A DNA stretch of 37,447 nt from Candidatus Neomarinimicrobiota bacterium (GCA_017656425.1 JACDNV010000019.1:1-37447), one strand, 5' to 3'; positions 1 through 37,447 are shown, counted from the stretch's first letter. Made by a program: numbers and translations. Notes: a model not told the origin generated them from the sequence alone.

Positions 1-257
1 CCCTATCAACCCCATTAATCTCCTTAACTGTATACCATGTGAATGAACTGTACACATGAATTTCAAGTTTTTATTGACATTCATAAAGCAAATAATTACA
101 TTACTAATGATACGTAAAAGTTTAATACGGATTATTAATACCTTAATAACATTAACTTAAGCTTTTTGTAAATTGGTGTGATTTTGTCTATTTATAGATA
201 AAATCCTAAAAAGTTGAATCTTCTGGGTCAGTTTAGATCAACACACTAAACTCAGAA

Positions 258-760
258 CCACAGTCTCACTAACGAGAAGCTTATGTAGACTGAATCAAAA
301 GATTCGTTTCTTTCCTAAACAAACGGTACTACCGTGAGATTGAGGAGACCGAGGTGAAAGATTTCTGAGACATTTGGCTGTCCATCAAAACATGGCTGAC
401 TATACCCAGAATCAGACTCTGTGTGCCATTGTATTCATGTGCTTGAATCTACTCAAACAGGAATTGGGCGAGCTCGGAGAAGAACTGGTTTGCGACAAGA
501 AGCCTGAGCGAGTACCCGTGGTGTACACACCGGATTAGACCAAAGCTGTGTTGAGTAACCTATCGTGTACAAGCTGGATTATGGAGATGTTACTGTTTGG
601 TTTCATATTGCGATTAATGGAGTATCTACGGTATGCTAATCAAAAGTGTAAATTGCAGTATGTATTTCCGGTTTTAAAAATTTATACCGATCCACACACC
701 GACATATGATAAAGGCACCACCTAAAAGGAAATAATGTGCTAGATTACCATCGTGAAAAG
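258..760 (+). pseudogene. Decayed integron integrase (tyrosine recombinase, intI-like)
   Basis: Pieced across frames, the plus strand encodes a recognisable IntI core-binding domain: YVD-stop-IKRFVSFLNKRYYREIEE (282-344), then after a one-base shift near 365 RHLAVHQNMADYTQNQTL and VCDKKPERVPVVYTPD, an in-frame TAG at 536, then TKAVLSNLSCTSWIMEMLLF and the catalytic-arginine box LRLMEYLR. IntI proteins read WIKRFILFHNKRHP, ASTQNQAL, PKRLPVVLTPEEV and GLRLMECLRLR at these places. The stretch between LRLME and the later LQYVFP and RHHL motifs is missing (roughly 60-70 residues), and the final catalytic His/Arg/Tyr segment is gone. The Trp-to-stop at 291, the frameshift, nonsense codons and deletion make it dead. 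It shows that an integron platform once sat here, which supports reading the palindromic sites further along as attC. Recognition is by motif order, not by a search. Confidence 0.8.
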
Positions 761-761
761 T

Positions 762-878
762 GTCTAACATTATATGCTGAAAAGTTCCTAATATTTCTAA
801 CGGTGTCCAATACTGAAAACTTGTTCTTAATATTGGATAATTTTTTGCTTTATGAGTTTATATAGTATTATGTTAGGT
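762..878 (+). other. attC-like recombination site
   Basis: GTCTAAC (762-768, matches RYYYAAC) and GTTAGGT (872-878, matches GTTRRRY) bound a 117-bp imperfect palindrome: the outer arms CTAACAT/ATGTTAG pair exactly and an inner CCAATA/TATTGG pair closes the centre. It lies directly after the integrase remnant. The gene starting at 913 follows with its ribosome binding site, as a cassette gene does after an attC or attI core. Confidence 0.6.
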
Positions 879-912
879 GAAGAAAATCAAACCAAAGTAA
901 GGAGATAAAAAT

Positions 913-1197
913 ATGTCTAAAGAAGCTGAAATTAGCATGATGCTGTATACTGGATTACATAAGCATGAGGAGAACAAACTGAAGAAAATCGAGACTAATG
1001 TTGTAAAAATCATGCTTGAAAAGGGAGACAATAGACGCCCTATATGGACGAACACGTATATCATGAATAGTTGCTTATTGCAACTTGTCATTCCGGGAAC
1101 CTCCCAACCAAAGACACTTTTTGAGTTGCCGGAAGAACAATTTACCAACCTTTTCGAAAGCGATATTGTGCTGCAAATTAAGAATAAAATGGGTTAA
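913..1197 (+). CDS. Small protein of unknown function (94 aa)
   Basis: An AAGGAG ribosome binding site at about 898-903 precedes this ATG, so the start is well supported. The product is short, soluble and mixed in charge, with no signal peptide or membrane span. I do not recognise a family. It sits 34 bp after the GTTAGGT end of an attC-like site and 23 bp ahead of the next gene, so the two probably form one two-gene cassette. An antisense frame of similar length (873-1148) looks like a shadow: it is rich in Phe and Ser and has no comparable ribosome binding site. Confidence 0.6.
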   Translation: MSKEAEISMMLYTGLHKHEENKLKKIETNVVKIMLEKGDNRRPIWTNTYIMNSCLLQLVIPGTSQPKTLFELPEEQFTNLFESDIVLQIKNKMG

Positions 1198-1220
1198 AAA
1201 GAAGAGAAGGATTAGCAACA

Positions 1221-1727
1221 ATGAGGTGGAGTGTTAAATGGATAAAAAGTCTCTTTAAAAGGAGGCAGAAAACAAGAAAAAATGATGTCATGATGTTTAA
1301 TATGCAGAATAATTGGGAGGGTTTAGAAGACCTCGCTGAAGGTGACAAGTTCGTTGAAAAATTTGTAGAAAAAGAAAGAAAAAAGAAAAAAGCCGGATCT
1401 ATTAACGGAAAATATTATACTGAATACATAGACTTAGTTCGAAAGCTTAAACGTGAGAAAAAACATCAGGAAGCCATTGATCTTCTTTTAAGGTTAATTG
1501 ACGCAGTAGAACGTGAGGCCAAACTGGATAAATCTTATGGCGGGGATGGGTTTTGTGCTCCTTGGTATTATGAACAATTGGCTATCATTTATCGTAAAGA
1601 AAAGCGATATAGTGAAGAAGTAGCAATACTTGAACGACTTCAAAAACAAAACAATTATCTACACGAAATTGCAAAGAAACGATTAAAAAAAGCAAAAGCA
1701 CTTCAGAACAAAGAAAAAGCACACTAA
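1221..1727 (+). CDS. TPR-like helical protein (168 aa)
   Basis: The N-terminus is strongly basic (KWIKSLFKRRQKTRKN). From about residue 70 the protein has helix pairs of tetratricopeptide type: YTEYIDLVRKLKREKKHQEA followed by IDLLLRLIDAVE, then WYYEQLAIIYRKEKRYSEE followed by VAILERLQK. It ends in a lysine-rich helix. Two to three TPR-like units suggest a protein-protein adaptor; the partner is unknown. It is probably co-transcribed with the preceding 94-aa gene (23-bp gap). An attC-like palindrome follows the stop. The family is not identified beyond TPR-like. Confidence 0.65.
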   Translation: MRWSVKWIKSLFKRRQKTRKNDVMMFNMQNNWEGLEDLAEGDKFVEKFVEKERKKKKAGSINGKYYTEYIDLVRKLKREKKHQEAIDLLLRLIDAVEREAKLDKSYGGDGFCAPWYYEQLAIIYRKEKRYSEEVAILERLQKQNNYLHEIAKKRLKKAKALQNKEKAH

Positions 1728-1758
1728 ACGCGAGAGAGCAGTACGGTATTCCTCATAG

Positions 1759-1837
1759 ACGTAACATACTATAATTTCCAGTGCTCCAAGAAGATGGGGC
1801 ACCTTTTAGACATGGTAAAAAATGTATAGTAAATCTA
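1759..1837 (+). other. Possible degenerate attC site
   Basis: ACGTAAC (1759-1765) is one mismatch from RYYYAAC. TACTATA (1767-1773) pairs exactly with TATAGTA (1825-1831), and an inner GTGC/GCAC pair lies at 1781-1784 and 1799-1802. The right core is poor. The position, just after the two-gene module 913-1727, fits the attC of that cassette. Confidence 0.35.
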
Positions 1838-1929
1838 ACCAAGCAAATATAGCCGACACAAAAACCGTGCAGCTGATTAGGGCATTAGGTCAATATTAAT
1901 AAGTTCTTGCATAAGTTATCGGTGGTATT

Positions 1930-2565
1930 ATGGATATATTAGCAGTAGTTAGTGTTCTTATAGGAATTGTAACAGGTTTATTAGTGCTCGCAGAAAAAAT
2001 TTTGGGGATATTTTCAAGAATCAAACATTATAAAAAGATGTTTGATAAATACTATAATAATTGGAAAGAGAGTGGACACGAATTTCTCCCATCACATAAT
2101 GAATTTAGAAAAGTACTTAAGTACATTGAAAAGTCACGGTTAACCAAAGATGAATTGGCATTTTCTCTTCTTTGCGCCTTGCAATATGGTGATAAGTCTT
2201 TGAATTATCTTATAGAGAGAAATATGAATAATAAAAAAGCTATTGCTTATACAATTGAATTCTTAAGTGGTAAAGGTATTCGAGTTAAATGGAGAGCTGA
2301 ATATGCTTTGTCAAAATTTCCTCAAAGCAATGTAAAAAGTTATATTGAACAAATAAAAGAATGTAGACTTATTACTGATGAAATTAAAGAATCCTTTCAA
2401 CGAATACTTACACAATCTGTTGAGGAGTATCTTATAAATTTATCTAAAAGCACTGACCAGAGAATGAAAGATTATTCAAGTCAAGTTATTGGACAAATAC
2501 AAGCAGGCATTGTATCAGCAAAGTTAAAGAAAATAATACAAAAAAATAGGTTCATTAGTATTTAG
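1930..2565 (+). CDS. Membrane-anchored helical protein of unknown function (211 aa)
   Basis: Residues 3-25 (LAVVSVLIGIVTGLLVLAEK region) form one hydrophobic segment that would anchor the protein in the inner membrane. The rest is an all-helical, lysine-rich cytoplasmic part with HEAT-like helix pairs (for example KKAIAYTIEFLSGKG and RWRAEYALSKF-type helices around residues 105-140). I do not recognise the family. The ribosome binding site is weak (GGTGG at 1920-1924). The gene lies between the degenerate attC region and the ISL3-family element, whose left end begins within a few bases of its stop codon. Its own 3' context has therefore been overwritten by the IS. Confidence 0.6.
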   Translation: MDILAVVSVLIGIVTGLLVLAEKILGIFSRIKHYKKMFDKYYNNWKESGHEFLPSHNEFRKVLKYIEKSRLTKDELAFSLLCALQYGDKSLNYLIERNMNNKKAIAYTIEFLSGKGIRVKWRAEYALSKFPQSNVKSYIEQIKECRLITDEIKESFQRILTQSVEEYLINLSKSTDQRMKDYSSQVIGQIQAGIVSAKLKKIIQKNRFISI

Positions 2566-2613
2566 TGTGGAGCCATTTTTATAAGTTATTGAAAAATAAA
2601 GAGATAGAGAAAT

Positions 2614-2644
2614 TTGACAGTTATAGGTAAAAAAGTGTTATAAT
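2614..2644 (+). promoter_or_regulatory. Sigma-70-like promoter of the ISL3 transposase
   Basis: A consensus TTGACA (2614-2619) and TATAAT (2639-2644) are separated by 19 bp, slightly longer than ideal, 24 bp upstream of the transposase ATG. Confidence 0.5.
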
Positions 2645-2850
2645 TTAGGGAAAAACTGTGAGGCAAAATGGACTTAAATACACTGACGAAATTATTGAAT
2701 ATCCCTGGGTATAAAGTAGTAGAAATTATTTCAATAACAGAGGATGAGATGCATTTACGATTGGAAGCATATAAAAGGAAAGAAGCAGTATGTTCAGGAT
2801 GTGGGGAAGTCCATAAGACAGGATATCATGGAGAGACAGAAGTTATAGTA

Positions 2851-2871
2851 TCCGAAGGATCTCTTTTGAGA
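2851..2871 (+). repeat. Micro-hairpin element, type B (21 bp), copy 1
   Basis: The sequence is TCCGAAGGATC followed by TCTTTTGAGA, with a TCTC/GAGA stem around a TTTT loop. It adds seven codons in frame to the ISL3 transposase just before the DLPI motif. Exact removal gives EVIV-EDLPI. Confidence 0.8.
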
Positions 2872-3475
2872 GAAGATTTACCTATAAGTGAAAGAAGGGT
2901 TTACTTACATGTGAAAAAGCGAAGATATAGATGTCCGAAAGATGGGAAGATCTATGTAGAAAAAATTTCGTGGTTAAAGAAGAGGATACGGGTAACATAC
3001 AGATTTGCCAGACAAGTAAACAGATTAACAGGGATAACAACGAATCAAGAAGCAGGATGGTATTTAGGATTAGATGATGAAGTAGTATACAGGATAGATA
3101 AAGAGATATTAGAGGAGCAAGCGAAGGAAAAACTCAACCCACCCCCATCAGCAATTCATATTAGCGTAGATGAGGTTTCTTATCGTAAATATCACAGATA
3201 TTTAACAAATGTAATAGATACAGATAAAAGAGTTGTAATTTGGAATGCAAAAGGGAGAAAGTCAGAAGTATTAAACAGATATTATGAAGGAATAGGGGAA
3301 AGAGATTGTAAAAAGATAAAGTCAGTAGCATTAGATGGAGCAAGACATTATATAAGTTCAACAAATAAGTATGCAGTAAATGCATTAATTGTTTATGATA
3401 AATTTCATGTTATTCAGAATTTAAACAGGGCAGTAGATAGAGTAAGGAAGGATGAATTGCAGAAAGCAAGGAAAG

Positions 3476-3496
3476 TCCGAAGGATCTCTTTTGAGA
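3476..3496 (+). repeat. Micro-hairpin element, type B (21 bp), copy 2
   Basis: Identical to the copy at 2851 over all 21 bp, but placed in a different codon phase, so it encodes different residues (VRRISFE). Exact removal gives ARK-EGNEELVELV, the expected ISL3 helix. Identity of DNA but not of reading frame argues against selection on an encoded peptide. Confidence 0.8.
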
Positions 3497-3614
3497 AAGG
3501 AAATGAAGAATTGGTAGAATTGGTAAATTGCAGGCAAAGATTTATTTTACTTAAGAACAAAAAGAATCTTACAGAAAATCAAGCAGAACATCTAAAAAAA
3601 CTTTGTGAAATAAA

Positions 3615-3634
3615 TTCGAAGAATCACTTTGGGA
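3615..3634 (+). repeat. Micro-hairpin element, type A (20 bp), diverged copy
   Basis: Two substitutions relative to TTCGAAGAATCCCTTCGGGA. Its 20 bp shift the transposase frame. Exact removal restores CEIN-RFIYDAMLLKE. Confidence 0.75.
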
Positions 3635-3677
3635 CAGGTTTATTTATGATGCAATGTTATTAAAAGAAAGTTTCTTA

Positions 3678-3697
3678 TTCGAAGAATCCCTTCGGGA
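3678..3697 (+). repeat. Micro-hairpin element, type A (20 bp)
   Basis: A perfect TTCGAAGAATCCCTTCGGGA. It shifts the frame. Exact removal restores KESFL-EVYSSNDIKQ. Confidence 0.8.
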
Positions 3698-4032
3698 GAA
3701 GTTTATTCTTCTAATGATATAAAACAAGCAGAAAAATGTTTGAATAAATGGATTAAACAAGCTCGGTCAAGTTGTTTAAAACCGTTTGTAGAATTATCTT
3801 ATAAATTTAAAGAAAAAATGCAATATATTCTGAACTGGTTTCACAAGAAAATTAGTTCTGCAATTTCAGAAGGATTCAATAATAAAATAAAAAGATTGAA
3901 AAGAATGGCTTATGGATACAAAGACATTAATTATTTCAGGTTAAAAATTCATCAGCATTGTGGACTTTTAAATCCAAGGTTAAATACTTAAAATGCAACT
4001 TAAATACGAAAGACCCAAAAAATAATGAAGAA

Positions 4033-4070
4033 TAGTTAGCAATTCAATAGATGTTATGAATTGTTAACTA
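4033..4070. terminator. Strong stem-loop between IS and pheA
   Basis: TAGTTAGCAATTCA (4033-4046) pairs with TGAATTGTTAACTA (4057-4070): 14 bp with one G-T pair and a 10-nt loop. No clear T-run follows on either strand, so its role as terminator of the convergent IS and pheA transcripts is inferred. Between it and pheA (4071-4255) I see no gene, only a minus-strand open fragment without a start. Confidence 0.4.
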
Positions 4071-4255
4071 ACAGTCGCATGTAGCAGACTAACCTTGGCA
4101 TCACGGTCCTTGCAGATTAAGGCCATCGTCGCCTTGTCCGCAGCTGATGCGAAGAATTTTAAGTTTATGGGCAACATCTCAACAATAGTACTTTTAAATG
4201 CTAAGACTTCAATTAATCAAATAATCTTCACAGGTAAACTTTTGTAAAATTTTTA

Positions 4256-5308
4256 TTATGCAGATATTTCTTTATAACATCCCATAAATTTTAAATTACG
4301 AGTCATTTCTTTAACCTTTTCAAGGCAGCTTTTGACATTTTCATCCTCATCAGAACCAATAAAGTCAAGGAAAAATGCATAACTGCCAGGTGATTCCGGG
4401 ACTGATTCAATTCTAGTCAGATTTATATTTGCTTTTGCAAACACCTCTAAGACTTTGAAAAGCGTGCCTGCCTTGTGGGCAGTTGAGAATATGATTGAGC
4501 ATTTATCTCCTTTTTCTTTTGCTTTTTGCTTTGACAGTAGCAGAAATCTCGTGTAGTTATTTTCAATGTCAGCAATGTTTTCCTTTATTATTTCCAGATT
4601 GTATAGTTCGGCGGCAAGCTTGCTCGCTATAGCTGTAGCTGTCTTTAAATTTTCTTCTCTTATCATCTTTGCCGCGCCTGCTGTGTCATAATACGACAAT
4701 GGATTCAATTTATTCCTTTCTATAAATCCCTTACACTGTGTCAGAGCCTGAGGGTGAGAATATACATCTCTTAGCTCGCGGTGATCTATCCCAGGTATTG
4801 CAAGTAAACAGTGCTCAATTTTTAAATTTACAGCACCAACAACATTCAAATTAGTCTTTAATAATAGGTCATTTACCTCTCCAATAACACCTCCAAGTGT
4901 ATTTTCAACGGGAACTATCCCATAGTCATAATATCCTTTTTCAACTCCTTCAAAAATTTCTCGGAATTCAACACATGGTACAGTCACACATTCCTTTAAC
5001 CACTTTCTTGCGGCTACATCACTATAGGCACCATGCTCCCCCTGAAAAGCTATTATTTTATAATCATGCATTTGAAGTCTTTTACTCTCTTTAAAAATTT
5101 CAAGAAATATCTGTTTGTAAACCTCTGTTTCTATAAGAGATTCTTTGTAAGAACTTATTCTTTCTAGTATCTCATTTTCCCTATCTTTATCTTCAATCTC
5201 CTGTTTAAACTTCTTTGCAAGGATACTATAGATCATCCTATCATTAAGTTGTTTCAAGATTTTAGAATCAATTATATCAATTTTTTCCCTAATTTTTTTT
5301 AGGTTCAT
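4256..5308 (-). CDS. pheA: Bifunctional chorismate mutase / prephenate dehydratase
   Basis: Converts chorismate to prephenate and then to phenylpyruvate, the committed steps of phenylalanine synthesis, in the cytoplasm. Residues 1-80 are an AroQ-type helical mutase domain (LKKIREKIDIIDSKILKQLN, then R and K of the active site in the second helix). Residues 84-270 are the prephenate dehydratase domain, starting IIAFQGEHGAYSDVAA, with VPVENTLGG, SHPQALTQC and the catalytic-loop NNYTRFLLL. Residues 278-350 are an ACT regulatory domain for phenylalanine feedback; its usual ESRP reads ESVPES and GALF reads GTLF. The 350-residue length is normal for P-proteins. The start has a GAGGGAG site. It lies between the IS and the cassette series and has no attC of its own, so it is probably a chromosomal flank. 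Confidence 0.93.
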   Translation of the reverse strand: MNLKKIREKIDIIDSKILKQLNDRMIYSILAKKFKQEIEDKDRENEILERISSYKESLIETEVYKQIFLEIFKESKRLQMHDYKIIAFQGEHGAYSDVAARKWLKECVTVPCVEFREIFEGVEKGYYDYGIVPVENTLGGVIGEVNDLLLKTNLNVVGAVNLKIEHCLLAIPGIDHRELRDVYSHPQALTQCKGFIERNKLNPLSYYDTAGAAKMIREENLKTATAIASKLAAELYNLEIIKENIADIENNYTRFLLLSKQKAKEKGDKCSIIFSTAHKAGTLFKVLEVFAKANINLTRIESVPESPGSYAFFLDFIGSDEDENVKSCLEKVKEMTRNLKFMGCYKEISA

Positions 5309-5467
5309 TACTACTCCCTCACTTTAAATCAACACTAATATAATAACAATTTTTCAATCTTGTAAAGAAGATAGCTATAGAAAAAATAAATTTATCATTT
5401 TATAATGTTTTTTGATATTTTTTTAAACATGATATTACCTTTCCTATTTTCTTACCTCTTTATTTTT

Positions 5468-5545
5468 GTCTAACGTTTTGGGAATAAAAGAAGTTGCCGA
5501 GGGCATTTTTGGTAATCTTTAATTTCCATTTTATCCTGTGTAGGC
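5468..5545 (-). other. attC-like site
   Basis: On the minus (cassette coding) strand it ends in GTTAGAC, a perfect GTTRRRY. Inverted arms GGATAAAAT and TTTTATTCC flank a variable centre, and the far core GCCTACA is degenerate. It lies just downstream of the truncated lipoprotein copy. Confidence 0.6.
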
Positions 5546-5570
5546 GGCGTTTTTATTCTTCCTTATGATA

Positions 5571-5957
5571 CTAAAAATCGTGTTTTTTATCCTCGGAAAA
5601 ATATAGCGGGTATTCCCCTTCAGAAATATCCAGGAATAATATAGATTTAGCAGGTCCCAGAGCAGTAAGACACATTTCAGGAACATATATACCTAAAATG
5701 TTAATAGAAATCTTATTGCCCTGTATTGTTGTCTCGGATATTATTGACCAGTTAAAACAGGGATATATTTTCTCAGTGGCCATTGATAGCATTATACCTG
5801 GTTCACTAATGGATTCAAAATTTCGATACCCTTCTTGAATATTGAATATGATATTACCCTCTATCGGTTCCAGGTTTTCATAATCGGAGTTGTCACAACT
5901 TAGAAAAATGAATATAAGCGTGGCAATTATGAAAAGTGATAATGTTTTTATTTTAGG
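5571..5957 (-). pseudogene. Truncated duplicate of the lipoprotein gene at 15576-16391
   Basis: The frame carries the same signal peptide with lipobox (FIFLSC) and the first ~150 residues of the complete copy near 16 kb. The start codon is ATA instead of ATG, and after the GEYPLYFS motif the frame ends in EDKKHDF-stop where the full protein continues for about 140 residues. The shared 364 bp are identical in DNA, so the duplication is recent. A shorter reading frame from an internal Met (5571-5792) is available but has no ribosome binding site. Probably non-functional. Confidence 0.75.
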
Positions 5958-5958
5958 T
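5595..5958 (-). repeat. 364-bp exact direct repeat, copy 1
   Basis: Base-for-base identical to 16017-16380. Similarity continues weakly up to about 6012 (and 16434) in the leader. It lies in the same orientation 10.4 kb from the second copy. Confidence 0.9.
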
Positions 5959-5995
5959 AAAGTAATTATATTCTTTCCATATAATATGTGATTTT

Positions 5996-6091
5996 GCCTA
6001 ATGGTTTGTGTAAATATAGAGTTAGGCTTTGCCGAATTTGAGCGGAGCGAGTAGTAGTCGTATGTACATTTTTACGTAATTGTAGTTGATC
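5996..6091 (-). other. attC-like site, degenerate
   Basis: On the coding strand: GATCAAC (one mismatch to RYYYAAC), arms GTAAAAATGTA and its partner TATATTTAC, the common centre GCTCCGCTCAAATTCGGCAAAGCC, and an ATTAGGC core (one mismatch). It lies between the stop of the SEFIR gene and the truncated lipoprotein copy. Confidence 0.5.
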
Positions 6092-6127
6092 ATTTATGCA
6101 TACCATTTATCTATATTTCCCATTTTA

Positions 6128-7552
6128 TTATGGTATTGTTGCCAATCTTTCAATGTTTGATAATAGAGATGGATTAAAGCTTTCAAATTGCCATGTCGGC
6201 AATTGTCTTCTGCATTGATTATATTCTTCTAGAAGTAGTTTAAGGTCATTGGGATCATCTATATCAAATAAACATTTTATCTTTTCAAAATATCGTTTAG
6301 ATTCAGCTCTTACAAAAATTTCAAATGAACCTTGGAAATTAACGAGATATAGTAGAGTTTCTGGCCACCATCTTTCACCATGAAGTCCCGCTCTAATAAA
6401 AAGAACAAAATCTGCTTGCGTTAAGTATTTAAAGGCTATTCCTGTTGTTTGGCTCCTTTCCTTAAGTAAATCGGCTCTCAAGGATAAACGGCGGAGATTT
6501 AACCTCTTTTTCCTGTATTCTAAGGATGCCATATACTGCCTAAAAATAGTAAATGACACCATAACATCACGTCCATAATCAGAGTTACCCGGCACATAGT
6601 ATCTTTGACTTAAAAGCATTGCTGCTTGTTGAAATCGTTCTAATTTGATGAGAATTGCTACCGCATATAAAAATAGTTCATGAATAATGAATTTGAAATT
6701 ATCAAAATCCCACTCCCTCCAACTATTTACACCTTCTGGTCTGAACATATACGGGATTAAAGATTCAAAAAATCTATGGAGACGTTCAATAAACTCCTCT
6801 CTTAAATCATATCTTGCTATGGTTAATAAAAATTTAATAAACTCGTTTCTATAAGGTAGAAATGCTTCAATATTTTTTATAACAGCTTCATCAAATTCGC
6901 CTTCATAATCTTTAATCCTAAATTTTTCTAAATTCTTGGTAAAGGTTTCAAGATATTCATCTAAGGCCCCATAGGAATACGATCTCCCATCTTTAATTGC
7001 ATCAATTGCTCTTTTAAAACTAACCGTAGTTCCTAAAGATAATTGCTCGCCTTCAGATAAAAAAGAAGGAGGATTCCCTAATTCAGGTTTTTTATATAGA
7101 GGTTTATCGTAAATCCATCTTAGTAATCTCTCAAAATTCTCTGCATAGCTATCAGGCTCACTTAAATCAATATAAATTCTAGATTTATAATATGTTGGCA
7201 AATAAGGCTTCCCATTTTCATCCTTTTCAGCAATCACCACAACGAACTTATTCTGTTCAACTTTATCATATATTTCCTTTGAAATTATTTGTGTTTCAGT
7301 CCCTACCCCTCCTTTTCTGCTATCTGCTTTTTGAGCGTAAACACGATCAGATACAATGATAACCTTTTTTATTTCTGGATCGGTTACCATTTTTTCCATA
7401 AAGGCTATCGCATCATGTCCTTCCTTTAAGTCCCATTTATCTAAAATTACATCTACACCGGCTTGTCTTAATTCCTTCGCGAGATTAATAACCCATTGTT
7501 CATGCTGATGGCTACTCCAACTATATGAGATGAATACTTTGGGATTTTTCAT
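6128..7552 (-). CDS. SEFIR/TIR-domain protein with helical C-terminal half
   Basis: Residues 1-165 are a SEFIR-type TIR-fold domain: KVFISYSWSSHQHEQWV, then LAKELRQAGVDVILDKWDLK and EGHDAIAFMEKMV, followed by VIIVSDRVYAQKAD and an ETQIIS segment. Bacterial TIR-fold domains act as NAD-consuming or signalling effectors in anti-phage systems. SEFIR members are less well tested, so the enzymatic role is inferred. Residues 180-474 are helical with no named domain and could be the sensor. The AGGAGG site fixes the start. It forms a single-gene module with an attC-like site downstream and another (7584-7665) upstream. No dedicated partner gene is adjacent, so it may act alone. Confidence 0.8.
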   Translation of the reverse strand: MKNPKVFISYSWSSHQHEQWVINLAKELRQAGVDVILDKWDLKEGHDAIAFMEKMVTDPEIKKVIIVSDRVYAQKADSRKGGVGTETQIISKEIYDKVEQNKFVVVIAEKDENGKPYLPTYYKSRIYIDLSEPDSYAENFERLLRWIYDKPLYKKPELGNPPSFLSEGEQLSLGTTVSFKRAIDAIKDGRSYSYGALDEYLETFTKNLEKFRIKDYEGEFDEAVIKNIEAFLPYRNEFIKFLLTIARYDLREEFIERLHRFFESLIPYMFRPEGVNSWREWDFDNFKFIIHELFLYAVAILIKLERFQQAAMLLSQRYYVPGNSDYGRDVMVSFTIFRQYMASLEYRKKRLNLRRLSLRADLLKERSQTTGIAFKYLTQADFVLFIRAGLHGERWWPETLLYLVNFQGSFEIFVRAESKRYFEKIKCLFDIDDPNDLKLLLEEYNQCRRQLPTWQFESFNPSLLSNIERLATIP

Positions 7553-7583
7553 TTAAGATACCTCCTAAACTCCCAACTATTTC

Positions 7584-7665
7584 ACCTAACATCTTACGTA
7601 CATACAAAATTCGGCTTTGCCGAATTTGGGTGTAGCCATGTATAACTATATGCCCGTTGTTATCG
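7584..7665 (-). other. attC-like site
   Basis: The coding-strand end GTTAGGT (plus-strand ACCTAAC, 7584-7590) is a perfect core. The centre holds an exact hairpin AATTCGGC-TTT-GCCGAATT at about 7609-7627. The distal core CGATAAC is degenerate. It begins 8 bp after the stop of the upstream gene (7673), as in cassettes. Confidence 0.6.
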
Positions 7666-7672
7666 GAATAAC

Positions 7673-8566
7673 TCATCTTTGTTTTTCACAAAAGTCCACC
7701 CATACTCTAATATTAAAGGGCAATATATCTTTATATTTTTCTAGAAATTCTTTAATAGTGCTTTTAGATAATGTTTCTAATGTATCACTTTCAATTGTGT
7801 ATTTATAGCCCGCTGGACTAAACAAAAAATACTTACCCTCGGATCCTTTATATTCATCTGGATCTATTTTAATATCTCCACTTTTTACCTGCACAAAAGC
7901 TTTTTCATTATTTCTATTTAACAATTCATATTCATATTTAATAGTATTATCGAGTCGTCCTCTTGAACTGGGGATTAGAACATAACCTCTTTCTAACTGT
8001 AAATAAAGTCCTGCCACGTCTTCTAAATCTTCTGTTGAAAGTAAACTAAATATATCTGGTTTATTTTTTACTTCATAGTACATAGATCCGGACTTTTCAT
8101 TGTACACGACTTTAGAAAATAAAAGTGCAGTATCATCATGTATTTGCTGCACCGTCCTTCCTCTAAAAAAACTATTTATAATTTTTCCTGCAATTCTAGT
8201 ACCAACTTTGTAGCATTCAATAGGTCTAACGTTTACTATATCTGCTTGTAGATTCTCTTCATTATCTCTATACTCCCATTCTCCTGTGATTCTTCCTAAA
8301 TAATAGACACCTTTTGTGTCCCTGAACCAGACTAAATCTCCAATTTCCATTCTGTCTAGAATCGCATTCGCGTTAATTTTCCAACCAATATCGCCATATT
8401 TCTTTTCTCCTAGTTTCTTATATTCATCTTTTGAAGCTGGTTTTTTATCTACTCTCCATCCTATACCTATTACCTTTTGGTCCAGGCATAATTTTACACT
8501 TTCATCTACATTAACATTTCCTTCCGGCCCTGTTGGTCTAATATGGATTCTCCACAATTTGGTCAT
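7673..8566 (-). CDS. Predicted Mrr-like restriction endonuclease with PUA/EVE-like N-terminal domain
   Basis: The first ~110 residues (LWRIHIRPTG, IGIGWRVDKK, EIGDLVWFRDTKGVYYLGRI) resemble the small beta-barrel PUA/EVE-like domains found fused to restriction enzymes, where they read bases or modified bases. The C-terminal part has a PD-(D/E)XK-like core: EDVAGLYLQLERGYVLIPSS, then YEYELLN and the strand FVQVKSGDIK, with the QxK variant typical of Mrr enzymes. A role in cutting foreign, possibly modified, DNA is inferred. AGGAGGAG precedes the start. It is a single-gene module between two attC-like sites. No methyltransferase is adjacent, which fits a modification-dependent (type IV) enzyme. 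Confidence 0.65.
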   Translation of the reverse strand: MTKLWRIHIRPTGPEGNVNVDESVKLCLDQKVIGIGWRVDKKPASKDEYKKLGEKKYGDIGWKINANAILDRMEIGDLVWFRDTKGVYYLGRITGEWEYRDNEENLQADIVNVRPIECYKVGTRIAGKIINSFFRGRTVQQIHDDTALLFSKVVYNEKSGSMYYEVKNKPDIFSLLSTEDLEDVAGLYLQLERGYVLIPSSRGRLDNTIKYEYELLNRNNEKAFVQVKSGDIKIDPDEYKGSEGKYFLFSPAGYKYTIESDTLETLSKSTIKEFLEKYKDILPFNIRVWVDFCEKQR

Positions 8567-8590
8567 TATTGCTCCTCCTTTCTTTATTTA

Positions 8591-8678
8591 GTTTTTACGA
8601 AAATATTTTGCGGATAAAAAATTTGCCGAAGGTAATTTAGGGAAATTTTTGATTCCCCTTTTATCTGCTGTTGTGCGA
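8591..8678 (-). other. attC-like site
   Basis: Arms GCGGATAAAA (8610-8619) and TTTTATCTGC (8659-8668) pair with one mismatch around an AT-rich centre containing GCCGAAGG. The distal core GCACAAC has one mismatch to RYYYAAC; the near core is eroded. It fills the gap between the helicase stop and the next gene. Confidence 0.5.
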
Positions 8679-8690
8679 AGTCCGGTGTGA

Positions 8691-10982
8691 TTATTTGAGT
8701 AATTCATACTTTTCTTTTTCGACCTCCACAAGAAACCTCGAGGGAAGTGTGAAAAAAGCATCCCATGAAGCCACATGCGAGGGCGTCGTTAAAAATAATT
8801 GTTCTTTAGCTCTAGTACATGCAACATAAAATAGTCGACGTTCTTCCTCTAATTCTTCTATATTTTCAATAGATCTTTCTGAGGGGAAAAGTCCATCTAA
8901 AAGATGAGGAATAAATACGCTATTCCATTCAAGGCCTTTTGCCGAATGAACAGTTGACAGAATTAAAGGTTTATCTTCGGTTTCATCAATAAGTGGGTTT
9001 GTTTGATTTTGGTATTTATTTGAAGGAGGATCTAAAGCAAAATCCGAAAGGAATCTTTCTAAATCATCATACTTGCAAGCAAGATTATAGAGCACATCGA
9101 TATCCATTAATCTTATTTCGTAATCACTTTCTATATTTTTTAAAATAGGGGAATAGTAATCTTTCAATATCTTTATCTTTTCAGGAATTGTGACTTCTTG
9201 CTTGGATGCCTGATTCAAAGCACGACCAAGTTCTTCAAGGTCAGATGAATACTTATAGTTTGCAAAACTACTGAAATCAATTTTGCCATTTAGCTTGTGA
9301 ATGTGAGATACTATCTTGCTGGCTGTGACGTTCCCAATACCAGGAATCAATTTTAAAACACGGTTCCATGAAACTGGGTCAAAAGGATTGAGGATAATCC
9401 GTAAGTAAGCAATAATATCTTTGACGTGTCGTCGTTCAGCGAAGCGAACCCCACCAAAAACTACATATGGAATATTCCTTTTTAAAAGTTCTGCTTGTAT
9501 AAAGTTACTGTGATAAGAAGCACGATAAAGGACAGCTATTTGATTCAAGGAAATCCCTCTTTCTCTAATTTCGAGTATTTTTGAAACAATGTATTCTGCT
9601 TCATCTTCTTGATTATAAAACTTTCCAACTATGGGTTTATAGCCACTTTTATTAGTTGAGAATAATCTTTTTTTATAACCAATTTTTGCATTGTTTATTA
9701 CTGAGTTAGTAAAATTTAAAATATTCTGAGTACTTCTATAGTTCTGTTCGAGCTTTATAAATTTACAGTCAGGATATGTTTCTGGGAATCTTAGTATATT
9801 TTCAAAATTTGCTCCTCGAAATGAATATATGCTTTGTGAATCATCTCCTACTACCATGATATTACGATATTTTTTAGCAATTAGATCAACTATCTCCTTC
9901 TGGATAATATTTGTATCTTGAAACTCGTCAACCATAATATACCGAAAAGTTTCCTGAACATTCCTGCGAAATTGAAGGTTATTTTTTAGAGAATCACGAA
10001 GAAATTCCATCAAATCGTCGTAATCAAAAAGATTATTAGCTTTTTTATATTCTGAATATGCCTTTTCTATTAGTTCTATATCTTTGACGAATTCAGTTAA
10101 TCCCTTGAATTCACGGTTAATTACTTCTCTTATTGTAATATTACAATTTCTAGATTTTGAGATTATTTCTTGAATTCGACTCTTTCGAGGAAAAGCCCGA
10201 TTTCTTTTTTCAAAATGCAATTCACGACGAATCAAGTCTATTACATCTGCTGAATCAACAGTATCAATAATTGTAAAATTAGGAGAAATGTCTAAAAACT
10301 TGGAGTACTTACGCAGTAAATAATTAGCAAATGAATGAAAGGTTCCACCCATTACCTTTTGGCATCGCATATCATTTAATAAGGAGGTTGTCCTTGCAAG
10401 CATTTCATTGGCGGCTTTTCTTGTAAAAGTCAAAAGAAGTATTTGTTGAGGAGGTATCCCATTTTCTAATAGAAAAGCTACACGATAAACAATAGTCCTT
10501 GTCTTTCCACTTCCTGCTCCAGCGATCACTAAAAGAGGTCCCTCAATAGTTGTTGCAGCGATATATTGCATTTCATTCAAGCTTTTTTCATAATCTATTT
10601 TGAACTTTTTCAAATGTTCTTTTTTGCTAGTAGTTTGTATAAGGTTTTTTTCAATGGACTTCGTTATATTTTGTAATCTATCGATCTTTTTCTGAACATC
10701 ACTTGTAACTTTTGGTTGGTTATATTTGTTTATGGAAATTGTTGTGATGTCCTCATTCATAGAAACTTCTTGATTATTATTAAACTCAAGCGTGAATGTT
10801 TGACGAAAATATTGAAGAAGTTTATCTGTCTCTTCTTTATCTTCTATCTTTGGTTTATTGTTGGACTCACCTTCCATTATATTAGGTTTTGAACAATTGG
10901 TTGAATTATTATGTTCTTTCTTCCTTTGCATGTAGATCAGGATAGCAATAATTGCAATAATGAATAATATCCACCCCATCAT
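8691..10982 (-). CDS. Membrane-anchored UvrD/Rep-type (SF1A) DNA helicase
   Basis: ATP-driven 3'-5' DNA helicase of the UvrD/PcrA/Rep group. Motifs in order: Q-motif region LNEMQYIAATTIEGPLLVIA, Walker A GAGSGKT (~155), LLLTFTRKAANEM, GTFHSFA, Walker B MVDEFQDTN, VVGDDSQSIYSFRGA, LEQNYRST, VHSAKGLEW and YVACTRAKEQLF. All catalytic motifs look intact and the length (763) is usual. The oddity is residues 3-20, GWILFIIAIIAILIYM, a clear transmembrane segment followed by KKEH and about 110 linker residues, so the helicase would be tethered to the inner membrane. It is alone in its module with attC-like sites on both sides, suggesting an accessory, possibly defence, helicase rather than the housekeeping repair enzyme. 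Confidence 0.9.
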   Translation of the reverse strand: MMGWILFIIAIIAILIYMQRKKEHNNSTNCSKPNIMEGESNNKPKIEDKEETDKLLQYFRQTFTLEFNNNQEVSMNEDITTISINKYNQPKVTSDVQKKIDRLQNITKSIEKNLIQTTSKKEHLKKFKIDYEKSLNEMQYIAATTIEGPLLVIAGAGSGKTRTIVYRVAFLLENGIPPQQILLLTFTRKAANEMLARTTSLLNDMRCQKVMGGTFHSFANYLLRKYSKFLDISPNFTIIDTVDSADVIDLIRRELHFEKRNRAFPRKSRIQEIISKSRNCNITIREVINREFKGLTEFVKDIELIEKAYSEYKKANNLFDYDDLMEFLRDSLKNNLQFRRNVQETFRYIMVDEFQDTNIIQKEIVDLIAKKYRNIMVVGDDSQSIYSFRGANFENILRFPETYPDCKFIKLEQNYRSTQNILNFTNSVINNAKIGYKKRLFSTNKSGYKPIVGKFYNQEDEAEYIVSKILEIRERGISLNQIAVLYRASYHSNFIQAELLKRNIPYVVFGGVRFAERRHVKDIIAYLRIILNPFDPVSWNRVLKLIPGIGNVTASKIVSHIHKLNGKIDFSSFANYKYSSDLEELGRALNQASKQEVTIPEKIKILKDYYSPILKNIESDYEIRLMDIDVLYNLACKYDDLERFLSDFALDPPSNKYQNQTNPLIDETEDKPLILSTVHSAKGLEWNSVFIPHLLDGLFPSERSIENIEELEEERRLFYVACTRAKEQLFLTTPSHVASWDAFFTLPSRFLVEVEKEKYELLK

Positions 10983-11026
10983 TCAAGCACTTTCTTTTTT
11001 TACCTTTCTATTTTTTGTCGCATTTC

Positions 11027-11114
11027 GCTTAACGTTCCCAGCGTATCTGAAGTTCCCCGATGGGGAATTTGGGTGGAGGTGCAAAGCACCGAAGCCAGAT
11101 ACGCTGTGTTATAC
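11027..11114 (-). other. attC-like site (textbook architecture)
   Basis: GCTTAAC (11027-11033) and GTTATAC (11108-11114) bound a perfect 11-bp inverted repeat, CAGCGTATCTG (11039-11049) and CAGATACGCTG (11096-11106). Two inner hairpins lie at TTCCCCGATGGGGAA and GGTGCAAAGCACC. On the coding strand it ends in GTTAAGC, a perfect GTTRRRY. It starts 20 bp after the restriction enzyme stop. Confidence 0.75.
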
Positions 11115-11133
11115 GCCGTGTCGCTCATTTTTA

Positions 11134-11676
11134 TCATACATCTATGAATATTACTTTTATAGGAACGCTAGGAAAGTTTCTCTGAAGTCGCTCAATATCG
11201 TAAACAAGTTGTTCACCATAAGAGACCCCTGTGGACATTTCTTTGTGAAGATAATAACATGGAACTATCTCAATACCAACATCTGCCTGATTTTTATTGT
11301 AAAAGTATTGGAATTTAGCAAGATCATAGAACATAAAAGCATACTTACCAAACTGCACTTCAACCAAGACTCTTTCCTTTAAGAAGTCTATCTGTTTAAA
11401 TGCCTTTATCTTGTGTTTCGTATCGTAAGAGTCTATTTCATAAAAATCTTTTAGTTCTTTATAACCCCGTTTGTAAAATTCCTCTTTGAATGCTTTATTC
11501 ATGTCTTTAGGTGAATACAATAATTTTCCCATTTTTGTTTTCTCTTTACTTATTTTGGTTCTACCTGTAATTTTAACAGAATCTATGATTTCATCTATTT
11601 CTTGCTCTATATGAGGATATCTTACTTTTAATATCTCTAAGCCTCCAAGATGAGAATATTCAAAGACTTTTTTCAT
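11134..11676 (-). CDS. Type II restriction endonuclease, BglII/BstYI-like
   Basis: Starting at the ATG with a GGAAGGTG site (11676) gives 180 residues. The core has an acidic residue in KQIDFLKERV and the strand VLVEVQFGKYAFMFYDLAKF, matching the D...E-x-Q active site of the BglII/BstYI group, in which Gln replaces the usual Lys of PD-(D/E)XK nucleases. Such enzymes cut sites with a GATC core (RGATCY or AGATCT); the exact site here is not readable. It overlaps the preceding methyltransferase by 17 bp in the same direction, the usual arrangement of a restriction-modification pair carried as one module. Expression after the methylase by translational coupling would favour protection before cutting. 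Confidence 0.75.
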   Translation of the reverse strand: MKKVFEYSHLGGLEILKVRYPHIEQEIDEIIDSVKITGRTKISKEKTKMGKLLYSPKDMNKAFKEEFYKRGYKELKDFYEIDSYDTKHKIKAFKQIDFLKERVLVEVQFGKYAFMFYDLAKFQYFYNKNQADVGIEIVPCYYLHKEMSTGVSYGEQLVYDIERLQRNFPSVPIKVIFIDV

Positions 11677-12604
11677 TTTTTTCACCTTCCAAATAATCAA
11701 AAAGACCCGCTTCTATTTCCATTCTAAGATGTTTTGGTTTATAAATTGGTTTGCCCATAGGTCTTAGTTTTAATTTACCTCTAAGAAGTAACTCAATCCT
11801 CTGTTTTGCGATTTTTATATATTCTTCAATTATATCCGCACCAGCAGCCTTTCTGCCATGTAAGATAGCAGCTATCGCTGTTGAACCGACACCAATAAAT
11901 GGATCGATCACCCAATCACCTGGATTCGTAAGAGCAAGAACAAGTCTTTCAATTAACTCTACAGGAAATTGACATGGATGAATAGTTTTTTCCGGGTGAT
12001 TAGATTTTACATTTGGGATTTCCCATACATCAGTAGGATTCTTACCAAGAGGATGACAAGATAATTCTCCCTTTTTGGGTCCTTTAAAGTATTTCTTAGT
12101 GGGATATTTTTGAGGAACTCTAACGGCATCAAGGTTGAAAATGTAGTTTTCAGACTTTGTAAACCAAAGTATAACTTCATATCTGCCAGAAAATCTTTTT
12201 CGGGCATGTAAACCGTGTCCAAAATGCCAAATTATTCTGTTTCTTAACTTAAGACCAAACTTGTCAAAAATAGGATAGAGAAGAATATCCAGTGGGATAA
12301 TAGACCCGTTATCAACATAATTGCCTATTTGCCAACATATACTTCCATTGTCTTTTGTAATTCTAATAGACTCTTTAATAACCTTCTCTTGTTGTTCTAT
12401 ATACTCCTGAAGGTTAATTTTTTTCTCATAAGGTTTCCCTATGTTATAAGGGGGTGAAGTAACAATAAGACCCGCAGTTTTGTTAGGAATTTGTTTGAGG
12501 AGATCCAAAGTATCCCCTAAGTATAAAACTACATCAGCATCTATGTCGAACTTCTTGGTTATTTTCAACTTTTTATCCCACCACATTAGTGTTGATCCTT
12601 TCAT
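11660..12604 (-). CDS. DNA methyltransferase (beta class, probably N4-cytosine) of the restriction-modification pair
   Basis: Motif IV is TSPPYN (near residue 50) and comes before motif I DPFIGVGSTAIAA (near 235), the permuted order of beta-class enzymes. S-PPY is typical of N4-cytosine methylases. Target-recognition sequence lies between them (RKRFSGRYEVILWFTKSE onward). The ATG at 12604 has GAAAGG seven bases upstream; the longer frame begins with a TTG. It modifies the host sites so that the overlapping BglII-like nuclease spares them. The two genes form one module bounded by attC-like sites at 11027 and 12630. Confidence 0.85.
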   Translation of the reverse strand: MKGSTLMWWDKKLKITKKFDIDADVVLYLGDTLDLLKQIPNKTAGLIVTSPPYNIGKPYEKKINLQEYIEQQEKVIKESIRITKDNGSICWQIGNYVDNGSIIPLDILLYPIFDKFGLKLRNRIIWHFGHGLHARKRFSGRYEVILWFTKSENYIFNLDAVRVPQKYPTKKYFKGPKKGELSCHPLGKNPTDVWEIPNVKSNHPEKTIHPCQFPVELIERLVLALTNPGDWVIDPFIGVGSTAIAAILHGRKAAGADIIEEYIKIAKQRIELLLRGKLKLRPMGKPIYKPKHLRMEIEAGLFDYLEGEKNEKSL

Positions 12605-12629
12605 TTTTTTGCCTTTCAAACGGCATGGC

Positions 12630-12697
12630 GTATAACCTCCTGTTAAGTGACCAGAAGGGCAAGGTGCGAAGCACCGCAGAGTGCCCGCCGTCGCTGT
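12630..12697 (-). other. attC-like site, degenerate
   Basis: The coding strand ends in GTTATAC (12630-12636) just before the methyltransferase start. Arms GGGCA (12657-12661) and TGCCC (12682-12686) enclose an exact GGTGC-GAA-GCACC hairpin. A second core-like GTTAAGT lies at 12642-12648. The 13-mer TGCCCGCCGTCGC (12682-12694) recurs inverted at 15435-15447. Confidence 0.45.
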
Positions 12698-12705
12698 AAA
12701 TTCTA

Positions 12706-13341
12706 TTAAACTTTATTCGTATTTCCACTGTAATCCACTTCCCAAATTTCTGGAGAACTTGAAATTTGATTTAATGACCTTATTTGAGAAATAACTGAAT
12801 TTGGTATATTATTAAATTGTCTAGCAAGGGATAAAAGTATAGGCTTTATATTAAATCTTCTACCACCGAGAATATGTCCGCCTATATCCTCTCTTGCCCA
12901 ATTTATATAATATTCCAACTGCATAGGAGCAAAATTTACACCTATTCCAGATTTTGGGTGTTTAAGTTCTATTATTCTATAAATATATTCTGTTTCATCT
13001 AATTTTTCTATTGTTAGAAGATCTATTTTTTGCATTCCAGACCCTGCGAAAACTTCATTTCCTATCCATACTATATTTCTTCCAAAAATCTGTGGTAAAA
13101 ACTTGTTATTTCCTATACTTAAATTCTGTAAAATATACGCTTGTAAGTGTGTCTCTGAATTCTTAACATCATTCAAAGATACTTGAATTGGTGTCCCTAT
13201 ATTATGGGTACTTGTTTGCTGCCCCTGATTTATTTCGTATCTTGTAATATCAAATGTAAAATGCTGTCCTGATAAGTGTTGTCCATTATTTTCATCTTTT
13301 ATTAGAGAAATTAGTCTTTCTACTTCCCACGGAAAAAGCAT
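12706..13341 (-). CDS. Predicted PD-(D/E)XK nuclease of a four-gene module
   Basis: 211 residues. The core reads ETHLQAYILQNL (alpha-helix Glu), GMQKIDLLTIEK (Asp strand) and YRIIELKHPKSG (ELK), the E...D...ExK order seen in NucS-like and other restriction-type nucleases. It is followed by a helix MQLEYYINWARED. A DNA-cutting role is inferred. It is the last gene of an operon with overlaps: 22 bp with the preceding small gene, with GAGGG before its ATG. An attC-like site follows its stop within 10 bp. The family is not named more precisely. Confidence 0.65.
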   Translation of the reverse strand: MLFPWEVERLISLIKDENNGQHLSGQHFTFDITRYEINQGQQTSTHNIGTPIQVSLNDVKNSETHLQAYILQNLSIGNNKFLPQIFGRNIVWIGNEVFAGSGMQKIDLLTIEKLDETEYIYRIIELKHPKSGIGVNFAPMQLEYYINWAREDIGGHILGGRRFNIKPILLSLARQFNNIPNSVISQIRSLNQISSSPEIWEVDYSGNTNKV

Positions 13342-13640
13342 TGTATTCCCTCGTTTTGCCTTTTTTCTAGTTTATTTCTATAAAAACAAATAATTTCTTG
13401 CCCAGAGCCCAATTCCCCAAAAAAAGTGCAATCCATACAATCATCAAAACTAATTCCTTCTACTTTTTCACCATATTCGTCGAATCCTTTATATTTTTTA
13501 AATTTCTTTTCAATTGGACAGTTAATGACTATTGCAGGAATACCAAAACCGTCTGAGAGCTCATGTCCAAAGTCTATTTCTGTTTCAAATTCGTTTATCT
13601 TTTTATGCAAAACTACTCTATGAGGTTGCACTTTTCTCAT
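13320..13640 (-). CDS. Small cysteine-containing protein of the nuclease module (106 aa)
   Basis: The protein has two close cysteines in FDDCMDCTFFGELGSGQEI plus others at CPIEKK and CFYRN, which could bind a metal, though the spacing is not a standard zinc finger. No known family is recognised. The ATGA overlap with the upstream nuclease and the 22-bp overlap with the downstream one put it firmly in the same operon, so it is likely a subunit or regulator of that system. An AAAGGTTGG site precedes its ATG. Confidence 0.6.
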   Translation of the reverse strand: MRKVQPHRVVLHKKINEFETEIDFGHELSDGFGIPAIVINCPIEKKFKKYKGFDEYGEKVEGISFDDCMDCTFFGELGSGQEIICFYRNKLEKRQNEGIQCFFRGK

Positions 13641-14677
13641 ATTTCCAACCTTTCAAATTTTATATTGTTATCTATGACTTTATATTTGTAGCACTCAATT
13701 CCTTTATTTGAAAAATCACTATTTTTAGCTTTCATTATTGCACTTTTTTTAAAATCAAACGCTATTAATATAGGTTGAACCATCTCAACTTCTCCACCGG
13801 CCAATCTACCTGCAACCCATTTTGAATATTCAATAACTTGGGAAATATCTTTTGCTTCTGCTTTGTCTTTTTTAAGCTCGACAACAGTATATCTGTAACG
13901 CAAGGGATAGCCTGTGTATTTAGCATTTTTATGATAAAATAGTATATCTATATTTTTTCGTGTTACATGATAAGGAACATTGTTTGCAAACCATTCTATA
14001 TCTTCCACTGGGCCGAATATTTTTCTTATATCATTATGGTTAGGATTATCAATATTAGCTATCATCCAACCTCTTAGTATATCTTCTAATAGTACTTTAC
14101 CATTTTTGCTTAACTTATCTATTGGTAAAATTACTCCCTTTGTAGTTTTATTTGGATAACTTTTCATAGATTTTAGTTTATTGATAGCATTCCCATTCAA
14201 CTTTACAAGAAGTTCCACCAGTACTTGCGCTGTTTCAGGATTAATCGTGTTTATCCCTCTTGCTCCCTGAATTTTTCTATAAAACCATCCCCAACATTTG
14301 GATTCATATTCTCTTGACGAAAAAAGTAAATCTTCTGGAACGGATAATGGAAAGTAATTAATACATTCTACTTTCAATCTTAATGGCCATGTTGAGTCAA
14401 CGCAACCAATAGGAGTAGGATCAAAAAACGGTTTGCTAATGATTTTATATATTCCGTGAAAACCTACTTGTCGCTCATAAAAAAATACTATATCACCAAT
14501 TCTTGTACCTAAAATATCTGCAATCATTCCAAAATAAGGCTTTTTACCGTTTTTTAGATTTTCTTTAATGACATCTTCATATCTAGATGGAATTCCTTTA
14601 ACTCCAACTCCCCAGAATCCATTATCTCTCACTACTGGGAATGTTCTACTATCTGTGATGAGGATATGCGCTCTCAT
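13637..14677 (-). CDS. EVE/PUA-like domain fused to a PD-(D/E)XK nuclease
   Basis: Residues 1-130 (MRAHILITDSRTFPVVRDNG, GTRIGDIVFFYERQVGFHGI, YKIISKPFFD) look like an EVE/PUA-like beta barrel, a fold that recognises modified bases. The C-terminal third has RKNIDILFYHKN, then YTVVELKKDKAEAKD and a helix ISQVIEYSKWVAGR, giving a D...ELK nuclease core. Known fusions of this sort are modification-dependent restriction enzymes; that function is inferred here. It overlaps the upstream methyltransferase-like gene and the downstream small gene by ATGA junctions, so all four genes are translated as one unit. Confidence 0.7.
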   Translation of the reverse strand: MRAHILITDSRTFPVVRDNGFWGVGVKGIPSRYEDVIKENLKNGKKPYFGMIADILGTRIGDIVFFYERQVGFHGIYKIISKPFFDPTPIGCVDSTWPLRLKVECINYFPLSVPEDLLFSSREYESKCWGWFYRKIQGARGINTINPETAQVLVELLVKLNGNAINKLKSMKSYPNKTTKGVILPIDKLSKNGKVLLEDILRGWMIANIDNPNHNDIRKIFGPVEDIEWFANNVPYHVTRKNIDILFYHKNAKYTGYPLRYRYTVVELKKDKAEAKDISQVIEYSKWVAGRLAGGEVEMVQPILIAFDFKKSAIMKAKNSDFSNKGIECYKYKVIDNNIKFERLEI

Positions 14678-15381
14678 ATTCCTCTCATTTCAATATTTGT
14701 AATAATATCCACATTAAATTTATTTGGTTCTTTTTCTATTAATTGTTTTGCTTTCCCAACTACTTCAGGATTTATTTCAAAACCAATTCCATTTCTACCT
14801 AATCTCCTACATTCAATCAATGTTGTTCCACTTCCAACAAAAGGATCCAGAACCCAATCACCTTTTTTAGTATATCTTGACATCAATTGATGAGGGATTT
14901 GTGGAATGAAATTACCCCAATACCAAGCGAGATGAGCACCAGAAGAATCTCTTTTATCAAATAGCCATAAGCTATCTGTAATTATTTCTTCATATTCTTT
15001 CCATCTACTCAGATTTATATCATTTATTTTGTTTGTTTTAACTTCTACCAAAGCTTTCTTTAACCTTCTTAAATAATACTTGGCTCTTTCTAAAGTTAAA
15101 GTTTCCTCTATCTGGGTTAATTCATCTATTATGTAATCATATTTAATCTCAATTGTATCACCGTTCTTATCAATATTTAAAATACCAATTTTATCGTTGT
15201 TTGTCGAATAAATATTAGTTTTTAATTGCCTTAACTTTAATTTCAGTTCTTGAAGGCTCTGGATTTTAAGTAAATCATCTAAAACTTCTAATATTTTTGA
15301 TTTATTGATTATAATTTTTCGATTTTTAAATTTACTCTCATTATCGAATAGTGTTTTTTGAATTGATTTTTCATTCTTCAT
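14674..15381 (-). CDS. Truncated DNA methyltransferase-like protein lacking the catalytic PPY motif
   Basis: Residues 115-220 match the SAM-binding half of a known methyltransferase type: RWKEYEEIITDSLWLF, DSSGAHLAWYWGNF, IPQIPHQLMSRYTKKGDWVL and motif I DPFVGSGTT, then RRLGRNGIGFEINPEVV. In full-length relatives the catalytic HPPY or SPPY segment comes after this, followed by about 150 more residues. Here the protein stops at FNVDIITNIEMRGI and no PPY occurs anywhere. The stop overlaps the next gene's ATG, so the short form is built into the operon rather than an obvious recent frameshift. It may bind SAM or DNA without methylating. The N-terminal ~110 residues are helical and unrecognised. 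A GGAGAG site precedes the ATG. Confidence 0.75.
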   Translation of the reverse strand: MKNEKSIQKTLFDNESKFKNRKIIINKSKILEVLDDLLKIQSLQELKLKLRQLKTNIYSTNNDKIGILNIDKNGDTIEIKYDYIIDELTQIEETLTLERAKYYLRRLKKALVEVKTNKINDINLSRWKEYEEIITDSLWLFDKRDSSGAHLAWYWGNFIPQIPHQLMSRYTKKGDWVLDPFVGSGTTLIECRRLGRNGIGFEINPEVVGKAKQLIEKEPNKFNVDIITNIEMRGI

Positions 15382-15451
15382 TTTAATCTCTCCATAAAAC
15401 TATTGAAATTTCTCTTTTTATAAATCTTTCCAAGGCGACGGCGGGCATTTC

Positions 15452-15528
15452 ACTTAACTGTTCACGTTTTTTCAAAGTTCCGAAGGCATTTGGATGAGCG
15501 TAGCGAAACCGCAAACACGTTGTCAGGC
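15452..15528 (-). other. attC-like site
   Basis: The coding strand runs GCCTGAC (one mismatch to RYYYAAC) to GTTAAGT (perfect GTTRRRY) with partially paired arms ACAACGTGTTT and AACGTGAACAG, and the central TTTCGCTACGCTCATCC sequence. It separates the lipoprotein module from the nuclease operon. Confidence 0.6.
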
Positions 15529-15575
15529 GAGGTCGCCGCTTTCCTGATTATCTTTGCCATCACCCAATTCCGTTA

Positions 15576-16391
15576 TTAATCGTCAAATAACCATGAAAGA
15601 TACTTCTTATTTTTCCAATTTATCAATGAAATTCCAATACCTGAATACTGCGCTATTACATTTTGGGTATATGATTTTAATATTTCACCCGCTTTATCGA
15701 AATCCTCATCCTTTTTATAAAAGAAATATTTTGCTGGCATATCATAATGATGTCCCATACTTGAACGAGGATAGGGAATTTCACCGGAATCGGGAAACTG
15801 GAATTCTTCGAGGTGTATCTTGCTTAATAAAGTATCCAGAAAATCCTCGCATATCCATGAAGTCTCATTAGTTGTTCCACATAGGTAAGCAAATGAATTA
15901 GGTGGATAACGCCAGAATAGTTTAAACTTTGGTTTGGTAAATTGTGATTCATCTTCAGTAATTTTAATGCAGGAGTCGGTAATAGTGAGAACATAGCTAT
16001 CTGTAATATTCTCGTAGGAAAAATATAGCGGGTATTCCCCTTCAGAAATATCCAGGAATAATATAGATTTAGCAGGTCCCAGAGCAGTAAGACACATTTC
16101 AGGAACATATATACCTAAAATGTTAATAGAAATCTTATTGCCCTGTATTGTTGTCTCGGATATTATTGACCAGTTAAAACAGGGATATATTTTCTCAGTG
16201 GCCATTGATAGCATTATACCTGGTTCACTAATGGATTCAAAATTTCGATACCCTTCTTGAATATTGAATATGATATTACCCTCTATCGGTTCCAGGTTTT
16301 CATAATCGGAGTTGTCACAACTTAGAAAAATGAATATAAGCGTGGCAATTATGAAAAGTGATAATGTTTTTATTTTAGGTGAGGTAATCAT
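15576..16391 (-). CDS. Predicted outer-membrane lipoprotein of unknown function (271 aa)
   Basis: The ATG at 16391 has GGAGG four bases upstream; a longer frame to 16448 adds residues with no signal-peptide logic. The product begins MITSPKIKTLSLFIIATLIF and has a lipobox ending in LSC, so it is cleaved and lipidated. The mature part is beta-rich with several cysteines (CFNW, MCLTALG, CIKI, LCGTTNET, WICEDF). I do not recognise the family. It is a single-gene module bordered by attC-like sites. Its first ~364 bp were copied exactly to 5595-5958, where they form a truncated pseudogene, so this is the donor or the surviving full copy. Confidence 0.7.
   Translation of the reverse strand: MITSPKIKTLSLFIIATLIFIFLSCDNSDYENLEPIEGNIIFNIQEGYRNFESISEPGIMLSMATEKIYPCFNWSIISETTIQGNKISINILGIYVPEMCLTALGPAKSILFLDISEGEYPLYFSYENITDSYVLTITDSCIKITEDESQFTKPKFKLFWRYPPNSFAYLCGTTNETSWICEDFLDTLLSKIHLEEFQFPDSGEIPYPRSSMGHHYDMPAKYFFYKKDEDFDKAGEILKSYTQNVIAQYSGIGISLINWKNKKYLSWLFDD
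16017..16380 (-). repeat. 364-bp exact direct repeat, copy 2
   Basis: Identical to 5595-5958. It covers the signal peptide and first third of the full-length lipoprotein gene. Confidence 0.9.
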
Positions 16392-16416
16392 ATTACCTCC
16401 ATTTATGTGTGATTTT

Positions 16417-16504
16417 GAATAATGGTTTGGGCACATTCGAAGTTTCAAACGAGGAGAGTAATTTAGTCGAAGCGTTATTGAAATGGAATATGTACCTGTC
16501 AGGT
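16417..16504 (-). other. attC-like site
   Basis: The coding strand starts ACCTGAC (one mismatch to RYYYAAC, plus 16498-16504). Arms GGTACATATTC and GAATGTGCC pair with two extrahelical bases, and the near core ATTATTC is eroded. It lies between the STAND gene and the lipoprotein gene. Confidence 0.5.
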
Positions 16505-16556
16505 GAATATAATAACAAACTACTGTATTTTAGAAGAGTTTCTCTTGGTGGAATCA

Positions 16557-19500
16557 TTATTTGTCGCCTCTGCAAAATCTAAGGAGGTTCTTTAGATTTT
16601 CTACAACTAGAGGATAAATTTCTGGAAACTCTTCTTTTGTAAACACTTTAAGTGCTTCATTATAAGCTTTGATTGCATTCTCGCAGTTCTCAGCCTTCCC
16701 CTCTACTTCTGCAAGCTTGTTGTAGGCAGTACCAAGGTTGTTTTGAGTCATTGCGTAATCTATTGGAAAACGGTTAGGAATATATACTTTCAGTGTTTCA
16801 TTAAAAGCTTTAATTGCCTTTTTACAGTTTTCAGCCGTATCCTTTACCTCTGCAAGGGTTCTATAAGCAGCACCAATATTATTTTGGGTTTTAGCATACA
16901 ACATTGGAAAGCGATCAGGGATATAAAATTTCAGTGCTTCATTATAAGCTTTGATTGCCTTTTCGCAGTTCTCAACTGTATCCTTTACCTCTGCAAGTTT
17001 TCTATATGCAGTACCAAGGTTGTTTTGAGTCATTGCGTAATCCATTGGAAAAAAGTTATGGGTATAGACTTTTAGTGCTTCATTATAAGCTTTAATTGCC
17101 TTTTCGCAGTTCTCAACTGTATCCTCTACTTCTGCAAGGGTACCATATGTAGTACCAAGGTTGTTTTGAGTCTTTGCGTAATCTATCGGAAAACGGTCAG
17201 GGGTATAGACTTTCAGCGCTTCATTAAAAGCTTTAATTGCCTTTTCGCAGTTCTCAACTGTATCCTTTACCTCTGCAAGTTTTCTATATGCAGTACCAAG
17301 GTTGTTTTGAGTCATTGCGTAATCCATTGGAAAAAAGTTATGGGTATAGACTTTTAGTGCTTCATTATAAGCTTTAATTGCCTTTTCGCAGTTCTCAACT
17401 GTATCCTCTACTTCTGCAAGGGTACCATATGTAGTACCAAGGTTGTTTTGAGTCTTTGCGTAATCTATCGGAAAACGGTCAGGGGTATAGACTTTCAGCG
17501 CTTCATTAAAAGCTTTAATTGCCTTTTCGCAGTTCTCAACTGTATCCTTTACCTCTGCAAGTTTTCTATATGCAGTACCAAGGTTGTTTTGAGTCATTGC
17601 GTAATCCATTGGAAAAAAGTTATGGGTATAGACTTTTAGTGCTTCATTATAAGCTTTAATTGCCTTTTCGCAGTTCTCAACTGTATCCTCTACTTCTGCA
17701 AGGGTACCATATGCAATCCCAAGGTTGTTTTGAATCATTGCATACTGCACTGGAAAGCGTTCAAAAGTTATTACTTTAAGTGCTTCCTTATAGGCTTTGA
17801 TTGCCTTCTTGCGGTTCTCAGCAGTTTCTTTATAATTTGACAATTTGTTGTAAACATCGCCGAGTAGGAAAAAAGCATATGCTCTTTCTTTTTTTTCGAG
17901 GTTCTTTATAATTTCGTTGATTAACATCGGTAGGAGTTCATATGTATGCTCTATTGGTTCTATCAAAGAGTATAAGTTCCTAAAACGTATATAGATGTTT
18001 TCTTCATAATTTGTTTTACATTTGCAAAACAAAAATTTAATTTCGTCTTCGATTTTTCCTTCTTTCTTTAATTTTTCTTGATAGTATCGAAGTGCTAAAC
18101 AATAATTTTCAGGAACATCTTCGAAAATAACATCCTGAAACTGGTCTAATGCCCATAAAAGTTTATCATTCTCAAGTTTCATTATTTTTGCGTCAATTGC
18201 TTCGCCCCATACTTTTTTATCCAATATTTTATTTAGAATCTGGAAATCTACAGGTTCAAACATTGTAATGACTGATATGTTTTTTACAAAATCATACGCA
18301 TCCTGAGAGAGAGATGTTTCAAAAACTCTGAGTATATACTCTTGTACATCTTCATCACTTGCAAAATCTAAGCCCTGCTTGAAATTTTCTAAATTGCTAA
18401 TTCCTACTCTTTCTAAGTTACTGACAAGAAGATAGGTTGCAACGGGATGCCCTTCTCCTACTTCTCCTATCTTTACTGCATCCTCTTGATTTAGTTTTTT
18501 ACCCAGGCGACAAGCTATAATTTCTACTAAACGATCCCGTTCATTTTCTTCAATAACATCAAGAGGCAAACGATAATAGGCAAGTCTGGTTTCTTTTTTT
18601 GAAGTAAAAAGTATTGAGCCATTCCTTAGGGCATTGTTACCCTTTCTTATTAGCTTTTTAAGGCTTTCATCAATCTCATCAGCCTTAATATTATCTATAA
18701 AAAGTATTATGCCTTTACTATTCAATTTTGAAAGGATAAGGTTTATTTTTGATTCTGTATTTTCTTTTTTCATTTCAGAAGGAAGCACCAAGCAGTCAAT
18801 AAGGTCATCGATAGATAAATAACGAAAATGTTTTGGAGCAAGAATTTTTGAAGCCCACTCATAACCTGTACCAGAAGAATACGTCCCCTCTATTCCAGTG
18901 TATATGATCTTCTTACCAAAGATTTTATAAAGAGATAGAACCAACTCACAAAGGGTTGTTTTACCTATACCTCCTACCCCACTAACCTCTGTACACCTGC
19001 CAGATCCAACTTTTTCAAACAAGTCTTTTAATTCCTCTCGTCTTCCCACAAAATTCCCCAGGTTGATCTTTTTCTCTGAATACCACTTGATGACATTTGA
19101 TACGAGATCTTCAACAACCTTTTGAATACTTTCATTATCTCTTTTTATTCGTGGACAATACTCTATTGATTCAATTTCATCTCTGAATTTCCATAAATTA
19201 GGAGAACCATCTCTGCTTGGCCATGTTTCATCAATGATATAACACATATGTGGCTTCTTCTCCGCAAGTGAAAACCGGTATTCACACCAGGTGTAAGAGA
19301 TTTTTTCTTTCCCTGTTTTCATATCACAATCCGCTTTACAGCTATCTTTATACACACATAACTCTACATTCGACCCATAGTATGGGGATATAAGAAAAAT
19401 GACAACATCACATTTTAATAGCTCATCTAATGCCCTTTTCTGCGAGGGTTCACCAGTTGGAATGAATACTTCCATACCTACAGCTTCAAAAGCTTTGCCT

Positions 19501-19601
19501 ATTTGTTTCAACAATTCTGCTCTTTCATCCTTTAAATCCCTGAATGTAGAGCTAAGGAATACACTCAGGACACCTTTTCTTTTTTTATTTATTCTATTCA
19601 T
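16557..19601 (-). CDS. DUF4062-STAND NTPase-TPR protein (predicted defence sensor/effector)
   Basis: Residues 10-180 are a DUF4062-type domain (LSVFLSSTFRDLKDERAELL, FIPTGEPSQK, DVVIFLISPYYG), a TIR-like fold proposed as effector. Residues 185-420 are a STAND P-loop ATPase: VGRREELKDLF, Walker A GVGGIGKTTL, Walker B GIILFIDNI and GSILFTSKK. From about 600 to the end there are eight full 47-residue TPR units (AIKAYNEALKVYTPDRFP, then YAMTQNNLGTAYRKLAEV) and a final partial one. STAND proteins sense a ligand with the C-terminal repeats, oligomerise using ATP and switch on the N-terminal effector; several are anti-phage. The function here is inferred from that architecture. AGGAGG precedes the start. 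It is alone between two attC-like sites. Confidence 0.85.
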   Translation of the reverse strand: MNRINKKRKGVLSVFLSSTFRDLKDERAELLKQIGKAFEAVGMEVFIPTGEPSQKRALDELLKCDVVIFLISPYYGSNVELCVYKDSCKADCDMKTGKEKISYTWCEYRFSLAEKKPHMCYIIDETWPSRDGSPNLWKFRDEIESIEYCPRIKRDNESIQKVVEDLVSNVIKWYSEKKINLGNFVGRREELKDLFEKVGSGRCTEVSGVGGIGKTTLCELVLSLYKIFGKKIIYTGIEGTYSSGTGYEWASKILAPKHFRYLSIDDLIDCLVLPSEMKKENTESKINLILSKLNSKGIILFIDNIKADEIDESLKKLIRKGNNALRNGSILFTSKKETRLAYYRLPLDVIEENERDRLVEIIACRLGKKLNQEDAVKIGEVGEGHPVATYLLVSNLERVGISNLENFKQGLDFASDEDVQEYILRVFETSLSQDAYDFVKNISVITMFEPVDFQILNKILDKKVWGEAIDAKIMKLENDKLLWALDQFQDVIFEDVPENYCLALRYYQEKLKKEGKIEDEIKFLFCKCKTNYEENIYIRFRNLYSLIEPIEHTYELLPMLINEIIKNLEKKERAYAFFLLGDVYNKLSNYKETAENRKKAIKAYKEALKVITFERFPVQYAMIQNNLGIAYGTLAEVEDTVENCEKAIKAYNEALKVYTHNFFPMDYAMTQNNLGTAYRKLAEVKDTVENCEKAIKAFNEALKVYTPDRFPIDYAKTQNNLGTTYGTLAEVEDTVENCEKAIKAYNEALKVYTHNFFPMDYAMTQNNLGTAYRKLAEVKDTVENCEKAIKAFNEALKVYTPDRFPIDYAKTQNNLGTTYGTLAEVEDTVENCEKAIKAYNEALKVYTHNFFPMDYAMTQNNLGTAYRKLAEVKDTVENCEKAIKAYNEALKFYIPDRFPMLYAKTQNNIGAAYRTLAEVKDTAENCKKAIKAFNETLKVYIPNRFPIDYAMTQNNLGTAYNKLAEVEGKAENCENAIKAYNEALKVFTKEEFPEIYPLVVENLKNLLRFCRGDK
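16954..17713 (-). repeat. 282-bp tandem repeat (2.7 copies) inside the TPR region
   Basis: With period 282 bp, positions 16954-17713 appear identical copy to copy. Each period is two 141-bp units encoding two different 47-residue TPRs. DNA-level identity shows recent unit duplication and makes the sensor length changeable by recombination. Confidence 0.85.
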
Positions 19602-19641
19602 ATTAATAACCTCCTATCTTTCAACGGACAAAGGAAATTTC

Positions 19642-19726
19642 AACTAACGTTTCCAGCATAAAAAAGTTTTTGCGAAGCAAAAATTTTTGTGAATTCTATG
19701 GGCGAACTTTTTATGCTGCGTTAAAT
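19642..19726 (-). other. attC-like site (textbook architecture)
   Basis: CAGCATAAAAAAGTT (19654-19668) pairs with AACTTTTTATGCTG (19705-19718), differing only by one extra A, like the extrahelical bases of attC. The inner hairpin TTTTTGC-GAA-GCAAAAA sits at the centre. The cores are ATTTAAC and GTTAGTT on the coding strand (one mismatch in the second). It begins 12 bp after the stop of the gene at 19739. Confidence 0.75.
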
Positions 19727-19738
19727 ATAGTTGGCCAT

Positions 19739-20212
19739 TCATCGAGATATTAATTTTGCTTCTGCTGTATCTTCACTGTCGCTGTTTATGAGCATATACG
19801 GGTAGAGAGGATTCCCACTCTCGATAACGGTAATTTCTTCAGTAACAAGCCAGAGTCTGGTATTGATCCTATCGATCGGAGAGATTTCCCAAAGAGATCC
19901 ATCTTCAAGTTTTATGAATCTGCCTCCATCAATCTTCTTTGATACCCAATGGCTTCCGCCAACGCCGTCATATGTTTGTCCTGATCTTACTGTTGCTTTA
20001 ACGAGTACATTTAATGTCCAATTAGTCAACCATTGTTCGAGTAATTCACGTTCTGACTTGGTTAGTTTCGTAATTCCCATTCGCTTTTGCTCTTCTGGTG
20101 TCATAAGCTTGTCAAATCGAAGAATGTGTTTATTTTTGGCAAAGGCAATGGATACACATTCCAATAAAAATAGTGTAAATGCAATAAAGTACATTGCTGA
20201 TTTTATTTTCAT
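19739..20212 (-). CDS. Secreted protein of unknown function (157 aa)
   Basis: The ATG at 20212 is chosen because GGAGG lies five bases upstream; the longer frame to 20230 lacks such a site. It begins MKIKSAMYFIAFTLFLLECV with a cleavage site near AFA, so it is exported. The mature part starts with a charged helix containing TPEEQKRMGITKLTKSEREL. It ends in a small beta domain (HWVSKKIDGGRFIKLEDGSL, WEISPIDRINTRLW, ITVIES) that looks like an SH3-like or nucleotide-free barrel seen in other secreted proteins. No named family is recognised. It is the right-most module of the minus-strand cassette series. Confidence 0.65.
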   Translation of the reverse strand: MKIKSAMYFIAFTLFLLECVSIAFAKNKHILRFDKLMTPEEQKRMGITKLTKSERELLEQWLTNWTLNVLVKATVRSGQTYDGVGGSHWVSKKIDGGRFIKLEDGSLWEISPIDRINTRLWLVTEEITVIESGNPLYPYMLINSDSEDTAEAKLISR

Positions 20213-20230
20213 TTTTACCTCCAACGCCAT

Positions 20231-20733
20231 TTTTCCCCCTGTTAAATATATTATAGTGTTCGACCTTCAATTTTTACATAAAGTATATAAAGTGTGTAAG
20301 ATATTCGAAGCCATAGATAAGAATTGAACTACCATTTCATATATTGCAATAAATTGCTTCAACAAATAACTCATCCCCTCTGAATACAATTTTAAATAAA
20401 AATTACTCAAAATTATGTTGGTTTTTCCCTTATATGCCAATTTTTACCACCTTAAGCATTGATAGATTATATAATGAGCGAATTAAAAAATCAAGTATAT
20501 TTTTCTATACCAATTTTCGAGATAGCACGAATGGGCGTATTAAAACTTACTTGAAGAATCCCTTCAAGGGTTGTTCTAAATATTATAATATCCCCTTGTC
20601 ATTCTTGCAACTTCTGGGTGACTTTTCGTTCTTCTTTAACATACTTTTCTTTAATCAATTCCTTAGTAAGTGCTTTACTCTCTATTTTGGATTTGGGGTT
20701 CTACCGCTCACACAGTATTTGGTAGTTGCGTCC
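20231..20733. other. Intergenic stretch at the right edge of the cassette region
   Basis: I see no integrase or convincing attI here. A 35-residue minus-strand frame (20267-20374, MSYLLKQFIAIYEMVVQFLS...) has an AGAGGGG upstream and a hydrophobic product, but nothing else supports it. CTTGAAG-AATCC-CTTCAAG at 20550-20568 is a perfect 7-bp stem that resembles the type A micro-hairpin. Confidence 0.4.
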
Positions 20734-21270
20734 TTAGCTACCCTGTGATAGCCTCTGAATGACATCAGAAATTTTATCCTTATCTTTTACAATATTATAC
20801 AATTTTACCATTTCTTTTTTCTTCAAACGCTCAATAAAATCATTTCCCCTGATCGCTATAGTAGCTATAAACGGTTTATCACTTTCAAACAACTTCAAAA
20901 CCAGATTTCTAAAATAATCAGAGAAACATTCCATCTTCCCAATCTCATCGATTATTATTATCTCATGCTCAGGATTGAAAAAGTCTATTCCTCTTAATAT
21001 TCTCTCAAAGCCTTCTACATTAACCCCGTATTTGGAAACTCTAAACTTTGATTTGATATTTACATGTGCAAGTATATCTTCATCACCTTTAAATGTGGTA
21101 ATTCGGAATCCTGCTCTTTTCCCATTTTCCCTTATTTCCTCGGTATAAAACCCAGCAGGATTTAAGTGCTTTAATTTATGATACAAATTCTTTATTAACG
21201 TGGTCTTACCACAGCCGGGTGGACCAGTTATTAATATTTTATTTTGAAAACTATCTTGTAAGGTTTGCAC
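20734..21270 (-). CDS. THEP1-type nucleoside triphosphatase
   Basis: Small P-loop NTPase: KILITGPPGCGKTTLI (Walker A), NPAGFYTEEIRENGKRAGF (the family's hallmark GFYTEE/GFR region), EIIIIDEIGKMECFS (Walker B with EIGKME) and FIATIAIRGNDFIERLK. These motifs match the NTPase_1/THEP1 group, which hydrolyses nucleoside triphosphates; the cellular role is poorly known. The GTG at 21270 is proposed, because the longer frame begins at TTG at 21303. Either start overlaps the end of the LolA-like gene, so it is translationally linked to the export operon as its last gene. Why an NTPase ends this operon is not clear. Confidence 0.85.
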   Translation of the reverse strand: MQTLQDSFQNKILITGPPGCGKTTLIKNLYHKLKHLNPAGFYTEEIRENGKRAGFRITTFKGDEDILAHVNIKSKFRVSKYGVNVEGFERILRGIDFFNPEHEIIIIDEIGKMECFSDYFRNLVLKLFESDKPFIATIAIRGNDFIERLKKKEMVKLYNIVKDKDKISDVIQRLSQGS

Positions 21271-22000
21271 GAGTAAATATATCCTCAGACAAAGTAATGT
21301 CAAACTTTACAGATATTACATTCATTTCTGTGTAGGTATTCTTCCTCAATACATCACGTAAAATAGCCTTTACTGGATAAAAACGATTACCAAATTTTTC
21401 TACATCAATTATCTCAAATACTTTTAATAGTTTACCCTGTCTTGAAAACCTTTCTTCCCTCATTGGAATAAAATTTTCTTTATCAATCCATAAAATTCTT
21501 TTGTAATAGGTTGTTTTCCTATCTTTCGCTGTTAGTGTGATTTTATAATACTCTTTTCCCTTCAGCGTGTCAATCGAGAATTTTTCTATATTATACAATT
21601 CCTCATAGGATTTTGAACCCTCCATAGCATCCTCATAAGAAAAATCAGAACCCAGCATACTCTGTCTCAAAAGATGCCCGGATATCTTTATAACCCTATC
21701 TGCATCTGGAAGATACATCCACATTTGATCCCCTATCTTTAAAAACTTAGTTCCCGCATCTCTCGCCGGTGATAAAACTTCCGCAAATGATTTCTCTTTT
21801 CCTTTAACATATGAATGAATTTTCTGATATATTATTATCTCATCATTTTCATATACTTTCAGTTCAGATAGAATCTCTGCAGAATTATATATAAAATTTT
21901 TATCAACATTTTTCAACACCTCTTCTGCAGTAAGACTTTGTGTGAAACTCATTTGATACGTAAGAACCAACAAAATTATTATATAAAATGCCTTTTTCAT
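21251..22000 (-). CDS. Outer-membrane lipoprotein-sorting (LolA-like) periplasmic protein
   Basis: The ATG at 22000 follows GGGGGTG and opens a signal peptide (MKKAFYIIILLVLTYQMSFT). The mature protein has the LolA/LppX-like half-barrel features: LTAEEVLKNVDKNFIY, SFAEVLSPARDAGTKFLKIG, QMWMYLPDADRVIKISGH, LLRQSMLGSDFSYEDAM, YYKITLTAK and KILWIDKENFIPMREE-type strands. Proteins of this family accompany FtsX-like ABC permeases and are thought to ferry lipids or lipoproteins across the periplasm. It is placed directly after the two permease genes, so it is the likely carrier of the same export system. The substrate is not known. Confidence 0.85.
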   Translation of the reverse strand: MKKAFYIIILLVLTYQMSFTQSLTAEEVLKNVDKNFIYNSAEILSELKVYENDEIIIYQKIHSYVKGKEKSFAEVLSPARDAGTKFLKIGDQMWMYLPDADRVIKISGHLLRQSMLGSDFSYEDAMEGSKSYEELYNIEKFSIDTLKGKEYYKITLTAKDRKTTYYKRILWIDKENFIPMREERFSRQGKLLKVFEIIDVEKFGNRFYPVKAILRDVLRKNTYTEMNVISVKFDITLSEDIFTRANLTR

Positions 22001-22010
22001 ATAACACCCC

Positions 22011-23237
22011 CTAACCAATCTTTCTAAGCGCCTCTGTCGGTTCAAGTCTTGATGCTTTTATGGCTGGAATTATACCTGCTATGATTGATACTATAAAACC
22101 CAACAAAAATGTCTTTAAAATCTGAGCAAAAGAAAATTCTGCATATAAAACTCTATCCCAGTCCATCCCGACATTTGTGGCAACATCACCCAGGTTAAAT
22201 CCTTTTGTAGCGAAATAATAGGCGGCAACCGAGCCAAGCATGATACCAAAAATAGAACCAATAATACCAATTATACCTGACTCAGAAAGAAATAAAAATT
22301 GGATTTTATATTTAGTCAAACCCATCGATGAAAGAAGTCCAATCTCTGGTGTCCTTTCGAATACACTTGTAAACATTGTATTAAAAATACCAAAAATGGC
22401 AATTATAAAAACTATTAAAAGCTCAACGAACGAAGCAACCCTTAAATAGGTAATCATACTCTTTAATGCATCATTATCAAGGTAGGAGAGAACAAGATAA
22501 TCATCATTATCAATTAAACCTTTTATTTTCTCTTTAATTTTTTCCACATCTCTTGAATGTCTTATCTCGATAATGATTCTTGATACTGCATCCTCCATAT
22601 AAAGAGATTTTTGCGCAACTTTCAGTGGAATGAAAAATACATTATTCATCCTTTCAACGGGAAACTTTGCAATACCACAGACCTTTAAAGCCATACCGCC
22701 AAGTGAATTATAGACTGTTTTACTAACAATTATTATCTCATCCCCAACCTTTACACGTAACCGTTTAGCAAGCTTGTCACCCAGCAGTACTTCCATTCTA
22801 TCTTTATTGGGCATTTTACCTGCAATTATATTTTTTGAAATATTAAACATGCTTGTATCAATATCCGGCTCAATAGCAAATCCACCGGCTATCTCATCAA
22901 GGTCTTCTCTACCAAGCATTCCGCCTAGCAAAATCCTGCCTGCAACCCTTTCAACACCATCCACATTCTTCAGAATTTGCTCTTTTACCTTGCTATAGTT
23001 ATCAATTTTATATTTTAATGGCATTGTCTTTTCTTTTTCATAGTATGCTCTATGAACAATCTGGATGTGTCCGATCGAACTAACGGTATTTCTAATCATC
23101 ATCTCATACATACCATCAAAAATACTGATAAAAAAGGTGGTGATAGCTACGGAAATAAAGACTGCTCCTATTGTAAGGAAACTCCTTCTTTTGTTCCTGA
23201 ATATATTCCTAAAAGCAATTTTAATCAATGCTAACAT
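22011..23237 (-). CDS. ABC transporter permease, FtsX/LolC-E type (second subunit)
   Basis: Four transmembrane segments in the MacB/LolC layout: one near residues 20-45 (FLTIGAVFISVAITTFFISI), then a large periplasmic domain, and three C-terminal spans (LLIVFIIAIFGIFNTMF, SGIIGIIGSIFGIMLGSVAA, FLLGFIVSIIAGIIPAI). The C-terminus RLEPTEALRKIG is the usual end of these permeases. The ATG at 23237 has GGAG five bases upstream; the GTG two codons earlier is less likely. It pairs with the neighbouring permease (10-bp gap) and the LolD-like ATPase to form a heterodimeric exporter. Confidence 0.9.
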   Translation of the reverse strand: MLALIKIAFRNIFRNKRRSFLTIGAVFISVAITTFFISIFDGMYEMMIRNTVSSIGHIQIVHRAYYEKEKTMPLKYKIDNYSKVKEQILKNVDGVERVAGRILLGGMLGREDLDEIAGGFAIEPDIDTSMFNISKNIIAGKMPNKDRMEVLLGDKLAKRLRVKVGDEIIIVSKTVYNSLGGMALKVCGIAKFPVERMNNVFFIPLKVAQKSLYMEDAVSRIIIEIRHSRDVEKIKEKIKGLIDNDDYLVLSYLDNDALKSMITYLRVASFVELLIVFIIAIFGIFNTMFTSVFERTPEIGLLSSMGLTKYKIQFLFLSESGIIGIIGSIFGIMLGSVAAYYFATKGFNLGDVATNVGMDWDRVLYAEFSFAQILKTFLLGFIVSIIAGIIPAIKASRLEPTEALRKIG

Positions 23238-23247
23238 AATCACTCCA

Positions 23248-24477
23248 CTAATTTTTCCTTAATACTTCGGCGGGCGAAAGCTTCTTAATCCGTCGAGCAG
23301 GGAAATATGTAGAAATTACTGATGTAAAAAATCCAATCAATGTATAAATAACCGCATCTTTCAGGTCAAATACTGAATACATCTTACCTCCAGCTGTGAC
23401 ATACTGCACACCCCCTCCTGTCAAACTTTCAATGGAGATACCTTTAACTGAAATAAGATAATTAAAACCTGCTCCAATGATAAAACCAATTATACCTCCA
23501 ATCAACCCAATAATTACACCCTCAAGGAGAAATAATCTATAAACCTGCTTTTCAGTCATTCCAAGCGCCATGATCGTACCCATCTCCTTCATTCTTTCAA
23601 AATATGCCATAAGCATTGTGTTCATTATTCCAAATGCTGCCATTATAATAAGAAGGGATACAAATATAACGGCAAAGGATGACTTCTGGTCTATAATCTG
23701 CCTCATATCCTTTGTCATCTCAAACCATGTTTTTACTTTCGCATTTCCATTAAAAACTTCCTTTTCAAGAGTCGTTGCAATTACTGGAGCTTGAGCTCGG
23801 TCAATGAGCTTTACAACAGGGACACTGAATTCATCACCAAGATCAAGAAATTCCTGAGCTTTCTTCAAATCTATAAAAAAGTTTACCTCATCTACATCAG
23901 GATTATACGTTTTAAAAATACCAACAACCTCAAAGTCATCAGCTGATATTGAACCATATTTTGTCCTTGCAATTACAGTGATATAAGCTCCTGTATCTAC
24001 CTTAAATGCCTCAGCAGTACTGGCGGAAATCATTATCCCCTGTTCATATTTTTTCAAATACCTTCCTCTTTCTATATATTCATCAAGATTAAAGACACGC
24101 TTATCAATTTCAGGATCAATTCCTACCCCTATTAGTGGCAAATCACTCTCTCCATCACTCAAAAACGCAGTAAACTCCAACCGTGGCGCAACTGCCGAAA
24201 TACCAAATTCACCCTCAAGTAGCTTCCCGAGACTATCATAGTTAGTAAATAGGTTCTCTAATGGCAATTTATCTATTTCTTCATAATACTCCTTTGTATA
24301 TAATCTCAAATCACCCGTTCCTGTCTCAATCATACTCTCAATGAAACTTATGTTTGATCCTTCAAAAATACCTGAATATAGAATCATAAGTGAAACACCT
24401 ATCACTATCGAAATGATACCAAATATTGATCTTGTTTTATGTCTAAAAACATTTCTTAATGCAAGTTTTATTATCAT
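23248..24477 (-). CDS. ABC transporter permease, FtsX/LolC-E type (first subunit)
   Basis: Same fold as its downstream partner: LALRNVFRHKTRSIFGIISI then the first span, a ~220-residue periplasmic domain (VSAVAPRLEFTAFLSDG-like core), and three C-terminal spans (FAVIFVSLLIIMAAFGIMNT, LEGVIIGLIGGIIGFIIGA, AVIYTLIGFFTSVISTYFPA), ending RRIKKLSPAEVLRKN. It starts 8 bp after the ATPase gene. The two permeases share the same layout but are clearly different paralogues, as in LolC/LolE. It acts in the inner membrane to extract lipid-anchored substrates or push them toward the periplasmic carrier. Confidence 0.9.
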   Translation of the reverse strand: MIIKLALRNVFRHKTRSIFGIISIVIGVSLMILYSGIFEGSNISFIESMIETGTGDLRLYTKEYYEEIDKLPLENLFTNYDSLGKLLEGEFGISAVAPRLEFTAFLSDGESDLPLIGVGIDPEIDKRVFNLDEYIERGRYLKKYEQGIMISASTAEAFKVDTGAYITVIARTKYGSISADDFEVVGIFKTYNPDVDEVNFFIDLKKAQEFLDLGDEFSVPVVKLIDRAQAPVIATTLEKEVFNGNAKVKTWFEMTKDMRQIIDQKSSFAVIFVSLLIIMAAFGIMNTMLMAYFERMKEMGTIMALGMTEKQVYRLFLLEGVIIGLIGGIIGFIIGAGFNYLISVKGISIESLTGGGVQYVTAGGKMYSVFDLKDAVIYTLIGFFTSVISTYFPARRIKKLSPAEVLRKN

Positions 24478-24485
24478 GTTTAGCC

Positions 24486-25169
24486 CTACCTTTTTATGTC
24501 TTCAACAATCTCTCCATCGTGAAGATTTATAAGGCGTTTTGCAAAATCCATAACCATCTTATCATGTGTCGCAAAGATAAAAGTCGTTCCGAGTTTCTCA
24601 TTCATTTTAAGCATTATTTCCAGTACCTCTGCACCTGTTCTTGAATCCAGATTAGCAGTTGGTTCATCTGCAAGCACAAGCTTTGGCTCCTTTACAAGCG
24701 CCCTTGCTATCGCGACACGCTGCTGCTGACCTCCACTCATCTCTGATGGTTTCCTGTTAATATATTCTGCAAGCCCTACATTTCTTAGCATTTCAATTGC
24801 CCTTTCCCTCCGTTCTTTTTTGCTGTGTTTACCCATTAAAACCAGAGGAAACTCCACATTTTCCAAAGCAGTAAGAACTGGTATAAGATTATAAGTTTGG
24901 AAAACAAACCCGATTTGATCCCGCCTCAGCTTTGCACAGCGATCTTTAGAGAGTTTTGTAACATCTATTGAATCAAAAAATACCGAACCTTCTGTTGGTT
25001 TATCCAGGGTTCCGAGAATATTCATGAAAGTAGTTTTGCCAGAACCGGAGGGACCAGCAATAGAGATGAACTCGCATTTTTCAATGTCAATACTAATATT
25101 CTTCAAAGCTGTAACAGCAACCTCTCCAGTTGAATAAATTTTTGTTACATTTTTCATCGATGCAATCAT
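24486..25169 (-). CDS. ABC transporter ATPase, LolD/MacB type
   Basis: 227 residues, a lone ATPase domain with Walker A GPSGSGKTT, Q-loop VFQTYNLIPVLTALENVEFP, signature MSGGQQQRVAIARAL, Walker B LVLADEPTANLD and the H-loop FATHD. The VFQ-NLIP and LTALENVE sequences are typical of the LolD/MacB/FtsE group. It drives the FtsX-type permeases encoded just downstream. The operon order, barrel-ATPase-permease-permease-carrier, suggests an envelope-spanning lipid or lipoprotein export pathway. Confidence 0.95.
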   Translation of the reverse strand: MIASMKNVTKIYSTGEVAVTALKNISIDIEKCEFISIAGPSGSGKTTFMNILGTLDKPTEGSVFFDSIDVTKLSKDRCAKLRRDQIGFVFQTYNLIPVLTALENVEFPLVLMGKHSKKERRERAIEMLRNVGLAEYINRKPSEMSGGQQQRVAIARALVKEPKLVLADEPTANLDSRTGAEVLEIMLKMNEKLGTTFIFATHDKMVMDFAKRLINLHDGEIVEDIKR

Positions 25170-25186
25170 AACATACCCTTTTATTT

Positions 25187-26293
25187 TTAAAAATAAGTTT
25201 TAATGAAAATATACAAATAATGCGCTCCTCTATAGGACTTACTAAGAATATTCGGGGCAAATTCTGTCCCATCTTTTGAAAAATTAAAATAAGCACCAAA
25301 ATTGACCGTTATATTAATTCTAGGATTATATGATAGTGAAGGAGAGAAAATTGTTGATTTATCATCAAGATTTGACACACAAAACACAGATATAGAATAT
25401 TTATTATTCAGTGGATAATTAATCATGGAAAATAGATAATTCCTCCCTAAAAATTTCCTTTCCTCTGCTATGGCTGACTTAAAACTATAATTATCTGATT
25501 CAAATCCAGTCTGATCATGATTGTACTCAGTTAGAAAATATAACCCATTACCAACGGGGAAAGTATAATCAAAACCAACAAGGGTATTAAAGTTATTCTT
25601 ATATCTATCTATATCAGAATCAATAAAATAAATCGATTCAATCCAGACTCCTATTCCCATATCCCTCTTTAATGCAAGTCCAAGAAAATCCCCTACTTTG
25701 TAGTGACTATAGTTAAGAAGTAGGTCAGCTTCCGCAATATTTGTTATGAGCCTGAAAGCAAATTTTGAATTTTTATACCCCTCTTCGGGAACCATAACAG
25801 CATCGAACTGAGAAAGACGACCAGTTCTCGCAGATAGTTTTATAGAATTTATACCTGAGAAATCAAATGTCGGCTCATATACCGATACAGGCATAAAAAC
25901 ATCCATTGGCCTGAAAATATATCCAAAGCTCCAGGAAATGATCTGTTTCCCCACCCTTAGTCTTAAATTTTGTCTATTTAAATCAAAATAAAATCTGTCG
26001 AAGCTGACCCCCTTTTTTGAACTTCCAATCAATGAAATTTTATTCAAAAAACCAGAAGTTTCCTCTCCTCGAATTCTAATGAATAGTTTGGCATTCTGAT
26101 TTACTCTGGCATCTATATCAATAACTGCACGTGACCAAAGTGACTGATATGAATCATTATCTCTATTGATGAGCACAAAATAACGTCCCTCGATATAGCC
26201 TGAAAGTGCAGGATTTGCCCCATATAAACTCGCCAATAAAATAGGAATAAATATTATAACAACTATCTTCTTAATCACTTTTTTTAAACCCAT
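25187..26293 (-). CDS. Outer-membrane beta-barrel protein of the export operon
   Basis: Signal peptide MGLKKVIKKIVVIIFIPILL ending SLYG, then alternating aromatic strands (GYIEGRYFVLINRDND, FYFDLNRQNLRLRVGKQIIS, GLYFLTEYNHDQTGF) and a C-terminal YLYIFIKTYF with terminal Phe, as in barrels inserted by BamA. The WSFGYIFRPMDVF segment resembles DUF1302-type porins. A Met five codons earlier (26308) is an alternative start; neither has a strong ribosome binding site, and the gene overlaps the tetR end, so coupling is likely. It probably provides the outer-membrane exit or acceptor for the ABC system downstream. Confidence 0.75.
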   Translation of the reverse strand: MGLKKVIKKIVVIIFIPILLASLYGANPALSGYIEGRYFVLINRDNDSYQSLWSRAVIDIDARVNQNAKLFIRIRGEETSGFLNKISLIGSSKKGVSFDRFYFDLNRQNLRLRVGKQIISWSFGYIFRPMDVFMPVSVYEPTFDFSGINSIKLSARTGRLSQFDAVMVPEEGYKNSKFAFRLITNIAEADLLLNYSHYKVGDFLGLALKRDMGIGVWIESIYFIDSDIDRYKNNFNTLVGFDYTFPVGNGLYFLTEYNHDQTGFESDNYSFKSAIAEERKFLGRNYLFSMINYPLNNKYSISVFCVSNLDDKSTIFSPSLSYNPRINITVNFGAYFNFSKDGTEFAPNILSKSYRGAHYLYIFIKTYF

Positions 26294-26876
26294 TGCTAAT
26301 AATACCATACATAATTATTTTAATAAGTTGTTCGAATATGGATCCAGGTGTTGGATACTTTTTAGCCAGCTCTTTATCAGTAAATAAATCATAGGTTTTT
26401 GAATATAATGTAAATAAAAAATCTAAATCAACGTCTTTTCTGATATAACCTTCCTTTTTACCCATAAGATAAAAGTTTTTACTTTCCTGGTAAGACTTGT
26501 GTATCTCTTGATTTATATACCTATTTATCTCATCGATATCGGATTTAGCAAATTCTTTAATAAAATCCTGGCTGAAGATATTCATCATTTCGCCTTTCCA
26601 TTTTATTATTTTCTCCATCTTCATATTAAAAGGATCATTACTATTAACAATATCACAATATTCCTTCCATGCATTATCGAAAATCTCCCTTAAAATAAAA
26701 AGAGCAAGGTCAACTTTATTTTTAAAATACTTATAAAATGTCGCTTTACTAACACCTGCTTCTTTACAAATTTCTTCAACGCTGACTTTTTTTATACCAT
26801 ACCTGTAAAATAGTTTCTTTCCAGTTTCTACTATTTCATCGATTTTTTTCCTGCTGTTAGCTGAACTAATTTCCAT
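26271..26876 (-). CDS. TetR-family transcriptional regulator
   Basis: Residues 10-60 form the TetR helix-turn-helix: IVETGKKLFYRYGIKKVSVE, EICKEAGVSKATFYKYFKNK, then VDLALFILREI. The rest is a helical ligand-binding domain. It is the first gene of the operon and overlaps the barrel gene, so it most likely represses its own export operon in response to a membrane-active or lipid ligand. A candidate operator overlaps a TATAAT-like box just upstream. Confidence 0.9.
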   Translation of the reverse strand: MEISSANSRKKIDEIVETGKKLFYRYGIKKVSVEEICKEAGVSKATFYKYFKNKVDLALFILREIFDNAWKEYCDIVNSNDPFNMKMEKIIKWKGEMMNIFSQDFIKEFAKSDIDEINRYINQEIHKSYQESKNFYLMGKKEGYIRKDVDLDFLFTLYSKTYDLFTDKELAKKYPTPGSIFEQLIKIIMYGIISNGFKKSD

Positions 26877-26897
26877 AAAATAAACTATTATGTTTCA

Positions 26898-26934
26898 ATT
26901 ATACAATTACCGTTTACATTATATGAAATGTTTA
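26898..26934 (-). promoter_or_regulatory. Candidate promoter and operator of the tetR-export operon
   Basis: On the minus strand TATAAT (26898-26903) lies ~20 bp from the tetR start. An imperfect inverted repeat, ACATT...AATGT (26916-26931), sits where the -35 region would be. A fitting -35 hexamer is not obvious. Confidence 0.3.
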
Positions 26935-26975
26935 ATAAATTAGCAACAATAAATTTTATAATAAGGTATATAAAC

Positions 26976-27344
26976 CTATTTTGTTATATTGATTCTTCTG
27001 TAATAGAAGGGAGGATATTTTTCTTCCCATTCATTTTTTAGAAAAATACCAACATCTATATGCGTTTTTCTTGTCAAATTATGTTGAAAAGAAAATTTAT
27101 TATATGATTCTTTTGGTAAGTAATTTAGTTCTGCAGAAATTGTGTCACCTTTGAAAACTAATATAGAAATATGGTGAACTAAACTGCGTGGAATTCTCAA
27201 TTTAAGAACTATATCTATATTTCTATTACTGGCCGAAATATTTCCATTTTTAGGAACTATAACATAAAAATAATCATGTACACCTTTAACTGTACATCCT
27301 TCCTGAATCGTTGTTCTAACATTGTAAGGTATATTTTCGGGCAT
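26976..27344 (-). CDS. Out-of-frame C-terminal part of a possible phase-variable protein (122 aa)
   Basis: The open frame continues upstream of this Met without a stop (RTREQEDIIKDLEDLISSTK, then ELERAFIKI) as far as the octamer repeat at 27416-27439, and no ribosome binding site precedes the Met. It is therefore better read as the second half of the gene at 27407-27742. The encoded part is beta-rich (VHDYFYVIVPKNGNIS, IVLKLRIPRSLVHHISILVF) and would be an extracytoplasmic or cytoplasmic ligand-like domain; I do not recognise it. Loss of one 8-bp unit joins the two frames into about 252 residues. Confidence 0.6.
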   Translation of the reverse strand: MPENIPYNVRTTIQEGCTVKGVHDYFYVIVPKNGNISASNRNIDIVLKLRIPRSLVHHISILVFKGDTISAELNYLPKESYNKFSFQHNLTRKTHIDVGIFLKNEWEEKYPPFYYRRINITK

Positions 27345-27406
27345 TATTTTTATGAATGCTCTTTCTAATTCTTTTGTGGAAGAAATTAAATCTTCTAAAT
27401 CTTTAA

Positions 27407-27742
27407 TTATATCTTCTTGTTCTCTTGTTCTCTTGTTCTCTTTTCAATTAATTCGGCAAGGCTATCTAATCTTGATGTTTCAATAGAGGCTATTAAAGAG
27501 TCTATATATTCAACTTTAGGTTTAATAGAATTTAGAATGTTTCCCTTTATGCCTGTTATTTCGCGATAACCAAAAAAACTAAGTAACGTTGCAATTATAA
27601 GAATAAATATTTTTAATAATTTTATGTTTTTGAGAAAAGATTTTAATTCTACTTCTAAATTACTTATTCTTTTCTCATCTTCAATTAATTTATTTAAAAA
27701 ATAGTTGCCCTTTTCTGTCTCCATATCTAACTTTTTGCTCAT
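27407..27742 (-). CDS. N-terminal part of a possible phase-variable single-span membrane protein (111 aa)
   Basis: The ATG at 27742 has AGGAGG five bases upstream. A coiled-coil-prone stretch (YFLNKLIEDEKRISNLEVEL) is followed by one membrane span (IKLLKIFILIIATLLSFFGY) and a second helical region that ends KRTREQENKKI-stop. The stop is reached only because three AGAACAAG octamers put the ribosome out of the longer frame. With two (or five) octamers the sequence would run on through EDIIKDLEDLISS into the frame at 26976-27344. No family is recognised. Confidence 0.65.
   Translation of the reverse strand: MSKKLDMETEKGNYFLNKLIEDEKRISNLEVELKSFLKNIKLLKIFILIIATLLSFFGYREITGIKGNILNSIKPKVEYIDSLIASIETSRLDSLAELIEKRTREQENKKI
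27416..27439 (-). repeat. (AGAACAAG)3 tandem octamer at a frame junction
   Basis: Three perfect copies (plus-strand CTTGTTCT). Eight is not divisible by three, so slippage switches the reading frame. Going from three to two copies fuses the two neighbouring open frames. Confidence 0.9.
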
Positions 27743-28185
27743 TTTAACCTCCTGCATTATTTATCATTTTAATTTACTATAATTTCCAAAAACATTCATC
27801 TTATTATGAACACATAATATCTACAATAGACTTACCCGAAAAATTGTGTATAACATTAAATTTTATCATAGTCTTCAGAGCAGGGAGTGTCCCAATTTTT
27901 TTATAAATGGGATAAAGAAAATATCTTTCTTACTGTTTCTTACTCGCGTAAATACATTCTATGAGTTACGCTTAACCATTTAACAAACGGAGGTATTTAC
28001 CATGAAATTAGAGAAAGCCATCATCGAGAAACTGGAAAAGGATCTGGAAACTGTCAAAACTATGGATGACTTGCCTGGTAAAAATGGCGTCATTAAAAGG
28101 CTAAACATACGCTTAACAGAACAAATGCTACAGTATGAACGTTATCAGAAGAGAGAGCATCAGGGTAGCAACTTACGCAATGGTA

Positions 28186-28205
28186 TTCGAAGAATCCCTT
28201 CGGGA
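28186..28205 (+). repeat. Micro-hairpin element, type A
   Basis: A perfect TTCGAAGAATCCCTTCGGGA. Removal joins LRNG-SSTKNLKGEYG. Confidence 0.8.
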
Positions 28206-28249
28206 GTAGTACCAAAAATCTAAAAGGAGAATATGGTAGTATTGCAATA

Positions 28250-28270
28250 TCCGAAGGATCTCTTTTGAGA
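28250..28270 (+). repeat. Micro-hairpin element, type B
   Basis: Identical over 21 bp to the two type B copies in the ISL3 transposase 25 kb away. Removal joins GSIAI-QVHLNREGEF in frame. Confidence 0.8.
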
Positions 28271-28346
28271 CAAGTTCACCTGAACCGTGAAGGTGAATTT
28301 GAACCATTGCTGATTGCCAAGCACAAATGTGAATTTGGTGATCTGG

Positions 28347-28366
28347 TTTGAAGAATCCCTTCGGGA
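28347..28366 (+). repeat. Micro-hairpin element, type A
   Basis: One substitution (C to T at the third base). Removal joins FGDL-EGKILSLYAK and corrects the frame. Confidence 0.8.
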
Positions 28367-28407
28367 AAGGTAAGATTCTCTCTTTGTATGCCAAATGGAT
28401 GAGTGTA

Positions 28408-28449
28408 TCCGTTCGAAGAATCCCTTCGGGATAGGATCCCTATTCGGGA
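28408..28449 (+). repeat. Nested pair: type A element inside a type C element
   Basis: TCCG (28408-28411), then a perfect type A (28412-28431), then the remaining 18 bp of type C (28432-28449). Removing all 42 bp joins AKWMSV-RDIQEHL. Confidence 0.85.
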
Positions 28450-28470
28450 CGGGATATCCAGGAGCATTTA

Positions 28471-28490
28471 TTCGAAGAATCCCTTCGGGA
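28471..28490 (+). repeat. Micro-hairpin element, type A
   Basis: Perfect copy. Removal joins IQEHL-QDLHGLELS. Confidence 0.8.
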
Positions 28491-28562
28491 CAAGACCTTC
28501 ATGGACTGGAGTTATCCACTGTCTTCATTAGTCGTCTTACCGATAGGGTGCTTCAAGAAGTC

Positions 28563-28584
28563 TCCGTAGGATCCCTATTCGGGA
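28563..28584 (+). repeat. Micro-hairpin element, type C (22 bp), uninterrupted
   Basis: TCCGTAGGATCC followed by CTATTCGGGA. Removal joins RVLQEV-KDWQQHPLES and corrects the frame. Confidence 0.8.
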
Positions 28585-28757
28585 AAAGACTGGCAACAGC
28601 ATCCGTTAGAGTCGGTTTATGTTATTGGTATATTTTGATGCTATTCACTATAAGATTCGCAGTGATGGGAAAGTTCAAACCAGGTCTGCCTATACCTGTC
28701 TGTGTATTGATGTTCAGTGGCAACGGGATTTATTGGGTATCTGGATTGGTGAGAGTG

Positions 28758-28777
28758 TTCGAAGAATCCCTTCGGGA
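28758..28777 (+). repeat. Micro-hairpin element, type A
   Basis: Perfect copy. Removal joins WIGES-EGAHFWLSVL. Confidence 0.8.
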
Positions 28778-28929
28778 AAGGAGCACATTTCTGGTTGTCG
28801 GTGTTAACTGAATTACAGAACCGTGGTGTAGAAGATGTTTTAATTGCTTGTTTAGGTGGTTTAAAGAGATTCCTGGAAGCCATTGAGAGTGTTTTCTCAC
28901 AAACACGTGCACAATTCTCGAAGAAATGG

Positions 28930-28975
28930 AAAGAGCCATTGTTTGTTTTTATTCTAAGACAAACAATGGCTCTTT
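28930..28975 (-). terminator. Strong hairpin terminator after susD
   Basis: AAAGAGCCATTGTTTGT (28930-28946) and ACAAACAATGGCTCTTT (28959-28975) pair perfectly over 17 bp with a 12-nt loop, 18 bp beyond the susD stop. The A/T ends of the stem give a short T-run in either direction, so it may work both ways. Confidence 0.75.
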
Positions 28976-28993
28976 AACTTACCAAACTTTAGT

Positions 28994-30637
28994 TTATTGT
29001 TCATAATCTGGATTCCGCCCCGCTTTAAGATTGACTGAAATTTCCTGTTCAGGTATAGGTAGTAGTTTATAGCGAGGGTCCCATGGCTGTCTATTTACAT
29101 ACTGTAGTTGGGGGTATTTTGTTTTTAATTCGTCAATCTTATCTATAACAGCATCAAGTATATTTTTTACCTGATCTACTTCCATTTTACCATTCTTCAA
29201 CCATCTCATTAGATCCAGATAACGCCATCCTTCAAAAGCAAGTTCCATCTGTCGTTCTTTGACTATTGTATCAAAATCAACCTGGGACACAGGATCTAAA
29301 CTGGCTCTTTCTCTTACCTGATTAATATACATGGTTGCTTTGCTAGAATTTCCACTAAATAAATTAGCTTCAGCAGCCATAAGTAATACATCAGCGTAAC
29401 GCATATATCTATAATTTGTACCATAATTCAATTCGGCGACTGGGCCGCCTGTTTCAGATTCCCATGTGCCATATTTTAGTCTAATATATCCTGCGTAACC
29501 ATAAGGATAGTCACCGGCAGCATTTGTGGGTTGTACTCCATAAGCTATGAGCGTGTCTTCAGACATTATAAATGCTCTATACCTTATTCCACTGTATCCT
29601 TCTTCCTCTTCATATACTGAGGCTAAGTTTGGAGTTGGATAAAGAAATCCCCATCCAATTCTCATACCAATATTTTCTATTCCTATAAAATAATCACTTC
29701 TTGGACCACATAATTGCCAGTTGATATTACTTTCATTAAGTCGATTGTTACCCCAATTGAAGCTTCCCCAATCTTTATTTGTAGTGTTGGTGTAGGAAAC
29801 TTCAAAAAGCGATTCATCGCCAAATTCCTGTGGTATTCTAAATATATCCCTCATATCATCTACGGTTTCAACAGGTATAAGGCTATATTCGCCAGAATTG
29901 ATAACTTCTTCAAACATTTGTGCTGCTTCTTGATATCTACCCTGATACAGATAAGCTTTCCCAAGTAATGCCTGTGCAAATCCCTTTGAAACACGATATT
30001 TATCTTTTAGAGCATATTCACTTTTTAATGGAAGGTCAGCGATGGCAGCTTGTAGATCTTCTTCTATAGCATCCCAGAAGGCTTGCTCTCCTCCCTCCGG
30101 TGGAGCTACTTGGTACTCATCAGGATCAAGGAGTTTTAAAACGAGCGATGCATATTCACCCCATAATGCTACAAGTTCAAAGTTAGCCAGTGCCCTTAAA
30201 CACTTGGCTTCTGCAATGTTAATTTTTTTCGATTCTGTATTTGGTTCGACATAATGAATTATTGTATTACATCTATTAATAATTCTGTAACAACCAGCAT
30301 AAACGGCAGTAACAAAGGGGTTATTTGGACCAAAACGATATTCATTCAGTTCTTCATATCCCGGTTGATCACCTCTACCACCTCCGCCGGTTATTACTTC
30401 ATCACTCAAAGTGTTTCTTACGAGATATGAACCTCCCCATATACCGAATTGCTGATCCTGAACTAAGTCATAGCAGGCAAGAGTTCCTGCCATCGATTCG
30501 TCGTCTGTCTGGTAATAGTTTTCGACAGATAGTACTCCACGAGGTTCTGTATCAAGAAATTTTTCCGAACATGAAAAAAGGAACAATAGCGCTGTTGCAA
30601 GGAATACAATTTTTATTATTTTAATTTTTTCACTCAT
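28994..30637 (-). CDS. susD: SusD/RagB-family outer-membrane lipoprotein
   Basis: Surface glycan- or peptide-binding lid of a SusCD uptake complex. The signal peptide ends in a lipobox (LFLFSCSEKFLDTEP), the hallmark SusD start. Helical TPR-like segments follow, including KCLRALANFELVALWGEY, KGFAQALLGKAYLYQGRYQE, YMRYADVLLMAAEAN and the C-terminal REMQL/ELAFEGWRYLDLMRW block, ending LLPIPEQEISVNLKAGRNP. The ATG at 30637 has AGGAGG nine bases upstream; an ATG two codons earlier (30643) and a TTG (30655) are alternatives. It lies 36 bp after susC in the same operon. No glycosidase or protease neighbour indicates the substrate. Confidence 0.93.
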   Translation of the reverse strand: MSEKIKIIKIVFLATALLFLFSCSEKFLDTEPRGVLSVENYYQTDDESMAGTLACYDLVQDQQFGIWGGSYLVRNTLSDEVITGGGGRGDQPGYEELNEYRFGPNNPFVTAVYAGCYRIINRCNTIIHYVEPNTESKKINIAEAKCLRALANFELVALWGEYASLVLKLLDPDEYQVAPPEGGEQAFWDAIEEDLQAAIADLPLKSEYALKDKYRVSKGFAQALLGKAYLYQGRYQEAAQMFEEVINSGEYSLIPVETVDDMRDIFRIPQEFGDESLFEVSYTNTTNKDWGSFNWGNNRLNESNINWQLCGPRSDYFIGIENIGMRIGWGFLYPTPNLASVYEEEEGYSGIRYRAFIMSEDTLIAYGVQPTNAAGDYPYGYAGYIRLKYGTWESETGGPVAELNYGTNYRYMRYADVLLMAAEANLFSGNSSKATMYINQVRERASLDPVSQVDFDTIVKERQMELAFEGWRYLDLMRWLKNGKMEVDQVKNILDAVIDKIDELKTKYPQLQYVNRQPWDPRYKLLPIPEQEISVNLKAGRNPDYEQ

Positions 30638-30673
30638 ATTCATAATCCTCCTCAAATTATGATCTATTATTAA

Positions 30674-33600
30674 TTATAATGAAATAGATGTACCGAATAC
30701 TATATTTCGTGGAGCTGGATATACACCACGATCGATACCAATACTGTTGTCATTGCCAGAACCAGCATCGGGATCAAATCCTGGATATTTTGTAAACGTA
30801 AAGTAATTATCGAGAGAAATATAAACCCTTAGTCCCTTAAGATTGAAGTTTTTGATAAAAGAAGATGGGAATGTATATCCAAGCTGTATTTGTTGTATTC
30901 TCAAGTAGGAAGCGTCAAAAACCATCAGGTCACTATTCCATGTTATTGCTTCTGCATTAGGTCCGGGCATAGTGCCGTCAGGATTGTCGGGACTCCAGTG
31001 ATTATCAGTAAGAACTGTTGGTTTATTACAATAAGCACGATCATTTCTAACCCAACCAATTAAAGCATCTTTACCTGAGGCTCCTTGGAAGGATATAGTG
31101 AAATCAAATCCTTTATACGCTAAGTTTACACTACCTCCAAATATAAGTTTTGGATGCGGATTTCCAATCATTGTTATATCGTCGCTGGTAATTATGCTAT
31201 CACCGTTAATATCCTCAAAAATTGCATTTCCTGTCTCGGGATCAATTCCTTTTACTTTGTACCCTCTAAAGTACCATATTGGATATCTTTTCTCAGTAGC
31301 AGTTGCAATCCATCCTGGTCCGACATTCGGACCTGTGATACGTGAAATAGTCGGGTTTAGATTCGTTACTTCGTTTTCATTAGTTGCTAAATTTATATTT
31401 ATAGAATATTGAAATTCATCTGTGTATATTCCATAATTTCTTAAACCAATCTCGAATTCAAATCCTTTGTTTGTTACATCACCAGCATTAATAAAGGCAG
31501 ACGTGTTACCAGCTCCAAAGGGGGGAGTATTGGGAGTAAGTAGATCGGTGGTTTTTTTATTGTAATAGTCGAGAGAAAAAGTAAGTCTATCATTAAATGC
31601 TCTCAGGTCGATACCTATATCCGTCTGAACTGTTGTTTCCCATGTTAGGTCTGGATTATTTAACCTATTGGGTTCTGCAGGTATTCCCATCGAACCGTCA
31701 GGAAGAGGATACTGTAATCCGCTGCTTGTAATAAACCCAATATATTCATAGCTACCAAGATTGGAGAGGCTACCATTTTTACCCCAGCTAGCTCTGACTT
31801 TCAAAAATGAAATAAAAGTTTCAGGGAAGAATCCTTCATTTGAGATGATCCATCCTGCAGAGAGTGATGGGAAGGTACCCCAGCGCCCCTCTTTAGGTAA
31901 TTTTGAAAGACTAGCGCCATCTCGACGAATATTTGCTAAAAATAGATATTTTTCTTTTAGGTTAAAAGACAATCGTCCAAAGTAACCCAATAAGCGGTCG
32001 TCATCAGTATAACCACCTACTTCATCGTTTTCAGTACTCGTTACGTAGTCAAATTCTGCAAAGGTCTCTTTATTTGCTCCCATTGGAGATGCGAATAGAC
32101 TGGTGTATCTGTGTCTGTACTGTTGTGCAGACATACCAGCCATAATGCTCATATTGTAGTTATCAGCCTCTTTATTATAGGTGACATAATTATCCCATTG
32201 CCATGTATACCAGTTATCAATGTCTTCATTTAAAGACGGCTCTTCATTATATCTGAGGTCATTGTAGTAATAGACGGGATTCCATCTGTGGTTTACCTGC
32301 CATGCCATATCAATACCTATTCTTGATATAATAGATAGATTTTTATATGGAGTAAGCTCTGCAAAAACATCTCCTAATAATTTATCCTGTTTTACACCAG
32401 GTCCTCTGGAACCAGCTCCATATTCTAAAATAACAAAAGGATTAACAATTTCGCCAGTGACGTATGGAGAGATTCCATAGATATTACCATTTTTATCTTT
32501 ACCCACATTGGGATGTTGAGCAATTATGCCTTTTACTGCCTCTGGGATCTGAGATTCATCCGTATATTTCACTGGGGTTGTCGGATCTAATTGTAGAGCA
32601 CTGGCAATAACTCCACCATACTCATTATCCTCTGCTATGGCTTTTCTAATAAAATGAGTAAAAGCGGCTTTTTCGCCTACTTTTAACCAATTTGTGATCT
32701 GATGTTCTGAATTTACTCTGATTGAATATCTTTGGAATTGGTCATGTGGTCCTGCGATTATACCATCCTGAGTTAAATATGAACCTGCAATATAAAGGTT
32801 ATAGTTTTTCCCGGCGCCTGAATAGGAGAGATAGTGTCTTTGCATATAACCTGTTTCGAAGATATCTTCTAACCAGTTGTGATCAACTTTCTGACTGATT
32901 TGATCAATTTCACGCCCTGCATCTTCTTGGTATTTTATATATTCCTTAGAGCCCATAACTTCTGGAATATGACCAACATTCGTATAACTGTTCTGGAATT
33001 CATATTCTAATACGCTTTCTCCGGGTTTGGCACTTTTAGTTGTTATTAACACTACACCATTAGCACCTTCAGCGCCGTAAATTGCTGCTGATGCAGCATC
33101 CTTAAGAACCTCAATTCTTTCGATGTCATTAGGATCAAGATAGTTTACATCGCCAGTTTTAATTCCATCAACTATGTAGATTGGATCCGTTTTACCGTGC
33201 GTACTTACACCACGTACTCTAACTTTAATTCCTGCACCAGGTGAGTTACCGGCCGGAATTACCTGCACACCGGCTGCTTTGCCCTGTAACGCTTGTTCAG
33301 GTCTTGTAATTGAAAGATTTTCGATATCATCTGCTCTGACACTGGATATCGAACCAGTGACATCACTTCTTCGCTGTATACCGTAACCAACAACAATGAC
33401 TTCTTTAAGTCCGATTGCTGATGCAACTAAGGTTACGTCAATTTGAGTCCTGTCGCCGATTTCAACATCCTTCGTTTCCATTCCAATAAACGAGAATCTT
33501 AATATTTCAGCTTCAGGTGGAACTTCAAGCCTATACTTCCCGTAATTGTCGGTAATTGTTCCAATTGTAGTTCCAGGTACGAAGACGTTAACTCCAGCAA

Positions 33601-33739
33601 GAGGATTACCATCCTCATCTGTAACAGAACCCGTTATTACTTTCTCTTGAGCGTTAAGCGGCTGGAAACAGATAAGAAAAGTTGCTGCTATAACAATTGC
33701 CCAAAAGATTGAACTGGGTAAATTAAACTTCTGTTTCAT
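30674..33739 (-). CDS. susC: SusC/RagA-family TonB-dependent outer-membrane transporter
   Basis: 1021 residues, normal length. A signal peptide (FWAIVIAATFLICFQPLNAQ) is followed by a carboxypeptidase-D-like domain (VITGSVTDEDGNPLAGVNVF, GTITDNYGKYRLEVP), a TonB-box-like KEVIVVGYG, the plug domain (SITRPEQALQGKAAGVQVIP, IYIVDGIKTGD, DPNDIERIEVLKDAASAAIY, GANGVVLITTK) and a large beta barrel ending RNIVFGTSISL. It imports the ligand captured by SusD using TonB energy. GAGGAGGGGAGC precedes the ATG. The 5' leader contains a copy of the micro-hairpin element in the sense orientation. No regulator or sigma/anti-sigma pair is adjacent. Confidence 0.95.
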   Translation of the reverse strand: MKQKFNLPSSIFWAIVIAATFLICFQPLNAQEKVITGSVTDEDGNPLAGVNVFVPGTTIGTITDNYGKYRLEVPPEAEILRFSFIGMETKDVEIGDRTQIDVTLVASAIGLKEVIVVGYGIQRRSDVTGSISSVRADDIENLSITRPEQALQGKAAGVQVIPAGNSPGAGIKVRVRGVSTHGKTDPIYIVDGIKTGDVNYLDPNDIERIEVLKDAASAAIYGAEGANGVVLITTKSAKPGESVLEYEFQNSYTNVGHIPEVMGSKEYIKYQEDAGREIDQISQKVDHNWLEDIFETGYMQRHYLSYSGAGKNYNLYIAGSYLTQDGIIAGPHDQFQRYSIRVNSEHQITNWLKVGEKAAFTHFIRKAIAEDNEYGGVIASALQLDPTTPVKYTDESQIPEAVKGIIAQHPNVGKDKNGNIYGISPYVTGEIVNPFVILEYGAGSRGPGVKQDKLLGDVFAELTPYKNLSIISRIGIDMAWQVNHRWNPVYYYNDLRYNEEPSLNEDIDNWYTWQWDNYVTYNKEADNYNMSIMAGMSAQQYRHRYTSLFASPMGANKETFAEFDYVTSTENDEVGGYTDDDRLLGYFGRLSFNLKEKYLFLANIRRDGASLSKLPKEGRWGTFPSLSAGWIISNEGFFPETFISFLKVRASWGKNGSLSNLGSYEYIGFITSSGLQYPLPDGSMGIPAEPNRLNNPDLTWETTVQTDIGIDLRAFNDRLTFSLDYYNKKTTDLLTPNTPPFGAGNTSAFINAGDVTNKGFEFEIGLRNYGIYTDEFQYSININLATNENEVTNLNPTISRITGPNVGPGWIATATEKRYPIWYFRGYKVKGIDPETGNAIFEDINGDSIITSDDITMIGNPHPKLIFGGSVNLAYKGFDFTISFQGASGKDALIGWVRNDRAYCNKPTVLTDNHWSPDNPDGTMPGPNAEAITWNSDLMVFDASYLRIQQIQLGYTFPSSFIKNFNLKGLRVYISLDNYFTFTKYPGFDPDAGSGNDNSIGIDRGVYPAPRNIVFGTSISL

Positions 33740-34434
33740 AAGCTCCCCTCCTCGTATATTATGTTTGATATTTTATAGAAAGAATCAGGAAAATACTTGT
33801 CCCGAAAGGGATTCTTAGAATAAAATATAGGGGTTCTGGTGAGATTAGATAGGAGGAGTTGACAGATGTTATGCTTTCCCTCCTTTATCAAACTCTCTAT
33901 ACCGAAAACTGTGATCTTTCTCATTGACATATTACCCCATTACTTATTTTATTTGAAATTGATAATGTATTAAATGTATTATAAGTATATTTTGTATACA
34001 TAATTATATTTTTAATCCATTAACAATCACATATTTTTAGTCGTCTGAATTTTAACCGCAACCCATTTACCTATTTACTAGATTAAGTATAATCAATGAA
34101 AAATAAAAAATCAACTAAAACGCTTCAAAAATTAGACCATTATTTAAACTGTAATATTTCTATTAGTAACCTACAACATAATTGGCTCCTTGATTTATAG
34201 AAATGATAATATGTAATTATATAAAAGATAACATTGAAATGCCTTCTGTAATAAATTTTTTATCAGATAGTCTTGTTGTTATTAAAAGGATTAATTATCC
34301 ACATATGTTAAAGATTGACTCTTGATCATTAATGATAAATTATTATTAGGATAACTTTTATAGAAAACTATTGCTTAAAAATTTAAGATATAGTATTTTT
34401 TTGGGCTTTTTAATTCAAGGAAATTGGAGTAAAT
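33740..34434. other. Divergent intergenic region between susC and the str operon
   Basis: About 700 bp, very AT-rich. I see the leader of susC with a hairpin element (33800-33820) and no supported gene. A minus-strand 64-codon frame (33736-33930) overlaps the susC start by TGA/ATG but looks like chance. TTGACT at 34315 may belong to an rpsL promoter, though no well-spaced -10 box is clear. Confidence 0.4.
33800..33820 (-). repeat. Micro-hairpin element, type A variant, in the susC leader
   Basis: Read on the minus strand: TTCTAAGAATCCC then TTTCGGGA, type A with one substitution and one extra T. It lies about 60 bp upstream of the susC start, in the sense of the susC transcript. Confidence 0.65.
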
Positions 34435-34809
34435 ATGCCAACGATAAACCAGTTAGTAAGAAGAAAAAGGAAGAAGGTAGAGAAAAAGTCAAAATCACCG
34501 GCTTTGCAGAATAATCCTCAGAAAAGGGGGGTTTGTGTAAGAGTTTACACGACTACACCAAAAAAACCCAATTCTGCATTAAGAAAAGTTGCGAAAGTAA
34601 GATTAACAAACGGATATGAAGTTATTGCCTATATACCAGGAGAAGGACATAATCTTCAAGAGCACTCCATAGTTCTTGTTGAAGGAGGAAGAGTAAAAGA
34701 CCTCCCTGGTGTTAGGTATCATATTGTGAGAGGTACACTTGATTGTGCTGGAGTGTCTGACAGGAAAAATAGTAGATCTAGGTATGGTACAAAAATGCCT
34801 AAAAAATAA
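34435..34809 (+). CDS. rpsL: 30S ribosomal protein S12
   Basis: 124 residues with the invariant starts and loops: [93 protein letters not shown]12 sits at the decoding centre. The lysines in [11 protein letters not shown] and GGRVKDLPG are those altered in streptomycin-resistant strains; both look wild-type. It is the first gene of the str operon, with GGAG upstream. Confidence 0.98.
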
Positions 34810-34820
34810 GAGGAAAGAAT

Positions 34821-35288
34821 ATGCCACGAAGGAAGAAAGTTAAAGAAAGAGATATAGAACCTGATCCCATTTATGGAGACAAAAAAGTAGCAAAATTTAT
34901 TAATTACATAATGCGTCGGGGTAAAATGTCTGTTGCACAGAAGATTTTCTATACTGCAATGGACATTATAGAGATGAAGACTGGCCAAAAAGGGATTGAA
35001 GTATTTAGAAAAGCAATACAAAACGTACAGCCGGTAATGGAGGTGAAATCCAGAAGAATTGGTGGTGCAACTTATCAGGTTCCCGTAGAAGTCCCAGAAA
35101 AAAGAAGATTTTTCTTGGCCTCCAAATGGCTGATATCTTTTGCCAAGGCACGTAAGGGAAAACCAATGGCTGAGAAACTAGCTGAGGAATTAATAGCTGC
35201 TTCTAAGGGCGAGGGATCTGCTATTAAGAAACGAGATGATACACATAGAATGGCAGAAGCCAATAAAGCATTTGCTCACTTTAGATAA
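34821..35288 (+). CDS. rpsG: 30S ribosomal protein S7
   Basis: 155 residues with the usual start [20 protein letters not shown] and blocks [60 protein letters not shown] and [20 protein letters not shown]. It nucleates assembly of the 30S head and binds 16S rRNA. It follows rpsL by 11 bp with GAGGAAAG upstream, as in the conserved str operon. Confidence 0.98.
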
Positions 35289-35304
35289 TTAAAGTAGAAA
35301 GAAA

Positions 35305-37395
35305 ATGAAGGAAGAACAGTTACGTAAAGTACGAAATATAGGAATAATGGCTCATATAGATGCTGGTAAGACGACAACTACCGAGCGAGTACTGTATTAT
35401 ACGGGAAAGATTCATCGAATGGGTGAAGTCCATGACGGTACAGCAACAATGGACTGGATGCAGCAGGAAAAAGAAAGAGGAATAACAATTACTTCTGCTG
35501 CCACTACCTGCTATTGGAAGGACCATAGAATAAACATTATTGATACACCTGGGCATGTTGACTTTACAGCGGAGGTTGAAAGGTCACTAAGGGTACTTGA
35601 TGGTGCTATAGCTGTATTCTGTGCTGTTGGTGGGGTTGAGCCTCAGAGTGAAACTGTATGGCGACAGGCAGATAAATTCATGGTACCCAGAATTGCTTTT
35701 GTTAATAAGATGGATCGTGCGGGTGCAGATTTTTTTAATGTATTGGATATGATGAAGGAACGGCTATATACAAATCCAATACCGATTAATATTCCTGATG
35801 GTAGTGGAGATAAGTTTTCTGGAACGATAGATTTAATAAGGATGAAGAAAATAGTATATGATGATAGTCTACTAGGTGCTAAATATGAATATACGGACAT
35901 TCCGGAAGGAATAGTTGAGGTTGCGACCCGGTACAGGCAAAAGTTACTGGAAGCGGTAAGTCTTTTTGATGATCAATTACTTGAAAAATATCTGAATAAT
36001 GAAGAGATAAATGAAGAGGAAATAATAAAAGCTATTAGAGTTGGTACATTAAAAAATGAGATAGTTCCGGTACTATGTGGTTCAGCATTAAAAAATAAAG
36101 GGATTCAGCAACTTCTTGATGCCATAGTATTTTTTTTACCATCGCCGTTAGATCTACCACCAGTAGAGGGTGTAAATCCTAGAGGAACAAGAATAGAAAG
36201 AAAACCCTCTGATAGTGAACCTTTTGCAGGTTTAATTTTTAAGGTTCAATCAGATCCCCATGCAGGAAGGCTCTGTTATATCAGAGTATACTCAGGGAAT
36301 ATAAAAAAAGGTGATCGAGTATATAATTCATTACTGGATAAGAAGGAGAGAATACTTAGGATAATGTTAATGCATGCCAATAAAAGGCAGGACGTAGATA
36401 CGCTCTCAACAGGTGAAATAGGTGCAGTAATAGGTCCAAAGTTCAGTTTTACAGGCCATACCTTATGCGATTCTAAAAATCCGATAATATTAGAGTCGTT
36501 GCAATTCCCGGAGCCTGTAATTTCCATTGCTATAGAACCAAAATCGCCATCGGAATCCAAATTGCTTGAGGAGAGCATTGCAAGGTTAATTGATGAAGAT
36601 CCGACATATAAAGTATCCAGAGACGAAGAATCGGGTCAAACGGTTGTGTCTGGTATGGGAGAATTACATCTGGAGATTTTTGTAGATAGGTTGAAAAGAG
36701 AATTCGGTATATCTGTTCACGTCGGTAGACCACAGGTTTCTTACAGGGAAACCGTATCGAAAGAAGCAGTTGGAAAGGGCGTTTTTGATAAAGTTATTTC
36801 TGGTAAGAATTATTTAGCAAAGGTGAAAGTTAAAGTCAGTCAGAATAAGGAGAATGAAAATAATATATTCTTGATAAGTTTTGATAAAGCAACTATTCCA
36901 AATGAGATAGTGAACTCAGTAGAAAAAGGTATAAGGGAAAGATTGTCAAGCGGCTGTTTAGCAGGTTATCCAGTAAATAAAATCATAGTGGATGTTATTG
37001 ATGTTGAATACAGGGAGAACGAGTCAGCCGATTTTGCCTTCGAGGCTGCCGCCAGTTATGCAGTAGAATGTGCGTTGAAGAAAGCAAATCCAGTTCTAAT
37101 GGAACCTATAATGTATCTTGAGGTAGTAATTCCTGATGAGTATGTTGGAGATGTAATAAACGACCTAAATATGCGGAAGGCACATATTTTAAATATTAAT
37201 AAAAGGAAAGAATTAAACGTTATAGATTCTTATGTTCCACTGAGGAATGTTTTCGGATACGCAACAGATATTAGATCTATAGCTCAAGGTAGAGCAAGTT
37301 TTACACTAAAATTTTCACATTATGAAGTATGCAGTGAAGAGGTTCAGAAAAGTATTTTAAGCGAAAAGATAGGGTATGTATCGGAATTAGCGTAA
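35305..37395 (+). CDS. fusA: Translation elongation factor G
   Basis: 696 residues. GTPase motifs: [19 protein letters not shown] (G1), [12 protein letters not shown] (G2), [17 protein letters not shown] (G3), [12 protein letters not shown] (G4) and [16 protein letters not shown] (G5). Domain II ([20 protein letters not shown]), domain III ([20 protein letters not shown]) and domain IV/V ([19 protein letters not shown]) follow. It moves tRNAs and mRNA through the ribosome. It begins 16 bp after rpsG. Domain IV is somewhat diverged ([17 protein letters not shown] replaces the common HKKQSGGRGQYG-type loop), a pattern seen in some EF-G subfamilies, but its place in the str operon argues for the housekeeping factor. 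Confidence 0.95.
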
Positions 37396-37410
37396 AGAAG
37401 GAGAGGAGCG

Positions 37411-37447
37411 ATGTCGAAGGAGCAATTTAAGAGGACGAAGCCGCACG
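37411..37447 (+). CDS. tuf: Elongation factor Tu, N-terminal fragment cut by the window edge
   Basis: The last 37 bases encode MSKEQFKRTKPH, the standard EF-Tu start before VNVGTIGHVDHGKT. A GGAGAGGAG site precedes the ATG and it follows fusA by 15 bp, completing the rpsL-rpsG-fusA-tuf order. Confidence 0.93.
   Translation, partial: MSKEQFKRTKPH

Follow-up and report, generated by a model that had tools for sequence, protein, structure and literature searches.

An EVE-nuclease gene between a truncated methyltransferase gene and a truncated second nuclease gene in Candidatus Neomarinimicrobiota: a probable, repeatedly formed restriction-modification scar

Gene cluster and genomic surroundings

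Our analysis concerned a stretch of 37,447 nucleotides from Candidatus Neomarinimicrobiota bacterium (GCA_017656425.1, JACDNV010000019.1:1-37447), which is referred to as the window. Four overlapping open reading frames are located on its minus strand at 12706-15381, all of them present where a preliminary description of this DNA had placed them. The overlaps amount to 4 nt between M' and E, 4 nt between E and c, and 22 nt between c and N'. M and R denote the full-length methylase and nuclease to which M' and N' correspond. The features of the cluster and of a neighbouring restriction-modification (R-M) pair are as follows.

M', 14674-15381, minus strand: 235 aa, 3'-truncated DNA methyltransferase (MTase) of the PDLC03351 family
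SAM-binding motif I (DPFVGSGTT) in M', 14821-14847, minus strand: from the translation, conserved in full-length relatives
E, 13637-14677, minus strand: 346 aa, EVE-like reader plus EndoMS/NucS-type PD-(D/E)XK nuclease
EVE/PUA-like N-terminal domain of E (about residues 1-165), 14183-14677, minus strand: from Pfam, Foldseek and the relative L092
Putative catalytic D244 ... E267-L-K269 of E, 13871-13948, minus strand: invariant in 15 aligned sequences, EndoMS fold
c (P0003), 13320-13640, minus strand: 106 aa, Cys-containing small protein
Tail of c (last 16 codons and stop), 13320-13370, minus strand: out-of-frame R-derived DNA, junction at about 13371
N', 12706-13341, minus strand: 211 aa, second PD-(D/E)XK nuclease, a 5'-truncated R
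MTase of the BglII-like pair, 11660-12619, minus strand: PF01555, 8.6e-58
BglII-like restriction endonuclease (REase), 11134-11700, minus strand: PF09195, 2.4e-21

The BglII-like R-M pair (11134-12619) is separate, apparently complete and 86 nt away from the cluster, and E must therefore tolerate the mark set by that enzyme.

Several repeats were observed in the surroundings. Four GTTARNYGAAAT boxes are located at 7590, 11033, 15458 and 19648 on the minus strand, all of them intergenic (0.1 expected per strand), and strong palindromes at 11020-11125 and 19630-19735 precede two of them. The window may represent an array of attC-type cassettes in which no integron integrase could be recognised; a search of the host genome gave no TIGR02249 match over the cut-off, and a tyrosine recombinase fragment with an internal stop, corresponding to TIGR02249 region 47-138, was seen at 356-634 on the plus strand. 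A 12-mer, GCGACGGCGGGC, occurs in inverted orientation around the cluster (12683-12694 and 15435-15446; 0.07 expected) with inverted GTTAAGTG boxes adjoining. This pair may represent cassette ends or the trace of an inversion; as a candidate transposon end, the 12-mer could not be tied to other E loci. A 300-nt direct repeat of 99% identity (5587-5886 and 16009-16308) belongs to an ORF at 15576-16448, which encodes a putative lipoprotein-like protein of 290 aa, and to a damaged copy of it. Finally, a 1014-aa protein with DUF4062, a P-loop ATPase and TPR repeats with a period of 141 bp is encoded at 16557-19601 (minus strand) and is a candidate for a STAND-like defence protein.

The truncated methyltransferase

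M' matched the PADLOC model MTase_II PDLC03351 at positions 4-197 of 348 (2.6e-69). Its full-length relatives have 343-353 aa and are about 50% identical to it up to about residue 224, where M' stops. M' thereby comprises the N-terminal helical region and motif I, and motif IV (HPPY) and the C-terminus are missing: in full-length relatives HPPYxDIIKFS stands about 75 residues past motif I, within the C-terminal stretch of approximately 145 residues by which M' is short according to the alignment. Model match and alignment agree in this respect with the preliminary description, according to which M' has motif I yet ends before any PPY motif. A type II R-M system would include an MTase with both motif I and motif IV; M' has motif I only and, since motif IV is lacking, is predicted to be unable to methylate DNA or protect the host.

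MTases made of two subunits exist, and the missing motif-IV half might be supplied in trans by another gene. We consider this highly improbable, as no complementary motif-IV half was found among the cluster ORFs, in the operon or in the related loci, and a search of the host genome for such a complement returned distant paralogues only (best E-values 1.9e-11 and 5.7e-11).

Domains, fold and conservation of E

The preliminary description had read E as a fusion of an EVE/PUA domain with a nuclease, and this is borne out by Foldseek comparisons of both halves. The nuclease half resembles EndoMS/NucS (5gkj, probability 1.00; 2vld, 0.99), and the N-terminal half resembles EVE/YTH folds (1wmm, 0.90; 2ar1, 0.97), with a weaker match to the YTH structure 4rdo. 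The match of E alone to Pfam EVE was weak (0.0099, below the cut-off), but the distant relative L092 exceeds that cut-off (29.4 versus 23 bits). The E profile gave a single weak EVE-type match among PDB sequences (PH1033, E = 0.12). The structure predicted from 14 aligned sequences reached a pTM of 0.78, its nuclease half being predicted with confidence and its N-terminal half less so, and in the AlphaFold model the EVE half is of low confidence at its start. Two features of type IV restriction enzymes were thus found in E, namely a predicted reader domain for modified bases, albeit with low model confidence for the N-terminal half, and a nuclease domain with conserved putative catalytic residues (D244/E267/K269). 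Judging from dN/dS values of 0.042 and 0.069 in close pairs, E is under strong purifying selection.

Distribution of E

A scan of 84,980 genomes for E yielded 15 loci with proteins of 59-79% identity. The metagenome-assembled genomes (MAGs) concerned are labelled as Omnitrophota, WOR-3/Stahlbacteria, Sumerlaeota, Chloroflexi, Cloacimonadota, Zipacnadia, Kapaibacterium, Ratteibacteria and others. A 16th relative, L100, came from a search within the WOR-3 phylum; here E itself is cut, and the setting with phage-type proteins suggests a prophage. As far as contigs reach, 15 of the 16 relatives have an uncut E, which is whole in 13 fully covered loci and shortened by contig ends alone in two more. 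All 15 genomes contain one main E locus each, the Ratteibacteria copy being divided between two contigs, and a second weak match in genome G246 is probably the adjoining R/N remnant.

None of the 60 further host relatives that were sampled contains E, and the only close copy among 400 Chloroflexota genomes was the search centre itself. The viral contigs, phages and plasmids scanned contained no close relatives of E, N or R; the sole plasmid relative of E was a solitary gene from Halobaculum with 28% identity. The high identity of E in combination with its patchy distribution indicates horizontal transfer. Most E loci are MAG contigs, in which individual junctions may be wrong. Assembly error was considered as a general cause of the truncations and rejected, as the genome to which the window belongs has a completeness of 99.66% and a contamination of 0, and the cuts differ across a dozen independent assemblies.

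Methylase remnants beside E

Of 16 loci whose upstream sequence is readable, 12 have an M-family remnant before E (or before the small gene S, see below), namely the window, L020, L021, L022, L023, L024, L025, L026, L027, L029, L032 and L100, and in none of them is M complete. Eleven of these remnants are anchored at their 5' end. In P0001 numbering the shorter ones end at about 38 (L024), 124 (L022), 142 (L032), 157 (L020), 200 (L027) and 202 (L029), and the longer ones at 217 (L100), 224 (window), about 240 (L026), about 333 (L021) and about 357 (L023). The extremes are considerable: the piece of L022 comprises 60 aa, whereas the MTases preceding E in L021 and L023 are near-complete, and that of L023 (319 aa), which may be active, is short of just about 12 residues at its C-terminus. 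L025 retains only the C-terminal scrap GNQKELWR, L028 has a doubtful scrap upstream of E, and no M piece was found before E in L030, L031 or the Ratteibacteria locus. Motif I is gone from the pieces of L020, L032, L022 and L024. A perfect motif I with an end between motifs I and IV is found in the window, L100, L027 and L029; the clustering of cuts in this interval was not significant (scan P = 0.12).

It had been proposed to look for equally short homologues of M' and for the same gene order in other genomes. With regard to the former, homologues beside E are never complete, but of 57 family members found elsewhere, in 400 Chloroflexota genomes, 55 extend to the C-terminal end of the profile. 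For complete M in 0 of 11 cases beside E versus these 55 of 57 a Fisher test gives 5e-11, a figure that is indicative since the comparison group is a sample of another lineage. The gene order is not conserved, M, c and N being variable, truncated or absent beside E, with S and d in their place in other loci.

Sister loci give an indication of the timing. L022 and L023 have E proteins of 97% identity and a common uracil-DNA-glycosylase-like gene upstream, but M pieces of 60 and 319 aa, respectively; L025 and L027 have E proteins of 96% identity, but a C-terminal scrap of M in one and the N-terminal 200 residues in the other. The different pieces carried by sister loci imply that M was lost after their split, and on the simplest reading the ancestor of each pair would have carried parts of M that one or both of its descendants no longer have. 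Distances of M and E are correlated (Mantel p = 0.026), so that both appear to have travelled together for some time.

Parent operon and origin of c and N'

A distant locus in Chloroflexota, L093, encodes a 360-aa M in which motif I, HPPYWDIIKF and a complete FKHEYIFLFKKE end are all present. This M overlaps by 1 nt with R, an EVE-nuclease of 385 aa. That R (R93) can be aligned from end to end with the E profile (hhalign probability 98.3, 2e-14). In L116, an R-like ORF starts just past the stop of a complete M but breaks off after 44 codons; here the nuclease decayed and the methylase stayed, which is the usual order for R-M systems. Because of the intact pair in L093 and the complete M with an R-like start in L116, we regard M-R as the parent arrangement.

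N' is homologous to the nuclease domain of E, and its residues 1-187 align with residues 164-348 of R93 (30% identity, 2e-19). As N' begins at the position of R residue 164, the EVE half (R 1-163) is missing. The second nuclease of the preliminary description is thus real, but is more precisely an R remnant without its EVE half and not the complete cognate nuclease that a type II R-M system would contain. An AlphaFold model of N' alone reached a pLDDT of only 38. The same geometry with other end points was found in L020 (last ~20 residues of R), L032 (last 37) and L021 (R 113-269). The 106-aa Cys protein is likewise present, but is more precisely a protein of about 90 aa that now continues, in the wrong frame, into the remnant of R. 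Its homologue in L025 (7029-7286) has 85 aa and is 65.5% identical, and positions 13342-13371 read in the N' frame give TRKKAKRGNT-M, compared to RKLKGNRGNT-M in R93 and RKLKGKRGCT in L021. Since R remnants in the N' frame underlie the tail of c and the c homologue has only 85 aa, the order in the window is read as M(3'-cut) / E-c / R(5'-cut). One contiguous stretch over the M-R junction, from about residue 225 to the end of M and from residue 1 to about 153 of R, is absent from the window, and by these alignments it was replaced by E-c. The truncations, as aligned, face E on both sides of the cluster.

In relatives, neither the second nuclease nor the Cys protein is kept whole beside E: truncated forms or scraps are left, or nothing at all. 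A conserved multi-gene complex would keep the same partners with E, and these loci do not.

Other small genes were observed next to E. S (~76 aa, SFDIDDFIGDGxWWLQIYD) is conserved and is found before E in many loci (L023 1944-2174, L024 5774-6004 and L029 5774-6004 among them); d (~70 aa, VVYHExDxEGNHxYxFYDGxK) is conserved after E (L026 2287-2499, L028 7029-7244); the members of S and d tested against Pfam gave no match. A REase-like protein of 195 aa is intact in L022 (3268-3855) and L029 (7032-7619), where the neighbouring MTases are truncated, and is homologous (25%, 2e-16) to a nuclease beside a full M in L011.

Interpretation of the cluster

We propose, with a probability of roughly two in three, that the cluster is the scar of an M-R operon whose middle was replaced by E-c, and that E is a stand-alone, modification-dependent nuclease. 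The truncations, the junctions, the homologies, the conservation of E and the repeated loss of M beside it can be read from the aligned sequences themselves. E outlives the repeated loss of M and therefore cannot depend on it for self-protection. A third feature of type IV enzymes, that no protective MTase is needed, is accordingly seen in 16 loci in which M is cut or absent and in the solitary E of Halobaculum. The EVE-like reader together with survival without M makes modification dependence the natural, though predicted, reading. The EVE-like domain would read a modified base on incoming DNA and the EndoMS/NucS-like domain would cut, probably as a dimer, while the host would be spared since its genome is without the mark, not through protection by M. 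M' probably persists because the promoter and leader of M and the overlapping stop and start would still drive E. N' would be left without its reader half, and c would be a small accessory protein whose tail arose by accident. M may have been lost either by E attacking its product or by becoming useless. We infer the nuclease activity of E, its modification dependence, the reason for the loss of M and the lack of function of M' and N'. Several observations speak against this reading: the intact REase of L022 and L029 stands without an intact cognate M, a situation outside this model; E itself is cut in L100; the M of L023 may be active; the start of the EVE half is modelled with low confidence; and the correlated distances point to a period of joint travel of M and E.

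Two alternatives had been put forward in the preliminary description. That the methylase lost its catalytic half and the remainder became modification-dependent fits the comparative evidence. According to the other, the half-methylase would act as sensor or targeting subunit in a defence complex of two nucleases. In such a complex M' would still bind SAM and DNA and serve E, and N' and c would be the further members. The clean M' frames and the four pieces with intact motif I, each cut just past it, leave room for a function of M', and the 4-nt overlap with E recurs in L022 and L100. However, we find such a role unlikely: the M piece varies from 38 to ~340 aa, has no motif I in four loci and is absent from three in which E is present, its cuts do not cluster significantly between the motifs, and most loci have only scraps of N' and c or lack them. 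The variable cuts in particular argue against a sensor subunit. Full-length MTases in the same operon of close relatives had been named as a sign of simple truncation; one was found in the distant L093, and beside E there are only the near-complete enzymes of L021 and L023. A simple, single truncation does not account for a loss that many lineages show with differing cut points, nor for the missing facing half of the second nuclease.

Alternatively, S-E-c/d might be a mobile, homing-like nuclease unit that inserts where an MTase gene and a nuclease gene meet, or close by, and whose repair into place costs flanking DNA on either side. The unrelated loci L025 (rluD/gltX) and L027 (topA/xerC) have a 1.3-kb S-E-c segment of 94% identity in common, and 44 nt of the gltX start are found downstream of E in L027 (7258-7301), with an intact gltX following E in L025. 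The common segment and the gltX piece show that the unit has moved. Furthermore, the host operons vary (M-R93 type and M...R195 type) and the damage faces E. If true, the unit would move horizontally, land on such junctions by preference and become established at the cost of the 3' half of the MTase and the 5' half of the gene that follows, and R-M operons would have been turned repeatedly into stand-alone modification-dependent systems across phyla. We nevertheless regard the mobile unit as a tentative and rather doubtful proposal, as neither terminal repeats nor a transposase or recombinase belonging to it were found, each genome has one main locus, the correlated M and E distances suggest long co-inheritance, and ordinary deletions with selection for E alone could yield the same picture. 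Still less probable is a canonical R-M system in terminal decay, with E as the now inactive or silent cognate REase of M and the whole locus dying. In its favour, E and R are homologous over their full length, R adjoins an intact M in L093, and E is cut in L100. This is countered by the otherwise uncut E with its dN/dS of 0.04-0.07 and invariant putative catalytic residues, and by L116, where the one decayed locus of M-R type seen kept M and lost the nuclease, the opposite of the E loci.

Comparison with known systems

Fusions of EVE and PD-(D/E)XK domains have been predicted to be type IV restriction enzymes by Bell, Wolf and Koonin (2020, PMC7641849). E resembles these in that an EVE-like reader and a PD-(D/E)XK nuclease are combined in a single protein, and in that EVE proteins were described near R-M genes. 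It differs in its EndoMS/NucS-like nuclease, neither NucS nor EndoMS occurring in the text of that paper, and in its position between a truncated MTase gene and a truncated second EVE-nuclease gene. VcaM4I (PMC7897488) similarly couples an EVE reader to a nuclease with modification-dependent cleavage, which for E is predicted, but its nuclease is of the HNH type and not EndoMS-like; its abstract mentions no MTase remnant. The fold of the E nuclease half is that of EndoMS/NucS (5gkj, 5gke, 2vld; Foldseek probability 0.97-1.00), whereas the N-terminal half resembles EVE/YTH and not the EndoMS N-terminal domain, and identity is 10-23%.

In PcaRCI/PcaRCII of Pectobacterium, the MTase silences the nuclease gene via promoter methylation (Birkholz 2022, PMC8989522). 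An MTase and a methylation-dependent nuclease that cannot both be active in one cell would be common to both cases if E reads the mark of M, but beside E the MTase gene is the one destroyed, and repeatedly so. M' also belongs to the same family as the PDLC03351 MTases of type II R-M systems, intact members of which are solitary or located beside a nuclease (L011, L093); unlike these, M' is without motif IV and is predicted to provide no host protection. Our literature searches among open-licence papers found no description of the present arrangement.

Significance

In R-M theory the nuclease is expected to be lost before the methylase, because the reverse order kills the cell. The E loci reverse this expectation: the methylase goes and the EVE-nuclease stays, many times and in many bacterial phyla. 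The arrangement is probably a scar, formed repeatedly and enclosing a nuclease of probable type IV-like character, and not a four-subunit system, and it cautions against taking a gene order with partial enzymes for a new multi-subunit system. The comparison of L093-type M-R operons with E offers a testable pair for how a methylase and a reader of modified bases share one operon. The E loci constitute a natural experiment on self-protection, in which the sequence alone predicts that nucleases of this family need no protecting methylase.
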